Source: Capnocytophaga bilenii (GTDB lineage Bacteria > Bacteroidota > Bacteroidia > Flavobacteriales > Flavobacteriaceae). Taken from it: a stretch of DNA of 64,000 bases. Positions 1-64,000 of this stretch are shown here, piece after piece. The stretch spans positions 214,358-278,357 of the forward strand of contig NZ_JAGDYP010000001.1 in assembly GCF_017565765.1 (NCBI RefSeq). Reading direction: 5' to 3'. Position 1 is the first letter of the stretch. Each line of letters starts with the position of its first letter. The notes beneath the pieces are model-generated. The model was not told the DNA's origin. It saw only the letters and a list, made by a program, of their open reading frames with translations, and did not search any database. A program made the position numbers and the translations under genes.

Positions 1-130
1 CGTCTAATAACGAGCGATAAGGATTTGCAAAAGTGAGTACTTTGTATTTGTCATATACTTCTAAATGGTCATCAGTATCCACTTGCAAGATATTTACAGG
101 GTGGTAGTATTTAGATTCTTTTATTTTCAT
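1..130 (-). CDS. Hypothetical protein, 5' part only
   Basis: Only the first 43 codons lie in the window, beginning MKIKESKYYHPVNILQ and running off the left edge. The start is chosen because an ATG at 130 follows a TACCTTTG promoter element at 171-178 by about 40 bases, a normal leader for this organism. No signal peptide or membrane segment is visible. I do not recognise the family and assign no function. Confidence 0.6.
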   Translation of the reverse strand, partial: MKIKESKYYHPVNILQVDTDDHLEVYDKYKVLTFANPYRSLLD

Positions 131-170
131 TATCTGCGATTTATATTTTTTTCAGAAATTTATTGAAATG

Positions 171-178
171 CAAAGGTA
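171..178 (-). promoter_or_regulatory. -7 element of promoter for the gene at 1-130
   Basis: Reads TACCTTTG on the minus strand, matching the Bacteroidota -7 consensus TAnnTTTG. The -33 element is weak. Confidence 0.45.
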
Positions 179-235
179 GTGTTTTTTTTTGAATTATAAA
201 ATTTAAATTAACTTTTTTGTTTTTTTGACATACTA

Positions 236-362
236 GGCTGTAGTGCGAGCCGCACAGGCATCACATACTCCGCTGCGCCAGCTCGCGGACTTTCCTTCGG
301 TGCGAGCCGCACAGGCTTATCGTTCGCTCATCCTTCGCTCAAGGTTCGCTCATCGTTCGCTG
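236..362. repeat. GC-rich dispersed repeat cluster
   Basis: A GC-rich block in AT-rich intergenic DNA. It holds two copies of GTGCGAGCCGCACAGGC, a CGCCAGCTCGCGGACTTTCC unit, and a run of TTCGCTCATCC-like decamers. The same units recur in other orders at 19626-19676, 48306-48345 and 62050-62180. Nothing here codes. It is probably a REP-like palindrome family. Confidence 0.6.
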
Positions 363-405
363 GAAAAGAATTTTGAATTTTGAAATTTAATTTTTTAACT
401 TTTTT

Positions 406-436
406 TTTGCATATACAATTATTATTTATAACTTTG
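406..436 (+). promoter_or_regulatory. Promoter of the phosphoethanolamine transferase gene
   Basis: TTTG ending at 409, a 19-base gap, then TAACTTTG at 429-436. This fits the TTTG-N19-TAnnTTTG pattern of Bacteroidota promoters and lies 50 bases before the start codon. Confidence 0.65.
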
Positions 437-485
437 CAGTCGAGAATATTAATGACTAATATGATGACTAAAAAGCTATAGAAGA

Positions 486-2033
486 ATGAAAAAATATTTA
501 TTTGAGATATTTTTATTAATTTTCAGCATCGGACTTCCTTTTGCGCTAGATACGGCACTGCCTGTATATGGTATGCTCTCTACCTTTTTGTTATTCCTTG
601 CGCTAAGACGTCTTTGGTATTGGCTCTTCTTTGCTGTTTTTGGCTTTGTACTTATCACTAGTGTACTCTTCTTGCCACAAACATTGTGGTTTGGGCATCC
701 ACCCGCTACTATGATTGGGGCTTTCTTTGAAACCGACTTGCAAGAATCTAAAGAATTTGTACAATCACTACCTTGGTATGCCTATGGTACTTCAATCATT
801 ACTTTCCTCTTCGGAATTTATATCCTCTATTTAGGCAAGAAAAAACAATATACCCCCAGTGTAAAACACCACTTTTATACATTTATTTTCACACTGATTG
901 GTATCGGGACGGCACTTTATAAACCTATAAAAACGGTTTGCGAAGGGGGCAACTTCAGCTTGGTAGATTCGCGTACTTCTATTATTACATTTTACGCCTC
1001 TATCAATGCCAATTTGCAAGAATATTGGCAATTAAAAAAGGAACTTGAGCAGGGCATTGGGGGTACGCCCTCGTGGCAGATAGAGAACGTTCATCCTGAA
1101 TATAAAGACTATGTACTGGTGATAGGCGAAAGCGTACGCCGTGATTATATGCACGCTTATGGTTTCCCACTGCAAAATACCCCTTTTATGGAAAACGTAA
1201 AAGGCACTGTAATTGAGGGATTTACAGCTACCGCTCCTAATACAACTCCCTCTCTATTGCGCACTTTTGTAGTGAATAAAGGTACTCAGATGGATTATGC
1301 TAACAACCTGATAACGCTGGCTAATATGGCAGGATTTGAAACCTATTGGTTGTCCAATCAAGGGTATGTAGGGCAATATGATACACCTATTACCAAAATA
1401 GCCTCGCTGAGCAAATACATTACTTTTACCAAAAAGGGCTATTCAAGCTCTATGAATTATCACGACACAGTGCTACTGCCTGTATTAGATAAACTATTAC
1501 AAGAAAAAAGCGATAAACCTCGCTTATTTGTACTTCACTTGTTGGGCTCACATACGCTTTTTGAAGCGCGTTTAGAAGCACCTATCCACTTTGATTATTA
1601 CAACCGAAAAATATCGGCTTACGTGCAAACCATAGAACAGACGGACAAGCTGCTCTCTGGAATCTATAAAACACTACGCACCAATAGCCAAAAATTCAGT
1701 ATGATTTACTTTGCCGATCACGGACTGATGACGCAAGATAGAACATCAGCATTTGCATCGCTCACTCACGGCGATACGCACCCTAATAAGGCGTGCTACC
1801 GCGTGCCTTTTGTGCTTATCAACAGTAACGATACTGAACATAAACACTTAAAGGTAAACAAATCGGCTTTTAACTTCCTGAAGGGGTATGCTCATTGGTT
1901 GGGCATCAAAGAGCAGTCGCTGAATAACAACTATAGCTTCCTATCCCCCACCCCCGATAGTTTGCAGGTATTCAACCACTATGAAAATGTACCTTTTGAA
2001 AGTTTAGAAGAAGACGATATACTAAAACCGTAA
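486..2033 (+). CDS. Phosphoethanolamine transferase, EptA-like, sulfatase superfamily
   Basis: Inner-membrane enzyme predicted to move phosphoethanolamine from phosphatidylethanolamine to lipid A or another envelope glycan. The first 160 residues hold about five hydrophobic segments, as in EptA, MCR and OpgE. The periplasmic sulfatase-like domain then shows VIGESVRRDYMHAYG (metal ligand Glu), TAPNTTPSLLRTF with the likely nucleophile Thr near residue 253, IYFADHGL (metal Asp-His) and LTHGDTHPNKACYRVPF. Length, 515 residues, is normal for the family. It starts 50 bases after a good promoter and is followed 34 bases later by fbaA. The acceptor cannot be read from sequence; in this family the modification lowers surface negative charge and can give cationic-peptide resistance. 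Confidence 0.85.
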   Translation: MKKYLFEIFLLIFSIGLPFALDTALPVYGMLSTFLLFLALRRLWYWLFFAVFGFVLITSVLFLPQTLWFGHPPATMIGAFFETDLQESKEFVQSLPWYAYGTSIITFLFGIYILYLGKKKQYTPSVKHHFYTFIFTLIGIGTALYKPIKTVCEGGNFSLVDSRTSIITFYASINANLQEYWQLKKELEQGIGGTPSWQIENVHPEYKDYVLVIGESVRRDYMHAYGFPLQNTPFMENVKGTVIEGFTATAPNTTPSLLRTFVVNKGTQMDYANNLITLANMAGFETYWLSNQGYVGQYDTPITKIASLSKYITFTKKGYSSSMNYHDTVLLPVLDKLLQEKSDKPRLFVLHLLGSHTLFEARLEAPIHFDYYNRKISAYVQTIEQTDKLLSGIYKTLRTNSQKFSMIYFADHGLMTQDRTSAFASLTHGDTHPNKACYRVPFVLINSNDTEHKHLKVNKSAFNFLKGYAHWLGIKEQSLNNNYSFLSPTPDSLQVFNHYENVPFESLEEDDILKP

Positions 2034-2067
2034 TAAAATTGTATAAAAAAACTAATTTATAAAAGAA

Positions 2068-3135
2068 ATGGCACATAACATTAAAAAAGGCGTAATCCTT
2101 GGAACAGACGTTCAGGAAGTATTTAAATACGCCAAAGAAAAAGGTTTTGCACTACCAGCAGCCAACGTTATCAGCTCAAACTCTATCAATGGGGCATTGG
2201 AAACTGCTGTAGCAGTAAATGCGCCTATGATTATTCAGTTTTCTAACGGAGGAGCTCAGTTTATGGCTGGGAAATCACTCTCTAACGAAAACCAACGCGC
2301 AGCCGTATTAGGAGCCGTTGCAGGAGCTAAACACATTCACCTATTGGCAGAGGCTTACGGGGCTTCTATCATCTTGCACACCGACCACTGCGCTAAAAAA
2401 CTATTACCTTGGTTGGACGGTATGCTCGATGCTTCTGAAAAACACTTCAAAGAAACTGGCAAACCGCTATTTAGCTCGCATATGATAGACCTATCGGAAG
2501 AGCCTATCAAAGAAAACATCGAAACTTGCAAACGCTACTTAGAGCGTATGAGCAAAATGGGTATGACTCTTGAAATAGAGCTTGGTATGACAGGTGGCGA
2601 AGAAGACGGAGTAGACAATTCGGGTGTGGATAGCAGCAAGCTTTTCACGCAACCTGAAGATGTGGCTTACGCTTACGAAGAACTTTCAAAAGTAAGTTCG
2701 CAATTTACTATTGCTGCTGCTTTTGGTAACGTACACGGGGTATACAAACCAGGTAATGTGAAACTAACTCCTAAAATATTGAGAGATTCACAAGAGTATG
2801 TTTCTAAAAAATACAACTTAGGACACAATGCTCTAGACCTAGTATTCCACGGAGGTTCAGGCTCTACCCTTGAAGAAATACGCGAAGCAATATCATACGG
2901 TGTAGTGAAAATGAACATAGATACCGACTTGCAATATGCTTTCACCGAAGGTATTCGTGATTATATGAGTGCTAAAGCAGCTTATTTGCAAAGCCAAATA
3001 GGTAACCCTGAAGGACCTGAAGCACCTAACAAAAAGTACTACGACCCTCGTGTTTGGCTTCGTGAAGGTGAAAAAACATTCGTAAAACGATTGAAAAAAG
3101 CCTTTGAAGACCTTAACAACGTAAATACATTGTAA
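2068..3135 (+). CDS. fbaA: Fructose-bisphosphate aldolase, class II
   Basis: Zinc-dependent aldolase that interconverts fructose 1,6-bisphosphate with glyceraldehyde 3-phosphate and dihydroxyacetone phosphate in glycolysis and gluconeogenesis. The 355-residue protein matches the FbaA (class IIA) length. Visible motifs are HTDHCAKK near residue 104 (zinc site), LEIELGMTGGEEDG, the glycine-rich FGNVHGVYKPG, VFHGGSGST and KMNIDTDLQ, which bind metal and phosphate. It lies 34 bases behind the phosphoethanolamine transferase gene on the same strand and is closed by an intrinsic terminator. The family call is unambiguous. Confidence 0.97.
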   Translation: MAHNIKKGVILGTDVQEVFKYAKEKGFALPAANVISSNSINGALETAVAVNAPMIIQFSNGGAQFMAGKSLSNENQRAAVLGAVAGAKHIHLLAEAYGASIILHTDHCAKKLLPWLDGMLDASEKHFKETGKPLFSSHMIDLSEEPIKENIETCKRYLERMSKMGMTLEIELGMTGGEEDGVDNSGVDSSKLFTQPEDVAYAYEELSKVSSQFTIAAAFGNVHGVYKPGNVKLTPKILRDSQEYVSKKYNLGHNALDLVFHGGSGSTLEEIREAISYGVVKMNIDTDLQYAFTEGIRDYMSAKAAYLQSQIGNPEGPEAPNKKYYDPRVWLREGEKTFVKRLKKAFEDLNNVNTL

Positions 3136-3157
3136 GATACTGAGAAGTATAAAAAAG

Positions 3158-3195
3158 GGACTGCTAAAAGGTACAACTTTTTGGCAGTCTTTTTA
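3158..3195 (+). terminator. Intrinsic terminator after fbaA
   Basis: GACTGCTAAAAG pairs with CTTTTTGGCAGTC, a stem of about 12 pairs, followed by TTTTTATTT. Confidence 0.85.
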
Positions 3196-3248
3196 TTTGG
3201 CAAAGTTTTTGCTACATTATAGATAATAATTAAAATACAAATAAAACT

Positions 3249-3983
3249 ATGAGTTACAATTCTAATTACAACACGGGTTACAACACCAGCTACCAAGCAC
3301 CACAATTGGTGAGCTATGCAGCTCCCGAAGCGCAGGCTACTTTTTACCGAAAGACATATAGCCACGTGGCGATTGCCTTATTGGCATTTATAGCGGTAGA
3401 AACTGCCTTACAACTCGTCATTCCGCAAGAGTTTATGTTTAAAATGATAGAAGGCAAATGGGTATGGATGTTTGTGTTGGGTGGCTTTTGGTTGGGCTCT
3501 ATGCTTGCCCAAAGATGGACACAATCACAAGACCGCAATACGCAGTATATGGGCTTGGCTTTCTACGTATTTTTAGAAGCACTTATCTTCCTGCCAATGA
3601 TAGCTTTCGCAATGATAATGGGCGGCACTGCCATTTTGGCACAAGCAGGGATTATTACTTTGGCACTTTTTGGAGGACTTACAGCGCTGGTATTCTTCAC
3701 TCGTGTAGATTTTTCGTTCTTGCGTTCGGTATTGGTAATAGGCGGCTTTGTATCTTTGGGGCTTATCGTAGCAGGAGCTATCTTTGGCTTTGATTTAGGC
3801 TTGTGGTTTTCGCTCCTAATGGTAGGTTTAGCTGGTGGTGGTATCTTATACGAAACTTACAACATTAAGAACGTATACCAAACTGACCAATATGTAGGTG
3901 CTGCACTACAGATGTTTTCCTCAATAATGTTGCTTTACTGGTATGTATTGCGCATATTATTATCACTGATGAGAAGAAACTAA
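3249..3983 (+). CDS. Bax inhibitor-1 / YccA family membrane protein
   Basis: Integral membrane protein of the TMBIM/YccA family. After a Tyr/Asn-rich N-terminal tail of about 35 residues there are seven hydrophobic segments, including ATFYRKTYSHVAIALLAF at the start of the first helix and a final MFSSIMLLYWYVLRILLSL helix. Bacterial members are linked to calcium leak or to modulation of FtsH; the role here is not known. The length of 244 residues is typical. It is a single gene between two terminators. Confidence 0.88.
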   Translation: MSYNSNYNTGYNTSYQAPQLVSYAAPEAQATFYRKTYSHVAIALLAFIAVETALQLVIPQEFMFKMIEGKWVWMFVLGGFWLGSMLAQRWTQSQDRNTQYMGLAFYVFLEALIFLPMIAFAMIMGGTAILAQAGIITLALFGGLTALVFFTRVDFSFLRSVLVIGGFVSLGLIVAGAIFGFDLGLWFSLLMVGLAGGGILYETYNIKNVYQTDQYVGAALQMFSSIMLLYWYVLRILLSLMRRN

Positions 3984-3994
3984 TTTGAAACATA

Positions 3995-4033
3995 AAAAAG
4001 AGGCTATCCGTCAAAAGATAGTCTCTTTTTTTA
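3995..4033. terminator. Terminator after the YccA-family gene
   Basis: AAAAAGAGGCTATC pairs with GATAGTCTCTTTTT, then more T. The A/T-flanked stem could stop transcription from either side. Confidence 0.85.
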
Positions 4034-4220
4034 GTGTCATATACTGAAAATAGGTTTATTAAAAAAACAACCTGAAAAATTACTTACTACAGTAACTTAT
4101 AGGAAAAATTCTTAATAGTTACCTTTTTTCTGTTTGAATAGGGTATTGGGGTTGTTGGGTAAATATGATTTATATAGGAATAAAAAAATTAAGTGTTATG
4201 TGAAATATATACCTATATTT

Positions 4221-6711
4221 CTAAAAACGATAGGTAACGGTAGCATTTACATTGCGGGGAGCTCCAGGGAAGTTACGAAGGTTGTCATAACCACTAATCC
4301 AATAGGTGCGGTTTAGTAGGTTATTTACATTCAACTGCAATTGTACTTCTTTTACACGATAGTAAAGTACACCATTCAGGATAGTGTATTCAGGGTAAGC
4401 TGTAGCAGTAGCTCGTCTGCCTACTTGTCCTAATCGCTCACCTACGTAATTTACTCCTAACCCTATCCCTAAATCTTTCAGCTTTCCTTCAGGAATAATA
4501 TATTTCGTCCAAAGGTTGGCTGCGTGGCGAGGAGTGCTGGGGCGTTGTACATTTATATCTCTGATAGCTCCTTCTGCTTTTAGTTTCACAATACGAGCAT
4601 CGGTATAGGCGTAATTGGCAATGATATTCCAATGTGGCAATATACGTCCCGCTACATCAAGTTCAAAACCGTTAGACTCTTCATCTACAGGCACACGCCA
4701 ATCGGGCTTGCCTGCTTTAGGACTTTGCTCTAAGGAGTTTTCTTGTTTAATCTTAAACACCGAAAGGGTAGCACTTAAACGTTTCTGAAACCATTCGGTT
4801 TTCATACCTATTTCGTAAAGTTCACTCTTCATATAATCAAACGGCCCTCCATAACGATTGGCATCTGCCTGAAAGTCTGAACGCTGTACATCAAATCCTT
4901 TTACCCAAGTGGAATACAGATTGATATTTTCTGAAGCTTCTACTACCAAACCTACACGAGGTACAAAGGCAGTTGTTTTGCGAGTAATTTCTTTATTAGT
5001 GGTTTTATTGAGTATCTCGGTAAACCACTCTTGTCGTAACCCAATGAGCAATTTCACGATACTAATTTCCATTTGCTCTTGTACATACACGCCTTGTGAA
5101 CTTTGTTCGTAGGGATCGAGATTGCCTGCTTGCTTCCAAATATACTTGCTAATATCTTTATAACCATTCCCTGCAATAGGATTCAGCAGGTTGAACACCG
5201 GCACATTGGTAGTGGGTGTTTGCACACTGCCTGCCAATACATTTGCTGTAGTGGTGTACGTTTTTTCGGTTTTGGTTTTATCTTTATTTAAATAACCATC
5301 AGCCGCTACTGCCGAAGAACCTGCTTTTTGTTCAGAAACAAAATAATCATACCCTACTAGCAACTTGTGTTTTACCACTCCTGTACTGAAATTGAAGTTG
5401 AAATAAGTATTGAAGCTGTTATTAGCAAAGTAGCGTTTGCGCTGGTTGGCTACCATTAGTACTTTATTAGGGTCGGCATAGCGCAAGTTATTGCCTATTT
5501 GCTTATAATAAGCATTGGCTTGAGTGTGTTCTTGCATATCTTCAGAATAGGTAGAATTGAGATATATAGCATTGAACGAAATATTGTTGGTAAACTTATG
5601 GGTGAGACCTATAGTAGTATTCAAGGTTTTTTCTTTAAGGAAGTCATTGGCAGCACTCAACGACATAGATATAGGTGTAGAATGCAAATTGCCATTAGCA
5701 GGGAAGGGCTGCCCACGATCTATTTTACCATTGAAGTCTTGGTAAACAAAATCTACGTTCAGTTGTGTTTTTTCTGTAGGAATATAGGAGAATGAAGGAG
5801 CTACGATAAGACTTTCAGAACCTTGTAAATCACGGAAAGAGTCGGTTTTCTCATAACCTAAGTTTAAGCGGTAAAGCAAAGTCTTTTCTTGGTTTAGCGG
5901 TCCTGTAAAGTCACCATAAGTTTTGAGAGTATTCCAGCTACCTACCCCCACTGTTATATTGTGTTGTGCGCTTAGTAGTGGCTTTTTAGTAACACGATTG
6001 ATTACCCCACCAGGTGCGGCATTGCCAAAGAGTGCCGAAGCAGGCCCCTTAATCACTTCTACGCGCTCTATGTTGGCAAGAGATGATTGTTTCCAAAGAC
6101 TAGATTGAGCGCGCATACCATTAATTAAATTCCCCGAATTGCGGTTACCTGTAGCGCGAAAGCCTCGTATAGAAAAGTCGTTATAAGTAGAATAGGCATT
6201 TACCCCACTGATGTTCTTCACTACCTCGTTTATAGTAGTGGCTCCTTGGTCTAAAATAAGCTCTTTAGTAACATACCCTACTGACTGTGGTACTTCTTTA
6301 AGTGCCGAAGCTGTTTTAGTACCTATAAAAGAGTTGGTATTTTTATAGGAGCTTTCTTTGCGCCCTATAACCTCTACTTCTTGCAAGGCAGTCAGTTCTT
6401 CTAAAAGTTGTACATCTAAATGCGTGTGTGTACCGCTGGGGTTAGGAGCTACATCGGTACGCACTTTCATAGGACGATAGCCTAAATAGCTAAATACAAG
6501 CGTTTGTTTGCCTATAGGTACATTCAGCAAGTTGTAGAAGCCTTTGTCATCGGTACTTACTCCTTATAGTAGTACCTTCTAAGACGACATCTACCCCAAT
6601 AAGTGGTTGATTATTTTCATCTGTTACACGCCCACGTACCTCAGTAACCTGCTGGGCAACAACAGAAAGCAAGCCACAACAAAAGCACAATAATGAAAAG
6701 AGTATCCTCAT
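4221..6711 (-). pseudogene. TonB-dependent siderophore receptor, one-base frameshift near the N-terminus
   Basis: Outer-membrane receptor for import of a ferric siderophore. From the ATG at 6711 the reading begins with a signal peptide (MRILFSLLCFCCGLLSVVAQ) and a carboxypeptidase-regulatory-like domain (GRVTDENNQPLIGVDVVLEGTT). One extra base in the AAGG at about 6563-6565 then shifts frame and stops at a TGA; removing it restores IGVSTDDKGFYNLLNVPIGK and an intact 830-residue protein. The plug shows KEVPQSVGYVTKELI and VEVIKGPASALFGNAAPGGVIN, typical of the siderophore-receptor group (FhuE/FpvA type). The barrel ends NATVTYRF with the terminal Phe needed for Bam insertion. It could be a true mutation or a sequencing error. 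Ligand unknown. Confidence 0.85.
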
Positions 6712-6727
6712 AATGATTATTATTTAA
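6709..6727. promoter_or_regulatory. Possible Fur box over the receptor start codon
   Basis: On the minus strand TAAATAATAATCATTATGA resembles the Fur consensus, best in its right half (AATAATCATTAT). It overlaps the ATG of the receptor. Iron control is plausible for such a gene, but the match is imperfect in AT-rich DNA. Confidence 0.3.
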
Positions 6728-6752
6728 AATATTTCTTATTAATTTCGGGGTG

Positions 6753-6782
6753 CAAAAATAATATAATTATTATAAATAACAA
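6753..6782 (-). promoter_or_regulatory. Promoter of the siderophore receptor gene
   Basis: Minus strand: TTG at 6780-6782, 19-base gap, TATTTTTG at 6753-6760. It lies about 40 bases before the ATG at 6711. Confidence 0.55.
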
Positions 6783-6868
6783 GTCATTTTCAATGTTTTT
6801 TTAGCTATTATCTGCTTTTATCAAAATAATGGAAGTTTTTTATATTTTAGCAGTAGATACTTTGCCTA

Positions 6869-7189
6869 TTACAAAAGAGTTATTCGCTTTGCATAGAAAA
6901 GAAAACTATTTACAACCTCAATCACCCAAGTATATTCTTCTTTATAAACTGTTTTATCCTTCAATATTTTAAGCAATCGCTTTCCTTTGGATAGAGGCAG
7001 CCTCTTTCGCTCCTCAGTAATACGTTCTTCTTCAGGAGCTTCAGACCATGAAGTTTCTTTTGTCCAGCCCGTACGATGTATAACTGCGACACTATCTATT
7101 TTGCCCTGATAGAGCTTGCTAAAATCCATTGCTTTAGGATATTGTGCGAATGCGAGACAAGGGAGAAGGAATAAGAATAAACGGAGCAT
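6869..7189 (-). CDS. Small exported protein of unknown function
   Basis: 106 residues with a clear signal peptide (MLRLFLFLLPCLAFAQ, cleavage after AFA). The mature part is basic and rich in Lys, Arg and Glu, with a central EEERITEERKRLPLSKGKR stretch and a hydrophobic tail. I do not recognise a domain. It is an isolated gene, with about 300 bases before it that hold no other gene. The signal peptide argues that the reading is real. Confidence 0.5.
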   Translation of the reverse strand: MLRLFLFLLPCLAFAQYPKAMDFSKLYQGKIDSVAVIHRTGWTKETSWSEAPEEERITEERKRLPLSKGKRLLKILKDKTVYKEEYTWVIEVVNSFLFYAKRITLL

Positions 7190-7496
7190 AATATAGTTTT
7201 ATTTCAAATAGGAATGAATTTGTCACATCACGCCCGATGCAGCAACGGGGGTAAAAACCAAAATAATAGTCTCTAAAATAGAAGTTATGGTGATTATTTT
7301 AAAATTAGAAAATTCTACTTTCATATTTAAAAAATTTTTCATCATAATCGAAAAATAAAATGTTATTAAAAAAACTATTAAAATAATTCCGTTGCTGTCA
7401 ATACTGGGGTGATTGCAAAAAGCAATGTTTTAAATATCTTTCAAAGCCAATTTCTTATAAGAAAATAGATTAGTTATTGGTTGTCGAGTCTCTTAA
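7190..7496. other. Intergenic stretch with no feature seen
   Basis: AT-rich DNA between carB and the small exported protein, both on the minus strand. I see no open reading frame, no clear terminator hairpin and no member of the dispersed repeat families. Confidence 0.4.
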
Positions 7497-10349
7497 CTAT
7501 TTACTCAAATACATCTTCCTCCTTGTATAAATATCGTAGAAAGCATCATCTTTAAGGCTATCTATAAACAAGATACTTTCGCCAGTAGATTTCATTTCAG
7601 GACCGAGTTTCTTATCTACGTTCGGGAATTTGTTGAATGAGAACACAGGTTGCTTGATAGCAAAGCCCTCTAAGTGCGGATGGAAATGAAAATCAGTGAG
7701 TTTTTTCTCGCCAAGCATTACCTTAGTAGCGTAGTTCACATACGGCTCTTGGTAAGCTTTAGAGATAAACGGTACTGTACGCGAAGCGCGTGGGTTCGCC
7801 TCGATGATATACACTACATCGTCTTTTACAGCAAACTGCACATTGATAAGTCCTACCGTGTTGAGTGCTAAGGCTATTTTATGAGTATGGTCTTTTATTT
7901 GTTGCAAAACAAATTCACCCAAGTTGAATGGAGGCAAGGTAGCATTACTGTCGCCTGAGTGGATGCCACAAGGCTCTATATGCTCCATAATACCAATGAT
8001 ATACACATTTTCGCCATCGCATATCGCATCGGCTTCAGCTTCTATGGCACCGTCCAAATAATGGTCGAGAAGAAGTTTGTTATTAGGTATCTTGCGCAAG
8101 AGGTCTACCACGTGGGCTTCTAATTCTTCTTTGTTAATCACAATCTTCATCCCTTGTCCGCCCAATACGTAGGAAGGACGTACGAGTAGCGGGAAGTCAA
8201 GTTCATCGGCGAGTTTAAGCGCCTCATCGGCAGTTTCAGCAACGCCAAAACGCGGATAAGGAATATTATTTTCTTTCAGCAGCGTTGAAAAACTACCTCT
8301 ATCTTCTGCCAAATCGAGCGACTGGAAGCTGGTACCTATGATTTTAATACCATATTTATCTAATTTCTCAGCCAACTTCAATGCCGTTTGTCCGCCGAGC
8401 TGTACAATAACTCCCTCTGGTTTTTCGTGCTGAATGATATCATAAATATATTCCCAGAACACAGGCTCAAAATAGAGTTTGTTAGCCGTATCAAAGTCGG
8501 TAGAGACAGTCTCAGGATTGCAGTTAATCATTATGGTTTCATAACCACACTCTTCAGCAGCCAATACCCCGTGCACACAGCAGTAATCGAACTCAATCCC
8601 CTGCCCTATGCGGTTAGGACCTGAACCGAGTACTACCACCTTTTTGCGGTCGGTTACTATACTGTCGTTGGCTACGTATTCCTTGCCGTCAGCAGTGCGA
8701 ATAGGCGCCTCAAAGGTAGAATAATAGTAAGGAGTCTGCGCCTTAAACTCAGCTGCACAAGTGTCTACTAATTTAAATACACGGCGTATGTTCAGTTCCT
8801 CGCGTTTTTTGTGTACTTCACTCTCCCAACAGCTCAGCATATAAGCAATTTGTCGGTCGGCAAAGCCTTTTTGTTTGGCTTCAAAAAGGAGTTCTTTAGG
8901 CAAGGTATCTATCTTGTAGTTGCTTATTTCTTTTTCGAGCGCACAGAGTTCTTCGTATTGTTTGAGGAACCACATATCTATCTTGGTGATTTCGTGTATA
9001 CGGCTCAGCGGAATACCCATTTGTACGGCATCGTATATCACGAATACCCTATCCCAGCTAGGGTAAGTAAGTTTCTCGATAATTTGTTCGTAGTTTTTAT
9101 AGCCTTTGCCGTCAGCTCCCAAACCATTGCGTTTGATTTCGAGCGATTGGGTAGCTTTTTGCAATGCCTCTTGGAAAGAACGTCCTATACCCATTACCTC
9201 TCCTACCGACTTCATTTGCAAACCAATAGTACGGTCAGAGCCTTCAAACTTATCAAAGTTCCAACGCGGTATTTTTACAATCACATAATCTAATGTAGGC
9301 TCGAAGAAAGCAGAAGTAGATTTGGTAATTTGGTTTTGCAACTCGTCTAAATGGTAACCGATAGCCAGTTTGGTAGCAATCTTAGCAATAGGATAACCTG
9401 TAGCCTTAGAAGCCAAAGCCGAAGAGCGCGATACTCGTGGGTTGATTTCAATAGCAATGATATCTTCCTTTTCATCAGGCGACACGGCAAACTGCACATT
9501 GCACCCTCCAGCAAAATCACCTATACTGCGCATCATCTTAATAGCCATATCACGCATACGTTGGAAAGTGCGGTCGGATAGGGTCATTGCAGGGGCTACA
9601 GTAATAGAATCTCCTGTATGAATACCCATAGGATCCATATTTTCAATGGTACAGATAATCGCCACATTATCGTTCTTGTCGCGCAAGAGTTCGAGCTCGT
9701 ACTCCTTCCATCCTAAAAGAGCCTTATCAATAAGCACCTCGTGGATAGGCGAGGCTTCCAAACCGCGATTGAGGAGCATATCAAAATCTTCTTTTTTATA
9801 GACAATAGAAGCTCCTGTACCGCCCAAAGTAAAGGACGGACGTATTACGAGTGGAAAACCAAAGCGTTGTGCGATTTCTTTTCCTTTGAGGAAAGAAGTA
9901 GCCGTTTCAGACGGAGCCATAGGGATACCTATTTTATCGAGCAACACGCGGAACTTCTCGCGGTCTTCAGTGATTTGTATTGCATCAATATCTACCCCGA
10001 TAATTTCTACCCCAAAGTCTTTCCAAATACCTTTTTCGTCAGCCTCAATACAAAGGTTGAGGGCTGTTTGTCCGCCCATTGTAGGGAGTACAGCATCTAT
10101 TTCGGGGTGTGCTTTTAGAATTTCCACTAACGATTTAGTGGTGAGAGGTTTCAGATAGACCACATCTGCCATAGAGGGGTCTGTCATAATGGTAGCTGGG
10201 TTAGAGTTGATGAGTATGGTTTTAATACCATCTTCGCGCAATGAGCGCAATGATTGCGAGCCTGAGTAGTCGAACTCGCAGGCTTGCCCAATGATAATAG
10301 GTCCTGACCCGATGAGCAGAACACAATGTAGGTCGTTTCTTTTTGGCAT
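7497..10349 (-). CDS. carB: Carbamoyl-phosphate synthase large subunit
   Basis: Makes carbamoyl phosphate from bicarbonate, ATP and glutamine-derived ammonia for arginine and pyrimidine synthesis, together with CarA, which is not in the window. The first ATP-grasp half begins VLLIGSGPIIIGQACEFDYSG; the second begins VVVLGSGPNRIGQGIEFDYCC near residue 575, showing the usual internal duplication. It has 950 residues and ends soon after ILFIDSLKDDAFYDIY, so most of the C-terminal MGS-like allosteric domain of the 1073-residue E. coli enzyme is absent. I recall similar lengths in other flavobacteria, so this is probably the lineage norm, which would mean different effector control. It lies 28 bases downstream of an acetyltransferase gene and may share its regulated leader. 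Confidence 0.97.
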   Translation of the reverse strand: MPKRNDLHCVLLIGSGPIIIGQACEFDYSGSQSLRSLREDGIKTILINSNPATIMTDPSMADVVYLKPLTTKSLVEILKAHPEIDAVLPTMGGQTALNLCIEADEKGIWKDFGVEIIGVDIDAIQITEDREKFRVLLDKIGIPMAPSETATSFLKGKEIAQRFGFPLVIRPSFTLGGTGASIVYKKEDFDMLLNRGLEASPIHEVLIDKALLGWKEYELELLRDKNDNVAIICTIENMDPMGIHTGDSITVAPAMTLSDRTFQRMRDMAIKMMRSIGDFAGGCNVQFAVSPDEKEDIIAIEINPRVSRSSALASKATGYPIAKIATKLAIGYHLDELQNQITKSTSAFFEPTLDYVIVKIPRWNFDKFEGSDRTIGLQMKSVGEVMGIGRSFQEALQKATQSLEIKRNGLGADGKGYKNYEQIIEKLTYPSWDRVFVIYDAVQMGIPLSRIHEITKIDMWFLKQYEELCALEKEISNYKIDTLPKELLFEAKQKGFADRQIAYMLSCWESEVHKKREELNIRRVFKLVDTCAAEFKAQTPYYYSTFEAPIRTADGKEYVANDSIVTDRKKVVVLGSGPNRIGQGIEFDYCCVHGVLAAEECGYETIMINCNPETVSTDFDTANKLYFEPVFWEYIYDIIQHEKPEGVIVQLGGQTALKLAEKLDKYGIKIIGTSFQSLDLAEDRGSFSTLLKENNIPYPRFGVAETADEALKLADELDFPLLVRPSYVLGGQGMKIVINKEELEAHVVDLLRKIPNNKLLLDHYLDGAIEAEADAICDGENVYIIGIMEHIEPCGIHSGDSNATLPPFNLGEFVLQQIKDHTHKIALALNTVGLINVQFAVKDDVVYIIEANPRASRTVPFISKAYQEPYVNYATKVMLGEKKLTDFHFHPHLEGFAIKQPVFSFNKFPNVDKKLGPEMKSTGESILFIDSLKDDAFYDIYTRRKMYLSK

Positions 10350-10377
10350 TTTATATAGTTCTTGCTGTGTTTTTTAT

Positions 10378-10926
10378 TTAATTCTTCTCTAAAACATAAA
10401 ACAAATGATTGTGTATCAGCCCAGTTAAAGGTGCAATTTGGTTCTCTAAAGAGTGTTGAAAAGCAAAATTACACTTTTCAAGCACGTGCTTAGAAGCTCT
10501 GTTTTGCTCATAAACAACAGCTTTTAATCGCTCTAACCCTAACTGTTCAAAGGCGTATTTAATCATAAGTTTAGAGGCTTCAGTAACATATCCCTTTCCC
10601 CAAAATGGCTCACCTAACCAATATCCTAGTTCAGCTTCATTTTCTTCCAAAGGGCAGTTGCTATTTCCCTGAAAGTGCAACCCTATACTGCCTATAATTG
10701 TATTGTCAGCCAGACAAATAGCAAATATATGCGGCTTGCAAAGAATATGTTCTATAACATATAGGCTTTCTTCTTCGTTTTGGTGAGGATTCCACCCAGT
10801 TATAAGAGCAACATTAGGATTTTTAGCCAATTCATACAAATTAGCACTATCAGAAAGCTGCCACCGGCGAAGTGTAAGTCGTGATGAGGTTAAGGGTATA
10901 TTATTTGTCATTTTATTATGTTGCAT
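10378..10926 (-). CDS. GNAT N-acetyltransferase, RimJ/RimL-like
   Basis: Predicted acetyl-CoA-dependent N-acetyltransferase. Family marks are TSSRLTLRRWQLSDSANLYELA at the N-terminus, the acetyl-CoA loop region YWLGEPFWGKGYVTEASKLM near residue 110, and LGLERLKAVVYEQNRASKHVLEKCNF, the usual RimJ/RimL C-terminal signature. Substrate unknown; relatives modify ribosomal proteins or small amines. The ATG at 10926 follows directly on the U-run of a terminator hairpin; a second ATG at 10911 is an equally possible start. carB follows after 28 bases, so the two are probably cotranscribed and both subject to the upstream leader. Confidence 0.85.
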   Translation of the reverse strand: MQHNKMTNNIPLTSSRLTLRRWQLSDSANLYELAKNPNVALITGWNPHQNEEESLYVIEHILCKPHIFAICLADNTIIGSIGLHFQGNSNCPLEENEAELGYWLGEPFWGKGYVTEASKLMIKYAFEQLGLERLKAVVYEQNRASKHVLEKCNFAFQHSLENQIAPLTGLIHNHLFYVLEKN

Positions 10927-10965
10927 AAAAAAATAGCTACATTTTTCAAAAGAAAAATATAGCTA
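10927..10965 (-). terminator. Strong hairpin and U-run abutting the acetyltransferase start
   Basis: In the minus-strand RNA UAGCUAUAUUUUUC pairs with GAAAAAUGUAGCUA, 14 pairs with one G-U and a UUUU loop, followed by seven U and then AUG. This is a textbook intrinsic terminator, placed between a promoter and the gene it should serve, so it is most likely an attenuator. Confidence 0.8.
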
Positions 10966-11067
10966 CTGCAATGGTAAAGAATATTGATGCCCTGCGTATC
11001 TCTTACGAGTACTGCATATCAAAGCACAAAAGAGTGCTAACTGACTCATATTCTTTAAATTGTTCAT
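10963..11067 (-). CDS. Possible 34-residue leader peptide
   Basis: ATG at 11067 to TAG at 10963, encoding a 34-residue peptide with LALFCALICSTRKRYAGHQ in the middle. The stop codon falls on the 5' edge of the terminator stem, a position where a translating ribosome would affect hairpin formation. Two Arg codons lie close together (CGT AAG AGA), of interest because carB feeds arginine synthesis. The same bases also form good RNA structure, so coding is not established. Confidence 0.25.
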   Translation of the reverse strand: MNNLKNMSQLALFCALICSTRKRYAGHQYSLPLQ

Positions 11068-11091
11068 TTAGTGAGATGTTAAATAATGGGG

Positions 11092-11121
11092 CAAAGATAC
11101 AAAAATAATTTAAATAACAAA
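11092..11121 (-). promoter_or_regulatory. Promoter of the leader-GNAT-carB unit
   Basis: Minus strand: TTTG at 11118-11121, 18-base gap, TATCTTTG at 11092-11099. It lies about 165 bases before the acetyltransferase start, leaving room for the structured leader. Confidence 0.7.
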
Positions 11122-11135
11122 TTATGAATAATGTT

Positions 11136-11552
11136 TTATTTGACAATAGAATCAAGAAATTCTTTTGGAGTTATAACCGAAATATCATCTACTAAAAAAT
11201 CTTTTTGATTTCGTGTAATTATAATGGGTATATTGTATTGTTTAGCAGTGAAATACTGAAATGCATCTTCTAAATCTTTAAAAGCCGAATAGTGAGCTGA
11301 AAAAACTATTTTTTTGTCAAAAGGAAGGATTGATGCAAATTGATAGATGAACTCTAACATTTTTCTTACTTCACTCTCTGTAAAAATTTTTGATAAGATA
11401 TAGTTTATGGTAGCGACAGACAATGATGAGATATAAACAACAATTTGTTTTTCTACACAATAGTTAAATAGCCTTTCTGCATCTTTATAAAAATTTTTGC
11501 GTCTTAATAGAACATCTAATAGTACATTAGTATCTACAAAAATCCTCCTCAT
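11136..11552 (-). CDS. PIN-domain ribonuclease, VapC-like toxin
   Basis: 138 residues with the PIN fold signature: FVDTNVLLDVLLRR at the N-terminus (first catalytic Asp near residue 7), acidic residues in the central KDLEDAFQYFTA, and the late ITRNQKDF. Such proteins are metal-dependent RNases, usually toxins that cut tRNA or rRNA. It starts 2 bases after the stop of a small 78-residue gene, the standard antitoxin-toxin order. Target unknown. Confidence 0.83.
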   Translation of the reverse strand: MRRIFVDTNVLLDVLLRRKNFYKDAERLFNYCVEKQIVVYISSLSVATINYILSKIFTESEVRKMLEFIYQFASILPFDKKIVFSAHYSAFKDLEDAFQYFTAKQYNIPIIITRNQKDFLVDDISVITPKEFLDSIVK

Positions 11553-11554
11553 AA

Positions 11555-11791
11555 TTATATCAAATGTTTTTTTATAAGATAGTTAAATCTTAAAGTATCA
11601 GCATTTATATCTATTTCTTTAGGAACAATTTTATTAAGTTGATCAAAAATAGTATTCATATCAATATGTTTCATTTTCTCCTTCCATTCCGTTTCTTGTT
11701 GGTAAAATTCTTCTAACTGACCTTCGCTTAAATTGTAATCTTCATCATAGAGCTTGTTTTTTTTCAAAACTATTGATTTTTGTATGTTCAT
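11555..11791 (-). CDS. Putative antitoxin of the PIN toxin
   Basis: 78 residues, Lys/Glu-rich, predicted mostly helical, with an acidic central stretch (LSEGQLEEFYQQETEWKEK). I see no classical ribbon-helix-helix or AbrB motif, so the family is not recognised. Size, charge, order and the 2-base gap to the PIN gene make it the likely cognate antitoxin. In such pairs the antitoxin normally represses the shared promoter. Confidence 0.62.
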   Translation of the reverse strand: MNIQKSIVLKKNKLYDEDYNLSEGQLEEFYQQETEWKEKMKHIDMNTIFDQLNKIVPKEIDINADTLRFNYLIKKHLI

Positions 11792-11826
11792 AAATAAAAT
11801 AAATTTTAAGGATTATTTAATGTAAA

Positions 11827-11988
11827 AAAGGCTGTCCGAAAAGTTTTAAAAATATGATTGCACCACACACTTTGTCAAACTTTCAAAGTTTAAAAAAGTT
11901 AATTATACTGATAATCAATCACTTTTATTCACATTGTAGGAGCGATTGGCAAATCGCTCTCACAAAACAAAACTTTTCGGACACCCTC
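11827..11988. repeat. Inverted-repeat-bounded dispersed element, copy 1
   Basis: Begins CTGTCCGAAAAGTTTT and ends AAAACTTTTCGGACACCC, so its ends are inverted repeats. The inner part holds a GAGCGATTGGCAAATCGCTC hairpin. The right 82 bases match 62285-62366 at roughly 85-90 percent, and a flipped relative lies at 19752-19905. No coding capacity. It is MITE-like. Confidence 0.65.
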
Positions 11989-12004
11989 TTATTAGTTAAA
12001 AAAG

Positions 12005-12077
12005 AGCGAAAAACGGGTCTCGAACCCGCGACCTCAACCTTGGGAAGGTTGCGCTCTACCAACTGAGCTATTTTCGC
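12005..12077 (-). tRNA. tRNA-Gly (anticodon CCC)
   Basis: Minus strand: acceptor stem GCGAAAA/TTTTCGC, D-arm GCTCAGTTGGTAGAGC, anticodon arm CAACC-TTCCCAA-GGTTG giving CCC at positions 34-36, and T-arm GCGGG-TTCGAGA-CCCGT. CCA is not encoded. Confidence 0.95.
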
Positions 12078-12177
12078 TTGTTTGCGCTGCAAAGGTACAA
12101 CAAATTTTAATTCCTGCAAAATTATATTCAAAAAATCAAATTAAAAATACATTTACTATCAGAACTTACACAAAGTA

Positions 12178-13197
12178 TTATTTCTTTTCTTTCCAGGTCT
12201 CATATCTTTCACAAGCACTTTGATCACCAGCTTTACAAGCTTTTTCAAACCATATTAAAGCTTTTTCTATTTCAATTTTTGTTATATAATAAAGTCCTAA
12301 CAAAAATTGAGCTCTAGTATTACCTTGTTTAGCAGCTTTCAAATACCACTCTTCTGCCTTTGTTGGGTCTACCTCTACTCCTTCCCCATCTTCATAACAT
12401 ACCCCTAATTGAGTTTGAGCATCTGCATCACCTTGATTAGCTGCTTTTAGAAACCATTCAAAAGCCTTTTCATACGATTGCGCTACTCCATCTCCGTTGT
12501 AGTAAAACCAGGCTATTTCTCTTTGAGCATCAGCATCGCCTTTTTTAGCTTCTTTTTCATAACTTGCAAATGCCTTTTGATACCACTCAGCAGCTTTAGC
12601 GTATGATTGTGCTACCCCTTGTCCCTTTTCATAACATTCCGCTACATTGTTTTGTCCAACAGCATTACCTTGATTAGCTGCTTTTAGATACCATTCAAAA
12701 GCCTTTTCGTAAGATTGCACTACTCCCTCCCCGTTTTCATAAGCAAAACCTACACCGTTTTGTGCAAGAGCATTACCTTGATTGGCTGCTTTTAAATACC
12801 ATTCAAAAGCCTTTTCGTACGATTGTGCTACCCCTTGTCCCTTTTCATAACATTTTGCTACATCGTTTTGTGCATCTACATTTCCTTGATTGGCTGCTTT
12901 TAGATACCATTCAAAAGCCTTTTCGTACGATTGAGTAGTACCAACCCCCTCTTCATAGAAAAGTCCTAACAAATTTTGAGCATTAACCTCTTCTTGTAAA
13001 GCCGCCTTTTGTGCCCAATAAAATGCTTTTTCATATGACTTTGCTACATTCTCTCCTGTATAATACTCTATAGCCAAACTTCCTTGTGCTATTACCAGTC
13101 CCGCTTCAGCTTGCTTAAGCAAGCTTTTTATATCTACTTGTTGTGAGTACATCACAAAAGTAGGGAAACAAAATATAAATTGAATAAATCTCTTCAT
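12178..13197 (-). CDS. Exported Sel1-repeat protein
   Basis: 339 residues with a signal peptide (MKRFIQFIFCFPTFVMYSQ) and about eight Sel1-like repeats of 36 residues, each of the type YEKAFEWYLKAANQGN..AQN. Sel1 repeats form an alpha-solenoid used for protein-protein contact in the periplasm or at the surface. Near-identical neighbouring repeats (several AQSYEKAFEWYLKAANQGN units) suggest recent internal duplication. The C-terminus is CKAGDQSACERYETWKEKK. Partner unknown. It stands alone between the tRNA and pncA. Confidence 0.88.
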   Translation of the reverse strand: MKRFIQFIFCFPTFVMYSQQVDIKSLLKQAEAGLVIAQGSLAIEYYTGENVAKSYEKAFYWAQKAALQEEVNAQNLLGLFYEEGVGTTQSYEKAFEWYLKAANQGNVDAQNDVAKCYEKGQGVAQSYEKAFEWYLKAANQGNALAQNGVGFAYENGEGVVQSYEKAFEWYLKAANQGNAVGQNNVAECYEKGQGVAQSYAKAAEWYQKAFASYEKEAKKGDADAQREIAWFYYNGDGVAQSYEKAFEWFLKAANQGDADAQTQLGVCYEDGEGVEVDPTKAEEWYLKAAKQGNTRAQFLLGLYYITKIEIEKALIWFEKACKAGDQSACERYETWKEKK

Positions 13198-13309
13198 TGG
13201 TAGTTGTTTTTATGGTTTCTATTTTATATTTAGTTTCAATTTCTTCTTATACTCATTCTTTTCAAACAGTTGTTTTCCGTTTGTATTTGGAGCTTATATA
13301 GTGCATTCG

Positions 13310-13849
13310 CTAACAGCCAATACTCCTAATTCCTGCTTCAAAAAGAGATACTTTATAGCCTAAATTGCGGGCATCTTCAGCACTATATGCCACACAAAAA
13401 TCACCTGCTAAGCCACAAATCACAAGTTCAGTAATACCTTTTTCCTGCAAATAACCGTGTAATCCCGTAGGGTTTTGCTTGTTATTGTCAAAAAAAGCAC
13501 TATAACTATCCACCTCTGGATTCATTCCCTTACGAAAAACAGCTGCTATGGGTGCAATATCTAAATCTTTATGTAATTCTGCTCCAAAACTTCCTTGCAC
13601 ACAATGGTCTGTCCAAAGAATTTGGTCAATTCCGCCCAATTTTATCACCTCAAAAGGCTTTTTTCCTTGGTGATTGCTCGCAAAGCTCTTATGATTAGCA
13701 GGGTGCCAATCTTGGGTAGCTACAATCAGGTCGTAATTGTTTTTCATTTCGGCATTAATGGCAGAAACTACCTCATCTCCATTAGGTACAGGCAAAGCTC
13801 CTGTAGGCATAAAATCATTCTGTACATCAACGATAATAAGTGCTTTCAT
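13310..13849 (-). CDS. pncA: Nicotinamidase
   Basis: Hydrolyses nicotinamide to nicotinate in NAD salvage; acts on pyrazinamide too. The isochorismatase-like fold is shown by IIVDVQNDFMPTGALPVPNG (catalytic Asp), VATQDWHPANHKSF (metal-binding His) and VICGLAGDFCVAYSAEDA with the nucleophile Cys. At 179 residues and ending EAGIRSIGC it lacks roughly 15-20 C-terminal residues found in most relatives, but all catalytic motifs are present. It is followed upstream by a lipoprotein gene on the same strand, 11 bases away. Confidence 0.9.
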   Translation of the reverse strand: MKALIIVDVQNDFMPTGALPVPNGDEVVSAINAEMKNNYDLIVATQDWHPANHKSFASNHQGKKPFEVIKLGGIDQILWTDHCVQGSFGAELHKDLDIAPIAAVFRKGMNPEVDSYSAFFDNNKQNPTGLHGYLQEKGITELVICGLAGDFCVAYSAEDARNLGYKVSLFEAGIRSIGC

Positions 13850-13860
13850 AATTTGATTAA

Positions 13861-14397
13861 TTATTTATTTTTATTAGGATATTCTTCTAATATTTTATTT
13901 ACGAAGTTTTTAATAGCTTCTTCTTTACGCTCTCGGTTTTGTGGCAAATAGCCTACTCCTTTGCCTTGCCATATAAGTTCTTTCTTTTGGGCATCAATGA
14001 TTTCTATATACAAGATACCTTCAGAATTTCGGCTTACACTATAGTTAGCACCACCCCAAAAGGGTCCGTAGCCTATCCCCCAACCCCAATAATAGGGTGA
14101 ATAATTGTCATATACATCTATATTTTCACGTTCGCGTGTGAATATATTTACAAGTATATCGGGGGTTTCGGAAAGGGTCATTCCTCGTTGGGAAAGGTTG
14201 GCTTCAATAGCACGCAAAATACGCTTTTTATCTAAGTCCGAGATTTCTGCTTTATCTACACCTTCTTTAAAAAAAGCAAAGGTTTTATAGGTGCTGAAAT
14301 CTGTTTGGCTGTCATAATCGGTAGTTACGTAGATACTTGCACAAGAAGTAACTATCATTGCTAATAGACTGACTACTAAAAGGGTTACTCTTTTCAT
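13861..14397 (-). CDS. DUF4136 lipoprotein
   Basis: Lipoprotein signal MKRVTLLVVSLLAMIVTSC with lipobox Cys at residue 19, then a DUF4136 domain (TDYDSQTDFSTYKTFAFF at the start, DAQKKELIWQGKGVG near the end). A Tyr/Trp/Gly-rich loop (YSPYYWGWGIGYGPFWGG) lies in the middle, common in this family. Anchored to the envelope, function unknown. Confidence 0.82.
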   Translation of the reverse strand: MKRVTLLVVSLLAMIVTSCASIYVTTDYDSQTDFSTYKTFAFFKEGVDKAEISDLDKKRILRAIEANLSQRGMTLSETPDILVNIFTRERENIDVYDNYSPYYWGWGIGYGPFWGGANYSVSRNSEGILYIEIIDAQKKELIWQGKGVGYLPQNRERKEEAIKNFVNKILEEYPNKNK

Positions 14398-14527
14398 ATT
14401 TACTGTAAATTAATGTTTTTTTCTATAGTAAAAAGTGCAAAATCTGTGCCAGTTTTAGCCGTTAGAGGTTAGTTGCTGGTCATAGGCAGATACCTCATAG
14501 CTAACGCCTAAAGGCTAAAGACTAACT

Positions 14528-15220
14528 CTAAAATAGCAAATGTACTACAGTAGGGGCTATAAGTGCTGTAAAAATCCCGTTGAATATCATTCCTAAACTT
14601 GCATAAACAGCGTATTTTTCGCTCAAATTAAACGCTGCCATAATACCCAAAGCGTGCGAAGCGGTACCTAATGAAATACCTTTTGCCATAGGGCTTTTGA
14701 TGTGAAACCAGCTAAGGAGTGAAATGCCAAAGATATTCCCCAAAAAGCCTGTAGTCATCACAGCCATTACGGTAATAGGTTCTATACCGTGCAGCATACG
14801 AGTAACTTCAATAGCAATGGGCGTAGTAACCGATTTGGGTGCTAATGAAATAGCAATATCATCTGCCAGCCCCATCCATTTAGCTACGAGGCATACTGTA
14901 AGAACTCCAAAAAGACTTCCTACAAACTGTGAAACTATCAGCGGAATGAGCTGTTTCTTGATTTTAGAAATTTGCAGATAAAGTGGCACCCCAAGTGCTA
15001 CAATAGACGGTTTTAGCCAAAAATCTATATACTGTCCTGCTTCTTCGTATTTAGATGGCGATATATTAAAAATAGTAAGGTATGAAATAAGTACTATTAC
15101 AGTGAGTAATACGGGATTTAGGAATACTGATTTATACTTTTTCTGCAACAACAATATTCCGTAATAAAGAATAAAGGTAATTGCCAATAGCAACACCTGA
15201 TTTTCAGCTATTGATTTCAT
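14528..15220 (-). CDS. lrgB: LrgB-family membrane protein
   Basis: 230 residues with about seven hydrophobic segments and the LrgB/CidB signature SLAPKSVTTPIAIEVTRMLHG. With LrgA it forms a system first studied as holin-like; later work points to transport of pyruvate or glycolate and control of murein hydrolases. Its ATG overlaps the TGA of lrgA (ATGA), indicating translational coupling. Confidence 0.9.
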   Translation of the reverse strand: MKSIAENQVLLLAITFILYYGILLLQKKYKSVFLNPVLLTVIVLISYLTIFNISPSKYEEAGQYIDFWLKPSIVALGVPLYLQISKIKKQLIPLIVSQFVGSLFGVLTVCLVAKWMGLADDIAISLAPKSVTTPIAIEVTRMLHGIEPITVMAVMTTGFLGNIFGISLLSWFHIKSPMAKGISLGTASHALGIMAAFNLSEKYAVYASLGMIFNGIFTALIAPTVVHLLF

Positions 15221-15567
15221 TTTAGTTTAAGTTTTTTGCGTAGATATTGATACACGTGTCCTGTAACAACTATCACCACTACAGTACTGATGATGATAGA
15301 GAGAAAAATGGCTAAAAAATTTTGCCCTATTTGCTTAAAATAAGCCATAATACCAATACTTGGGGGCACAAAAAAGAGTCCTAAATTAGAAATCAACAAA
15401 TCGGAGAGGGCTTTAATAGCCTGAAGTTTAATCCAGCCAAAATGTAAGGCAAGCGTGAGAACAAGCATCCCTATAATACTTGAAGGGAAAGGAATATGGG
15501 TAAGGGCTACTATCAATTCACCTATACCCAAACAGCCAAAAATAATGGCAAAATAACGTATAATCAT
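15217..15567 (-). CDS. lrgA: LrgA/CidA-family holin-like protein
   Basis: 116 residues from the ATG at 15567, four hydrophobic segments, and the family core LIVALTHIPFPSSIIGMLVLTLALHFGWI. A longer reading from 15621 is rejected because the TACTTTTG promoter at 15593-15600 falls inside it, so that ATG would not be transcribed. lrgB follows with a 4-base overlap. Confidence 0.87.
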   Translation of the reverse strand: MIIRYFAIIFGCLGIGELIVALTHIPFPSSIIGMLVLTLALHFGWIKLQAIKALSDLLISNLGLFFVPPSIGIMAYFKQIGQNFLAIFLSIIISTVVVIVVTGHVYQYLRKKLKLK

Positions 15568-15592
15568 TGTTAGTAATCTAAAAAAAACGATG

Positions 15593-15622
15593 CAAAAGTA
15601 ATATATCTTTTTCAAATGCAAA
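15593..15622 (-). promoter_or_regulatory. Promoter of lrgAB
   Basis: Minus strand TTTG at 15619-15622, 18-base gap, TACTTTTG at 15593-15600. It sets the lrgA start at 15567. Confidence 0.65.
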
Positions 15623-15638
15623 TAAAAAGTTAATTTTT

Positions 15639-15668
15639 TTTGTTTGTATTTTTTTATTACTACCTTTG
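15639..15668 (+). promoter_or_regulatory. Promoter of the coiled-coil protein gene
   Basis: TTTG at 15639-15642, 18-base gap, TACCTTTG at 15661-15668; ATG 24 bases on. Divergent to the lrgAB promoter. Confidence 0.65.
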
Positions 15669-15691
15669 CACCAATAAATTAGTTAAACATT

Positions 15692-16648
15692 ATGAGCAAT
15701 AACTACGAATCTTCTACCACTACCAAAAACGCTGCACTCCCTGCTTACAATTCAGGAATTAATACTGATGAAGAACCACCTAAAGGGGGCGGTGTTTTCT
15801 CTAAGATTATCATTCTATTATTAGCTTTAGCTACAGGTGGTTTGGGGTATTACACCTATTCGCTTTATCAAGACAAGGAAGCGACTGAGCTGGACTTCCA
15901 AAAACAGAAAACACAAGTGGAGAACGAGCTAAAAGCACTCAAGAACAGCTACGACAGGGTTGTAGATGAGAACAAAAACGTGAGTAGTGACTTGCTAGAA
16001 GCGCGCAACAAAATTAGGAAATACATAGACTCGTTGCAGGCTATGAAGGTAAATATATCGGCATTGGCAAGATATAAAAATCAGGCTTTTGCACTTGCTA
16101 AAGAACGCGACTTTTTATTAAAAAAGAATGACTCACTATTAAGAGTGAATAGGAGTATTCGCAAGAACTTAGATAGTATTTCTACCCAGCTGAGTGCCCG
16201 TTCGGCAAAGCTCGATTCGCTTACGCAACAGGCTAAAAAGCTAAAAGAGGTAGTAGATGAGGGGGCTGCACTACAAATAGCTAAATTGGTAGCTGAAGGG
16301 GTGAAAGGCTCTAAAAACAAAATAACAGAAAAGGCACGTGCTACCGATAAAATACGGGTATGCTTTACTGTGGAAGGCAATAAAATAGCTAAAAAAGGCA
16401 ATAGATTTTTCTACATCAAAGTGAGTGCGCCTTCGGGGACAGTATTAGGAGCTAATGAAGAACAAAGCAAAGCAGGAGTAAGTATCCGTTACAGTACTGC
16501 TACCAAGTTTATTTACAGCAACAAGAGTGTAGATGTGTGTGATTTTATAAGCAAAGCTACTAAAGATTTTGAAAAAGGAACGTATAAAATCACCGTATAT
16601 GATGACCGCTTAGCCGAAGTGGGAACATCTGAATTGATATTGAAATAG
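15692..16648 (+). CDS. Membrane-anchored coiled-coil protein
   Basis: 318 residues. A Ser/Thr/Pro-rich cytoplasmic tail of about 35 residues is followed by one membrane helix (IIILLLALATGGLGYYTYSLY), a long coiled coil (about 60-185, rich in Lys, Glu, Asn and Ser), and a C-terminal beta-type domain (about 215-318) ending YDDRLAEVGTSELILK. Similar proteins are conserved in flavobacteria and often carry uninformative names. The function is not known; the layout suggests a periplasmic spacer or sensor. It is monocistronic and followed by a terminator. Confidence 0.78.
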   Translation: MSNNYESSTTTKNAALPAYNSGINTDEEPPKGGGVFSKIIILLLALATGGLGYYTYSLYQDKEATELDFQKQKTQVENELKALKNSYDRVVDENKNVSSDLLEARNKIRKYIDSLQAMKVNISALARYKNQAFALAKERDFLLKKNDSLLRVNRSIRKNLDSISTQLSARSAKLDSLTQQAKKLKEVVDEGAALQIAKLVAEGVKGSKNKITEKARATDKIRVCFTVEGNKIAKKGNRFFYIKVSAPSGTVLGANEEQSKAGVSIRYSTATKFIYSNKSVDVCDFISKATKDFEKGTYKITVYDDRLAEVGTSELILK

Positions 16649-16661
16649 GAAATACATAAAA

Positions 16662-16700
16662 ACAAAAAAAAGCTGCCTAATTTGGGCAGCTTTTTTTGTT
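16662..16700. terminator. Bidirectional terminator
   Basis: AAAAAAAGCTGCC pairs with GGCAGCTTTTTTT. It lies between convergent genes (coiled-coil protein and tolC) and can serve both. Confidence 0.85.
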
Positions 16701-16702
16701 TT

Positions 16703-18040
16703 CTATTTTATAGATTGTAGTTTTCCTTGTGATTTCAGCAGTTCTATTTCGGCTAATTTATAGTCTAAAAGAGCGTTAGTATAGTTATTTTTAGCGTCTG
16801 ATAGCGAGCGTTCAGCATCTAACAAATCGGTGAGGGAAGCTAAGCCTTGCTGATAGTTATTTTGGGTATTGAGGAGCACTTCTTCGGCTAATTTTACGTT
16901 TTCTTTTTGAGACTCTATCGTAAGGAGGTTGTTGCTTAGCTGGCTATGGGCGTTTTCTTGAGCTAAATCCATAGCAAGACGGGTATCTTTGAGGGTAGCT
17001 TCTAAAGCCTGACTTTCAATTTGTGCTTGGCGTATTTTGGCAGTGTTGCCAAAACCTGAGAAAATAGGTACATTGAGCCCTAAAGTAATAGCCGAATAGT
17101 CTGCCCCATAGACTTTATCTTTTTTGCCATAAACAATAGGCATTTTGGGTCCCATACTCAAATAACCATAAGTAGCTTGCAAGGCTAATGAAGGATAGAG
17201 CGCTGCACGTTTTACTTTGACATTCAGGTCTAAGAGTTGTTTTTGTTTTTCAAGCACTTGTAGCTCGATACGGTTATTGGTACTACTTTTTTCAAAAGCG
17301 AGGTCGTAATTAGCTTCAAAGCCTTCTTTGGGGAGCGTAATGAGTTCATTCATTGGCATTCCTATCATATATTTGAGTGCATTCTCGGTAAGTTGCAGTC
17401 CGTTGAGGGCTTGTTGTTTTGCTGATTTGAGGTTGTTGATAGCCACTGTAGTACGATCGAGGTCTATTTTTTTAGCTAAGCCTGCTTCGTTGAGTCCTTT
17501 TACTACTCCTGCTGTTTTTTCAGTAAGAGCAAGGTTGGCTTCTATGTTTTGCAATGTTTGGCGTGTTTGATAAACTTGATAGTAGGCTTTGGCTACTTTT
17601 TCAATAATATCGTTTTCGGTAAGCTGTTGGTTGAGCATATAAAATTCGCGGGTGGTGCGTGCTGCTTTTAGCCCCATAAAAACAGCTTGGTTGAAGAGTA
17701 CTTGGGTAAGTTTAGCTTCTGCATTTGCTGTCCATTTTTGCCCCATTTCCATTTTTAGAGGCTCACTCCCTGGAAAACCGAAGGCACTACCATCAATATA
17801 GGTAGCTTGCAACTTGGGGTTGTGTATCATAGCGGCAGTACCTGAAAGATTGGGCAGGGCATTGGCACGTACCTCTTGTATTTGGTATTCACTTTTTTTG
17901 ACATCTAAGCGGGCTTTTTCGGCATCGGCTTTGTGTTCTAAGGCGTAACGTATTGCCTCTTGTAGGGTTAGTTCTTTATTTTGTGCTATACTTATGGCAC
18001 TGAAGCTACCTATTAAGATGCTTGTAATGATTTTTTTCAT
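16703..18040 (-). CDS. TolC-family outer-membrane efflux protein
   Basis: 445 residues with a signal peptide (MKKIITSILIGSFSAISIAQ) and two OEP domains of long helices, e.g. LTLQEAIRYALEHKADAEKARLDVKKSEYQIQEVRANALPNLSG cut by short strands, with the duplicate pattern DLLDAERSLSDAKNNYTNALLDYKLAEIELLKSQG at the end. It forms the outer-membrane channel of a tripartite pump. It is third in the operon TetR - hydrolase - tolC. No periplasmic adaptor gene follows; a terminator does. The likely inner-membrane partner is the RND pump at 40596, which shares its promoter sequence with this operon. Confidence 0.9.
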   Translation of the reverse strand: MKKIITSILIGSFSAISIAQNKELTLQEAIRYALEHKADAEKARLDVKKSEYQIQEVRANALPNLSGTAAMIHNPKLQATYIDGSAFGFPGSEPLKMEMGQKWTANAEAKLTQVLFNQAVFMGLKAARTTREFYMLNQQLTENDIIEKVAKAYYQVYQTRQTLQNIEANLALTEKTAGVVKGLNEAGLAKKIDLDRTTVAINNLKSAKQQALNGLQLTENALKYMIGMPMNELITLPKEGFEANYDLAFEKSSTNNRIELQVLEKQKQLLDLNVKVKRAALYPSLALQATYGYLSMGPKMPIVYGKKDKVYGADYSAITLGLNVPIFSGFGNTAKIRQAQIESQALEATLKDTRLAMDLAQENAHSQLSNNLLTIESQKENVKLAEEVLLNTQNNYQQGLASLTDLLDAERSLSDAKNNYTNALLDYKLAEIELLKSQGKLQSIK

Positions 18041-18071
18041 CGTTTTTCTTATTATTTTAGGCGTTTGTTGT

Positions 18072-18929
18072 TTATTTTAGATATTCTTTGATGTAGGGTA
18101 TTAGGATGGCGTTTTGCTTATTGGTAAATATATGTCCGCCATTGGGAATTGTCTTCAGTGTTGCATTGGGGAAAGTGCGTTGGGCTTGCTGAGCGCATTG
18201 CAAGGGCACTAAATTATCTTTTTCGCCTTGTATGATGAGCACTTTCTTATTAAATTTGGGCAGTTCGGCGTAAATATCATAACTGAGGGCGCGTTCAAAA
18301 TATACTTTACCAATAGTTTTACCGAGGAAGGTGCTTGTAGGGGGGATATGGCTGACGGTAGGGAATGTGTTTCGTGCATTATCAAAAAGCATAAAAGCGG
18401 TGTTTATCAGTATCATTCCTTTTAGTTTATCGGGGTTTTGAGTCCCTACGATTGAGGATACTACGCCTCCTTGACTAAAACCAAATAGATAGATATTGTT
18501 TTTATCTACAAAGGGTTTTTCGCGTAGGTAGTTTAACACGGCGGTAAGGTCATCAGCTTCTGTAAAGGGGGACATTTCGGTCATACTACCCCCGCTACGG
18601 CTTCCGTCATTGCCTCCGTAGAAATCGAAACTGTAAGTTACGTATTGTTTTTCGGCGATAGCTTCGGCATAAGGGTGTGCAACAAAATCTAAACTACTAC
18701 CAAAGCCTGTTGATAGGATTACTAAGGGTAATTGGCGTTGTTGATAGTCTTTGGGTGCTATGATTTCGCCATAGATAGTAATTTGCTTGCCGTCATTGCG
18801 CTGATAGGATATTTGTTGTACATCCTTTACTAAGGGTACGTTTTTATTGGTATTTTGTTGTGCTTGGGTGGGTTCTTTAGCACAGGCTGCAAGTAGCAGT
18901 GCTAAGAGGGTGTATAAGATTTTTTTCAT
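18072..18929 (-). CDS. Alpha/beta-hydrolase lipoprotein
   Basis: 285 residues with a lipoprotein signal (MKKILYTLLALLLAAC). The hydrolase fold shows VILSTGFGSSLDFVAHPYA (oxyanion region), the nucleophile elbow GFSQGG near residue 152, the acid in IQGEKDNLVP, and the catalytic His in PNGGHIF. Probably an esterase or acyl-transfer enzyme in the envelope; substrate unknown. Its ATG overlaps the TetR stop (ATGA), so the two are coupled. An enzyme between a TetR gene and its efflux channel may modify the exported compound (inference). Confidence 0.82.
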   Translation of the reverse strand: MKKILYTLLALLLAACAKEPTQAQQNTNKNVPLVKDVQQISYQRNDGKQITIYGEIIAPKDYQQRQLPLVILSTGFGSSLDFVAHPYAEAIAEKQYVTYSFDFYGGNDGSRSGGSMTEMSPFTEADDLTAVLNYLREKPFVDKNNIYLFGFSQGGVVSSIVGTQNPDKLKGMILINTAFMLFDNARNTFPTVSHIPPTSTFLGKTIGKVYFERALSYDIYAELPKFNKKVLIIQGEKDNLVPLQCAQQAQRTFPNATLKTIPNGGHIFTNKQNAILIPYIKEYLK

Positions 18930-19552
18930 ATTATTTTTTCTTCTCTAAGTTTTTGTAATACACGTTCTAACTCTTCTAATCCTTTTTGATTTACCAATGT
19001 TCTGAATATATATTCAACTACTGTATGATTGATATACCAAAGAGAGAAGTCGTTTTCAGAAAAGACATCGGTAAGGGAACTGGAACGTTGTACTTGTACG
19101 TAAAAGATTTTGAAGAATTGGAGGTCGATATCTTTTCTGAAAAGGTTTTCGCTCCAGCCTTGTTCTAAAATTTTATCTACAAATAGGTAATCACACTTAG
19201 TAAATTCAGCATCCATACGTTCGTAGGTTTTGGGGTAGTATTTTTTTAGTTCCCAAATGGGGCGAACGCTGTTGAAGTTGAATATATCTTGCATTTTTTT
19301 TTGGTTGCGGAATACATTTTCTATAAGGGAATGTTCGCCTTGCAGAAAAGTATCGGCTTTGGATACGGTTATATCTAAGGCATAATCTAAGCAGGCTTCT
19401 ACGAGATCGTTTTTGGAGGGGAAGTACTCATAGAGTGTTTTTTTAGACATACCGAGTTTTCGTGCCAAGTCTTCCATTGTAAAGGTTTTGAATCCATACC
19501 GCATAAAGTCGTCCATAGCACGTTTTACTATTTCTTGTTTCATAGGGTTCAT
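18926..19552 (-). CDS. TetR/AcrR-family transcriptional regulator
   Basis: About 208 residues. The N-terminal helix-turn-helix reads FTMEDLARKLGMSKKTLYEYFPSKNDLVEA, a standard TetR DNA-binding domain; the rest is a helical ligand/dimer domain ending VLQKLREEKII. The start at 19552 (MNPMKQ) or 19543 is preferred, since the promoter TACCTTTG at 19565-19572 overlaps the longer start at 19567; the mRNA leader is then only about 5-15 bases. The gene heads the hydrolase-tolC operon, and its promoter sequence recurs before the RND pump gene, so it probably represses both. Confidence 0.9.
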   Translation of the reverse strand: MNPMKQEIVKRAMDDFMRYGFKTFTMEDLARKLGMSKKTLYEYFPSKNDLVEACLDYALDITVSKADTFLQGEHSLIENVFRNQKKMQDIFNFNSVRPIWELKKYYPKTYERMDAEFTKCDYLFVDKILEQGWSENLFRKDIDLQFFKIFYVQVQRSSSLTDVFSENDFSLWYINHTVVEYIFRTLVNQKGLEELERVLQKLREEKII

Positions 19553-19559
19553 TAATTTT

Positions 19560-19610
19560 GGGGGCAAAGGTACTACAAAAAAACTTAATAAACAAAAAAA
19601 GTTTTCTATA
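19560..19610 (-). promoter_or_regulatory. TetR-operon promoter and probable TetR operator, copy 1
   Basis: 51 bases on the minus strand, with TTTTTTTGTTTATTAAG before the TACCTTTGCCCCC promoter end. It matches 40526-40576 at 50 of 51 positions. Nothing else in the window is this similar without being a mobile repeat. The arms AAACTTTTTTTG and AAGTTTTTTTG form a direct repeat with a TTTATT spacer. Confidence 0.7.
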
Positions 19611-19625
19611 TTCTTTTTTTTGAGG

Positions 19626-20010
19626 TGTTATTGTTCGCTCATCCTTCGCTCAACCTTCGCTCATCCTTCGCTGAAGGTTTGGTAATTCTGAATTTTGAAT
19701 TTTGAATTTTGAATTGGGCACAAGCTGCAAGCTTGCGCCAGCGAGGGAAATTGGAGGGTGTCCAAAAAGTTTTATTTTAGCTTAAAACAAGCTTATTAAT
19801 GAACAGAATATTTTTGTAACTAATTGATTATTAACATCCCCCCTTCCCCCCTTCAAAAGGGGGGAGATGCCGAAGTAGTACTTTTAAAGACTTTTTGGAC
19901 AGCTTCAGCGAAGGGGGAATTGGGCACAAGCTACAAGCTTGCGCCAGCGAGGGGCTCAACCTTCGCTGAAGGTTTAGTAATTTTGAATTTTGAATTCTGA
20001 ATTCTGAATT
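19626..20010. repeat. Mosaic of dispersed repeats
   Basis: About 385 bases with no gene. In order: TTCGCTCATCC-type decamers; GAATTTTGAATTTTGAATT runs; a CAAGCTGCAAGCTTGCGCC palindrome (19716-19747); a flipped copy of the GTCC-AAAAAGTTTT inverted-repeat element (19752-19905) holding a C6T2C6 / G6 stem; a second CAAGCTACAAGCTTGCGCC palindrome (19922-19955); and further GAATTTTGAATT runs. Confidence 0.6.
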
Positions 20011-20036
20011 GGGAGGGTATTGACTAAAGATAATCA

Positions 20037-20066
20037 TTGCCTATTAAACATTATTTTGTACTTTTG
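20037..20066 (+). promoter_or_regulatory. Promoter of the MFS exporter gene
   Basis: TTG at 20037-20039, 19-base gap, TACTTTTG at 20059-20066. It moves the gene start to the ATG at 20091. Confidence 0.6.
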
Positions 20067-20090
20067 CGCCTTGAAAATAAGAGGTTAAAA

Positions 20091-21317
20091 ATGGAACAAG
20101 AAAACAACACTCAATATCGTATTTTGCTACTCATAGCTTTATCTCACGGTCTTAATGATGTGATACAGGGGATTATTGCGTCTATTTACCCTGCTCTTCA
20201 GGCTAAATATGTGCTGACTATGGCGCAAATTGGTATTATTACGTTCTGCTACCAGATGTCGGCTTCAATATTGCAGCCTTTGGTGGGAAATTATACTGAT
20301 AAGCATCCTCAACCTTATTCACAATTGGTGGGTATGGGTTTTTCTACATTGGGGGTAATTTTGTTATCTATAGCGAATAGTTATCCGTTTATATTGGTTT
20401 CGGTGGTGCTGATAGGGATTGGGTCGTCTGTATTTCACCCTGAGGCTTCACGGGTGGCGTTTTTGGCTTCGGGTGGGAAGCGGTCGTTTGCTCAGGCTAT
20501 TTTTCAGTTGGGTGGTAATTTAGGGACTGCATTAGCTCCTTTGTTGGTTATTTTGTTTGTTTTTAGTAGGAAGGTTGTAGATGGGCAATTAGTAGAAGAG
20601 GCACATCAGGAGCGCATCATATGGTTTGCGCTGATAGGGGTATTGGCAATGGGGGTGCTAGCAATGATTGGCAAATGGCGAAGTATTATGCTGAAGTTGC
20701 AAAAGAAAAAGGTACAAAAAACGATAGCAGTGCCTAACCTTACCAAAGCACAGATACACAACTCTATGATTATACTGATGTTATTGGTATTTAGTAAGAA
20801 TTTTTACACTTCGGCTATCAATAATTATTTTCAGTTTTATACTATTGGTAAATTTGGTTTTACGAATGCTGAAGCGCAGCTCTATTTGTTCTATTTTTTG
20901 GGTGCTGTGGCATTAGGAACGCTCATTGGGGGGTTCTTTGGCGATAAAGTAGGACGGAAGTTTATCATTTGGTTTTCTATTTTGGGGACTGCTCCTTTTG
21001 CGCTTTGGTTGCCTTATGCGGATGCGGCTACTACGGGTGTACTCATCGTGCTGATTGGGTTTATTATAGCTTCGGCATTTGCGTCTATCTTGGTATATTC
21101 GCAGGAGTTATTGCCTAAGAAGATTGGGATGATTTCGGGATTTTTTTACGGATTTGCTTTTGGTATGGGTGGTTTGGCTTCGGCAGTTTTGGGGCGACTT
21201 ATAGATATTACAAGTATTGATTTTGTATATAAGGTTTGTTCTTTTTTACCGCTAATGGGGTTAATTGCTTATTTTTTGCCTGATATGAAGAAAGTAGAAA
21301 AGATTAGCAATCAGTAA
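20091..21317 (+). CDS. MFS transporter, fosmidomycin-resistance (Fsr) type
   Basis: 408 residues with about twelve hydrophobic segments. The opening LIALSHGLNDVIQGIIASIYP and the loop GIGSSVFHPEASRVAFLASGGKRSFAQAIFQLGGNLGTALAPL are hallmarks of the Fsr subgroup of drug exporters. A central basic loop (KWRSIMLKLQKKKVQK) separates the two halves. It probably exports a toxic compound using proton motive force; substrate unknown. The start at 20091 is chosen because the upstream ATG at 20037 precedes the promoter's transcription start. Confidence 0.87.
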   Translation: MEQENNTQYRILLLIALSHGLNDVIQGIIASIYPALQAKYVLTMAQIGIITFCYQMSASILQPLVGNYTDKHPQPYSQLVGMGFSTLGVILLSIANSYPFILVSVVLIGIGSSVFHPEASRVAFLASGGKRSFAQAIFQLGGNLGTALAPLLVILFVFSRKVVDGQLVEEAHQERIIWFALIGVLAMGVLAMIGKWRSIMLKLQKKKVQKTIAVPNLTKAQIHNSMIILMLLVFSKNFYTSAINNYFQFYTIGKFGFTNAEAQLYLFYFLGAVALGTLIGGFFGDKVGRKFIIWFSILGTAPFALWLPYADAATTGVLIVLIGFIIASAFASILVYSQELLPKKIGMISGFFYGFAFGMGGLASAVLGRLIDITSIDFVYKVCSFLPLMGLIAYFLPDMKKVEKISNQ

Positions 21318-21404
21318 TATAAGCTACTGTTAAAAATATTTTTGTCAATTTATTTTGTAGATTTAGAAAAAGGTTATACTTTTGCAGCTGCAAGAAAATA
21401 AAAT

Positions 21405-21477
21405 CGGGATGTGGCGCAGTTGGTAGCGTACACGTATGGGGTGCGTGTGGTCGCTGGTTCGAGTCCAGTCATCCCGA
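21405..21477 (+). tRNA. tRNA-Pro (anticodon GGG)
   Basis: Acceptor stem CGGGATG/CATCCCG, D-arm GCGCAGTTGGTAGCGT, anticodon arm CACGT-ATGGGGT-GCGTG giving GGG at 34-36, T-arm GCTGG-TTCGAGT-CCAGT, discriminator A. A TACTTTTG promoter element lies at 21377-21384. Confidence 0.94.
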
Positions 21478-21505
21478 CTTTTTTTTATATAAATTCACAA
21501 AAACT

Positions 21506-22093
21506 ATGAATAAGATTTATCTTCTTTTCTTATTATCTTTATTTACTTTTCTTTCTTGGGGACAAACACAAACGCTTAAGAATAATTTTGTTGTGGGTGC
21601 TGAGCTTCCTTTTTTGTATAACAATGATCGGGAAAAGCCTGACACTAATAGCTCTTCAAGTGTTTCTTTTTCATTTCGTCCGCGTATTAATGTTTTTCTT
21701 CAAGCAGATAGATATAAAATAGTGGAGGAGGATTTTTTAAGAGTAAGAAAGTTATCCTTATTTAGTGCAAGGGTAGATTACACTTTTTTACAAACGCAAC
21801 AGAACGATGATTACAGTCGTTATAACCACATTCATCAGGTATCGTTTTTGTATATCATAGGGGGTATGCACAAAGAATACGGTACACAGGTGGGGATAGG
21901 TCCTAATTTGAATTTTGGTGATGCTAAAGGTGTGAATGCGCGTTTGTTCTTGAGTGGCTACGGTGAATGGAAGGGGTTTATAGGGAGTGTAGATATTAAT
22001 TTTTATCTTCCTAATGCTAAAAGAAAAGAGGGTGTGCCGAGTGATAGTTATAAATATGGACATATAGCTATTGGGCTGGCATATCGTTTATAA
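21506..22093 (+). CDS. Exported beta-rich protein, probably small outer-membrane barrel
   Basis: 195 residues with a signal peptide (MNKIYLLFLLSLFTFLSWGQ). The mature part alternates hydrophobic and polar residues as in beta-strands (e.g. NVFLQADRYKIV, FIGSVDINFYLP, HIAIGLAYRL) and has Gly-rich turns. The C-terminal Leu rather than Phe is acceptable for barrels. No specific family recognised. It sits between tRNA-Pro and queA, 27 bases before queA. Confidence 0.65.
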   Translation: MNKIYLLFLLSLFTFLSWGQTQTLKNNFVVGAELPFLYNNDREKPDTNSSSSVSFSFRPRINVFLQADRYKIVEEDFLRVRKLSLFSARVDYTFLQTQQNDDYSRYNHIHQVSFLYIIGGMHKEYGTQVGIGPNLNFGDAKGVNARLFLSGYGEWKGFIGSVDINFYLPNAKRKEGVPSDSYKYGHIAIGLAYRL

Positions 22094-22120
22094 ATAGATA
22101 CTTATTGAATTGAAAAATAT

Positions 22121-23170
22121 ATGAAACTTTCAAACTTCAATTTTGACTTACCCAAGGAGCTATTGGCAGAGTATCCTAGCGAAAACCGCGATGAGGCTCG
22201 GCTAATGGTGGTACATCGCAAAACGGGTGAAATAGAGCATAAATTATTTAAGGATGTTATCAACTATTTTGATGACGGTGATGTGTTTGTAATTAACAAT
22301 ACGAAGGTTTTCCCTGCGCGCCTATATGGCAATAAAGAGAAGACTAAGGCGCGTATAGAGGTATTTTTGCTTCGTGAGCTGAGTGCTGACCAGCGTTTGT
22401 GGGATGTGCTAGTAGACCCTGCTCGTAAAATACGTATTGGCAATAAGCTTTACTTTGGAGAAAATAGTGATTTGGTGGCTGAGGTGATTGATAATACGAC
22501 TTCGCGAGGGCGTACATTGCGCTTTTTGTATGATGGTACTTATGAGGAGTTTCGCCAACGCTTGGTGGAGCTAGGACAAACACCACTACCTAAATATATA
22601 TCGCGCCCTGTAGAGCCTGAAGATGAAGAGCGTTACCAAACTATTTACGCTAAACACGAGGGGGCTGTGGCTGCGCCTACTGCGGGATTGCACTTTTCTA
22701 AACATTTGATGAAACGCCTTGAAATAAAAGGGATTACATTTGCTGAAGTAACTTTGCACGTGGGCTTGGGTACTTTTAATCCTGTGGAAGTGGAGGACTT
22801 ATCTAAGCACAAAATGGATAGTGAGGAAATACACATTCCTGAAGAAGCTAGTAAAATTATTAATAATGCTAAGGAGAAAAAGAAAAGGATTTGTGCCGTG
22901 GGTACTACTGTAATGCGCTCATTGGAAAGCTCGGTATCATCGGCGGGGCTTGTAAATCCGTTTGATGGTTGGACAAATAAGTTTATTTTTCCTCCTTATG
23001 ATTTCAGTGTTGCTAATGCGATGATTACTAACTTTCATACGCCTAAATCTACTCTTTTGATGATGGTTGCTGCGTTTGCGGGGTATGATTTGATTATGAA
23101 AGCATACAAAGAGGCTGTGGAAGAGAAATACAAATTCTACTCGTATGGTGATGCGATGCTTATTCTTTAA
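22121..23170 (+). CDS. queA: S-adenosylmethionine:tRNA ribosyltransferase-isomerase
   Basis: Transfers and isomerises the ribosyl group of SAM onto preQ1 in tRNA to make epoxyqueuosine. Family signatures: [23 protein letters not shown] at the N-terminus, [16 protein letters not shown], the central [32 protein letters not shown] and [19 protein letters not shown]. Length 349 is normal. It ends at a terminator shared with prfC, which converges from the other side. Confidence 0.97.
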
Positions 23171-23210
23171 TAAATAAAAGGGGTAAACTTACCTAAACAA
23201 TAATGAAAAA

Positions 23211-23257
23211 TTAAGCTGTCTTAAGAAGGTTGGACTTTTTAAGACAGCTTTTTTTGT
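23211..23257. terminator. Bidirectional terminator between queA and prfC
   Basis: AAGCTGTCTTAA pairs with TTAAGACAGCTT, then T7. A-rich on the left flank. Confidence 0.85.
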
Positions 23258-23272
23258 TATTAATATTATTGT

Positions 23273-24862
23273 TTAAAACTCTGAAGTGAAATGGAGTTTT
23301 AGGGTTGGGTATTTTTGTTTTACCATTTCGATAGAGAAGGCAGAATCGGCAAGGAAGACTAATTGGTTTTGCTTGTCGCGAGCTAAGAATTTTTGTTTTA
23401 CGCGCAAAAAGTCTAAATACTGGGGGTCTTTTGGGTTGGCTGGGGCTTCTACCCAGCAGGCTTTGTAGATAGGAAAGTTCTCATAGCTACATTTTGCCCC
23501 GTATTCGTGTTCTAATCGGTATTGAATTACTTCATACTGAAGCGCACCTACTGTACCAATAACTTTTCTTCCGTTGAAATCTAACTTGAAGAGCTGTGCT
23601 ACCCCTTCATCCATTAGCTGATCGATACCTTTTTCGAGCTGTTTAGATTTGAGAGGGTCGGCGTTATTGATATAGCGGAAGTGTTCTGGCGAGAAGCTTG
23701 GTATTCCTTTGAAATGAAGTACTTCTCCTTCGGTGAGGGTATCGCCTATTTTGAAGTTGCCCGTGTCGTGCAAACCTACGATATCGCCTGCATAGGATAT
23801 ATCTACTACTTCTTTTTTTTCGGCAAAAAAGGCATTAGGACTTGAAAATTTAAGTTTTTTGCCCAATCGTGTATGTAAATAGGGTTTATTACGCTCAAAA
23901 GTTCCTGAAACTATTTTCACAAAAGCCAAACGGTCGCGGTGATTGGGATCCATATTGGCGTGAATTTTGAAAACGAATCCAGAGAAAGTGGGTTCATTGG
24001 GGAGTACGAGTCGTTCTTCACTCATTTTAGGGCGAGGTGAGGGTGCTATTTCTACAAAACAGTCTAACAATTCTCTTACGCCGAAATTATTGAGTGCAGA
24101 GCCAAAGAATACGGGTTGCTGCTCGCCTCGCAAATAAGCTTCTCTATCAAATTTGGGATATACTTCATATACGAGTTCTAAATCGTTGCGCAAATTGGCA
24201 GCTGATTGTTGAGAAATTATTTTCTCTAATTCGGGGCTACTGATATCATCAAAGGAGATGGTTTCTTCTATATTTTTGCGGCTATCGCCTGAAAAGAGGT
24301 TGATATTTTTCTCCCATATATTATAAATTCCTTTGAAATCGTAACCTATACCTATAGGGAAGCTCAGAGGAGAGACTTTTAGTCCTAATTTTTGTTCTAC
24401 TTCGTCAAGCAAATCGAAGGCGTCTTTTCCTTCACGGTCTAACTTATTGATAAATACAATCATTGGGATATTGCGCATACGGCATACCTCAACGAGTTTT
24501 TCGGTTTGTTCCTCTACCCCTTTGGCAACGTCTATGACAACAATTACACTATCGACAGCTGTGAGGGTACGGAAGGTATCTTCGGCAAAATCTTTGTGAC
24601 CGGGGGTATCGAGGATATTAATTTTGTGTTGTTTGTAATTAAAAGCAAGTACTGAAGTAGCTACCGAGATACCGCGTTGTCGTTCTATTTCCATAAAGTC
24701 GGAAGTAGCTCCTTTTTTTATTTTGTTGGATTTTACGGCACCAGCCTCTTGTATAGCCCCTCCGAATAGAAGAAGTTTTTCGGTAAGGGTAGTTTTACCA
24801 GCATCGGGGTGAGAAATGATGCCAAAGGTGCGGCGTTTTTGTATTTCTTGTTCTAAATTCAT
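23273..24862 (-). CDS. prfC: Peptide chain release factor 3
   Basis: Translational GTPase that recycles RF1/RF2 from the ribosome after termination. G-motifs are SHPDAGKTTLTEKLL (G1), ATSDFMEIERQRGISV (G2), DTPGHKDF (G3) and INKLDREGKD (G4), in the RF3 rather than EF-G form. About 529 residues from the ATG at 24862 (MNLEQEIQKRRTFGI); the longer start at 24895 lies inside a terminator hairpin and is rejected. No clear promoter is seen between that hairpin and the start, so expression may depend on read-through from the lipoprotein gene upstream. Confidence 0.96.
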   Translation of the reverse strand: MNLEQEIQKRRTFGIISHPDAGKTTLTEKLLLFGGAIQEAGAVKSNKIKKGATSDFMEIERQRGISVATSVLAFNYKQHKINILDTPGHKDFAEDTFRTLTAVDSVIVVIDVAKGVEEQTEKLVEVCRMRNIPMIVFINKLDREGKDAFDLLDEVEQKLGLKVSPLSFPIGIGYDFKGIYNIWEKNINLFSGDSRKNIEETISFDDISSPELEKIISQQSAANLRNDLELVYEVYPKFDREAYLRGEQQPVFFGSALNNFGVRELLDCFVEIAPSPRPKMSEERLVLPNEPTFSGFVFKIHANMDPNHRDRLAFVKIVSGTFERNKPYLHTRLGKKLKFSSPNAFFAEKKEVVDISYAGDIVGLHDTGNFKIGDTLTEGEVLHFKGIPSFSPEHFRYINNADPLKSKQLEKGIDQLMDEGVAQLFKLDFNGRKVIGTVGALQYEVIQYRLEHEYGAKCSYENFPIYKACWVEAPANPKDPQYLDFLRVKQKFLARDKQNQLVFLADSAFSIEMVKQKYPTLKLHFTSEF

Positions 24863-24873
24863 AGAGTTAATAT

Positions 24874-24915
24874 AAAAAAAATAGCACATTAGCAAACAGT
24901 GCTTGCTAATGTGCT
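24874..24915 (-). terminator. Terminator or attenuator between the NlpE-like gene and prfC
   Basis: Minus-strand RNA: AGCACAUUAGCAA pairs with UUGCUAAUGUGCU, 13 pairs, then A and eight U. It lies 11 bases before the prfC ATG. Confidence 0.85.
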
Positions 24916-24931
24916 CATAAGGTAATCAATA

Positions 24932-25384
24932 TTACTTTTTGTTTAGTACGTATTTAGCTGCAAGCTCGGTATCGGTGATTTCGCTACCATCAGCACTTAG
25001 CATTTTCAAAGCACCTTCGGTTACGCGATAGCATCTTTTATCGTTTGCATTAGCAGCATCTGTAAGGGTTAGTAATTGTTTTTCGGCATCGTAGCTTACA
25101 GAGCCTTTAGAATCGAACACTCCTTCTTTACCCTCATATTCTTCTTTAAGGGTATAGCTTTCTTTTTCAACAGTAAGGGTAGTTTTGATACCTGCACAAT
25201 CAGCGCAAGGTAACACACCTTCATAAGTACCTGCATATGAAAGATTTTCGGTCATTGCTTCACGTTGATCTGCCATTGATTGTTGGGTAGTATCGGTTTC
25301 GGTAGTGCTTTCGGCACTGTTGGTTTGGTTACAAGCGGTTGCTAATAAGGCAATTACGCTTAATGATAAAAATAGTTTTTTCAT
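24932..25384 (-). CDS. NlpE-like copper-stress lipoprotein
   Basis: 150 residues with lipobox signal (MKKLFLSLSVIALLATAC), a Thr/Gln-rich linker, then an NlpE N-terminal type domain: YAGTYEGVLPCADCAGIKTTLTV with the CxxC motif. NlpE of E. coli senses surface contact and copper and triggers Cpx; here only the N-terminal domain is present, as in many Bacteroidota, so a signalling role is not implied. Promoter TATCTTTG lies just upstream on the minus strand. Confidence 0.85.
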   Translation of the reverse strand: MKKLFLSLSVIALLATACNQTNSAESTTETDTTQQSMADQREAMTENLSYAGTYEGVLPCADCAGIKTTLTVEKESYTLKEEYEGKEGVFDSKGSVSYDAEKQLLTLTDAANANDKRCYRVTEGALKMLSADGSEITDTELAAKYVLNKK

Positions 25385-25524
25385 TGTTATAAAAACATTT
25401 ATTGTTAAAAACGCTGCAAAGATATAAAACTAATAATAAACAGCAATAACATTTAACATTTTCTTCTTCGGTATGTTAAAAAAAAGTTATATATTTGCCT
25501 CGCTAATTATAACATATTTAAACG

Positions 25525-27858
25525 ATGAAGATTCATTTAATTTCTGCTTTTGCAATGCTGTTGGCTTTGTGTGCGTGCAAAACTACCACTACTGTAGAGC
25601 CTTCTACTACAGCTAATTATGAGGTGGTTCCTCTGCCCCAAACTATTACTACTACGGCTAACGAAAAACCTTTTTTACTGAGTGCTAACACTCAAATTCT
25701 GTACCCTGCAGGCGATGCCGATTTGGAACGCTATGCAGGTTTTTTGCGTGACTATATTTTTAAACAAACGGGGATTGAGCTGAAAACAGCTACTGAGCAA
25801 GGAGAGGCAGCTAATGCTATCCAGCTACTAAAAAATTACCAACACACTAATCCTGAAGCTTATAACGTAAAGATAAGCAATGTGGGTATCGTCATCAATG
25901 GGGCTACTGAAAAAGGTACTTTCTACGGAGTACAATTCCTCAGAAAGGCTATTCCTGTGGAAAAAACTACGGGGGTTAGCTTTCCTGCAGGAGAAATAAA
26001 TGATATGCCTTTTTTTGGGTATCGCGGGGCGCACTTAGATAGTGCTCGCCATTTTTTCACTACCGATTCGGTACGTATTTTTATTGATATGCTGGCGTTG
26101 CACAATATGAATCGCTTTCACTGGCATCTTACTGATGACCAAGGTTGGCGTTTTGAATCTAAAAAATACCCTGAGCTTACAGTGGTAGGGGCTACACGCA
26201 GCCAAACGCTGGTAGGCAAACAAGACGAAGTGTATGACGGCAAGCCTTATGGTGGTTTTTATACCCAAGAAGAGCTTAAAGAGATTGTAAAATATGCAGC
26301 CGACCGCAATATTACAGTTATTCCCGAAATAGACCTTCCCGGTCATATGGTAGCTGCACTGGCTACCTATCCACAATTGGGCTGCAAAGGCAGTGGCTAT
26401 AAAGTACGAGAAAAATGGGGCGTGGCTGAAGATGTATTGTGTGCGGGGAATCCCGAAACTTATGAGTTTATCAAGAATATATTGGAAGAGGTTACCGAAG
26501 TGTTTCCATCAGAATATATTCATATAGGGGGCGATGAGTGTCCTAAAGTGAGCTGGCAACAATGCCCTAAGTGCCAAGCTAAAATAAAAGAATTGGGAAT
26601 AAAGACTGATGCTAAACATTCGGCTGAAGAGTACTTGCAAAGCTACGTTATTGGTTTTGCTGAACAAGTATTGGCAGCCAAAGGACGTAAAATTATAGGT
26701 TGGGACGAGATTTTGGAAGGCGGACTCACACCTAATGCTACTGTGATGTCGTGGCGAGGTATCAGCGGTGGTATTCAGGCTGCTAAAGCAGGACACGATG
26801 CTATTATGAGCCCTATGTCGCACTGCTATTTTGATTATTACCAAACTGACGACACAGAGAATGAACCCCTTGCCATTGGTGGTTATTTGCCTGTAGAGCG
26901 TGTTTACTCTTTTAATCCTTACCCCGATAGCCTTACTCCTGAAGAACAAAAACATATTTTAGGCGTACAAGGCAATCTTTGGACAGAATATATAGCAACT
27001 TTTAAGCACGCTCAATATATGGTTTTACCACGCTATGGAGCTTTGGCGGAAGTGCAATGGGAAAACCCTGCTTTGCCTAAAAACTACACCGCTTTTGCAC
27101 AACGCTTATTGCGCTTATTGCCTATCTATCAGTTGGAAGGCTATAACTACGCTAAACATATTTTTGATTTGCATACTGAAGTGTTGCCTCAAACTGACTT
27201 TATAAAGGTTACTTTCTCTTGCTTGCAAGATGTGCCTATTTACTACACTACCGATGGCAGTGAACCTACTGAAAAATCAAATGTGTATAAAGAGCCTTTA
27301 CAAATCACACAATCTATGCAGCTAAAAGCTAAAGTTTTTGGTAAAGAACGCGAGAGTGGTTTTAGCCAACAATTCTTTTTCAATAAAGCTACTGTACGCC
27401 CTATAGAATTTATCAGTAAGCCTTCGCCTACTTATACTTTTGAGGGGGCTGTAACTTTGGTAGATGGCTGTAAAGGGGGTAGCAATTCTCGTTCGGGACA
27501 ATGGTTGGGCTTTACTGAAGCACCTTGTGAAGTGGTGATTACTCTAAAAGAGAATACACCTATAAAAGAAGTAAGCTTTACTGCCTTTATAGAAACGGGT
27601 GATTGGATTTATCCGCCTACTCATTTTGAGGTGTTAGGCTCTACTGATGGCAAAAACTATGAGCTACTTGCTAAAGAAGATTACGCTCTGCCTAAAGAAC
27701 ACTTCAAAGAGATAAAGAAATATGCGCTTTCTTTTCCTGAAAAGAAGGTTACTTACCTAAAAGTAAAAATCAATGAGGTGAATAAGATACCTGCATTCCA
27801 TAAAGGTGCTGCTGGCAAACCAGGTTTCTTGTTTATAGACGAAATAGAAGCAAATTAA
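25525..27858 (+). CDS. Beta-N-acetylhexosaminidase, GH20, lipoprotein
   Basis: Removes terminal GlcNAc/GalNAc from glycans, probably on the cell surface for foraging on host glycoproteins or chitin fragments. Lipobox MKIHLISAFAMLLALCAC. An N-terminal GH20b domain (about 35-155) precedes the TIM barrel, which shows YRGAHLDSARHFF, FHWHLTDDQGWRFESKKYP, PEIDLPGHM and the catalytic pair Asp337-Glu338 in HIGGDECPK. After residue 560 come a chitobiase C-terminal-like segment (YYTTDGSEPTEKS) and a galactose-binding-like F5/8-type domain to 777. It is monocistronic with TATATTTG promoter and terminator. Confidence 0.95.
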   Translation: MKIHLISAFAMLLALCACKTTTTVEPSTTANYEVVPLPQTITTTANEKPFLLSANTQILYPAGDADLERYAGFLRDYIFKQTGIELKTATEQGEAANAIQLLKNYQHTNPEAYNVKISNVGIVINGATEKGTFYGVQFLRKAIPVEKTTGVSFPAGEINDMPFFGYRGAHLDSARHFFTTDSVRIFIDMLALHNMNRFHWHLTDDQGWRFESKKYPELTVVGATRSQTLVGKQDEVYDGKPYGGFYTQEELKEIVKYAADRNITVIPEIDLPGHMVAALATYPQLGCKGSGYKVREKWGVAEDVLCAGNPETYEFIKNILEEVTEVFPSEYIHIGGDECPKVSWQQCPKCQAKIKELGIKTDAKHSAEEYLQSYVIGFAEQVLAAKGRKIIGWDEILEGGLTPNATVMSWRGISGGIQAAKAGHDAIMSPMSHCYFDYYQTDDTENEPLAIGGYLPVERVYSFNPYPDSLTPEEQKHILGVQGNLWTEYIATFKHAQYMVLPRYGALAEVQWENPALPKNYTAFAQRLLRLLPIYQLEGYNYAKHIFDLHTEVLPQTDFIKVTFSCLQDVPIYYTTDGSEPTEKSNVYKEPLQITQSMQLKAKVFGKERESGFSQQFFFNKATVRPIEFISKPSPTYTFEGAVTLVDGCKGGSNSRSGQWLGFTEAPCEVVITLKENTPIKEVSFTAFIETGDWIYPPTHFEVLGSTDGKNYELLAKEDYALPKEHFKEIKKYALSFPEKKVTYLKVKINEVNKIPAFHKGAAGKPGFLFIDEIEAN

Positions 27859-27875
27859 TAATGCTTTATACTTAA

Positions 27876-27915
27876 TAAAAAAAGGCTGCTTGATTGTTCA
27901 AACAGCCTTTTTTAT
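27876..27915. terminator. Bidirectional terminator after the hexosaminidase gene
   Basis: AAAAAAAGGCTG pairs with CAGCCTTTTTT around a GTTTGAACAATCAAGC-type loop; convergent with lldD. Confidence 0.85.
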
Positions 27916-27937
27916 TATTACTTTAGTACTTTATTTA

Positions 27938-29113
27938 CTATTTTTTAGTAGGTAGAGGGTAAGTACCTTCTACTAAGATACTACTATCTACATCTTGTAG
28001 GTTTCGGTGTCCTGAGAAAGCCATAGTTGTATCCATTTCATCATAAAGGATTTGCAGAGCACGAGTAACCCCTTCTTCGCCATAAGCTCCTAATCCGTAT
28101 ACAGGGGCACGACCAAGCATAATACCACGTGCGCCCATAGCCCACGCTTTTAGCATATTTTGCCCTGTATAGAAACCAGAGTCAATCCATACTTCGGTTT
28201 GGTTACCTACTGCGCTTACGATGTCTGGAAGCGCTTTGATAGAAGAGATAGTATCGTCCATTTGGCGACCTCCGTGGTTTGATACGATGATAGCATCAGC
28301 ACCATATTTTACAGCCTCAATAGCATCTTCTGGGGTCATAATACCTTTTAAGATGATAGGTCCGCCCCATAGTTCTTTAATTTCAGCTATATCTTTCCAG
28401 CTAAGACTTGGGTCGAATTGTTCTTTTGTCCAAGAAGAAAGAGAAGATAGGTCGGATACGTTTTCGGCGTGTCCTGCGATATTGCGGAATGTCCATCTGC
28501 GGTTTCCGAAAATGTAACGCATTCCCCAAGGTAATTTTGTTGATAGGTTGATAATGTTAGGGATGGTAAATTTAGGAGGTGTAGAGAGTCCGTTTTTGAT
28601 ATCGCGGTGGCGGTTACCAAGCACTTGCAAGTCTACAGTTACCATTAGGGCAGAACATTTAGCAGCTTTGGCGCGTTCTATAAGGTTTTTCATAAACTTA
28701 CGGTCGCGCATTACGTATAGCTGGAACCAGAAAGGTTCTACTCCTGCTTCAGCAAGGTCTTCAATAGAGCAGATAGACATTGTAGAAAGCGTAAAAGGAA
28801 TACCAAATTTTTGGGCAGCTTTTGCCATATGTATTTCGCCATCAGCCCACATCATTCCCATAAAGCCTACTGGAGCTGTCATTGCAGGGAATTTTACTTT
28901 TTGCCCCAATAAAGTACTTTCAAGCGTACGGTTATCCATATCTACCAATATCTTTTGTTTGAATTTGATAGGGTTGAAATCGGATACGTTGTCGCGATAA
29001 GTGGCTTGTGTCCAAGAACCTGTATCTACATATTCGTAGAACATTTTAGGTACATTGCGCTTGCATACTACACGCAAGTCTTCAATGTTAGTCATTTTTG
29101 ATAAATCTCTCAT
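27938..29113 (-). CDS. lldD: FMN-dependent L-lactate dehydrogenase (alpha-hydroxy-acid oxidase family)
   Basis: Oxidises L-lactate to pyruvate, passing electrons to the quinone pool or oxygen. Family signature: FPAMTAPVGFMGMMWADGE, LSTMSICSIEDLAE, WFQLYVMRDR, MVTVDLQVLGNRHRD, PIILKGIMTPEDA (flavin Lys) and the catalytic IVSNHGGRQMDDT, then VWIDSGFYTGQNMLKAWAMGARGIMLGR. 391 residues. Start at 29113 (MRDLSKM) or 29095. Oxidase and dehydrogenase cannot be told apart by sequence alone. Confidence 0.92.
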   Translation of the reverse strand: MRDLSKMTNIEDLRVVCKRNVPKMFYEYVDTGSWTQATYRDNVSDFNPIKFKQKILVDMDNRTLESTLLGQKVKFPAMTAPVGFMGMMWADGEIHMAKAAQKFGIPFTLSTMSICSIEDLAEAGVEPFWFQLYVMRDRKFMKNLIERAKAAKCSALMVTVDLQVLGNRHRDIKNGLSTPPKFTIPNIINLSTKLPWGMRYIFGNRRWTFRNIAGHAENVSDLSSLSSWTKEQFDPSLSWKDIAEIKELWGGPIILKGIMTPEDAIEAVKYGADAIIVSNHGGRQMDDTISSIKALPDIVSAVGNQTEVWIDSGFYTGQNMLKAWAMGARGIMLGRAPVYGLGAYGEEGVTRALQILYDEMDTTMAFSGHRNLQDVDSSILVEGTYPLPTKK

Positions 29114-29265
29114 TCGTTGTAGTTTTTAGTAATTATTATTTCCTTTACCAACTTATTAGTTTAGTTGAAAATAGGAGTTTTAATAAAATCGGTTGCAAAT
29201 TTAATAATTTATTTTTATATAGCAATTTTTAAAGGCTTTTTTTGTTTCGGTTTGTTATTTTTTGT
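29114..29265. other. Upstream region of lldD, no gene
   Basis: AT-rich. A minus-strand TAAATTTG at about 29196-29203 could be the lldD -7 element. Nothing else seen. Confidence 0.35.
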
Positions 29266-29432
29266 TTACAAGTTTAAGAAAGTGAAGCCTACGCCTATAG
29301 TAGTTTGCTTGTAATTATAATCGATGAGTGAGTCGGCATAGCCGTGAGCAGCTTGTACAATGAGGCGTAAATCGCGACGTTCGGGTATGGGGCGATTTAA
29401 ATTGAGGCTTCGGGGTTGTTCGGTAGACACAA
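29266..29432 (-). pseudogene. C-terminal relic of outer-membrane phospholipase A
   Basis: Minus-strand reading of about 55 codons ending at TAA 29266-29268: LNLNRPIPERRDLRLIVQAA, then HGYADSLIDYNYKQTTIGVG and FTFLNL. The G-Y-x-x-SLIDYN-x-x-Q-T pattern is the C-terminal end of OMPLA (PldA). No start codon or upstream part exists; the reading begins abruptly near 29432. It lies directly beside an intact patatin-type phospholipase gene. Confidence 0.7.
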
Positions 29433-29471
29433 AAGAATAATTTTAAACATTAATCTTTAAACATTATTTCG

Positions 29472-29479
29472 TACCTTTG
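29472..29479 (+). promoter_or_regulatory. -7 element of the patatin-family gene promoter
   Basis: TACCTTTG 36 bases before the ATG; the -33 element is weak (TTTA rather than TTTG). Confidence 0.45.
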
Positions 29480-29514
29480 CCGTAATTTTATGATTAATAC
29501 TTTTTTAAAGATAA

Positions 29515-31755
29515 ATGAGAAAACTCGTTGCTATATTGCTTATTTTGTATTGTTATGGCGGATATGCACAAGGTGAAGTGGCTACTAAAACTGAAGAGGT
29601 TACTAAAAAAGATGTAAAAGTAGGATTAGTATTAAGTGGTGGTGGAGCTAAAGGATTGGCACATATAGGCGTGCTAAAAGTGCTGGAAGAAGCTGGTGTG
29701 CGAATTGACTACATAGGTGGTACAAGTATGGGGGCTATGGTGGGAGCTATGTATGCTGCTGGATATAAAGCAAAAGAGCTGGATTCTATTTTTCGCCATT
29801 TAGATTTTGATAAGCTTTTACAAGACAAGGTTTCACGGGATAACCTTTCTCTGCACGAGCGTTATCTGTACGACCGCTATGTGGTTGCCTTGCCCTTCGA
29901 CCATTTTAAGGTAGGACTACCTCGCGCCGTTTCTAAAGGACAAAACGTATATAACGAATTTATAAAACTGCTCTATCCTGTAAATGAATTTTATGATTTT
30001 TCACAATTGCCAATCCCCTTTTTGTGCGTAGCTTCCGATATAGAAACAGGAAAGGCTGTGGTGTTGGAAAATGGCATTCTGCCACAAGCTATACGGGCAA
30101 GTGGTGCTTTTCCTTCATTATTTGATTTGGTAGAAATAGACGGCAAACTGCTTACCGATGGTGGTATTGCCGATAATTATCCTGTAAAAGAAGTTAAAGA
30201 CAAAGGTATGGATATCATCATTGGTGTAGATGTGCAAGACCCTCTCACCAAACGAAAAGATATAAATTCGGTAGTGAGCATTCTCTCCCAAGTAACTACG
30301 TTCCCAATGATGAAAGATATGAGCGAAAAAATTAAACTCACTGATATTTATATCAAACCTAATATTGAGGGGTTTAACGTTATCTCGTTTGACAAAGGGG
30401 AAACAATCATTAAAAATGGAGAAATTGCAGCTTCGCTCTTTTTACCGCGATTGCGAGAGATTGCTGCCGAACAACGACACGACAGAGTGGAAGACCCCGT
30501 CATAAAAACCGACCGTTTCTTCCTGAAAGACATACACTTTCACGGCAATGAACACTTCACTCGCAGCTACTTGCGCGGTAAACTACGCCTGAGAAACCTA
30601 AACAAAATGATTACGTTTGACCAGCTAAACGATGGGCTCAATAACCTAATGGCTACCAACAACTTTCACTCAATCAATCACCTTATAAGACATACTGATG
30701 AGGGCGAACATATAGATTTTTTCCTAAAAGAGAACCCACAACGCACCTATTTAAAGTTCGGAATACATTATGACAACTTGCTGCGTACTGGCTTTTTGCT
30801 GAACTATACCAGCAACTACCTCTTGCAAGATAGCGACTTCTTGTCATTAGATGTAATTATTGGCGATGTACCTCGTTATCAGTTTGATTATTTTGTTGAT
30901 AAAGGATTCTATTTTGGTTACGGAGTGCGCTCTAAACTATTGCGTTTTAGCCGAAAACTGAACAGCAATCGCTTGGCAAACTATCGCATTGAGGACTCTG
31001 AACTCAACCGTATGGATGTGGAAGCGTATGACTGGGTAAACCAATTGTATCTGCAAACACTCTTAGGCAATGGTTTCGTTTTTGGTATAGGGGCTGAGCA
31101 TAGAAATATTAGGTTTGATACAGAACAGGTGTACAATGTAAGTTCGTTGCGTTCTTATACTGAAAAAGCTCACTTTGGGAGCTTGTATTCGTATTTAAAG
31201 TACGACTCGTTCAACAATAGTTTTTTTCCTACCAAAGGTATATATTTTAATTCGCAGTTCAATTTATATAGTTTTGCTTCAGGCTATAAAGATTTTAATG
31301 ATTTTGTGTCGGGCAAAACAGAACTTTCAGTGGCTTTTCCTATTACAAATAAGGTGAGTGGACGTGTAAGTACCGAAGCTGGTATTACAGTGGGTAACCC
31401 CGATACTTACTCGTTGAATTTCTTTTTAGGAGGGTATAATAGAAATATTTTTACTAACTATTCGCATTTTTACGGTTATGATTTTTTGAGTTTTGGGGCT
31501 AAAAATTACTTAAAATCGGAGTTGGTTATTGATGTACAAGCTTTAAAAAAACAACATCTTTTGTTATTGGCAAATATAGCCAAAGTTGATAACAACCTCT
31601 TTAAGAGCTTACAATGGCATCAGTACCCCGATTATTCAGGCTATGGTATAGGCTATAGCATTGAAAGCTTTATAGGACCCATAGAACTGAAATGTACTTA
31701 CTCGCCTGAGGTAAAAGAAGCGGTTTGGCTACTGAATATAGGGTATTGGTTTTAG
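29515..31755 (+). CDS. Patatin-like phospholipase fused to Omp85-type beta-barrel (PlpD/RssA type)
   Basis: 746 residues with a signal peptide (MRKLVAILLILYCYGGYAQ). The patatin domain (about 35-245) holds LVLSGGGAKGLAHIGVL, the nucleophile elbow GGTSMGA and the catalytic Asp in LLTDGGIADNYPV. A POTRA-like segment follows (FFLKDIHFHGNEHFTRSYLRGKLRL, near 340), then a 16-strand-type barrel ending LLNIGYWF. This is the type Vd autotransporter layout seen in PlpD of Pseudomonas and FplA of Fusobacterium, where the lipase is shown at or released from the surface. The start follows a TACCTTTG promoter. All catalytic residues are present. Confidence 0.92.
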   Translation: MRKLVAILLILYCYGGYAQGEVATKTEEVTKKDVKVGLVLSGGGAKGLAHIGVLKVLEEAGVRIDYIGGTSMGAMVGAMYAAGYKAKELDSIFRHLDFDKLLQDKVSRDNLSLHERYLYDRYVVALPFDHFKVGLPRAVSKGQNVYNEFIKLLYPVNEFYDFSQLPIPFLCVASDIETGKAVVLENGILPQAIRASGAFPSLFDLVEIDGKLLTDGGIADNYPVKEVKDKGMDIIIGVDVQDPLTKRKDINSVVSILSQVTTFPMMKDMSEKIKLTDIYIKPNIEGFNVISFDKGETIIKNGEIAASLFLPRLREIAAEQRHDRVEDPVIKTDRFFLKDIHFHGNEHFTRSYLRGKLRLRNLNKMITFDQLNDGLNNLMATNNFHSINHLIRHTDEGEHIDFFLKENPQRTYLKFGIHYDNLLRTGFLLNYTSNYLLQDSDFLSLDVIIGDVPRYQFDYFVDKGFYFGYGVRSKLLRFSRKLNSNRLANYRIEDSELNRMDVEAYDWVNQLYLQTLLGNGFVFGIGAEHRNIRFDTEQVYNVSSLRSYTEKAHFGSLYSYLKYDSFNNSFFPTKGIYFNSQFNLYSFASGYKDFNDFVSGKTELSVAFPITNKVSGRVSTEAGITVGNPDTYSLNFFLGGYNRNIFTNYSHFYGYDFLSFGAKNYLKSELVIDVQALKKQHLLLLANIAKVDNNLFKSLQWHQYPDYSGYGIGYSIESFIGPIELKCTYSPEVKEAVWLLNIGYWF

Positions 31756-31846
31756 ATAAATGACAAATAATTATGATTAAAATAACGACAAACGTTATGA
31801 TATTATTGTCAAAACAATTATCTTTGCACCCAAAAACATTGGTATA

Positions 31847-32329
31847 ATGAACTTTAGTGTTACACCTATTGGTTATTTGGAAACACCTTTTGAGGCTGTG
31901 GCTCATATGCCTATACAGCCTTCGGTGATTGCATCTTCGCGAGGAAAAGCTGTATTATACGATGAATTTGCTGCGGGTCTTAAAGATTTGGACGGCTTTT
32001 CGCATATTATTCTCTTATTCTTATTACACAAAATAGAGGGCTACCAGCTGGAGGTTATTCCTTTTATGGACGATGTGCCTCACGGGGTATTTGCTACTCG
32101 TTCGCCTAAACGCCCCAACCGCATAGGTATGTCGATTGTAACGTTGGAGCGTATTGAGGGTAATGTTATTCACTTTAAAGGAGTGGATATGCTCAATGGA
32201 AGTCCGCTATTAGATATTAAGCCTTATTATTATTATTTTGATAACCGCCAGAACGTTCGTAATGGTTGGTTGGAAGGCAAGGTACTAACCGCTGAAAGAC
32301 TAAAATCGGACAATAGATTTGAAAATTAA
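31847..32329 (+). CDS. trmO: tRNA (N6-threonylcarbamoyladenosine37-N6)-methyltransferase TrmO
   Basis: SAM-dependent methylation of t6A37 in tRNA-Thr. The 160-residue UPF0066/TsaA domain shows VTPIGYLETPFE at the start, GLKDLDGFSHIILLFLLHK, the SAM-site motif FATRSPKRPNRIGMSIVTLE and GSPLLDIKPYY. A TATCTTTG element lies about 20 bases upstream. The ABC permease gene follows after 18 bases, so trmO is likely the first gene of the uptake operon, though not functionally tied to it. Confidence 0.93.
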   Translation: MNFSVTPIGYLETPFEAVAHMPIQPSVIASSRGKAVLYDEFAAGLKDLDGFSHIILLFLLHKIEGYQLEVIPFMDDVPHGVFATRSPKRPNRIGMSIVTLERIEGNVIHFKGVDMLNGSPLLDIKPYYYYFDNRQNVRNGWLEGKVLTAERLKSDNRFEN

Positions 32330-32347
32330 AGACAAGTAGCAAGCAAT

Positions 32348-33361
32348 ATGAAAATAAATAAACGCAATATGTGGCTAACAGGACTATTGATAGGGCTAAT
32401 CGTACTATGCTTGTTGTCATTAAGCGTAGGTAGGTATCCTCTGCCTATAAGCGATATTCTCGCTTTTGTTTTTTGTCAAAAGGTTGTTGATGAGCATACA
32501 GCCTTGCTACTTACGGATGTGCGCTTGCCTCGTGTTGCTGCCGCTCTTTTGGTAGGAGGAGCGTTATCGGTATCGGGGGTAGCTTATCAAGGAATGTTTA
32601 AAAATCCGCTCATTAGTCCTGATATATTGGGGGTGAGTTCTGGAGCGGGCTTTGGAGCGTCTTTGGCGATATTGCTTTCGTGGGGTATGCTAGGAGTGCA
32701 ACTTTCGGCTTTTGGCTTTGGCTTAGGGGCTGTACTTATTGCATTGGCTTTGAGTAAGCGCATCAGTGGGATGCACAGTCAGGCATTGGTATTATTGCTT
32801 TCGGGAATCATTACGGGCTCTATGTTTGGGGCGTTTATATCGCTTACCAAATACATAGCCGATGCCGAATATAAGTTGCCCGACATCACTTTTTGGCTAA
32901 TGGGTAGCCTCACCAATATAACTACTACTCAGGTGCTTACCATCGCACCTATTGTGTTACTTGCCGTGCTACCGCTTTACTTTTCGTCTTGGCGACTGAA
33001 TGTGCTTTCGTTTGGGGAAGACGAGGCTCACACTATGGGAGTACAAGTGCAGCGGTTGCGCTTAGTGGTGGTATTGTCGGCTACTTTGCTCACTGCCACA
33101 GTGGTTTCTATTACAGGATTGATAGGGTGGATAGGCTTGGTAGTACCTCATATTGCACGTTTTATCATAGGTTCTGACAATCGGTATTTGCTGCCTGCGG
33201 CTTTTATGTTGGGGAGTTGTTTCCTCATCATTATTGATTTGTTGTCGCGCACACTATCGGCACTTGAAATTCCTCTAGGTATTATAGCCTCTATCATTGG
33301 GGCTCCTATTTTTTTCTTTGTGCTTAAATCAGTAAAAAGCAAACAAAGCGTATGGGAATAG
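32348..33361 (+). CDS. FecCD-type ABC transporter permease
   Basis: 337 residues and about nine to ten membrane segments. Family motifs: VRLPRVAAALLVGGALSVSGVAYQGMFKNPLISPDILGVSSGAGFGA near the N-terminus (read in pieces) and LSFGEDEAHTMGVQVQRLR, then GLIGWIGLVVPHIARFIIG, the loop that contacts the ATPase. It imports iron-siderophore, heme or cobalamin across the inner membrane with the ATPase that overlaps its end by 10 bases. Confidence 0.93.
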   Translation: MKINKRNMWLTGLLIGLIVLCLLSLSVGRYPLPISDILAFVFCQKVVDEHTALLLTDVRLPRVAAALLVGGALSVSGVAYQGMFKNPLISPDILGVSSGAGFGASLAILLSWGMLGVQLSAFGFGLGAVLIALALSKRISGMHSQALVLLLSGIITGSMFGAFISLTKYIADAEYKLPDITFWLMGSLTNITTTQVLTIAPIVLLAVLPLYFSSWRLNVLSFGEDEAHTMGVQVQRLRLVVVLSATLLTATVVSITGLIGWIGLVVPHIARFIIGSDNRYLLPAAFMLGSCFLIIIDLLSRTLSALEIPLGIIASIIGAPIFFFVLKSVKSKQSVWE

Positions 33362-34110
33362 CAGTACACAACTTATCAGTAGGTTACCAAAAACCTCTTC
33401 TTACCAATGTAGATTTTACCTTGCAAAAAGGTGAAATATTGTGCGTATTGGGCAGAAATGGAGCTGGTAAAACTACACTTTTTAAAACGCTTTTGGGGTT
33501 GTTACCCAAACTTTCGGGTGAGGTACTGATAGATGGTATACCCTTGAACCCGCTCACGCCTAAACAACTCGCCCAAAAAATAGCCTATATACCCCAAGCA
33601 CGCAAAATAGACTTTGCTTTTACGGCTTTTGAAGTAGTGCTTTTTGGGCGTACCCCTCACCTACCCTACTTTGGTTTCCCTACAGAAAAAGACAAAGCCA
33701 TAGCAACCAATACGATGCAACAAATAGGTATACTACACCTAAAAAACAAAACTTTTGCACAAATGAGTGGTGGCGAACAGCAACTCACTATCATAGCACG
33801 CGCTCTTACCCAACAACCTGAATATATAGTAATGGACGAGCCTACTTCTGCACTCGATTTTGGCAACCAACTAAAGGTGCTACAACAAGTGAAGGCTTTG
33901 CAAACTAAAGATATAGGTATTATTCTTTCTACTCACAATCCCGACCACGTTTTTATTTGCAATTCAAAAGTGGCTGTAGTGAAAAACAATACTATAGCCG
34001 CAATTGGCACTCCCGATGAGGTAATGACTGAAGCTTTGCTAAAAGACCTCTACGAGATAGATATTAAGATTATTAATCAAAAAAACAGAAAGATATGTTT
34101 CCCATTGTAA
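33352..34110 (+). CDS. ABC transporter ATP-binding protein, FecE/BtuD type
   Basis: 252 residues. Walker A GRNGAGKTTLFK, Q-loop YIPQARKIDFAFTAFEVVLFGRTPH, signature MSGGEQQLTIIARAL, Walker B YIVMDEPTSALDF and switch His in STHNPDHVF are all intact. It drives the FecCD permease and overlaps it by 10 bases, and overlaps the methylase gene by 16, so the three are translationally coupled. Confidence 0.94.
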   Translation: MGIAVHNLSVGYQKPLLTNVDFTLQKGEILCVLGRNGAGKTTLFKTLLGLLPKLSGEVLIDGIPLNPLTPKQLAQKIAYIPQARKIDFAFTAFEVVLFGRTPHLPYFGFPTEKDKAIATNTMQQIGILHLKNKTFAQMSGGEQQLTIIARALTQQPEYIVMDEPTSALDFGNQLKVLQQVKALQTKDIGIILSTHNPDHVFICNSKVAVVKNNTIAAIGTPDEVMTEALLKDLYEIDIKIINQKNRKICFPL

Positions 34111-34856
34111 TAATTGGTATGGGTCCTGGCAACCCCGAGCTGCTTACCTTAGCGGCTAAAAATGCCCTTGAGGAAGCCGATGTTATCCTCTTTGATTGTA
34201 TGCCCGATGATACGCTGCTGAAAACCTTTCAGTTTAAGGGTGAAATCATTGCTATCGATAAGAAACCTGACCCTACAGCTATGTTGGCTGCAATGGAAGA
34301 GCATTACCGCGCAGGCAAAAAAGTATGCCGACTAAAGCCTGGTGATGCGCTGATTTTCAACGGAACAGGCAAAGAAATACGGGCTCTAAAAGCTAAAGGC
34401 ATCGACTTTCGTTTGATACCTGGTATTACTGCCTCGTGCGCGGCTGTTAACATTTTTGCAGTACCCATTACTGAAATGGACGAAAGCGATGTATCGGTAA
34501 ATTTCGTATATCACGACAATGAAACAAACCATCAACAACTAAAAGACTTGGCTGGTATACTGAAATATGGCAGTACAATACATATTTACTTTGCTGATAC
34601 TGACTGCATAGGGCGAATTGCAGAGATTATCACCTCAGCAGGAGTAACTCCTGATATGTCGGTAGTGGTTGCTTCGCGCATTTCGGCTAAAGACGAAACT
34701 TCTGTAAAAACTACTTTAGGTAAGGTAGAAGCTACTTTGCGCTCTTTGGATATGAAGCGCCCTATGCTGTTCATCGTAGGTAAATATGTAGAAATACTCT
34801 CAAAAAAACAGATTATACCCTTAGATAATTTGCTAATTAACAAATTATCTAATTAA
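34095..34856 (+). CDS. Tetrapyrrole methylase family protein, CobA/SUMT-like
   Basis: 253 residues of the uroporphyrinogen-III / precorrin methylase fold: IIGMGPGNPELLTLAAKNALEEADVILFD at the N-terminus, CRLKPGDALIFNGTGKEIRAL, and FRLIPGITASCAAVNIFAVPIT. The SUMT motif normally reads RLKGGDPFVFGRGGEE, so the catalytic loop is diverged. No other cobalamin or siroheme gene is nearby; instead it overlaps an ABC importer ATPase gene. It may modify an imported corrinoid or porphyrin, or have changed function (inference). Confidence 0.82.
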   Translation: MFPIVIIGMGPGNPELLTLAAKNALEEADVILFDCMPDDTLLKTFQFKGEIIAIDKKPDPTAMLAAMEEHYRAGKKVCRLKPGDALIFNGTGKEIRALKAKGIDFRLIPGITASCAAVNIFAVPITEMDESDVSVNFVYHDNETNHQQLKDLAGILKYGSTIHIYFADTDCIGRIAEIITSAGVTPDMSVVVASRISAKDETSVKTTLGKVEATLRSLDMKRPMLFIVGKYVEILSKKQIIPLDNLLINKLSN

Positions 34857-34874
34857 TAATTTTATATCGTTATG

Positions 34875-34905
34875 CTTGCATATTCACAACCTTTTTGTAT
34901 CTTTG
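34875..34905 (+). promoter_or_regulatory. Promoter of the TonB-dependent receptor gene
   Basis: TTG at 34876-34878, 19-base gap, TATCTTTG at 34898-34905. It leaves a leader of about 95 bases. Confidence 0.6.
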
Positions 34906-34913
34906 CAGCACAA

Positions 34914-34941
34914 AAGGAGCTTATGCAAGCTCTCTTTTTTA
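34914..34941 (+). terminator. Short terminator at the end of the uptake operon
   Basis: GGAGCTT pairs with AAGCTCT around ATGC, followed by CTTTTTT. It sits just past the receptor promoter, only a few bases after its expected start, so it more likely ends the operon behind it than attenuates the receptor. Confidence 0.6.
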
Positions 34942-35006
34942 GGTAGCGTTATGCAACATACAACATAACACATTAATAATTAATAATTAATAATTAACCA
35001 TTAATA

Positions 35007-37085
35007 ATGAAACGTTTAGTATTTACAATTGCTTTGCTTTCAACAGCTATGCAGGCTCAAGAAAAAATAAAAGACTCGGTAGCTGAAAAGCATTACGACT
35101 TGCAAGAGGTAACCATCTTCGGGAAACCAAACGAAAAGGTAACATTCATACCCACCCAAAAACTGCAAGCTTCTACGCTTCAAAACAACAACAAAACCAA
35201 TGTAGTAGATGCTCTCAACCTACTTCCTGGGGTAAGCATTTCACAGTTTGGGGCACGCAATGAAGGTAGTATCTTAGTACGTGGGTTCGACAACCGCCAT
35301 ACTCCTGTATATTACGATGGAATTCCTATCTATGCCCCTTACGATGGCAATTTTGACCTTAGTCGCTTTCTTACCTACGACTTAGGGAGTATTTCGGTAG
35401 AAAAAGGTTTAGTATCTGTAAAATACGGAGCAAACGCTATGGGAGGTGCTGTGAATATTGTATCACGTAGCCCTGAAAAAGAATTAGATTTCAATGGTAC
35501 TTCGGGGGTTGGTTTTGCTGATGGTGCAGGAGTAAATTCTTATTTTACAGGGCTAAACGTAGGTACTCGCCAAAATAAATATTACGCTATGGTATCGGGC
35601 TCGTTCAACAAACGTGAAAACTTTGTGCTCTCTAAAAATTTTGAGCCTACACGCTACCAAAACATAGGAAAACGTCGTAATTCTGCTGCTTTTGATAAGA
35701 AAATAAGTGCTAAGTTTGGTTATACTCCTAACCAAACTGACGAATACGCTTTGGGTTTTGTAAACCAACAAGCTAATAAAGATATTGCACCAAGTGCTGA
35801 TATGGCAGGTAATAGCAGCTGGCGAAGCTATCCTATTTACAACAAAACAAGCTTGTATGCTAAAACTAAAACAAAAATAGCTCGTGAAACTTTTGTGTAT
35901 TTTACAGGTTATTACGACAAGTATTACAATGAAATGCACCAATATGACGATGATACTTATACAACAATGAATAGCTCTAGAAATCCTTTTACATTCCGCA
36001 GTATCTATGACGATTATTCATTAGGTAGTATTCTTACTTTCAGTACACAAGCAATTAATCGCAACGCTATCACACTTACTATTAACGAAAAATACGACCA
36101 CCACAAAGAACACAATGCCGAAATTGCTGCTAATCCTGCTATTGGTCAGATTTTTAGAGAAGGTGAACCCGAACAATCTTATAAAGACAACACCCTTTAT
36201 GTAGGTTTGGAAGATGTTATCACCCTTACCGATTGGTTAAACGCAGTAGTAGGCGCTTCATACAACCAACGTAAAAATATTTTAGCTCAAGACTATGGCA
36301 CTCATTACTTAACAGGAGTGCGCAATGTATTGTATGATTTCCCTAGCGGCAGCGATAGTGCATTTGATTTTAAGGGCGGACTTATATTCAAGCCTATTAA
36401 AAATCAACAAATTACCCTATCAGCTTCTAAACGCTCTCGTTTTGCTTCTCAAAAAGAACGTTACTCAAGTAGATTTGGTGGGCAAGTACCTAATCCTGAC
36501 CTAAAATCAGAATATACTCTTGCCTATGACCTTAGCTATACAGGCAATATATTAGAAAACAAATTGCAATATGAAGTATCTGCCTTTATAAATAATGTAA
36601 CCAATGCCATTTATGAACTCACTGTGGGGGTAGATAGTAGTGGTAGAAATATAATATATAATACCAACCTCGGTAAGGCACTCTATCAAGGTTTTGAAGC
36701 GGGTGTAGGCTATGCTCCTATTAAATATTTCTCTTTTGGAGCTAATTACAGCTTTATAGAAATGAAAGACCAAACCCAAAACAGCAATTTGAAACTTACC
36801 AATGTGCCTAAATACAAACTAGTAGGTTTTGCAACTATTTCTATACCTGAAATCAGAACTAAACTACACCTAAATACTGAAACTTACGGCAAACGTTACC
36901 TAAATAGTCAGGGTGATGAAGCTCCTGATTTTACACTTGTAAATACCAAACTCAATGTAACTCTTTACAAAGGATTAGAGTTTAACTTCGGTGTAAACAA
37001 CCTTTTGGACAGAAATTATTATTGGGTTGCTGGTTGGCCACAAGCAGGACGCAATTTTATAAGTGGTTTATCTTATAATTTCTAA
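35007..37085 (+). CDS. TonB-dependent outer-membrane receptor
   Basis: 692 residues with a signal peptide (MKRLVFTIALLSTAMQAQ). The plug (about 40-160) contains LQEVTIFGKP (TonB-box-like), NVVDALNLLPGVSISQFGARNEGSILVRGFDNRHTPVYYDGIPI in pieces, and VEKGLVSVKYGANAMGGAVNIVS. The barrel ends GLSYNF with the terminal Phe. There is no carboxypeptidase-like domain, unlike the receptor at 4221. The neighbours (binding protein, FecCD permease, FecE ATPase, tetrapyrrole methylase) suggest a ferric siderophore, heme or corrinoid ligand; the type cannot be decided from sequence. Confidence 0.93.
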   Translation: MKRLVFTIALLSTAMQAQEKIKDSVAEKHYDLQEVTIFGKPNEKVTFIPTQKLQASTLQNNNKTNVVDALNLLPGVSISQFGARNEGSILVRGFDNRHTPVYYDGIPIYAPYDGNFDLSRFLTYDLGSISVEKGLVSVKYGANAMGGAVNIVSRSPEKELDFNGTSGVGFADGAGVNSYFTGLNVGTRQNKYYAMVSGSFNKRENFVLSKNFEPTRYQNIGKRRNSAAFDKKISAKFGYTPNQTDEYALGFVNQQANKDIAPSADMAGNSSWRSYPIYNKTSLYAKTKTKIARETFVYFTGYYDKYYNEMHQYDDDTYTTMNSSRNPFTFRSIYDDYSLGSILTFSTQAINRNAITLTINEKYDHHKEHNAEIAANPAIGQIFREGEPEQSYKDNTLYVGLEDVITLTDWLNAVVGASYNQRKNILAQDYGTHYLTGVRNVLYDFPSGSDSAFDFKGGLIFKPIKNQQITLSASKRSRFASQKERYSSRFGGQVPNPDLKSEYTLAYDLSYTGNILENKLQYEVSAFINNVTNAIYELTVGVDSSGRNIIYNTNLGKALYQGFEAGVGYAPIKYFSFGANYSFIEMKDQTQNSNLKLTNVPKYKLVGFATISIPEIRTKLHLNTETYGKRYLNSQGDEAPDFTLVNTKLNVTLYKGLEFNFGVNNLLDRNYYWVAGWPQAGRNFISGLSYNF

Positions 37086-37105
37086 GATTTTGTTTTACTC
37101 TTAAT

Positions 37106-37143
37106 AAAAATGCTTTGGTAGCATTTTATCAAAGCATTTTTTC
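37106..37143 (+). terminator. Terminator after the receptor gene
   Basis: AAAATGCTTTG pairs with CAAAGCATTTT, then TT. About 60 bases around this site recur almost unchanged at 37775-37836. Confidence 0.85.
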
Positions 37144-37177
37144 AATGAAAATCATTTAAATACTAATTATATATACA

Positions 37178-37753
37178 ATGAAAAGATTTTTTAAATATGT
37201 ATCGTTTGTAGCTATCAGCATCGCTTTGGCTACTGCTTGTGAAAAAGTTGATGAAAGTGCTTTGCCTAATATTCCTTTGAAACTAAGTACCGATGATGGA
37301 AGTGAAAAAGCTGTAGTACTTACACTTGAAAAAGGAAAAGTTTTCCCCGAAGCAAAGCAAGATAGCGGTAAGGGAGGCAATAATCAAGGAGGTGGTAAAG
37401 GCAACAAACAAAGTGGTGACAAAGGTAATAATCAAGGAGGTGGTAAAGGCAACAAACAAAGTGGTGACAAAGGTAATAATCAAGGAGGTGGTAAAGGCAA
37501 AAAAGATGCTGCCCCTACAAGTATTACTATCATTTCGGGCAGTAGTGATTACAGTATAAAATCACTTAATGAAGCTGTGGCTACTGTTTCTCTAAAAAAT
37601 ATGAGTGTAGTAATAAAAGCTATAGAAGTAGGTACTACTACAGTAGTAGTAACCGATAATTACACTAAGCAAACCAAAGAAATAGGTGTAAAAGTAACTA
37701 CGCCTAAACAAGGCGGCAACCATAGTGGAGGCAAAGGCGGTAAAAAGAATTAA
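37178..37753 (+). CDS. Lipoprotein with Gly/Lys/Asn repeats and an Ig-like domain
   Basis: 191 residues. Lipobox signal ends ALATAC. A linker from about 60 to 112 consists of 16-residue repeats NNQGGGKGNKQSGDKG (two full, one partial), very basic and flexible. After it, residues about 113-175 (TSITIISGSSDYSIKSLNEA, then TVVVTDNYTKQTKEIGVKV) resemble a bacterial Ig-like (BIG2) domain, followed by another Gly/Lys tail. It is probably exposed on the surface beside the receptor; it could bind the ligand or a polyanion (inference). No named family. Confidence 0.75.
   Translation: MKRFFKYVSFVAISIALATACEKVDESALPNIPLKLSTDDGSEKAVVLTLEKGKVFPEAKQDSGKGGNNQGGGKGNKQSGDKGNNQGGGKGNKQSGDKGNNQGGGKGKKDAAPTSITIISGSSDYSIKSLNEAVATVSLKNMSVVIKAIEVGTTTVVVTDNYTKQTKEIGVKVTTPKQGGNHSGGKGGKKN
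37379..37498 (+). repeat. 48-bp in-frame tandem repeat
   Basis: Two perfect 48-base units (37379-37426 and 37427-37474) and a half unit, coding the basic linker of the lipoprotein. Copy number could vary by slippage. Confidence 0.9.
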
Positions 37754-37797
37754 GAAGTTTGCTTTTTATAGAATAAGATTTTGTTTTTACTCTTGAT

Positions 37798-37836
37798 AAA
37801 AATGCTTTGGTAATCATCTATCAAAGCATTTTTTTT
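37798..37836 (+). terminator. Terminator after the repeat lipoprotein gene
   Basis: AAATGCTTTG pairs with CAAAGCATTT around TAATCATCTAT, then T8. It is a near copy of the terminator at 37106-37143. Confidence 0.85.
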
Positions 37837-37838
37837 AT

Positions 37839-37846
37839 TATATTTG
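37839..37846 (+). promoter_or_regulatory. -7 element for the binding-protein gene
   Basis: TATATTTG 29 bases before the ATG at 37875. Confidence 0.45.
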
Positions 37847-37874
37847 CAGCGTATTACAGCCCATATAGTTTCCG

Positions 37875-38957
37875 ATGAAGAATTATTTATTTTTATGTAT
37901 TGCTTTCTTGCTAATAGTAAGTTGCAATAATACCCCTAAAAAACAAACAGAAAACGTTTCTGCCGAAAAAATATCTCTTACCGATATGGCAGGGCGCAAA
38001 GTGCTAGTACCCAAAAGCATTAGCAAGGCTTTTATAGACCGCACCTCAGTGCATCTAGTCTATGCACTCGATACCTTATTACCTGTAAATAGGGTATTTA
38101 ACTACAACAAATCCGAAAAAAAATACCTCAAAAAGAGCTTTTACGAAGGAAAACCCTACGTAATTGGCACCCCCATAGAGGAGATTATCAAACTGCGCCC
38201 AGAGGTAATACTACTCACCGTATCGCTACAAACAGAAGCCGAACGAGCTAAAGAAATAGAAAAAGCTGATATTTTGCAAGAAAAAACAAAAATACCTGTA
38301 GTACTATTCAGTGGCGATTTTGAGCAATACACCCAAGCCCTTACGCTCTTAGGAACGCTTTTGCACAAAGAACAAGAAGCAAAAGAACTCAACGCTTTTA
38401 TTGAAAAGTATTGCTATAGCATTCCAAAAGTGGTAGCTACCATACCCGAAAACAAACGCAAAACTATCTATTATGCCGAAGGTATGAATGGGTTGCAAAC
38501 CGAACCGCCTACTTCATTGCACAGCTATCTTATCAACTACACAGGGGGTAAAAACATTGCCGAAGTAGAGCTGCTCCCTGGTAAAGGCAAAACCAACGTA
38601 TCTATTGAACAGATATACCGCTGGGATCCTGATATGATACTAGTATGGTCGGGTAATTTTGACGATTTATACAGCTATAAGGCTATTCGTAAAGAAAAAA
38701 TATGGCAACAGCTACGGGCTGTGAAAGAGAACCAAGTATACCAAGTGCCTTGGCGCCCCTTTGGCTGGATAGACCGCCCACCTGGTTTAGGTCGTGTGAT
38801 GGGAAGTATATGGCTGGCAAGCCTCACTTACCCCGATTACTTTAGAGCTGATATAGTGCCTATTACTCAAGAGTTTTTCAAGAAATTTTACCATTATGAT
38901 ATGGATTATATAGAAACAAGAGAAATTATTTCAGCACAAATAACTATTGATAATTGA
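37875..38957 (+). CDS. ABC transporter substrate-binding lipoprotein (iron complex / cobalamin type)
   Basis: 360 residues with lipobox MKNYLFLCIAFLLIVSC. The type III binding-protein fold shows ITLTDMAGRKV-like ISLTDMAGRKVLVPKSIS, the first-lobe end IIKLRPEVILL, a linking helix, and the second lobe with YYAEGMNGLQTEPPTSLHSYLINYTGGKNI and RWDPDMILVWSG (both shown in part). It should deliver the ligand to the FecCD permease at 32348. It is placed after the receptor, on the same strand but with its own promoter. Confidence 0.88.
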   Translation: MKNYLFLCIAFLLIVSCNNTPKKQTENVSAEKISLTDMAGRKVLVPKSISKAFIDRTSVHLVYALDTLLPVNRVFNYNKSEKKYLKKSFYEGKPYVIGTPIEEIIKLRPEVILLTVSLQTEAERAKEIEKADILQEKTKIPVVLFSGDFEQYTQALTLLGTLLHKEQEAKELNAFIEKYCYSIPKVVATIPENKRKTIYYAEGMNGLQTEPPTSLHSYLINYTGGKNIAEVELLPGKGKTNVSIEQIYRWDPDMILVWSGNFDDLYSYKAIRKEKIWQQLRAVKENQVYQVPWRPFGWIDRPPGLGRVMGSIWLASLTYPDYFRADIVPITQEFFKKFYHYDMDYIETREIISAQITIDN

Positions 38958-38988
38958 GAAATTAATTAACTTAAAAAACATTCATACA

Positions 38989-40443
38989 ATGAAAATAACA
39001 GAATTAGAACCAAAACAATTATGGGCGAACTTTGCCAGCCTGAATGCTGTACCTCGCCCTTCAAAAAAAGAAGAGCGCGTAATTGCTTTTATGGTGGCTT
39101 TTGGTAAAAGTTTAGGGCTTGATACTTATCAGGACGAAACAGGTAACGTGATTATCAAAAAACCTGCTTCAGCAGGTATGGAAAACCGAAAAACGGTAGT
39201 ACTACAATCACACCTCGATATGGTACACCAAAAAAACAATGATACTGTATTCGACTTCAGTACTGAAGGTATCAAAATGCTAATTGATGGCGATTGGGTA
39301 CGTGCCGAAGGTACAACTCTTGGTGCTGATAATGGTATAGGGGTAGCAAGCATTATGGCTATCTTGCAAAGCAAAGATATTGCACACCCTGCTATTGAAG
39401 CCCTTTTCACTATTGATGAAGAGACTGGTATGACAGGGGCTAAGGGATTGAAAGGGGGCTTACTATCAGGAGCTTACCTGCTAAACTTAGATACTGAAGA
39501 AGATGACGAGATAGATATAGGTTGCGCTGGTGGGGTGGATGTATCGGCTTTTAGAGAATACGATACAGTACCTACTCCTGCAGAAGCTGTGGCTTATACC
39601 TTATCGGTGAAAGGACTACACGGCGGTCATAGCGGTATGGACATTCACAAAGGTTATGCCAACGCCAACAAACTAATGAATAGGTTGTTATTTACTTGCG
39701 CTGAAAAGTTTGACTTGCACATTGCTGAAATAGACGGCGGCGGACTTAGGAATGCTATCCCTCGTGAAAGTGTTGCCATTATCACTATAGATAAAAAAGA
39801 GGAAGATGCTTTCAAAAAAGAGATAACACAGCTTACAAAGGATTTACAACACGAATTTTCAGTAACCGAACCTACCCTAAGTGTACTTCTGGCTCCTACT
39901 GTTTTGCCTGAAAGGGTAATGGAAGTAGAGGAACAGCAAGATATATTGCGAGCTATTTATGCTGCTTTCAATGGGGTATACAAAATGAGTCAATCCATAA
40001 CCGACCTTGTGGAAACGAGTAACAACGTAGCAAGGGTACAACTAAAAGACGGCGAAGTGAATGTATATTGCCTTACACGCTCGGCTTCCGAAACTTCTAA
40101 ATACGACTTGGCTGATACCATTAGAGCTGCTTTTGAATTAGCTGGCTTTGAGGTAGAATATACAGGTAGTTACCCAGGTTGGGAGCCGAAAGTAGATGCC
40201 GAAATACTGAAAATTGTAAAAGAGCAGTACGAAACCCTTTTTGGTGAAACGCCACAAGTAGTAGCGTGCCACGCAGGTTTAGAATGTGGTATTTTGGGCA
40301 CTCACTACCCCACTATGGAAATGGTAAGTTTTGGACCTACTATCAAAGGAGCGCACTCACCTGCCGAAAAAGTAAACATTGCTTCAGTACAAAAATTCTG
40401 GAAGTTCTTGCTGTCTATATTGCAAAATATACCCGTTAAATAG
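38989..40443 (+). CDS. pepD: Aminoacyl-histidine dipeptidase (peptidase D)
   Basis: M20 metallopeptidase that splits Xaa-His dipeptides such as carnosine. Motifs: VVLQSHLDMVHQKN (metal His), EGTTLGADNGIGVA (bridging Asp), FTIDEETGMTGAKGL (catalytic and metal Glu), LKGLHGGHSGMDIHKGYANANK and HAGLECGILG. The start at 38989 is chosen since the longer one at 38947 overlaps the binding-protein gene and adds non-conserved residues. 484 residues is the standard length. Confidence 0.95.
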   Translation: MKITELEPKQLWANFASLNAVPRPSKKEERVIAFMVAFGKSLGLDTYQDETGNVIIKKPASAGMENRKTVVLQSHLDMVHQKNNDTVFDFSTEGIKMLIDGDWVRAEGTTLGADNGIGVASIMAILQSKDIAHPAIEALFTIDEETGMTGAKGLKGGLLSGAYLLNLDTEEDDEIDIGCAGGVDVSAFREYDTVPTPAEAVAYTLSVKGLHGGHSGMDIHKGYANANKLMNRLLFTCAEKFDLHIAEIDGGGLRNAIPRESVAIITIDKKEEDAFKKEITQLTKDLQHEFSVTEPTLSVLLAPTVLPERVMEVEEQQDILRAIYAAFNGVYKMSQSITDLVETSNNVARVQLKDGEVNVYCLTRSASETSKYDLADTIRAAFELAGFEVEYTGSYPGWEPKVDAEILKIVKEQYETLFGETPQVVACHAGLECGILGTHYPTMEMVSFGPTIKGAHSPAEKVNIASVQKFWKFLLSILQNIPVK

Positions 40444-40525
40444 TAAATAATCAGCTTTTTATAACTGAATATCCCCTATCGCTCATACTCGTAAAAACGT
40501 ATGAGCGATATTTTTTTAATCAATT

Positions 40526-40576
40526 TATAGGAAACTTTTTTTGTTTATTAAGTTTTTTTGTAGTACCTTTGCCCCC
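40526..40576 (+). promoter_or_regulatory. RND pump promoter and probable TetR operator, copy 2
   Basis: 51 bases ending TACCTTTGCCCCC, one mismatch from 19560-19610 (read on the opposite strand). The -7 element is TACCTTTG at 40564-40571 and the ATG of the pump lies 20 bases after the block. Confidence 0.72.
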
Positions 40577-40595
40577 GATTTAGAAAAAACAACAA

Positions 40596-43500
40596 ATGGA
40601 TTTAATTAAACTTTCTATTAAACGTCCCAGCGTCCTGATTGTAATGCTAACGCTGTTACTATTAGGGGGCTTTTATTCTTATAAATTATTGAACTACGAA
40701 CTTATCCCTAAGTTTGAAGTGAATGTAGTAACTATCTCTACTATTTATCCTGGTGCCTCACCTTCTGAAGTTGAGAGTACAGTTACTAAGAGGATTGAAG
40801 ATGCGGTATCTGCCTTGGAAAATATCAAGAAGATACAATCGTATTCGTATGAAAGCCTTTCGGTGGTAGTGGTACGACTTACCAATGATGCCAATGTAGA
40901 TAATACCCTCAATGAGGCACAGCGTAAGATTAACGCTATCCGTGCCAATTTGCCTACCGATGCCAAAGAGCCTTCGCTTAGTAAATTCTCTCTCTCTGAT
41001 TTGCCTATCGTTTCTATTGGGGTAACCTCTAAACTCTCTTCGCAAGAGCTTTACGATTTGGTAGATAAGAAAATACAACCTGAACTATCGCGTGTGCCTG
41101 GGGTGGCGCAAGTGAATATCATCGGGGGGCGCAAGCGTGAAATACGAGTAAATATTGATGCTAAAAAATTAGAAGGTTATGGTATTTCTATTGGGCAAAT
41201 ACAACAGCTCATTGCAGCTTCTAATTTAGAGATACCCGCAGGTAAAATTAAAACACGTGAGAATAGCACCTCTATACGTTTGCTGGGTAAAATTCAAGAT
41301 GTAGCGCAGTTGCGTAATCTTACCTTAGCTTCGCAAAATGGAATAGAAATACGACTTTCGGATGTTGCCGATGTGCAAGATACCGAAGAAGAGGCTGAAA
41401 AAATAGCACGTATAGACCAAGAAAATACGCTCTTATTACAAGTGCTTAAACAAACTGATGCCAATGCAGTATCGGTGAGCGAGTTGGTACGCAAGAAAAT
41501 GGAACAAGTAGAGCAAACTTATAAAAATGAAGGTGTAAAAATGTTATTGGCAGAAGATACCAGCGAATTTACCCTACACGCTGCCAATTCAGTAATGTTC
41601 GACCTTGTTTTGGCTATCGTATTGGTAGCTGTGGTGATGTTCTTCTTCTTGCACAGCTTGCGCAACGCCCTTATCGTAATGGTATCTATCCCTACCTCAC
41701 TTATTGCTGCCTTTATAGGGATGTATTTCTTCGGCTTTACACTGAACTTGATGAGCTTAGTAGCCCTTTCGTTGGTGGTAGGTATCTTGGTGGATGACGC
41801 TATTGTGGTGCTTGAAAATATACACCGCCATATGGAAATGGGCAAAAATAAAGTACGCGCTGCCTTCGATGGTTCAAAAGAAATCGTACTAACGGTTATG
41901 GCGATTACTTTGGTAATTGTGGTGGTATTCGTGCCTATTTCTATTGGTAACTCTATAGTAGTGAATATTGTGCGCGAGTTCTGTATGACGGTGGCTATCG
42001 CTACAATGCTTTCATTGCTAATGTCATTTACCGTAGTGCCTTGGTTGTACTCACGTGTTGGTAAGTTGGAGCACGCCAATCCTAATTCGGTATTAGGAAA
42101 GATTGCTATAGGTTTTGAGAGTTATCTCAAACGATTTACTCAATTTTTCTCAGACTTATTGGTATGGGTATTTGCCAACAAGTGGAAAACGATTATTTTG
42201 GTATTCTTCCTCTTTGTGGGCTCTTGTTCGCTTATCCCTACAGGCTTTATAGGTGCTGAATTTATGCCTCCTATGGATAGAGGGAAATTCTTAGTACAGT
42301 TTGAGCTCAACAAAGATGCTTCGTTAGAACAAACTAACTTTATCACCCAAAAAGCTGAAAATTACTTGCGTGGCTTGAAAGTAGAGGGTACTAATAAACC
42401 TTTGGTAGAAAGTATGATTACTACGGTAGGACAGTCTACAAGTGGTATGGGAGGTACACAAGCAACTCCTTATAAATCCGAAATACAACTTACTCTTGTA
42501 GATAAAAAAGAACGTAGCGAATCTACTAATATAATAGCTGCCAAACTAAAACGCGAACTCACACAGTATTTAGTAGATGCCAAAGTGAAAACAGTACCTG
42601 TCGGATTGCTGGGGGCTGAGCAATCACCTATTGCTTTGGTAATTACTTCCGATAACGTAGAAGTTGCTCAACAATATGCTGAAAAGGCGGCAGGATTGCT
42701 TAAAACTATTGACGGAGCTACCGAAATAAAACTTAGCTCAGAAGCAGGTAACCCCGAAATAAACGTAGAGTTAGACCGCGACAAGATGACCCTATTGGGG
42801 CTAAACGTGGCTACTGTAGGTACTACTATGCGTACTGCTTTCAATGGTAATGACGATAGTAAATTCCGCACCGGCGATTCTGAATACGACATCAATATAC
42901 TATTTCAAGACGGCGACCGCCAGTCAATAGCAAATATTGAGAATATGACCTTTATCAATGCTGCAGGGCAACAGATAAAACTCTCGCAATTTGCAACTAT
43001 CAATTATGCATCAGGCCCTACACAGTTAGAGCGTTATGACAAGTCGCCTTCGGTAACAGTACAAGCGCAATCAGTAGGTCGTCCTTCTGGTACTATCGTA
43101 GCTGAATGGAAAACAAAACTCGAAACCCTACAGAAACCTACTAATGTACACTTTGTATTTTCAGGCGACCAAGAGATGCAAGATGAAGGATTTGGTACTA
43201 TATTCATATCACTATTTGCGGCTATCCTTTTGGTATATATGGTAATGGTAGTGCTGTACGACAGTTTCTCACGTCCGTTTGTGGTGTTGTTCTCTATCCC
43301 ACTATCGTTTATTGGGGCACTGATAGCTTTAGCCTTAGCCAATATGTCACTCAATATCTTCACCCTTTTGGGTATGATTATGCTTATCGGGTTGGTAGCC
43401 AAAAACGCTATTATGCTAGTAGATTTTGCCAACCACCGCAAGCTGGAAGGGGAAGATACAGTAACCGCACTAATACAAGCCAACCACGCCCGTTTGCGCC

Positions 43501-43772
43501 CTATCTTGATGACAACTATTGCGATGGTGGCAGGTATGATTCCGCTTGCTATTGCCAATGGAGCAGGTGCTGAGGTGAACAAAGGTTTGGCAATTGTAAT
43601 CATCGGCGGACTTCTATCGTCTCTATTCCTTACGCTTATTGTAGTGCCTTTGGTATATCTCATCTTTGATAATATAGGCAAACGCTTTGGTAAAGAAACC
43701 AAAGTAGATTATGAAAAACTAATGATTGCCGACTATGAGCACAAAGAAATAAAAGGCGAACACGAAATATAA
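40596..43772 (+). CDS. RND efflux pump inner-membrane transporter (AcrB/MexB-like, HAE1)
   Basis: 1058 residues with the RND plan: first helix, a large periplasmic loop (YPGASPSEVESTVTKRIEDAV, PGVAQVNIIGG), helices 2-6 with LVVGILVDDAIVVLENIHRH (proton-relay Asp near residue 400), a second loop, and helices 8-12 with MLIGLVAKNAIMLVDFAN and RLRPILMTTIAMVAGMIPLA. It exports drugs, bile acids or similar with an adaptor and TolC. It is monocistronic here: no adaptor gene lies on either side, and a terminator follows. The promoter match to the TetR-hydrolase-tolC operon suggests coregulation with that operon. Confidence 0.95.
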   Translation: MDLIKLSIKRPSVLIVMLTLLLLGGFYSYKLLNYELIPKFEVNVVTISTIYPGASPSEVESTVTKRIEDAVSALENIKKIQSYSYESLSVVVVRLTNDANVDNTLNEAQRKINAIRANLPTDAKEPSLSKFSLSDLPIVSIGVTSKLSSQELYDLVDKKIQPELSRVPGVAQVNIIGGRKREIRVNIDAKKLEGYGISIGQIQQLIAASNLEIPAGKIKTRENSTSIRLLGKIQDVAQLRNLTLASQNGIEIRLSDVADVQDTEEEAEKIARIDQENTLLLQVLKQTDANAVSVSELVRKKMEQVEQTYKNEGVKMLLAEDTSEFTLHAANSVMFDLVLAIVLVAVVMFFFLHSLRNALIVMVSIPTSLIAAFIGMYFFGFTLNLMSLVALSLVVGILVDDAIVVLENIHRHMEMGKNKVRAAFDGSKEIVLTVMAITLVIVVVFVPISIGNSIVVNIVREFCMTVAIATMLSLLMSFTVVPWLYSRVGKLEHANPNSVLGKIAIGFESYLKRFTQFFSDLLVWVFANKWKTIILVFFLFVGSCSLIPTGFIGAEFMPPMDRGKFLVQFELNKDASLEQTNFITQKAENYLRGLKVEGTNKPLVESMITTVGQSTSGMGGTQATPYKSEIQLTLVDKKERSESTNIIAAKLKRELTQYLVDAKVKTVPVGLLGAEQSPIALVITSDNVEVAQQYAEKAAGLLKTIDGATEIKLSSEAGNPEINVELDRDKMTLLGLNVATVGTTMRTAFNGNDDSKFRTGDSEYDINILFQDGDRQSIANIENMTFINAAGQQIKLSQFATINYASGPTQLERYDKSPSVTVQAQSVGRPSGTIVAEWKTKLETLQKPTNVHFVFSGDQEMQDEGFGTIFISLFAAILLVYMVMVVLYDSFSRPFVVLFSIPLSFIGALIALALANMSLNIFTLLGMIMLIGLVAKNAIMLVDFANHRKLEGEDTVTALIQANHARLRPILMTTIAMVAGMIPLAIANGAGAEVNKGLAIVIIGGLLSSLFLTLIVVPLVYLIFDNIGKRFGKETKVDYEKLMIADYEHKEIKGEHEI

Positions 43773-43780
43773 ATAATTAG

Positions 43781-43832
43781 CAAATTAGCCAATTAGTAAA
43801 TGTGAAAATTACTAATTGGCTAATTTTTTATT
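43781..43832 (+). terminator. Terminator after the RND gene
   Basis: AATTAGCCAATTAGTAA pairs perfectly with TTACTAATTGGCTAATT (17 pairs), then TTTTTATTT. Beyond it lie degenerate CTAATTTGCTAATTCC repeats. Confidence 0.85.
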
Positions 43833-43850
43833 TCCTAATTTGCTAATTCC

Positions 43851-44465
43851 CTAATTTGCTAATTTTTTTATCGTCTCTTCATTGTCTATAGGAATATTGT
43901 TATACTCTAAAGTCCAACCTACAGCACGAGTAGCAAAAATAAGAGTAGAAAGTTCAGAAAAAAGTCGGTTTTGAGCATTGCTCTTTAGGTTAGAAGCTGC
44001 TATTTTCTTTTCAAGTACCTCATTTACTTTCTTTTCTATTTTGGGTACATCTTCTGCTTTAAAAGGGTTTATCTGGCTTTGCGAGATATCGTAATACTTC
44101 ATTTTAGGATAAATCTTCACCTCAGCTTCTGGCAGCGACTTGATAATCACTTTTCGCTGTGCTTCATCTACCTCAAAAGCTATCTTATGCAAATCGTAGC
44201 TCACCGTTACATCGGCATTTACGATGGTTAAGATACGCTTGTCAAACGAAAACCAATCCATAAAGTATTTTTGAGTATCTACGTATGAAAGAACTTCAGT
44301 GAAGTGCCCTTCCGTTACTACCAACTTGCTTACATTGGCTATTTGCGTTTGTATAAGTGCCGAATCAGCCTCCAAACGCGCTTCTTCTTCTTTTTTCTCT
44401 TTGAAAAAATAAACTACCAACAGCACCACCGCCGCCGTAGCCATTCCTAATAAAAATTTCTTCAT
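43851..44465 (-). CDS. DUF4230 membrane-anchored protein
   Basis: 204 residues with an N-terminal membrane helix (FLLGMATAAVVLLVVYFF) and then a DUF4230 domain: LVVTEGHFTEVLSY, a beta-rich part VNADVTVSYDLHKIAFEVD, and VIIKSLPEAEVKIYPKMKYYDISQSQINPF in pieces. Conserved across Bacteroidota, function unknown. The stop lies in the repeat-rich tail of the RND terminator region. Confidence 0.82.
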   Translation of the reverse strand: MKKFLLGMATAAVVLLVVYFFKEKKEEEARLEADSALIQTQIANVSKLVVTEGHFTEVLSYVDTQKYFMDWFSFDKRILTIVNADVTVSYDLHKIAFEVDEAQRKVIIKSLPEAEVKIYPKMKYYDISQSQINPFKAEDVPKIEKKVNEVLEKKIAASNLKSNAQNRLFSELSTLIFATRAVGWTLEYNNIPIDNEETIKKLAN

Positions 44466-44494
44466 TGTTTTTATGTTATTAAATCAGCCGTATT

Positions 44495-45868
44495 TTAATC
44501 TGTTATTACCTTATTAATTTGCGATAAAGCAAACAACGGACATACCCAAACGGTACGTATTGCTTCTTCTTCAGTATCTGTATAGGTAAACACATCAAAA
44601 TTCTCTAATGAAGCTCTTATAGCATTTTTTAGCTTCTTTTCACGCATAAACTGCCATAAACTCTTCATACCCCCTTGGGTACCTGCTTTTATTTCTATGG
44701 GCAATACTTCCGATTGATAGGTAGCCAAATAATCTACTTCAGCTTGTGCGTTTTTTGCTTTGCGTACCCAATAAAAAAGCTCGTGTCGCATATTAGGGGT
44801 GCGGTAGCGCAGCAATTCAAGCCCCGCTATCATCTCAGTAAGCGCACCTTTATTTACCAAGTCGGTAGCAGAATGAGTGAGTATTTGGGCTGTGAGCTCC
44901 GATGTATCACCCGTCATATTAAGCCATCGAAGTAGTAATCCATTGTCAAGCAATAACATTTTCCTATAAGTAGGGTCTGCTTCACTACCCAGCGGAAGTC
45001 CGTTAGCATTAGTATGCATTACAGGGGTAATTATCCCTGCCAAAGTAAGCATTTCCAACGCTTTTTTCACCTCATTGGTACTATACCCTCCGCCTACTTG
45101 CGAATAGACAAACTTATTGCCTATTTGTAGAGCTACACTTTGCAAAGTAAGCCTAAGCAAAGTAGGGTCTACTCTCTTTCGGTATTTAGGAAAATCGTCT
45201 TGATAGGTAAGTACAATATCATCTTGCACTTCTTGGCAAGCCAAATAATCACGAGTTTCTACCCATTTAGCCACTACCTCGGGCATACCGCCTACCAACA
45301 TATATGAGCGAAATACCCCCACCAACTTCTCATACAAAGGAAGTGCCAAAGGCGTTTTGGCAGTAGCATTATTGCGCGCCTCTAATAGCAATTGTTCGCC
45401 ACAAGCGGTGAGAAATTCATCAAAAGTCATTGGGTATACAAACATAGAATGAATACGTCCTACTCCAAAAGTAGGCAGCGTTTCAAGCGCAAATTCTAAG
45501 AGAGAGCCTGCCGCTATTACGTGCAAATCGGGCATATCTTCTTTAAAAAAACGCAACGACATAATCGCTTCAGCAGAGGCTTGTATTTCATCTATAAAAA
45601 GCAGTGTTTGCCCCGCTACTATAGGCTTACCTACCATAGCCGAAAGTTGAGGTACTATACGTTTTACATCAAGGTCGCCTTGAAAAAATTGTATAAAGGA
45701 AGGTTGTTTTTCTAAGTTTATTTCTACGAAATTCTCAAACTGCTTGCCTAATTGTCTTACCGCTGTTGATTTGCCCACTTGTCGTGCTCCTCTTAGCAAC
45801 AACGGCTTGCGAGCAGGGCGCAAAGCCCATTCTTTTAGATAGTTGTCTATTAACCTTGGGTAATACAT
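44495..45868 (-). CDS. ATPase of the AAA_14 / DUF4143 family
   Basis: 457 residues. N-terminal ATPase with Walker A LRGARQVGKSTAVRQLG near residue 25 and Walker B LLFIDEIQAS, then the DUF4143 C-terminal region ending in a nuclease-like fold (AEVDYLATYQSEVLPIEIKAG, which has the spacing of a PD-(D/E)xK core). These proteins are common in Bacteroidota as single genes; roles in DNA repair or defence are suspected, none proven. Three 33-bp direct repeats lie upstream of its promoter. Confidence 0.85.
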   Translation of the reverse strand: MYYPRLIDNYLKEWALRPARKPLLLRGARQVGKSTAVRQLGKQFENFVEINLEKQPSFIQFFQGDLDVKRIVPQLSAMVGKPIVAGQTLLFIDEIQASAEAIMSLRFFKEDMPDLHVIAAGSLLEFALETLPTFGVGRIHSMFVYPMTFDEFLTACGEQLLLEARNNATAKTPLALPLYEKLVGVFRSYMLVGGMPEVVAKWVETRDYLACQEVQDDIVLTYQDDFPKYRKRVDPTLLRLTLQSVALQIGNKFVYSQVGGGYSTNEVKKALEMLTLAGIITPVMHTNANGLPLGSEADPTYRKMLLLDNGLLLRWLNMTGDTSELTAQILTHSATDLVNKGALTEMIAGLELLRYRTPNMRHELFYWVRKAKNAQAEVDYLATYQSEVLPIEIKAGTQGGMKSLWQFMREKKLKNAIRASLENFDVFTYTDTEEEAIRTVWVCPLFALSQINKVITD

Positions 45869-45894
45869 CTTGTAAATAGTTATATATCAAGCTG

Positions 45895-45926
45895 CAAAGA
45901 TACAAAAATAAAATTATCCAAAGAAA
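45895..45926 (-). promoter_or_regulatory. Promoter of the DUF4143 ATPase gene
   Basis: Minus strand TATCTTTG about 27 bases before the ATG at 45868, with TTTGG 16 bases further up inside the first 33-bp repeat. Confidence 0.5.
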
Positions 45927-46020
45927 TAAATTGCCATTTTTTGCAAAAATCCAAAGAAATAATCTGCTTATTTTCGCAAAAATCCAAAGAAATAATTTGC
46001 TTTTTCTTGAAAAGTTTCAA
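45920..46020. repeat. Three tandem 33-bp repeats upstream of the DUF4143 gene
   Basis: Each unit starts ATCCAAAGAAATAA and ends TTTTGCAAAA or a close form. The first overlaps the promoter -33 region. Candidate operator array. Confidence 0.65.
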
Positions 46021-46189
46021 AGCACAAATCACCTACTAAAAGTTTTTCTTCTACTAAAAACAGTTCGCTTTTTTATTAACAAATGTGTTTAAACTTTTTT
46101 GAGGAAATTGAACGAAAGACATATCTAATTTTCTTTTCTTCTTGCTTAATAGATTCAACCATATTCGCTGAAAACTACCACCTTTACTT

Positions 46190-46345
46190 TCCTATACTTA
46201 AAAAGGTATAATCCAATTATTTATTGTATCTTTGCACAAAGTTCCTGAATTTTGGTGTTCTTTTTTTTTCAAACACAAAATTACTAATTTTCGGGAACTT
46301 TTATTTTATTATAGGAAAAAGTTTAAACAGCTTCAGGGTTAAAAA
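46190..46345 (+). repeat. Promoter-hairpin repeat, copy A (inverted relative to B-E)
   Basis: Contains TATCTTTG reading rightward, then AAGTTCC ... GGGAACTT with an inner GTGTT/AACAC stem, and ends CTGTTTAAAC-type sequence before GCTTC. Termini CCTATACTTAAAAAGG and TATAGGAAAAAG are inverted repeats. No gene follows it in its reading direction. Confidence 0.75.
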
Positions 46346-46358
46346 ATGTCTGTTCTTT

Positions 46359-46865
46359 CTATTTAAAGAATTTTTTCACATCGGAATTTGCTATACTGTG
46401 AGCTAATGAATAGGCACTTACTCCATAATTATTTTTTAAATGAGCATCGGCACCTTTATTTAGTAATATATTAATCATTTCACTATAAGTATCAATATCG
46501 CGTTTGTAATAAAAAACTAAAGAAAATAAGATTGTATTACCATTAATATTTTGTGCGTTTATATCAGCTCCTTTTTCTATGAGATAGTCAAAAGCCTCTA
46601 TATTTTTAGTAATAACAGCAAAATGCATAGGAGAATATCCATATTGTTTGTCCTTTTGTTTTTGATTAATATCAATACCTCTATTTATTAAAGCATTTAA
46701 TATCTTTTTTGTGGAAATTTTTTTTGCTTCCTTAGTTTTAAGATAATAATGTAATATATTGTTTCCAAACTTATCATAATCATCAATATTATAAGTCTCT
46801 AAACAATTTTTAAATTTTTCCCAATCTCCTTCTAAAAGGACTTTTTTTAATTCATCTATTGTCAT
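46359..46865 (-). CDS. Ankyrin-repeat protein, probable immunity protein
   Basis: 168 residues with about four ankyrin repeats, e.g. YGYSPMHFAVITKNIEAFDYLIEKGADINAQN (in two parts) and NILLNKGADAHLKNNYGVSAYSLA. It starts 11 bases after the stop of the toxin fragment with a GH-E nuclease-type tip. Ankyrin proteins serve as immunity factors for several polymorphic toxins, so it is probably the cognate antidote (inference). No signal peptide, so cytoplasmic. Confidence 0.78.
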   Translation of the reverse strand: MTIDELKKVLLEGDWEKFKNCLETYNIDDYDKFGNNILHYYLKTKEAKKISTKKILNALINRGIDINQKQKDKQYGYSPMHFAVITKNIEAFDYLIEKGADINAQNINGNTILFSLVFYYKRDIDTYSEMINILLNKGADAHLKNNYGVSAYSLAHSIANSDVKKFFK

Positions 46866-46876
46866 AACTACATTTT

Positions 46877-47640
46877 TTAATGTTCATACCCTCTATATTT
46901 TCCTCCATCAGAAGAACTTTCCCTCTTATCTTCAAACCCTAAATTTGATAAATCGTTATAATCATCTATAACTTCTCTTCTTGTCTTATTTTGATTTTCA
47001 GTAGCCTCTTGATATTCTCTCCAAGATTGATTTTGGTGTCCAATTATTTCATCACCAGGCTCTATGGGTTTACCTGTCTTAGCACTTATATATTTTCCAT
47101 CTTCTGTTTTTTCACTATTCTCATATAAATAATCTTTGGTCTCTTTTCTCCATTTGGGACGTCTCTGTAGGTTTTTAGGTAAATCTTTTACTCGTTTTCC
47201 TCTTGTAAGCCCCAGCAAATCCACCCAAGCATTGGTATCCCCCACATAAGCGAACACATTAAACCCACCTAAGAGTTTAATAGGGTCTTCACTTATATAC
47301 CTCCCCGTTTCAGTATGATAATACCTAAACCTATTGTAGCACAACTCAACCTCATTGTCATAGTACTGCCCTTGGTATTTAAACGGACACCTAAAATTCT
47401 CTTTAGCAAAACCTTGATGGGAGTTGCCGTAGAGGTCTTGTTCACGTTCCCATATCAGCTCACCTTCTTGGTTGTAGGCTCTTTATTAGTGCATAGTGTA
47501 TAGAGTACAGTGAACAATGGTGATATTCCCTCTATATACCCTGCTCTGAGCCTTTGCATACTCTGCCTGTGAGGCACCATACTCCCCTATGTGGTAAAAG
47601 TACGGTAAATTCCTCAACCTATAAAATTACTACTTTTTAA
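46877..47640 (-). pseudogene. Rhs-family toxin 3' fragment with GH-E-type nuclease tip
   Basis: Only the end of an Rhs protein remains. The Rhs core hallmark YYHTETGRYISEDPIKLLGG is followed by YVGDTNAWVDLLGL and a C-terminal tip with IGHQNQSWREYQ and RREVIDDYNDL, matching the GH-E pattern of HNH/EndoVII-superfamily nucleases. The open frame reaches up to 47483, where two TAA codons stand inside a short inserted text (CACTGTACTCTATACACTAT). Beyond it the same frame continues with more Rhs sequence (LPYFYHIGEYGASQAEYAKA) to about 47640. No start codon exists. It is probably a silent cassette for recombination with a full rhs gene elsewhere, or decay. Confidence 0.8.
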
Positions 47641-47694
47641 AACATTGAGCAAGTACCTAACACAAAATTTTTATATCCAATACTAAGAAAATAT

Positions 47695-48213
47695 TTAAAT
47701 AATATACTGGTAAAAATTTTCGCAATCCTTTCCATTTAATGCAGATATATATTTTTCTTTAAATTCATAAAATGAATTAGCAATTATAGCTACATCTTCG
47801 TACTCAGGTTCTGTACCATAAAATATTTTTCCATTATTAAATTCACCTATACCTATTGCGACATAGCTATATCCATTTTTTACAGACATTAAAATTGGCA
47901 AATGTTTATCCCAAAAGGATTTAATATCAGATAACATTTCTTCGTCTAAGGCAGAATCAATACTCTGACATTCAAATTCATTCCAAGAAAAAGAGTTTTC
48001 ATCATTTTTAGAAAAATCTTGATAAGATAAGAACCAAATATTGTCTTCCCTATTAGAGCATAAAGAAAATATTTTAAGAAATTCTTTATATTCTTCTATT
48101 GTTTTTGCAACTCTTCCTTTAGTTGAAGAGTTAATTACAAGATTTGAAATATCTACTGTTTTGACATTCCATCCTTTATTACATAATTGTTCAATAAATA
48201 TTCTATTTTCCAT
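47695..48213 (-). CDS. SUKH-like (SMI1/KNR4) immunity protein
   Basis: 172 residues, acidic, no signal peptide. The C-terminal half GYSYVAIGIGEFNNGKIFYG, then EPEYEDVAIIANSFYEFKEKYI is the usual SMI1/KNR4 closing pattern. SUKH proteins neutralise many nuclease tips of Rhs and CDI toxins. It overlaps by 11 bases the stop of a toxin-tail remnant on the same strand. Confidence 0.68.
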   Translation of the reverse strand: MENRIFIEQLCNKGWNVKTVDISNLVINSSTKGRVAKTIEEYKEFLKIFSLCSNREDNIWFLSYQDFSKNDENSFSWNEFECQSIDSALDEEMLSDIKSFWDKHLPILMSVKNGYSYVAIGIGEFNNGKIFYGTEPEYEDVAIIANSFYEFKEKYISALNGKDCENFYQYII

Positions 48214-48345
48214 TTAAAATTTGTTTTTTTATTACATTTATGACTCTTTTTTGCAATCCTGTCACTTTAGAATGAGTAGGATTTTTATTTGTACTAGTTT
48301 CGTTTGTTATAGTAAGATCTTGTCCGCTGTGCCAGCTCGTGGACT
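48203..48345 (-). pseudogene. Toxin C-terminal tail remnant upstream of the SUKH gene
   Basis: Minus-strand open frame without a start codon. It begins near 48345 in a GC-rich repeat and reads GQDLTITNETSTNKNPTHSK, then VTGLQKRVINVIKKQILNGK to a TAG at 48203. Its end overlaps the start of the SUKH gene, the arrangement expected of a toxin and its antidote. The family is not recognised. Confidence 0.4.
48306..48345. repeat. GC-rich repeat unit
   Basis: GTCCGCTGTGCCAGCTCGTG and nearby bases match the CGCCAGCTCGCGGAC family found at 236-362 and 62110-62180. It marks the break of the toxin remnant. Confidence 0.5.
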
Positions 48346-48449
48346 TTGTTCGCGCGGCACTATCTTGCTTATCTTCTGTATTGACGAGGTTACCCGTCTT
48401 ATCGCTCTTGCACCATTATTAACTATTATAAATGTGGGATTAACAAAAG

Positions 48450-48716
48450 TTACCAATTTAACCAATAATTATAAATTCTTACAAAATCAGGGTTCTTCTC
48501 CTTTGATAAAATTTCATGTATATATATCTTTATTTCAGACGACATATGTCGTGAGAGCCAAATTTCTATTGCATCTGAAGTTTCATGATCATATTCAGAG
48601 CATGCGACAGGGAATAAATCAATCATTTTCTTTAATGCACCTATAGGATCATTTATATATAACCCTTCATATTCTTCTAATAATTTTGAGGCATTACATT
48701 CATAATTATTTTCCAT
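48450..48716 (-). CDS. Small hypothetical protein, possible immunity protein
   Basis: 88 residues starting MENNYECNASKLLEEYEGLY, acidic, helical, ending RIYNYWLNW. No signal peptide and no recognised domain. A start similar to that of the SUKH gene (MEN...) and its place in the cluster suggest an orphan immunity gene. The reverse-strand frame over the same DNA has no protein-like features. Confidence 0.55.
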   Translation of the reverse strand: MENNYECNASKLLEEYEGLYINDPIGALKKMIDLFPVACSEYDHETSDAIEIWLSRHMSSEIKIYIHEILSKEKNPDFVRIYNYWLNW

Positions 48717-48760
48717 AGCTATGATTATATTATTATTGGTATATGTGCTTTTGGTATATC

Positions 48761-48831
48761 CCCCGCTGGCGCGAGCTTGTAGCTCGTGCCTACTATAATA
48801 AAAGCGTGTCGCTCATTCCTTATCAATTACT
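48761..48831. repeat. 70-bp REP-like repeat
   Basis: GCTGGCGCGAGCTTGTAGCTC palindrome followed by about 45 bases ending TTCCTTATCAATTACT. Nearly identical to 55388-55460. Confidence 0.75.
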
Positions 48832-48864
48832 GTAAGTTCCAGTAGTAAGTGCAATTTTTAAATA

Positions 48865-49500
48865 TCAATTTTTTATATAAAACTTATCTTTTTTCAAAGA
48901 GACTTCATCAAAGAAAGAAATGTCTTTTATCTCAATACGATATATAATATTGTACGTTGCTTCGGGAGGATTATAAGATTGGATGGAAAACACCATTTTT
49001 TTATGTGTTTGCGGATTCTGATAAATATAGTTACTCCTTTTGGTGTCTTTAGCTTGAAAAACAGAATCATAGAAAATATTTCCTAATTTTTCTGTTAATT
49101 CAGGAAAGGAAATAAGGTATTTAGTCTTATCATAACAGACTTTCCCTTTTATTACATCATACCTACTATGGATAGATAAATCTAATGTATATACTTTTTT
49201 ATCTCCTTTTTTATAAAAAATTAGTGATGCTTCACCATCATATTCATCCCCTTTTAAATTAGCATAAACTATTTTTTCTTTGGCGAATCCTGCTAAGTTA
49301 TTCTTCTTTTCTATAGGAAGAAAATTTATCTTTTCAGAAGGTATACTTTGAAAAATATAAAGTATTTTTTCTTCTTCAGGCTCTTCTTTGGTTGCTTCTG
49401 AGCAAAAATTAAGCAATACATCTATTAAATGTATAGAGTCTTGTGCTTTTAAAGGGAAATAAATGTATAGAAATAAAATAATCAATATTCTTTTTTTCAT
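48865..49500 (-). CDS. Exported hypothetical protein
   Basis: 211 residues from the ATG at 49500 (MKKRILIILFLYIYFPLKAQ, a signal peptide). The mature part is Lys/Glu-rich with beta-type stretches such as KKVYTLDLSIHSRYDVIKGK. No family recognised. It lies among immunity-like genes, some of which act in the periplasm, but the role is open. A start at 49512 is also possible. Confidence 0.6.
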   Translation of the reverse strand: MKKRILIILFLYIYFPLKAQDSIHLIDVLLNFCSEATKEEPEEEKILYIFQSIPSEKINFLPIEKKNNLAGFAKEKIVYANLKGDEYDGEASLIFYKKGDKKVYTLDLSIHSRYDVIKGKVCYDKTKYLISFPELTEKLGNIFYDSVFQAKDTKRSNYIYQNPQTHKKMVFSIQSYNPPEATYNIIYRIEIKDISFFDEVSLKKDKFYIKN

Positions 49501-49525
49501 TGTTTTATGCAATTTTTGTTACTGA

Positions 49526-49556
49526 AACTTGTAAGTTCCTCAAAAAAGTTTAAACA
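49526..49556. repeat. Short repeat, inverted relative to 46078-46107
   Basis: The minus strand reads GTGTTTAAACTTTTTTGAGG, as the plus strand does near 46083. The core GTTTAAACTTTTT is shared with the promoter-hairpin repeat. Confidence 0.5.
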
Positions 49557-49590
49557 CGTTTATCGAATAGTTTTATCAATGAGAGGTATA

Positions 49591-50115
49591 TTATTCTTTC
49601 AGCTCTTCTTCTGTAAAAACGTCTTGATTCAAATAATATTTACCATCAGAATAAAGATAATATCTGCAATTTCTCCAAACAAGTTTATATTTATTGGGCT
49701 CTTTGCTAATAATATGTAATTCCCATCTGTCTGACCACTCTTTTAATAGGTATAAGAATTGCTTATCTTTTGAAAAACCTGTATCAGCTAATTTTTCATA
49801 CGTATCTCTATCTACAATGTCCTTTATTTTTATTAATTTATCAGAGTTCATAACATAAAGTTCTGATATATATATTGGACGAGAATAGTAAAAAATTATA
49901 TTATTAGTGCCTTGTATATACAAATTTCCTTGTTTATCTTCAAAAAGATTATCTTTTACTTGCTTATAAATTTCCGTTATCTTTATATATTGACAACCTT
50001 GACTGTCTATATATAAATCATTCTCAAAAAAATTATTACCTACTTTTTTTATATTTATATTTTTAGAGCAAGATATAAATATTAGTAATAAAAGAAAAAA
50101 TATTATTCTTTTCAT
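49591..50115 (-). CDS. Lipoprotein of unknown function
   Basis: 174 residues from the ATG at 50115, lipobox MKRIIFFLLLLIFISC. The mature part contains repeated short units (e.g. DNLFEDKQGNLYIQG) and a Tyr-rich end (YYLYSDGKYYLNQDVF), loosely like DKNYY-type repeat proteins. Probable envelope protein in the immunity cluster. Function unknown. Upstream ATG at 50142 is less likely because it precedes the signal sequence. Confidence 0.6.
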   Translation of the reverse strand: MKRIIFFLLLLIFISCSKNINIKKVGNNFFENDLYIDSQGCQYIKITEIYKQVKDNLFEDKQGNLYIQGTNNIIFYYSRPIYISELYVMNSDKLIKIKDIVDRDTYEKLADTGFSKDKQFLYLLKEWSDRWELHIISKEPNKYKLVWRNCRYYLYSDGKYYLNQDVFTEEELKE

Positions 50116-50166
50116 AGTTTTTTTTATCTCTTTAACTTCCAAATAGTTGTACCATAATAGATATCT

Positions 50167-50200
50167 CCCCCCGCTGGTGCGAGCTTACAGCTCGTACCCC
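50167..50200. repeat. REP-like palindrome
   Basis: CCGCTGGTGCGAGCTTACAG, a short member of the family at 48761 and 55388. Confidence 0.5.
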
Positions 50201-50214
50201 AATATTACCAAACA

Positions 50215-50304
50215 TTATATTTCCAAATCAAATTCTTCTAATAAATCGATATCTCCTAACATATTACATTCTCTTTCTACATCAGTATTATTAAACAAAT
50301 ACAT
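50215..50304 (-). CDS. 29-codon reading frame, probably a gene stump
   Basis: MYLFNNTDVERECNMLGDID then LLEEFDLEI. It lies 30 bases downstream of repeat copy B, whose promoter reads into it. The frame stays open a little further 5' without another ATG, so it is probably the 3' end of a gene cut by the repeat. Confidence 0.35.
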   Translation of the reverse strand: MYLFNNTDVERECNMLGDIDLLEEFDLEI

Positions 50305-50332
50305 ATTATCTTCATATCTTGGTGTAGAAGCT

Positions 50333-50470
50333 GTTTAAACTTTTCCTTACAATAAAATAAAAGTTCCAAAAGATTAGTAATTTTGTGTTTGAGAAAAATA
50401 ACACCAAAATTCAGGAACTTTGGGCAAAGATACAATAAATAATTGGATTATTCCCTTTTTAAGTGTAGGA
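50333..50470 (-). repeat. Promoter-hairpin repeat, copy B
   Basis: Same element as A, D and E: GAAGCTGTTTAAACTTTTCC at the left, internal AAGTTCC ... GGAACTT, TATCTTTG (minus strand) in ATTGTATCTTTGCCC, and TTTTTAAGTGTAGGA at the right. Confidence 0.78.
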
Positions 50471-50638
50471 ACTTACATACTTTTCACCTATAAAATCTTC
50501 TATTGGAAATAGTGAGCCTTTATATTCAAATTTATGATATTCATACGATAGCCTATCTATTAAAACTAAAATAGACATTGTTATTTGAAACATAAATAAT
50601 AGTATTATAAATGTATCTATTACTTTTCTATAAGACAT
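50459..50638 (-). CDS. 59-residue single-span membrane protein
   Basis: ATG at 50638, TAA at 50459-50461. Begins MSYRKVIDTFIILLFMFQ with one membrane helix to about residue 27, then a hydrophilic tail ending GEKYVSSYT. The stop codon lies in the first bases of repeat copy B, so the gene may have been shortened by its insertion. It follows the lipoprotein gene at 50650 by 11 bases. Confidence 0.5.
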   Translation of the reverse strand: MSYRKVIDTFIILLFMFQITMSILVLIDRLSYEYHKFEYKGSLFPIEDFIGEKYVSSYT

Positions 50639-50649
50639 TTTAACAGTTC

Positions 50650-51060
50650 CTAATCCAATCCTTTCTTCTTTATCTCTATAATTACATCATCATTAGATAA
50701 ATAAAATATAGTATCATTCTTTTTTTCTTTTATATAACTGATATATTTTTTATCGGAATATATAGTATCAATATCAAAGCTATTTAATAAGGCTACATCA
50801 TTTTTTAGTTCTGACAATGTATATTTCAAAAAACCATTAGGTCTATTCCAAAAAACTTCTTTTAACTTTCCTTCCTTATCGTAGTGAGAAATGGTTTTTA
50901 TATTTAACTTTCCATAGCTATTTTCTATAAAACCCAAAGGATTATAAGAATACTCTTTACTTACTTTTTTTGTACAGATAATTTCAAACTCAGTTTTTTT
51001 AACACTACAATTTATAAGTAGAAAACTAATAAAAATACTTAATTTTATTTGGTATTTCAT
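50650..51060 (-). CDS. Small lipoprotein of unknown function
   Basis: 136 residues, lipobox MKYQIKLSIFISFLLINC. The middle part (ISHYDKEGKLKEVFWNRPNG) looks like a single MORN/toxin-antitoxin-type beta unit. Repeat copy C ends 13 bases before its start codon. First gene of a pair with the 59-residue membrane protein. Confidence 0.58.
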   Translation of the reverse strand: MKYQIKLSIFISFLLINCSVKKTEFEIICTKKVSKEYSYNPLGFIENSYGKLNIKTISHYDKEGKLKEVFWNRPNGFLKYTLSELKNDVALLNSFDIDTIYSDKKYISYIKEKKNDTIFYLSNDDVIIEIKKKGLD

Positions 51061-51072
51061 TCTTTTTTCTAT

Positions 51073-51175
51073 GAAGCTGTTTAAACTTTTTCCTATAATA
51101 AAATAAAAGTTCCCAAAAGATTAGTAATTTTATGTTTGAGAAAAAAAATAACACCAAAATTCAAAAACTTTTATC
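51073..51175 (-). repeat. Promoter-hairpin repeat, copy C (truncated)
   Basis: GAAGCTGTTTAAACTTTTTC through ACACCAAAATTCAAAAAC; the promoter-bearing third is missing. Confidence 0.72.
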
Positions 51176-51221
51176 CCTATACTACCTATCTACCCCTCAA
51201 ATTTGCTAATTCCCTAATTTC

Positions 51222-51599
51222 CTAATTCCCAAACTGTCTCATTCCCAAATAGCACGCCGCTACCCCTACTCCTACACTCCCTACTACGTAAAGCGCCGCT
51301 TTTAGCCATTCGTTTTGTTGCAATAGCTGTATGGTTTCAAACGAAAAAGTAGAAAAAGTAGTAAAGCCCCCTAAAACGCCCGTCATCAGTAGCAAAGGCA
51401 ATACAGGGTCTGTAGTGGCTTTGCTTTTGAAGTAGCCATACAATCCCCCTATCAAAAAGCAGCCCAGTACGTTTATTACCATAATACCTATGGGGAATGC
51501 CCATAAGCGTCCTAACTTGCTAAGCCCTACCGAGAGTATATAGCGCAAGGCACCTCCTGCAAAGCTACCAACTCCCACTATTAGTATTTCTTTTGTCAT
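51222..51599 (-). CDS. crcB: Fluoride exporter CrcB/Fluc
   Basis: 125 residues from the ATG at 51599 (MTKEILIVG). Four hydrophobic helices with the family motifs GGALRYILS, GTLxxN-like INVLGCFLIGGLYG and GFTTFSTFSFE (the phenylalanine and polar track). Forms dual-topology dimeric fluoride channels. A GTG start at 51614 would overlap the Uma2 gene. Confidence 0.93.
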   Translation of the reverse strand: MTKEILIVGVGSFAGGALRYILSVGLSKLGRLWAFPIGIMVINVLGCFLIGGLYGYFKSKATTDPVLPLLLMTGVLGGFTTFSTFSFETIQLLQQNEWLKAALYVVGSVGVGVAACYLGMRQFGN

Positions 51600-51610
51600 A
51601 ACTGTTAAAA

Positions 51611-52202
51611 TCACAATCTAAAAATATCCTCAGTAGCAACTCCCAGCTCAGGAAACTTAGCCGAGTAGATAATATCCCCCTCTACAATAGGAGGTTGAGC
51701 ATAATATTTGCCGTTTTCAAGCACAAACTGAGTAATTTCTTTATCAATAGGGCGTACTACCCAATATTCACACACCCCTGCTTCTTCATAAAGTTCGTAT
51801 TTATAGCGCATTTCCTTCTTAGTATTCCCAGGCAATAATATCTCTATAATCAGGTCAGGAGCACCCAAGCAACGCTTGTCGTTTTCTAACTTTTTAGGGT
51901 CGCATACCACACAAAGGTCAGGCTGCACCACACTATCTTCCAAACCATTTTGGTTCTTAAGTACCACATCAAAAGGAGCCGCAAAAAGCTGACAAGTTTT
52001 CCCTTTAAAATAATTGTAAAATTCCCCCCGTTAGGTTTCTCGCTACTTTTTGGTGAGAAATAGCAGGAGCAGGGCTCATCTTAAAAACTTTCCCTCTAAG
52101 AATTTCCAACCTATCTTTTATTCTCCAAAGCACATAGTCGGCATAGGTATACACCCCATTGATAGGGTCTAATTGTTCTATATCAGTAATAACGGCACTC
52201 AT
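51611..52202 (-). pseudogene. Uma2-family (DUF820) endonuclease-like gene, frameshifted at a G6 tract
   Basis: MSAVITDIEQLDPINGVYTY begins the protein, and the second frame carries VVQPDLCVVCDPKKL, APDLIIEILLPGN and YELYEEAGVCEYWVV, the PD-(D/E)xK-like core of the Uma2 family. The frames part at a run of six G (C6 on the plus strand at 52024-52029). With five G the reading becomes NLTGEFYNYFKGKTCQLFAA and an intact 196-residue protein results. Could be a mutation, slippage-based switching or a read error. crcB follows at once. Confidence 0.82.
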
Positions 52203-52262
52203 AGTAAGTTATTTTTTAGATTATCAAGGGCAAAGATAATGATAAATAAGTAGATTGGCAAA

Positions 52263-54665
52263 TTACAATCTTCCTACCTCTTCCACTTCGCTTGTGTGTA
52301 CCTCTTTCGCTTTTCCAAATTGGTAAGTAAGGTTCAATTTCACCTGTCGGCTTTCGCTATTACCATAAGCGTAGAGGTCTAAGTTAGGCAAATGGCTCTC
52401 GCTATCCCAGCGTTGGGTGTGAAAAATATCAGTAAAGCTAAAAGTAGCTGTAAGGCAGTCGTTTAAGAAAAGGCGTTGCAAACCAATATCTATTCCCCCA
52501 GAAGACTTAGCTATTTCGTTAATACCCGCCAACCTACGCGAATTGTAAACGGCAGTAAGCTCACCTTTCAATTGGTAAGGCAAGCGAAAGTAATTTTGCA
52601 TTGTCAGGCTGTACTGCCACCTGTGTAGGTGCAAGGGGCTCCCCTCTATTACCGCCCCTTTGTTCTCTATATAGCTCAGATTAGGGGTAAGAGTCGTCTG
52701 ATAGCCATTGCCCCAATTCAGCTCTTGATAGAGCGAAAAAAGCAAATGGTGCTGCTTGCCTATATTCTTAGGGATAGAAATGATTTTATTAGCTTGAAAA
52801 GGCTCATTGATACTGCTAAAAAAGTCGGTAGAATAACTATAAGCCATTGTAAAAGAAGTCTTTTTGTACGAAGCCGAAAAAGTAGCTTTTTGTATCTTTT
52901 CAGGCAATAAAAACGGATTACCTTTCCAATACGATAGTTCGTCCAAAAGGTATTCAAACGGATTCAGGTTTTGGTACTCAGGTCGGTTGATGCGAGTGCT
53001 ATAGCCTGCAAATAGCTGTAAGTTATCGTTGTATTGGTACTGCAAATTAAGGGTAGGAAAGAAATTAGTATAGTGCTTTCGGTGTTCTTGGGGTGTGGAA
53101 GCACTCCCTTTTTCGGGTAATAACTGTCCTTTAGAAAAAGTAGTTTCGTTGCGTATGCCCACCTCAGCACTCAAGCGTTCAGTAATAGGGTAGTGATATT
53201 GGGCATATACAGCAAAAATGCGTTCTTTGAAATCAAAAGCATTCGAGCGGTTTACATCTATGAGGTTATGGGTAGGCAATTGCCTAAAAAACTGAAAACT
53301 ATTGTCCGAAAATACTTGCGAATACTTAGCTCCTGCCGTAAGGCTTCCGCCCCATAAGGGTAATTCTGAGCGGAAAGAAGTAGCCAAAATATGTATTTTT
53401 CTATCGTTTTCTGATAGGTAGGTTTCGTGAGAAAGTATCGTACCCGCTGGCGAACGATAGGTGTTGGGTTGCCTATTGCCAGAGCCTCCATCAAAAAAAG
53501 CGTAATCTATGTCCAACTGATAGCGTTCGTTATCCGAAGGACTAAAAGTATAATAAACATTAGTGCTATAGCGATTAGCTTTCTGCATAAAGTAATCGTT
53601 ATAGCCCGATAGCGTTTTTTCCAATACATTAGCTCTGTCGAAAAAACGAGTAGTGGTGCTGGTCGTTCCTTTTCCAAATAGGGTATTAGCAGCCAGTTGT
53701 GCGCCTAAAGAGTGCCGTTGGTCAAGCCAATAGTCATAGCCTATATGCCCCGCTATGGTCTTGCGCTTCTCAGTATCATCTGTCGGACTTTCGTAGCGCA
53801 GTCCGTTTTGCACGCGCTCGCTGCCGTAATCCATTGCGTAATATCCCAATTGGTGATTGTAACCTAAATGTAGAATACCTTTCTTCACGCTGTGTTGTAA
53901 TTGTAGTTCGGTATTTTGCCGCAAGTTCCACCAATACGATACCCCATTGTTCAGCGATAAGAACGTCCCTTCTATTGTCTTTTTATCGAGTACAATATTC
54001 ACAGCTCCTGCCCCTCCTTGTGCTTCGTATTCAGCAGGCGGATTGAGCAGCAATTCCGTCTTTTTAATTTGTGTTATAGGGATAGATTTTAGGTAATTTG
54101 CCAAATCGTCAGGCTGCATATAAGTAGGTTTGCCATTGATAAGAACCAACACATTGCTTTTCCCGCCAATGCTCAGGTGATTTTGATTGTCCACTACCAC
54201 ATTAGGAGTGCTTTTCAGTGCATCGAGAGCCGTCCCCTGCTGATGAGTAAGACTATTTTTTGGCGAAAACACTATTTTTCCTTGCTCCATATACACGGCG
54301 GACTTCCTTTTTGTAGCCGTTACCACTACTTCTTCCAAATTCAGTGAAGAAGCAAGAGGTATAGAGAGCAACTCTATATTGTTAGTCAGCAAGAAAGGCT
54401 CACTGGTATATGATAGGTAATCGCCTGTACTTTCAATATAAATACGCAGATTGCGTTTAGCAGAAGAAAAGCTAAAAAGCCCATTGTTTCCCGTAACAGG
54501 TTCATTCACTATCACATTAGTATCCGCATCCAATACCTTAATAGCTACATTAGCAATACCTTCAAGCGAAGCATTATGCACAAAACCTTTTACGGTATAT
54601 TGCGTTTGTGCACAAAGGGTAGCGCCTCCTAAAAGAAGACAAATAAAAGAAATAATTTTTTTCAT
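52263..54665 (-). CDS. TonB-dependent receptor-like outer-membrane barrel (OMP_b-brl_3 type)
   Basis: 800 residues with signal peptide (MKKIISFICLLLGGATLCAQ), a CarboxypepD_reg-like domain (about 22-105: YTVKGFVHNASLEGIANVAI), a plug-like part (EVVVTATKRKSAVYMEQGK, LDALKSTPNVVVDNQNHLSI) and a long barrel with NPFEYLLDELSYWKGNPFLLPE. This is the "outer membrane beta-barrel family" of Bacteroidota, related to TonB receptors but of unknown substrate. It ends shortly after LNLTYQFGKAKE with a short non-barrel tail. Confidence 0.9.
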   Translation of the reverse strand: MKKIISFICLLLGGATLCAQTQYTVKGFVHNASLEGIANVAIKVLDADTNVIVNEPVTGNNGLFSFSSAKRNLRIYIESTGDYLSYTSEPFLLTNNIELLSIPLASSLNLEEVVVTATKRKSAVYMEQGKIVFSPKNSLTHQQGTALDALKSTPNVVVDNQNHLSIGGKSNVLVLINGKPTYMQPDDLANYLKSIPITQIKKTELLLNPPAEYEAQGGAGAVNIVLDKKTIEGTFLSLNNGVSYWWNLRQNTELQLQHSVKKGILHLGYNHQLGYYAMDYGSERVQNGLRYESPTDDTEKRKTIAGHIGYDYWLDQRHSLGAQLAANTLFGKGTTSTTTRFFDRANVLEKTLSGYNDYFMQKANRYSTNVYYTFSPSDNERYQLDIDYAFFDGGSGNRQPNTYRSPAGTILSHETYLSENDRKIHILATSFRSELPLWGGSLTAGAKYSQVFSDNSFQFFRQLPTHNLIDVNRSNAFDFKERIFAVYAQYHYPITERLSAEVGIRNETTFSKGQLLPEKGSASTPQEHRKHYTNFFPTLNLQYQYNDNLQLFAGYSTRINRPEYQNLNPFEYLLDELSYWKGNPFLLPEKIQKATFSASYKKTSFTMAYSYSTDFFSSINEPFQANKIISIPKNIGKQHHLLFSLYQELNWGNGYQTTLTPNLSYIENKGAVIEGSPLHLHRWQYSLTMQNYFRLPYQLKGELTAVYNSRRLAGINEIAKSSGGIDIGLQRLFLNDCLTATFSFTDIFHTQRWDSESHLPNLDLYAYGNSESRQVKLNLTYQFGKAKEVHTSEVEEVGRL

Positions 54666-54687
54666 TTTTAAAAAGTTTTTTATAGAA

Positions 54688-54719
54688 TTTGCATACTTAC
54701 ATAAAAAGTATTATCTTTG
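54688..54719 (+). promoter_or_regulatory. Promoter of small-RNA candidate 1
   Basis: TTTG at 54688-54691, 20-base gap, TATCTTTG at 54712-54719. No protein gene follows on this strand. Confidence 0.6.
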
Positions 54720-54721
54720 CA

Positions 54722-54836
54722 CCGCAAAACAGCATAAAGTTGTTTTGAATGGTGCGGGACGAGACTTCGGGTCTCTATAAGCCTTCACCCCTCCGGGAGG
54801 CAAATTGATAATAATTCAGTTTGCCTCCTTGTTATT
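54722..54836 (+). ncRNA. Small RNA candidate 1, highly structured
   Basis: About 115 bases from promoter to terminator, GC-rich against its surroundings and with no reading frame. Stems: CAAAACA/TGTTTTG inside CCGC/GCGG; GAGAC-TTCGG-GTCTC; and the terminator GGAGGCAAATTG/CAGTTTGCCTCC followed by TTGTTATTT. No downstream gene on the same strand, so it is not a riboswitch for a neighbour. I do not recognise it as 6S, SRP, tmRNA or RNase P RNA. Confidence 0.6.
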
Positions 54837-55338
54837 TAAATCGCTCTGTATTTACTTGTAACACTCTTTTATCAGGCATAATAAAGGTGATTGCTTCTAT
54901 ATTTTCTGCACGTTTTTGTTTAAATGTTGCTTTTAGCATATCAAAAGCTTCTCTATTAGACTCTAATTCTTGGGTAAAATGAATAATAACTTCTGAAACC
55001 TCCTGTTTATTAGCTTCTTTCAAAGCATTCTGAATCGCGTTTTTACCATTAGTACTTTCTGCTACTTTTATATCTACATATTTTAAAGTCTGCAAATTAA
55101 AAGCATCAGGGTTCTTCTTCCCATCTTGAATTACGGGTAATAAACGATACTGCTTGCCATTATTAGCCAAAATTTTCAAAGCCTCAATATTCTTGTATTT
55201 TTCAGTCTTGCTTTGCGAACCTTGGTTAAACTTCTCTACAATACCACCATTAACACTTTCATACATCACACTGAAAGTGATTTCGTTGTATCGCTCTCTA
55301 AGAACAATATGCTTTTTTGTGGTAGGAATATGTTTCAT
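54832..55338 (-). CDS. CdiA-tip-like protein (putative tRNase-type domain), orphan
   Basis: 168 residues starting MKHIPTTKKHIVLRERYNEI. The pattern EALKILANNGKQYRLLPVI then KKNPDAFNLQTLKYVDIKVA and NAIQNALKEANKQEVSEVII resembles the CdiA C-terminal nuclease fold (NPDA ... D-x-K, then a paired-Lys helix). No secretion or repeat part is attached, so it is an orphan domain or a gene used in another context in mobile DNA. Repeat copy D lies 180 bases upstream with its promoter pointing at it. Confidence 0.6.
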   Translation of the reverse strand: MKHIPTTKKHIVLRERYNEITFSVMYESVNGGIVEKFNQGSQSKTEKYKNIEALKILANNGKQYRLLPVIQDGKKNPDAFNLQTLKYVDIKVAESTNGKNAIQNALKEANKQEVSEVIIHFTQELESNREAFDMLKATFKQKRAENIEAITFIMPDKRVLQVNTERFK

Positions 55339-55387
55339 AACTTATTTATCTTTAAAATTGGCTAACATTCTAACAACTAAATACTAG

Positions 55388-55460
55388 CCCCTGCTGGCGC
55401 GAGCTTGTAGCTCGTGCCTACTATAATTAAGAGCGTGTCGCTCATTCCTTATCAATTACT
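55388..55460. repeat. 70-bp REP-like repeat, second copy
   Basis: Nearly identical to 48761-48831, differing at a few positions. Confidence 0.75.
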
Positions 55461-55518
55461 TCCCCCCTTACTTGCGTAAATAATGTTTAAACTCACTTGT
55501 TAATTTTTTCTCTCTAAG

Positions 55519-55670
55519 AAGCTGTTTAAACTTTTTCCTATAATAAAATAAAAGTTCCCGAAAATTAGTAATTTTGTGTTTGAAAAAAAAAGAACACCAA
55601 AAATCAGGAACTTTGGACAAAAATACAATAAATAATTGGATTATTCCCTTTTTAAGTGTAGGAAAAAGAG
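55519..55670 (-). repeat. Promoter-hairpin repeat, copy D
   Basis: Full-length: GAAGCTGTTTAAACTTTTTC to TTTTTAAGTGTAGGAAAAAG. Its promoter element is altered to TATTTTTG, still fitting TAnnTTTG. Confidence 0.78.
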
Positions 55671-55749
55671 GATTTAAAAGTAATTTTGATTTGGCTTCAA
55701 TATTTTTAGGTATAATGGAGAAAATTCAGGCTGTTTTTTACACCCACTT

Positions 55750-55781
55750 TTTGGATAATATAGAAAACTGTCTTACCTTTG
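55750..55781 (+). promoter_or_regulatory. Promoter of small-RNA candidate 2
   Basis: TTTG at 55750-55753, 20-base gap, TACCTTTG at 55774-55781. Confidence 0.6.
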
Positions 55782-55782
55782 C

Positions 55783-55897
55783 CTCATCTGTATGAAACGG
55801 AAATAGGCTCTGCTGGGGAGCAACCTATCAGGGATAATACAGATGTTATACAAAATGTTGATAAGAGGTTGTCTGTTTTATGGCAACCTCTTTTTAT
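55783..55897 (+). ncRNA. Small RNA candidate 2, inside the IS element
   Basis: Stem CATCTGTAT (55785-55793) / ATACAGATG (55837-55845) closes an arm with ATAGG/CCTAT and GCTC/GAGC stems separated by an internal loop of GAAACGGAA opposite CAGGGATA. A terminator follows: AAGAGGTTG/CAACCTCTT and TTTTTAT. Promoter, three-part stem and terminator occur in 150 bases with no protein frame. It converges on the transposase gene. Class not recognised. Confidence 0.58.
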
Positions 55898-55913
55898 CAA
55901 TATTTTGGCAACC

Positions 55914-56836
55914 CTATACCTTTAAAAACCCTTCAATAAATTTCTTCTTTCTGTCTAACGATAAACCGTTATGATTTCTAAGTTTATTCTTTAAATCGGC
56001 AAAATGTCCATCAATAGCATTGGTTGTATTAGGTATATTTAGCTCTATATTATCATAGCAAGTAAAAAGCCAAGATAAGTTATTTTTTAGGCTTCTATAG
56101 GTACTTCTTAGTTTCTTATGGGTGTAAAATGTTTTATTATTCAATAGATTAACACTTCTTTCTTTAAGGAAGTCTTTCTATTTTTCATACCATAGCCCTA
56201 ATGCTCCTTCAAACGATTCTTTGTCGGTATTGGTCAATAAATTTAAAACATTCATCAGTTCTTGCCCTGCTTGAAGTTTAGGCTTCTTTGTTAAATACCT
56301 TACCACAATTTGCTTTTGGTGAAACTGACACATCTGAACAGGAATGTCTTTAAATGACTGCAATAGTCCTTTTCTTCCATCACAAACAATGGCTAAGATT
56401 TCAAATCCTTTGTTTATAAGTTCTTGAATACCTTGTATATACAAGGCGTTTGTTTCAGTCTTTACATAGTATTTTAAGAGATTTTCTTTAGTTATAGCAT
56501 CTTTAAAAAGCATTACTCCAAATGTTCTTCCCCAATATGTTGTATCCATTAAAACAATCACTTTTCGAGCTATTTTAGCCTCTTTTTTGACTGAATAACT
56601 ATCTAATTTCCTTTTGATTGTTTTTGCTGAACAAGCGTGTTTTTCGGCTAATTGAGCATAAGTTTGTTTACCTTTAACATACTCTTCTATCCAAAGCTGC
56701 TCTTTGTCTAAAGAAACTTGTCGCTTAGCTAAGAATTGCTTCCCACAAGCATAGCATTTGTAACGCTGAATACCATTTACCTTGCCATTTTTCTTGGCTA
56801 TTTTACTGCTACAGTAAAAGCATATTTTTTGTTCAT
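55914..56836 (-). pseudogene. IS256-family transposase (zinc-ribbon variant), two disabling mutations
   Basis: The ATG at 56836 opens MNKKYAF and runs into a stop; loss of one A in the A6 run (56825-56830) has shifted it from the true frame, which shows the zinc ribbon CFYCSSKIAKKNGKVNG and RYKCYACGKQF. Then LDKEQLWIEEYVKGKQTYAQ (HTH), VIVLMDTTYWGRTFG (first DDE Asp), AIVCDGRKGLLQSF (second Asp) and MCQFHQKQIV. A TAG near 56178 breaks WYEK-KDFLKERS; the rest reads on to LDRKKKFIEGFLKV. Not functional as it stands. Confidence 0.82.
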
Positions 56837-56903
56837 ATTTTCAAATGCTTGCAAAGGTAGATAAAATAAGGGCTTACACAACTTTTTAGCCTGAATTTTG
56901 TCC

Positions 56904-57186
56904 ATTAAGCCATTTTTTGAAACATCGCTCAGTCGAATACAGATAGGTATGCACCTTAAAGCGATTGGCTTAGCTTGTGGCATTCGGCAACCACTTTCAT
57001 TTCATGTCGGTCGCCATTCCTTCGGCACACTGACATTAGAAGCAGGTGTACCCATTGAGAGCATCGCTAAGATGATGGGGCATGCCTCCATTGCAAACAC
57101 AAATTTATGCTCAGATTACGGATAGCAAGATTTCAAGGAATATGGATAGGCTGATAGAGAAGAATCTAGCTAACATTCGTCTTTAG
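56904..57186 (+). pseudogene. Tyrosine recombinase (integrase) C-terminal fragment
   Basis: Starts at the IS end: PFFETSLSRIQIGMHLKAIG, LSFHVGRHSFGTLTLEAGVP with the H-x-x-R box, MMGHASIANT, then a one-base frameshift before QIYAQITDSKISRNMDRLIE with the catalytic Tyr. It ends at TAG 57184-57186, overlapping the restriction S-gene stop by 3 bases. The N-terminal half is missing on the other side of the IS, so the IS insertion was accompanied by deletion. Confidence 0.82.
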
Positions 57187-58208
57187 ACTGTATGAAGCAA
57201 CTTCTGATTATTTTCCATAGTACTCAATGCTATAGAAATATAATCTTTCATATAACTCCAATCAGGAGCCCCTGATGTATCGACTGGGAGCTTCAACTTA
57301 GTCTTATTCATAAGGTCTTTGGTCCACTTTTCATCAAACTTAAAACGCTTGCCTACATTTCGAATGAGGGGAATGAGAAATAGTGCGATTTCTTTAGATA
57401 AGTGATGAGTTTTCAAGTTCAAGACATTCACATCATCAGATGCCCAAAAAGGTTTGTCTTGATAAAACGCTTCACCTACTGAACCATTATAATTTACAGT
57501 AATTGTATTAGCAGGATGCAAATGAGTTGTATTTGCAATATGTGCAGTAACACCATTGTTGATAGCACTTGCTCCAATAAATCTTATATCACCATCTTTC
57601 ATATTGGCTTTTGTTAGCCGCTTCCCTTTCTCGATATTGAACAAATCTGAAAATAAAAACTCGCTCCACTGTTTGATTTTTAACTGTTTTTCACAACAGA
57701 GAGGGGGGGTAGAAAGTAGCAATAGATCAAGATGCTTGTTCTGTTTTGCTATCACCTGTTTTATGTAATTCTCCATATATGCCCAATCTGGTTGCCCTTG
57801 AGTATCAATTGGTAATGGCAAAAGCGTTCGCATATAACTATTAAGACGAAACTGGTCTTTATAGCTGTACATTTCTGACAGATACTGTAATACACCAACA
57901 ATATAAATGAGTTCAAGTTCTGTCCTATGTTGTCCATTTAAAACGAGAACATTGTCATCAGCATAGAATGAGTAATTGCGATAAAATACATTTCCGAACA
58001 TATCAATAGTGATATTTCGACCTGAAAACAACTCTCCTCCTTTGGCTATATACGCTGCTACTCCTTGCCTTTCCATTCCTGCGGTAACTAATGGAATCTC
58101 TCCATCAATTCTATCACTTTGTTTAAGGCGAGTACCCCTTGTTGGAGTTCCAAATATCTCTTCCATCGGGAACTTAGTCCACTTAGAAACATCTATCTTA
58201 TTCTTCAT
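57183..58208 (-). CDS. Restriction-modification specificity subunit, BcgIB-like
   Basis: 341 residues with two target-recognition halves: WTKFPMEEIFGTPTRGTRLK ... PLPIDTQGQPDWAYMENYI and WSEFLFSDLFNIEKGKRLTK ... KLPVDTSGAPDWSYMKDYI. This doubled layout is that of type I HsdS and BcgI B subunits; BcgIB also has 341 residues (from memory). Sets the DNA sequence recognised by the RM subunit it overlaps (11 bases). Confidence 0.9.
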   Translation of the reverse strand: MKNKIDVSKWTKFPMEEIFGTPTRGTRLKQSDRIDGEIPLVTAGMERQGVAAYIAKGGELFSGRNITIDMFGNVFYRNYSFYADDNVLVLNGQHRTELELIYIVGVLQYLSEMYSYKDQFRLNSYMRTLLPLPIDTQGQPDWAYMENYIKQVIAKQNKHLDLLLLSTPPLCCEKQLKIKQWSEFLFSDLFNIEKGKRLTKANMKDGDIRFIGASAINNGVTAHIANTTHLHPANTITVNYNGSVGEAFYQDKPFWASDDVNVLNLKTHHLSKEIALFLIPLIRNVGKRFKFDEKWTKDLMNKTKLKLPVDTSGAPDWSYMKDYISIALSTMENNQKLLHTV

Positions 58209-59961
58209 TTTTTGTGTGTAGACTTATGTTTACATCATTTCCGTGTTGTGTAATAGAACTTGAATACATCACTTTACTAATGAGATTTTCTTGGAACACC
58301 CTGACATCTATACCTTGCTGAAACATGAGGTAATCCATTACGGTTTTATTGAAATCCTCCTCATATATCTCAAACTCTTTCATTGGCATCTGATACGATA
58401 GATGCTCATTGGGGTTTATCCACTGAATAGTATCATTTCCCGACTGCTTTTGTATTACTTCTACCCAATAGTCCTCAATCTCTTGCCATCGGTCTTTGAC
58501 ATCTTGACGACCCTGATTTTTTACTGTTTCAAGCCCATCGTCTTCAATATAGCAAGCAAAAATTTCTCTATTGCCATGAGGTGTGCCAGACTTGAAAATG
58601 AATACAGATGTAGTAACCCCCTCCGAGAAAATATTTTCAGGGAGTTTAATAATTTTGAGAAGAGTGTGGTACTTCAGTATTCGTTTTGCCTTTTGCACTT
58701 TCTCCATTTTCTTGTCTGGCATAATAAAGGCACATACAGCATCCTTAGCAACGCTATCCAAAGTGTTCTTGACAATATCGATACATCCATATTTGTTCTC
58801 AAAAGGAGGGTTCATCAAGACTTTTGTTATTCCTTTTGACTGTATCCACTTCTTTGCTTCGTCTCGCCTTGCGTCTAATTGTTCAAGGTTGGTCTTTCCA
58901 TCCTTATGAATCAACATATTAGCACAAGCTAATGCGAAAATTTCTCGATCAAACTCAATCCCGTAGAGTTGTTCTTGTTTAATCTGTTTAGCTTTATGAG
59001 TACGGTTACCACCAGCTTCGTCAACCATATTACACATAGCCTTTACTAGGAAAGAGCCTGAGCCACATGCCGCATCCAATACAATGTCATCTTTATTTGT
59101 CTCAGTCAATCGATACATCAATGATGTGATATGGTCAGGGGTAAAGACTTGTCCTTGTTCGGATTTTCCCTTGTAGCGATTGAACTCGTTAAAGAAGATT
59201 GCCATAACATCTTCTCCCTGCCAAAAGTCAGAATTGATATTGTCTGATATTTCTTCAACACAAGCAATAAAATCATCTATCGCCTCTTGATTGTTGGTAA
59301 TATTCATTCTGATTTCTGAATACACCTCCAGCAATAGATTTAGCTTAGAATTCTGAGCAATAGCTTCTTCGTAAGACTTTGACAAGGTATCAAAAATAGA
59401 TTGACGGAAGGTATTGTAGCTCATTCCTTTGGTCAGTACTGCTCCATAACGTTTTGCCACCAAGGCACAAGCAGTAAATATCATTCGGTGGTTTAGATTT
59501 TTGATACCAAAGCTAAAGTGAAGCGTGTCATTAATCCTCTTAGTTAATCGAAAAATCTTGGACTTGTCAATCAGATTTTCCGCAAACAGATTGAGGTAAT
59601 ATTCTTTATTGTGTAATTCAGTTTCGCCTTGTAATTTCTCTCCATTCTTAAAAACCACTATATCTTCGCCGTTGTAGAGAATACCTACCACTTTGGCATA
59701 TTGAGAAGAGGCAATCTTGCAATTTTTCAGCAATTCCGCTATTTGTTGTTCTTTCAAAGGCGTAACTACACTCTTCACTTCAAGAATGATGGCGGGGAAC
59801 ATTTTTTCATTAGGTAGGTACCAACCATCTGGGCGGTCACTTACTCCTTTGAAGCCAAGCTGATTAAATGTGGTTAGCTGACCGACACCAGCTTTTGCTG
59901 TTTCGGTATCCTCTAACCCTAATTTATGCTTAGCTAGATCTCTAACCTTGTCCTCTGTCAT
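58198..59961 (-). CDS. Fused restriction endonuclease / N6-adenine methyltransferase, BcgIA-like
   Basis: 587 residues. N-terminal PD-(D/E)xK-type part (DRPDGWYLPNEKMFPAIILEVKSV, about 40-65), helical connector, then the gamma-type methylase: GQVFTPDHITSLMYRL, SAM motif I VLDAACGSGSFLVKAM, and catalytic LMNPPFENKYG. Combined nuclease-methylase plus a separate S subunit fits type IIB/IIG systems such as BcgI, which cut on both sides of their site. No separate HsdR gene is present. Preceded 5 bases upstream by a small HTH gene. Confidence 0.9.
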   Translation of the reverse strand: MTEDKVRDLAKHKLGLEDTETAKAGVGQLTTFNQLGFKGVSDRPDGWYLPNEKMFPAIILEVKSVVTPLKEQQIAELLKNCKIASSQYAKVVGILYNGEDIVVFKNGEKLQGETELHNKEYYLNLFAENLIDKSKIFRLTKRINDTLHFSFGIKNLNHRMIFTACALVAKRYGAVLTKGMSYNTFRQSIFDTLSKSYEEAIAQNSKLNLLLEVYSEIRMNITNNQEAIDDFIACVEEISDNINSDFWQGEDVMAIFFNEFNRYKGKSEQGQVFTPDHITSLMYRLTETNKDDIVLDAACGSGSFLVKAMCNMVDEAGGNRTHKAKQIKQEQLYGIEFDREIFALACANMLIHKDGKTNLEQLDARRDEAKKWIQSKGITKVLMNPPFENKYGCIDIVKNTLDSVAKDAVCAFIMPDKKMEKVQKAKRILKYHTLLKIIKLPENIFSEGVTTSVFIFKSGTPHGNREIFACYIEDDGLETVKNQGRQDVKDRWQEIEDYWVEVIQKQSGNDTIQWINPNEHLSYQMPMKEFEIYEEDFNKTVMDYLMFQQGIDVRVFQENLISKVMYSSSITQHGNDVNISLHTKNEE

Positions 59962-59966
59962 AAACT

Positions 59967-60170
59967 CTAAAACACTAAATCCTTTGGTGACACTCCGAGC
60001 AAATCCGCAATTTTGAAAATGGTTTTAAGATTGGGCTGTTTGCGATTACAGACATAAGCATTTGTAATGCTAAAAGACACCCCAAGTTGCTCCGCAAGCC
60101 ATACTTGCGTATACCCCTTAGCTTTTAACTGCTCTTTGATGAGATTGCCACGTCCTTTATCTTGTGCCAT
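59967..60170 (-). CDS. Small HTH (Xre/Cro) regulator, probable C protein of the RM operon
   Basis: 67 residues from the ATG at 60170: IKEQLKAKGYTQVWLAEQLG, then VSFSITNAYVCNRKQPNLKT and a closing IFKIADLLGVSPKDLVF, a compact Xre fold. It ends 5 bases before the RM gene. Similar C proteins time methylase and nuclease expression in RM systems. Its start codon lies only a few bases past the end of repeat copy E, which supplies the only visible promoter. The longer start at 60257 reads through that repeat and is rejected. Confidence 0.85.
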   Translation of the reverse strand: MAQDKGRGNLIKEQLKAKGYTQVWLAEQLGVSFSITNAYVCNRKQPNLKTIFKIADLLGVSPKDLVF

Positions 60171-60173
60171 ATT

Positions 60174-60322
60174 GAAGCTGTTTAAACTTTTTCTTATAAT
60201 AAAATAAAAGTTCCCGAAAATTAGTAATTTTGTGTTTGAAAAAAAAAAGAACACCAAAATTCAGGAAATTTGGGCAAAGATACAATAAATAGTTGGATTA
60301 TTCTCTTTTTAAGTGTAGGAAA
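60174..60322 (-). repeat. Promoter-hairpin repeat, copy E
   Basis: Full-length copy ending GAAGCTG 4 bases before the HTH gene start. Contains TATCTTTG (minus strand) in ATTGTATCTTTGCCC and the AAGTTCCCG / hairpin arms. Confidence 0.8.
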
Positions 60323-60355
60323 AAGAGGAAAAAACTTTTACCCCCTATCTACCCC

Positions 60356-60488
60356 TCAAATCTGCTAATTCCCTAATTCCCAAATTCCCTAATTCCCAAA
60401 TTTGCTAATTTGCTAATTTTCTAATTCCCTAATTTTCTAATTCCCTAATTTTCTAATTCCCCAATTTTCTAATTCCCTAATTTGCTAA
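60356..60488. repeat. Degenerate CTAATTCC / CTAATTTTC tandem repeat
   Basis: About a dozen units of roughly 10 bases (CTAATTCCCTAATTTTCTAA). Shorter stretches lie at 43833-43865 and 51190-51230. No coding. Confidence 0.7.
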
Positions 60489-61069
60489 TTGAATATTTTT
60501 TGTATATTCTTATAAGAGCTTTTTGCCAATTCTTTGGCGGTAGCCTCATCCTTCCAGCATACTTTTTCTATACCCTCTTCCGTTTGGGGTACTAATTTCT
60601 TCTTATAAGTAGTCGTCATATCATACCAGTAAGTTTCTTTCAGAAAGTAGTGTCCATCGCGTTTAAATATGTGGTAAGTAATCGTCCTAAAACGCTGTAT
60701 GAGCAGCTTTTTCACCCCCGTTTCTTCCTCCACTTCGCGCAGCGCACAAGTAGCAATATTTTCGCCCTTTTCTTTCTTTCCTTTAGGCAAATCCCACTTG
60801 CCGTTTCGTTTGATGAGCAGCACCTTACCCTCCTGATTATACACTATCCCACCCCCTGCTTTTATGGTGGGGATAAGCTGCTTAAATTTCTTCATAAGTT
60901 TCTCAGCCTTAGGGTGATAGAGGTATATTCTCTCTACCTCTTTATGGCTTAGTGCTTCGATGATTTCATCAAGGCTTACATCTTTTAACCGAAAATATTT
61001 TTCGTTCTCAATATTTTCTTGTACATTTGTCAAAATAATCGACTTATTGTCTAAAAATATTTCATTCAT
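60485..61069 (-). CDS. NUDIX hydrolase
   Basis: 194 residues. An N-terminal part with LTNVQENIENEKYFRLKDVS precedes the Nudix domain, whose box reads GKKEKGENIATCALREVEEETG (in two parts GKKEKGENIATC and REVEEETG) with the catalytic Glu cluster intact. The fragment KWDLPKGKKEKGE is typical of diadenosine-polyphosphate or nucleotide hydrolases. Substrate not determined. Divergent from pyrE with 6 bases between the two start codons. Confidence 0.88.
   Translation of the reverse strand: MNEIFLDNKSIILTNVQENIENEKYFRLKDVSLDEIIEALSHKEVERIYLYHPKAEKLMKKFKQLIPTIKAGGGIVYNQEGKVLLIKRNGKWDLPKGKKEKGENIATCALREVEEETGVKKLLIQRFRTITYHIFKRDGHYFLKETYWYDMTTTYKKKLVPQTEEGIEKVCWKDEATAKELAKSSYKNIQKIFN
61023..61030 (+). 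promoter_or_regulatory. Possible pyrE -7 element inside the NUDIX gene
   Basis: TACATTTG 46 bases before the pyrE ATG, no good -33 element. Confidence 0.35.
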
Positions 61070-61075
61070 AACATT

Positions 61076-61717
61076 ATGATATTAGATAACACTACGGCAC
61101 AAAGTACCGCCGAATTTTTACTGCAAATTAACGCAATAAAATTGAATTCTGAAAATTATTTTACTTGGGCGAGTGGCTGGAAATCGCCTATTTATTGCGA
61201 CAACCGCATAATCCTCTCATTTCCAGAGGTTCGCAATTACGTAGCCAATACTATGGCTACCTATATAAAAAGCCATTATCCCACTGCCGAAGTAGTAGCA
61301 GGCGTAGCCACAGGGGCTATTGGTATGGGTATGTTAGTAGCCAACGTGCTGGGGTTGCCTTTCGTATATGTACGCCCTGAGCCTAAAAAACACGGTCGTC
61401 AGAACCAGATAGAAGGCTTGCTAACAGCAGGACAGCGCGTAATTGTTATTGAAGACCTTATCAGCACAGGTATGAGCAGCCTCAATGCAGTAAAAGCCCT
61501 CCGCGACTTTGGGGCTGAGGTATTAGGTATGGTAGCTATCTTCTCTTATAATTTTGAGGTAGCCAATGCTAATTTTGCCACTGAAAAGCTCACCCTCCAC
61601 ACCCTCAGCGATTACGACCATCTGCTCGTCAAAGCCTTAGAAATAGGCTATATCGGCGAACACGAACTCGATACCCTCAAAGAATGGCGCAAAAGCCCCG
61701 ACACGTGGCGCAATTAA
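61076..61717 (+). CDS. pyrE: Orotate phosphoribosyltransferase
   Basis: Joins orotate to PRPP to give OMP in pyrimidine synthesis. 213 residues. FTWASGWKSPIYCDNRIILS opens the fold, VAGVATGAIGMGMLVANVLG follows, and the PRPP loop is VIVIEDLISTGMSSLNAVKAL. EPKKHGRQNQIEGLL is the flexible catalytic loop. The start codon is 6 bases from that of the divergent NUDIX gene. Confidence 0.96.
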   Translation: MILDNTTAQSTAEFLLQINAIKLNSENYFTWASGWKSPIYCDNRIILSFPEVRNYVANTMATYIKSHYPTAEVVAGVATGAIGMGMLVANVLGLPFVYVRPEPKKHGRQNQIEGLLTAGQRVIVIEDLISTGMSSLNAVKALRDFGAEVLGMVAIFSYNFEVANANFATEKLTLHTLSDYDHLLVKALEIGYIGEHELDTLKEWRKSPDTWRN

Positions 61718-62010
61718 CAAATTGACAAACTATTAGTCAAAACATTGCGAATCTTTCAATAAATCTATAATTAGCAAAATAGCAAATCGAAAAAATAATC
61801 ACCCTTGATAATCAGCGTTTTAAAGATTAACTTACTCCTTTTTTTGGATATAGGAAGGATATAGGAACACCGAAGGAAGAACGAACCTATACCGAACACA
61901 TACCGAACATAAGACGATACAACACTGAATTTCAATCGTTTAACCACCTTACCACACAATTAAAAGATTCGCAATAAAAACCAAAGAATATTAATAAATT
62001 CGCAATATAA
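61718..62010. other. Intergenic stretch after pyrE
   Basis: AT-rich, no gene or clear terminator. Contains GGATATAGGAAGGATATAGG and CCGAACACATACCGAACATA short direct repeats only. Confidence 0.4.
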
Positions 62011-62014
62011 AAGA

Positions 62015-62230
62015 TTGTGCGGCTCACACTCTCACCCGTCCCACTTGTCCCACCCGTCCCACCGAAGGTTCAGTGAAGGTTCAGCGAAGGATGAGCGAAG
62101 GATAAGCGAAGGAAAGTCCGCGAGCTGGCGCAGCGGAGTATGTGACGAAGGAAAGTCCGCGAGCTGGCGCAGCTCGCACTCTCACCCGTCCCACCCGTCT
62201 TACCTGTCCCACCGAAGGTTCTGCGAAGGA
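62015..62230. repeat. GC-rich repeat cluster
   Basis: CACCCGTCCCACTTGTCC, several CGAAGGATGAGCGAAGGATA units, and two copies of GAAAGTCCGCGAGCTGGCGC. Same families as 236-362 in reverse order. An open frame over it is an artefact of the repeats. Confidence 0.65.
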
Positions 62231-62284
62231 TAAATATGCGCCACATACTTTGACAAACTTTAAGAGTTTGTCAAAGTTTACAAA

Positions 62285-62366
62285 ACTGATAATCAATCAC
62301 TTTTATTTACATTGTAGGGCTGATTTGCAAATCGCCCTTACAAAACAAAACTTTTTGGATACCCTC
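62285..62366. repeat. Inverted-repeat-bounded element, right part, copy 3
   Basis: ACTGATAATCAATCACTTTT through CAAAACTTTTTGGATACCC, with GGGCTGATTTGCAAATCGCCC-type hairpin. Matches 11907-11988. Confidence 0.65.
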
Positions 62367-62388
62367 AATAATTAAAAAAAGAATAACT

Positions 62389-63159
62389 ATGCAAAAAATA
62401 GAAATCCCCGAAAACTGGGCAGTCTATATCGGTAGAGTAGAAGATAAGCCCGCTGTGTTTCGCATCAATTTAGGTATAGGCGAAACCGATTTCCCTATAG
62501 AGGGTTACACCCAATGCGTAAGGCTAAACCTTGTGCTTAAAGCACCCGATGAGCACGGTTTTACTACCGATGAGGAAAGAGAACGCCTCTATAACATTGA
62601 AGATATTATAATGCCTTCGCTAAAAGAAACCGATTTTTTAGCAGGAGTTGTAACCTATCAAGGCAATACAACGTGGTTTTACTATACCCAAAACGCTCCT
62701 CTATTGGTAGCCAATATCGAAAAGGCTTTCACAAATATTGCCGACTACGAACCTGAAATACGTATCGTAGATGACCCTAATTGGGAGATATATTCCGACT
62801 ATCTTTACCCCAATATCTACGAACATCAAAGCATCAAAAACAGTGCGGTACAGCGCCATTGCGAAGAGTCAGGCGACCATACCGACCAAGAACGCCCTAT
62901 AGAACATTGGCTGTACTTTGATACTGAAAAAGATATGAATAGTGCCCTTAGCAAAGTAATAGCTTTGGGGTATAAGGTAGAAGATAGCGGTAGGGTAGAG
63001 CCCGAAGAAGAAGACGCTCCCCAAGAACCTTACTACCATCTCATAGTTTCTAAAGTAAATACAATCGATGATATTAACGGCGACACTTGGGATTTGATAG
63101 ATGTTGCCCTCGATACCAATGGTCAGTATGACGGCTGGGAAACCGTTTTAGTAAAATAA
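62389..63159 (+). CDS. DUF695 / RraB-like domain protein
   Basis: 256 residues. The N-terminal half (WAVYIGRVEDKPAVFRINLG ... TYQGNTTWFYYT) is DUF695-like; the C-terminal half (RPIEHWLYFDTEKDMNSALSKVIALGYKVED) resembles RraB, a regulator of RNase E in E. coli. The pairing of these two domains is known. Cytoplasmic, no partner visible. It lies after the repeat cluster and 27 bases before the SRPBCC gene. Confidence 0.8.
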   Translation: MQKIEIPENWAVYIGRVEDKPAVFRINLGIGETDFPIEGYTQCVRLNLVLKAPDEHGFTTDEERERLYNIEDIIMPSLKETDFLAGVVTYQGNTTWFYYTQNAPLLVANIEKAFTNIADYEPEIRIVDDPNWEIYSDYLYPNIYEHQSIKNSAVQRHCEESGDHTDQERPIEHWLYFDTEKDMNSALSKVIALGYKVEDSGRVEPEEEDAPQEPYYHLIVSKVNTIDDINGDTWDLIDVALDTNGQYDGWETVLVK

Positions 63160-63186
63160 CAATTAACCATTAAATAATTAATCATT

Positions 63187-63579
63187 GTGAACTTAGAATC
63201 TCCAAAAACAATCGTCCCAAAAAGTGCAAAAGACCTCTTTGCTCTTTTAGAAAAAGTTGAAAACTTTGAACGCCTAATGCCCGACAACATCAGCAAATTT
63301 CAAAAACTTAGCGACACTTCTTTTGTGTTTGCCCTGAAAGGAATGCCCGAAATTTCATTAGAAAAGAAAAGCGCTACCCCCGATAGTCAGTTAGTATTAG
63401 GCGAAGCAAATGGCAAAATCCCTTTTCAGCTTACTACCAATATTGCTGAAATATCAGATAAGGAAAGCGAAGTACAACTGCTTTTCAAAGGGGACTTCAA
63501 CCCTGTAATGGCGATGATGGTCAAAACGCCCATTAGCAAGTTTATAGAAGTATTAGTAACCAAAATGAAGGACTTATAA
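63187..63579 (+). CDS. SRPBCC-fold protein
   Basis: 130 residues starting at a GTG (NLESPKTIVPKSAKDLFALL), with polyketide-cyclase/START-like pattern: an N-terminal pair of strands and helix (KVENFERLMPDNISKFQKL), a beta-sheet, and a long last helix (PISKFIEVLVTKMKDL). I recall this protein next to pyrE in flavobacteria, but not a function. Its TAA is followed directly by the aroC ATG. Confidence 0.75.
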   Translation: MNLESPKTIVPKSAKDLFALLEKVENFERLMPDNISKFQKLSDTSFVFALKGMPEISLEKKSATPDSQLVLGEANGKIPFQLTTNIAEISDKESEVQLLFKGDFNPVMAMMVKTPISKFIEVLVTKMKDL

Positions 63580-64000
63580 ATGGCAGGCAATAGCTTTGGT
63601 ACACTTTTTAGGCTCACCACCTTTGGCGAGTCGCACGGCGAAGCATTAGGAGGCATCATCGATGGTTGCCCTCCTAATATCCTTTTAGATTTTGAAGCCA
63701 TACAGCACGAACTCAACCGCCGCCGTCCGGGGCAATCAGCTATTGTTACCCAGCGCAAAGAGGGCGACAAGGTACGCTTCCTTTCGGGTATTTTAGATGG
63801 CAAAACTACCGGCACTCCCATTGGTTTTATCATTGAAAACGAAAATCAGCATTCAGCCGATTATGCCCATATAGCCGAAGTATACCGCCCCAGCCACGCC
63901 GATTATGTGTATCAACAGAAATATGGCATTCGCGATGTTCGTGGGGGCGGACGCTCATCAGCACGCGAAACGGTGAGCCGTGTGGTAGCAGGAGCTATTG
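63580..64000 (+). CDS. aroC: Chorismate synthase, 5' part
   Basis: 140 codons, cut by the window edge. [20 protein letters not shown] is the FMN-binding signature of Aro[18 protein letters not shown] and [19 protein letters not shown] follow at the expected spacing. It makes chorismate from EPSP, the branch point to aromatic amino acids, folate and quinones. The ATG begins at the base after the preceding stop codon. Confidence 0.96.

Follow-up and report, generated by a model that had tools for sequence, protein, structure and literature searches.

Our analysis of a 64,000-nucleotide stretch of Capnocytophaga bilenii DNA (the window, by which we mean this stretch at its full length) revealed a real leader upstream of carB, the gene for the large subunit of carbamoyl phosphate synthase, and we put the probability at about one half that this leader is a transcription attenuator coupled to translation, as in Escherichia coli pyrBI. 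The proposal draws on a short reading frame that is open as far as an intrinsic terminator in every genome in which the leader was found, on folding, and on the gene content of the loci, and it has to be weighed against three alternatives that assign the terminator, or the RNA before it, a different role.

Architecture of the leader

The leader lies on the minus strand of the window, and its features are given in Table 1. The promoter, the 10-pair closing stem (P1), and the two inner hairpins (P2 and P3, one of them with a GUAA loop) that a first-pass annotation had described are all present in the sequence, as are its overlapping 34-codon frame and a run of seven uridines (U7, 10933-10927) that directly abuts the AUG, at 10926, of a GNAT acetyltransferase gene. 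The terminator that it had described is likewise there, with the pair count corrected from 14 to the 16 given by a terminator scan. The TAnnTTTG consensus is placed at -12 to -5 in the relevant part of the Flavobacterium psychrophilum transcriptome study (PMC9723704), and transcription of the leader would start near 11087. Short stretches of the promoter region recur at many other sites of the window genome.

Table 1. Features of the carB leader and its surroundings in the window.
Feature	Position	Strand	Description
Promoter	11092..11121	minus	TTTG at 11121-11118, 18-nt spacer, TATCTTTG at 11099-11092; flavobacterial sigma-A type, from sequence
Leader frame	10963..11067	minus	34 codons, MNNLKNMSQLALFCALICSTRKRYAGHQYSLPLQ; its TAG stop lies where the terminator stem begins
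P1 closing stem	10975..11057	minus	UAAAGAAUAU (11057-11048) with AUAUUCUUUA (10984-10975); encloses two hairpins
P2 hairpin	11023..11038	minus	AGCAC/GUGCU; weakly conserved
P3 hairpin	10996..11012	minus	GUACUC-GUAA-GAG(A)UAC; GUAA loop; best kept stem of the leader proper
Intrinsic terminator	10927..10967	minus	16 pairs, arms 10967-10952 and 10947-10932, UUUU loop, U7 run
GNAT acetyltransferase, 182 aa	10378..10926	minus	Pfam Acetyltransf_3, 1e-31; between terminator and carB
carB, carbamoyl phosphate synthase large subunit, 950 aa	7497..10349	minus	Pfam CPSase_L_D2, 1.5e-92
tRNA-Gly (CCC)	12005..12077	minus	ARAGORN, run on this genome's leader locus, gives anticodon CCC

Between 10000 and 12500, three terminator-like sites were observed against 1.0 (sd 1.1) expected, with the leader terminator among them. 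A scan of both strands of the whole window returned 16 terminator-like hairpins, and a short ATG frame ending at the stem accompanies the leader's alone. The first-pass annotation knew of no described RNA class with these features in this position. In the Rfam search that it had called for, release 15 returned, at gathering cut-off, tRNAs only, both in the window and in the nine leader loci introduced below, and at E <= 10 the interval 10850-11150 yielded four matches, all below cut-off, none of them credible and none from a PyrR family.

Distribution across genomes

Among 20 genomes of Capnocytophaga, a genus with bacteria of the mouth, nine were found to carry the leader, namely that of the window (G000), G006, G008, G009, G010, G011, G012, G013, and G018. 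A DNA search at E <= 0.001 had matched 11 of the 20, of which G002 and G019, represented by 31-nt pieces located elsewhere, were dropped. A covariance model (R1) built from seven relatives hit eight true places in the genus, consisting of its seven training sequences and G006, the sole independent one; it missed G012, and its matches in G002 and G019 (E ~0.5) were rejected as chance. Applied with stricter filters to a family sample of 199 genomes from 198 genera, R1 recovered both of the Capnocytophaga contained in it and found the leader in 0 of the 197 genomes from other genera, a count that could overlook distant relatives, since R1 fails to detect even G012, a member of the genus. On these searches, the leader is specific to one group of Capnocytophaga, and because it was not found in 11 of the 20 genus members, carB can do without it, a point against the proposed mechanism.

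Gene content downstream of the leader

The first-pass annotation had presented the leader as that of an acetyltransferase-carB operon, and the comparison of loci does not bear out the acetyltransferase half of this pairing. All nine leader genomes have carB behind the leader and on its strand, whereas the GNAT gene, after whose end carB begins 28 nt further on, occupies this slot in the window genome only and is absent from it in the other eight. The leader's terminator stands directly before carB, with no gene between, in three of the nine (G009, G013, and G018); differing inserted genes, some of them defence-like, separate the two in five, and a remnant does so in one. Besides the GNAT gene, the insertions comprise one long frame of ~569 aa in G008, whose last 198 aa match GmrSD_C and whose N-terminus resembles DUF262 on inspection by eye, in G010 a protein of 312 aa with an RHS-repeat match, an unclassified 244-aa protein in G011, and a protein matching PDDEXK_4 and PADLOC PDC-S26 in G012, while the slot in G006 seems, judged by eye, to contain a relic of the gene present in G011. 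Because the other leader genomes hold other genes or none before carB, the acetyltransferase is, judging from these loci, one of several cargo variants, and the leader belongs with carB.

The slot before carB is used across the genus, by GNAT, GmrSD-like, PD-(D/E)XK (PDC-S26), 312-aa RHS-like, and unclassified genes, one at a time. It is occupied both with and without the leader: at 10350-10926 of the window and in L010, L011, L016, and L017, and also in L032, L033, L035, and L038-L040 (contents of L033 and L038-L040 judged by eye only). We also fetched 80 carB loci from a named genome collection, 75 of them from other genera (L048-L122), and 74 of these 75 had rpmH no more than 700 nt ahead of carB, the exception having just 115 nt of upstream DNA. 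Among the 11 leaderless members of the genus, four (G002, G007, G017, and G019) have rpmH in the ~400 nt preceding carB, and G001 and G005 have it farther upstream, beyond an inserted gene; no rpmH was found within 1,500 nt upstream of carB in the other five. The neighbour of carB is rpmH in other genera versus tRNA-Gly(CCC) in most leader-bearing Capnocytophaga (L009-L017).

Folding and conservation of the leader RNA

The 166-nt leader of the window has a folding energy of -44.5 kcal/mol, compared with an average of -26.1 for shuffles (z -5.42, with 0 of 200 shuffles equal to it), and an 88-nt piece without the terminator gives z -3.55, again with 0 of 200 shuffles as good. A compact fold so far beyond shuffles is what would be expected if P1, P2, and P3 formed a ligand- or protein-binding RNA, whether a new riboswitch or a PyrR target, that controls the terminator, an alternative that we consider unlikely on the balance of what follows. 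Specifically, the relatives do not fold to the same degree: when the nine leaders were folded singly without their terminators, z ranged from a modest -2.55 to +0.05, with G006 and G011 at shuffle level.

The conservation of individual stems points both ways. P3 is almost invariant, with 98.1% of cells paired across nine genomes, a single broken cell (G012), and an nnAA loop in eight of the nine, which favors a binding RNA; it is kept even in G011, despite the shifted frame of that leader. Each pair-keeping change in P3 yields a U-G pair on the minus strand, a pattern suggesting that selection acts on the minus-strand RNA. The structure counts for P1, P2, and P3 together rest on seven of the nine leaders, G006 and G012 being misaligned in the nine-sequence alignment. 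The minimum-energy folds of seven of nine genomes include P1, even though the position of its 5' arm shifts relative to the leader ATG, again as a binding RNA would have it, and P1 is absent in G006 and G012, where it is weak. Against this, P1 beat shuffled 5' segments at P < 0.05 in only four of nine (the window, G011, G013, and G018; 0.052 in G008). Since its core pairs are invariant in the seven aligned relatives, P1 covariation is uninformative. P2 also counts against a binding RNA, with just 74.3% of cells paired and one doubly changed pair whose score falls within the shuffle range.

The terminator has 96.9% of cells paired among eight distinct sequences (six from leaders and two from tRNA-Gly terminators), with one double-change pair (U-A to C-G). 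Covariation did not exceed shuffles in any set, the observed score being reached by 141 of 500 shuffles for P1-P2-P3, 115 of 500 for the terminator, and 500 of 500 for P3. Hence the check on stem conservation and covariation in relatives that had been suggested for this leader came out divided, in that P3 is conserved while covariation of P1, P2, and P3 beyond shuffles was not seen.

The leader reading frame

A frame from a conserved ATG is open to the terminator in all nine leaders, at 33-43 codons and despite indels, and the other two frames each carry at least one stop in all nine. Its stop codon falls at -3, 0, +17, or +26 nt from the start of the stem. The distance from the ATG to P3 is 55, 43, or 40 nt, all in the same frame, in eight genomes and 56 nt in G011; downstream of P3 the frame differs among genomes, still without an early stop. 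Shuffled leaders stay open with P 0.05-0.19 (eight genomes, with G010 left out), and the neutral joint probability of an open frame, taken as a product over eight tree edges, is 1.4e-4, a rough figure from a simple model in which edges are independent. Because this frame is open in nine of nine, and is the sole such frame among the 16 terminator-like hairpins of the window, the comparison speaks for selection that keeps the frame open, for a leader that is probably translated, and for a peptide whose sequence itself matters little; the peptide varies strongly between relatives.

These peptides also bear on whether the leader could work by amino-acid-specific attenuation, with ribosomes stalling at hungry codons, for example those for arginine. 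The leader peptide is short, as such a mechanism would have it, and carries Lys-Arg mid-peptide in seven of nine genomes. However, no single regulatory amino-acid run was seen by eye in the nine peptides, their divergence extends to G011 reading P3 in another frame, and the frame ends at the terminator or within it, whereas amino-acid attenuators have their terminators more than 20 bp away, as stated in part of an E. coli study (PMC4824070). Given also that the leader genomes lack detectable argG and have ornithine carbamoyltransferase (OTCase) matches only below cut-off, we regard this alternative as very improbable.

A proposed mechanism of translation-coupled attenuation

In the mechanism that we favor, RNA polymerase would start near 11087 and transcribe the leader, in which the 34-codon frame runs up to the base of the terminator. 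With the polymerase ahead of the ribosome, the terminator would form, and transcription would stop before carB and any inserted gene. If the U-rich stretch (AUAUUCUUU... together with the AUUUUUCUUUU tract within the terminator) delayed the polymerase, for example at low UTP, the first ribosome would catch up and cover the terminator's 5' arm, so that transcription would continue into carB. Translation of the frame, a decisive role for the ribosome, and UTP or pyrimidine supply as the signal are all three inferred here, and P3 (11012-10996) might, at a guess, serve for pausing or pacing.

When the footprint of a ribosome was masked at the stop codon, 0 counted terminator pairs were left in eight of nine leaders and four in G008; with the mask at the start codon, 14 terminator pairs were left in all nine. 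The minimum-energy folds of the nine leaders all keep the terminator and contain no RNA antiterminator. Further, P1 and the terminator coexist in the fold, and because the fold holds both together, P1 does not switch the terminator; the one competing helix that was tested reached -3.0 to -5.6 kcal/mol versus -16.7 to -20.0 for the terminator, although ligand-bound folds are invisible to such folding. Both results argue against a binding RNA, as do the restriction of the element to a single gene in a single Capnocytophaga group and the finding that, tRNAs aside, neither the window nor the nine loci gave an Rfam match above cut-off. The leader had initially been read as either a riboswitch or a peptide attenuator, and it is the attenuator that is strengthened: because the open frame reaches the terminator in nine of nine (stop at -3 to +26 nt) and the folds lack an antiterminator, translation-coupled attenuation fits better than a riboswitch, which becomes the less likely of the two on this sequence evidence. 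Ribosome coupling alone does not explain the conservation of P3, that in G011 included.

Work in E. coli suggests how such coupling would behave. As reported there (PMC4824070), a terminator can be repressed by a ribosome sitting on a stop codon no more than about 27 nt away, while the terminator of pyrBI, which is located within the leader gene, shows no such repression at normal UTP. Terminators less than 100 bp into a coding region are also reported to escape the ribosome for the most part, except where pausing sites provide coupling between the two. Because the Capnocytophaga stem begins 85-105 nt past the leader ATG, termination would be the default, and pausing would be needed for read-through. 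The 30 nt before the stem have a U content of 0.30-0.43, which is not extreme, and U-rich tracts are visible. The leader shares its U-rich terminator arm with the terminators that follow tRNA-Gly in G006 and G012, and the arm was therefore not necessarily shaped for UTP sensing.

Pyrimidine or arginine as the candidate signal

Of the candidate signals first put forward (arginine, pyrimidine, and glutamine), two can be compared through the pathways that carB could feed. argG was found in none of the nine leader genomes and in one of 20 across the genus (G017, leaderless), and the OTCase model scored above cut-off in 0 of the 20 genus genomes; the weak OTCase matches in G000 sit at the place of pyrB, and a better second place exists only in G017, the genome that has argG. 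Because argG was not found, and OTCase stayed below cut-off, in the leader genomes, carB most likely serves pyrimidine synthesis there, and pyrimidine (UTP) appears a likelier signal than arginine. Of these two signals, pyrimidine is retained and arginine disfavored. As an observation on the genus as a whole, most of it probably cannot make arginine (argG in 1 of 20, OTCase above cut-off in 0 of 20).

A pyrimidine signal need not act through the ribosome. A PyrR homologue is encoded (180 bits versus a cut-off of 138), so a protein-RNA mechanism is possible, and the homologue adds to the case for a binding RNA. In Bacillus, pyr attenuators are PyrR-dependent, with a leader terminator before a pyrimidine gene. 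The Capnocytophaga locus is alike in having a pyrimidine gene with a leader terminator and a PyrR homologue in the genome, and unlike in having no Rfam PyrR match at E <= 10, no anti-antiterminator fold, and an open leader frame. PyrR was set aside as the regulator, the homologue being present but no binding site being found for it. The pyrB and carA genes of the same genome have, by eye, short upstream regions with no such leader, a further point against a binding RNA and, since control would then act on carB alone, against translation-coupled attenuation as well.

The tRNA-Gly(CCC) neighbor and a possible origin of the terminator

tRNA-Gly(CCC) lies within the fetched locus of eight of the nine leader genomes, with G018 as the exception. 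The leader follows it by a few dozen bases, with no TAnnTTTG box visible between them, in G008, G009, G010, and G011, and with a near-match box (TATCTTTC) between them in G013. The two are separated by a PIN gene with its small partner in the window, and the leader has its own promoter box away from the tRNA in the window, G006, and G018. In G006 and G012, tRNA-Gly has its own terminator, near-identical to the leader's, which suggests that the terminator of the attenuator arose from that of tRNA-Gly or was copied along with it. The PIN-domain gene with its small upstream partner, a toxin-antitoxin-like pair at 11136-11791 of the window, also occurs in G012 (L017, 777-1438; by eye).

Such a terminator could equally be a leftover of tRNA-Gly(CCC) after rearrangement, with a non-regulatory spacer and with carB expressed by constitutive read-through. 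The near-identical terminators in G006 and G012, and the four leaders that follow the tRNA with no box visible between, fit this account. It does not predict that P3 and the open frame would be conserved, as they are, also away from the tRNA and behind a promoter box of their own (the window, G006, and G018), and we hold it to be improbable, to much the same degree as a binding RNA. Returning to translation-coupled attenuation, one history that would connect these observations is that carB moved beside tRNA-Gly(CCC), that the spacer and the tRNA terminator became a UTP-sensing, ribosome-coupled attenuator, and that foreign genes taken up by the slot (for a GmrSD-like protein, a PD-(D/E)XK nuclease, or an acetyltransferase) came under pyrimidine control together with carB; as a whole, we consider this sequence of events unlikely.

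Relation to known attenuators and implications

The pyrBI attenuator of E. coli is UTP-sensitive and translation-coupled. The Capnocytophaga leader resembles it in preceding a gene of the same pathway, in having a short leader frame that reaches or enters the terminator, in the U-rich tract before and in the terminator, and in needing no RNA antiterminator. It differs in its phylum and its target, carB, and in its conserved internal hairpin, its tRNA-gene-like terminator, and a UTP response that is putative here; its leader frame is also shorter, at 33-43 codons compared with the 135-bp leader gene of pyrBI (PMC4824070). Closer relatives offer a different parallel. The F. psychrophilum transcriptome is reported to contain 64 structured 5' regions and leader-peptide attenuation before amino-acid operons, in a section that does not mention carB (PMC9723704). 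Those attenuators likewise join a leader peptide to a terminator in a flavobacterium, unlike the Capnocytophaga leader in that the latter has no regulatory codon run, has a stop that touches the terminator, and belongs to the pyrimidine pathway. A literature search, from which most subscription journals were out of reach, found, among the papers listed, no description of this leader and no pyrBI-like attenuator for pyrimidine genes in Bacteroidota.

The correction to the annotation matters most, in that the leader goes with carB and not with the acetyltransferase. If the proposed mechanism is true, the leader would be a pyrBI-like, ribosome-coupled attenuator in Bacteroidota whose evolutionary origin is visible beside a tRNA gene. 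Further, the differing genes in the slot, some of them of defence type, would then have been placed behind a host attenuator, and their expression would track the nucleotide supply of the host.
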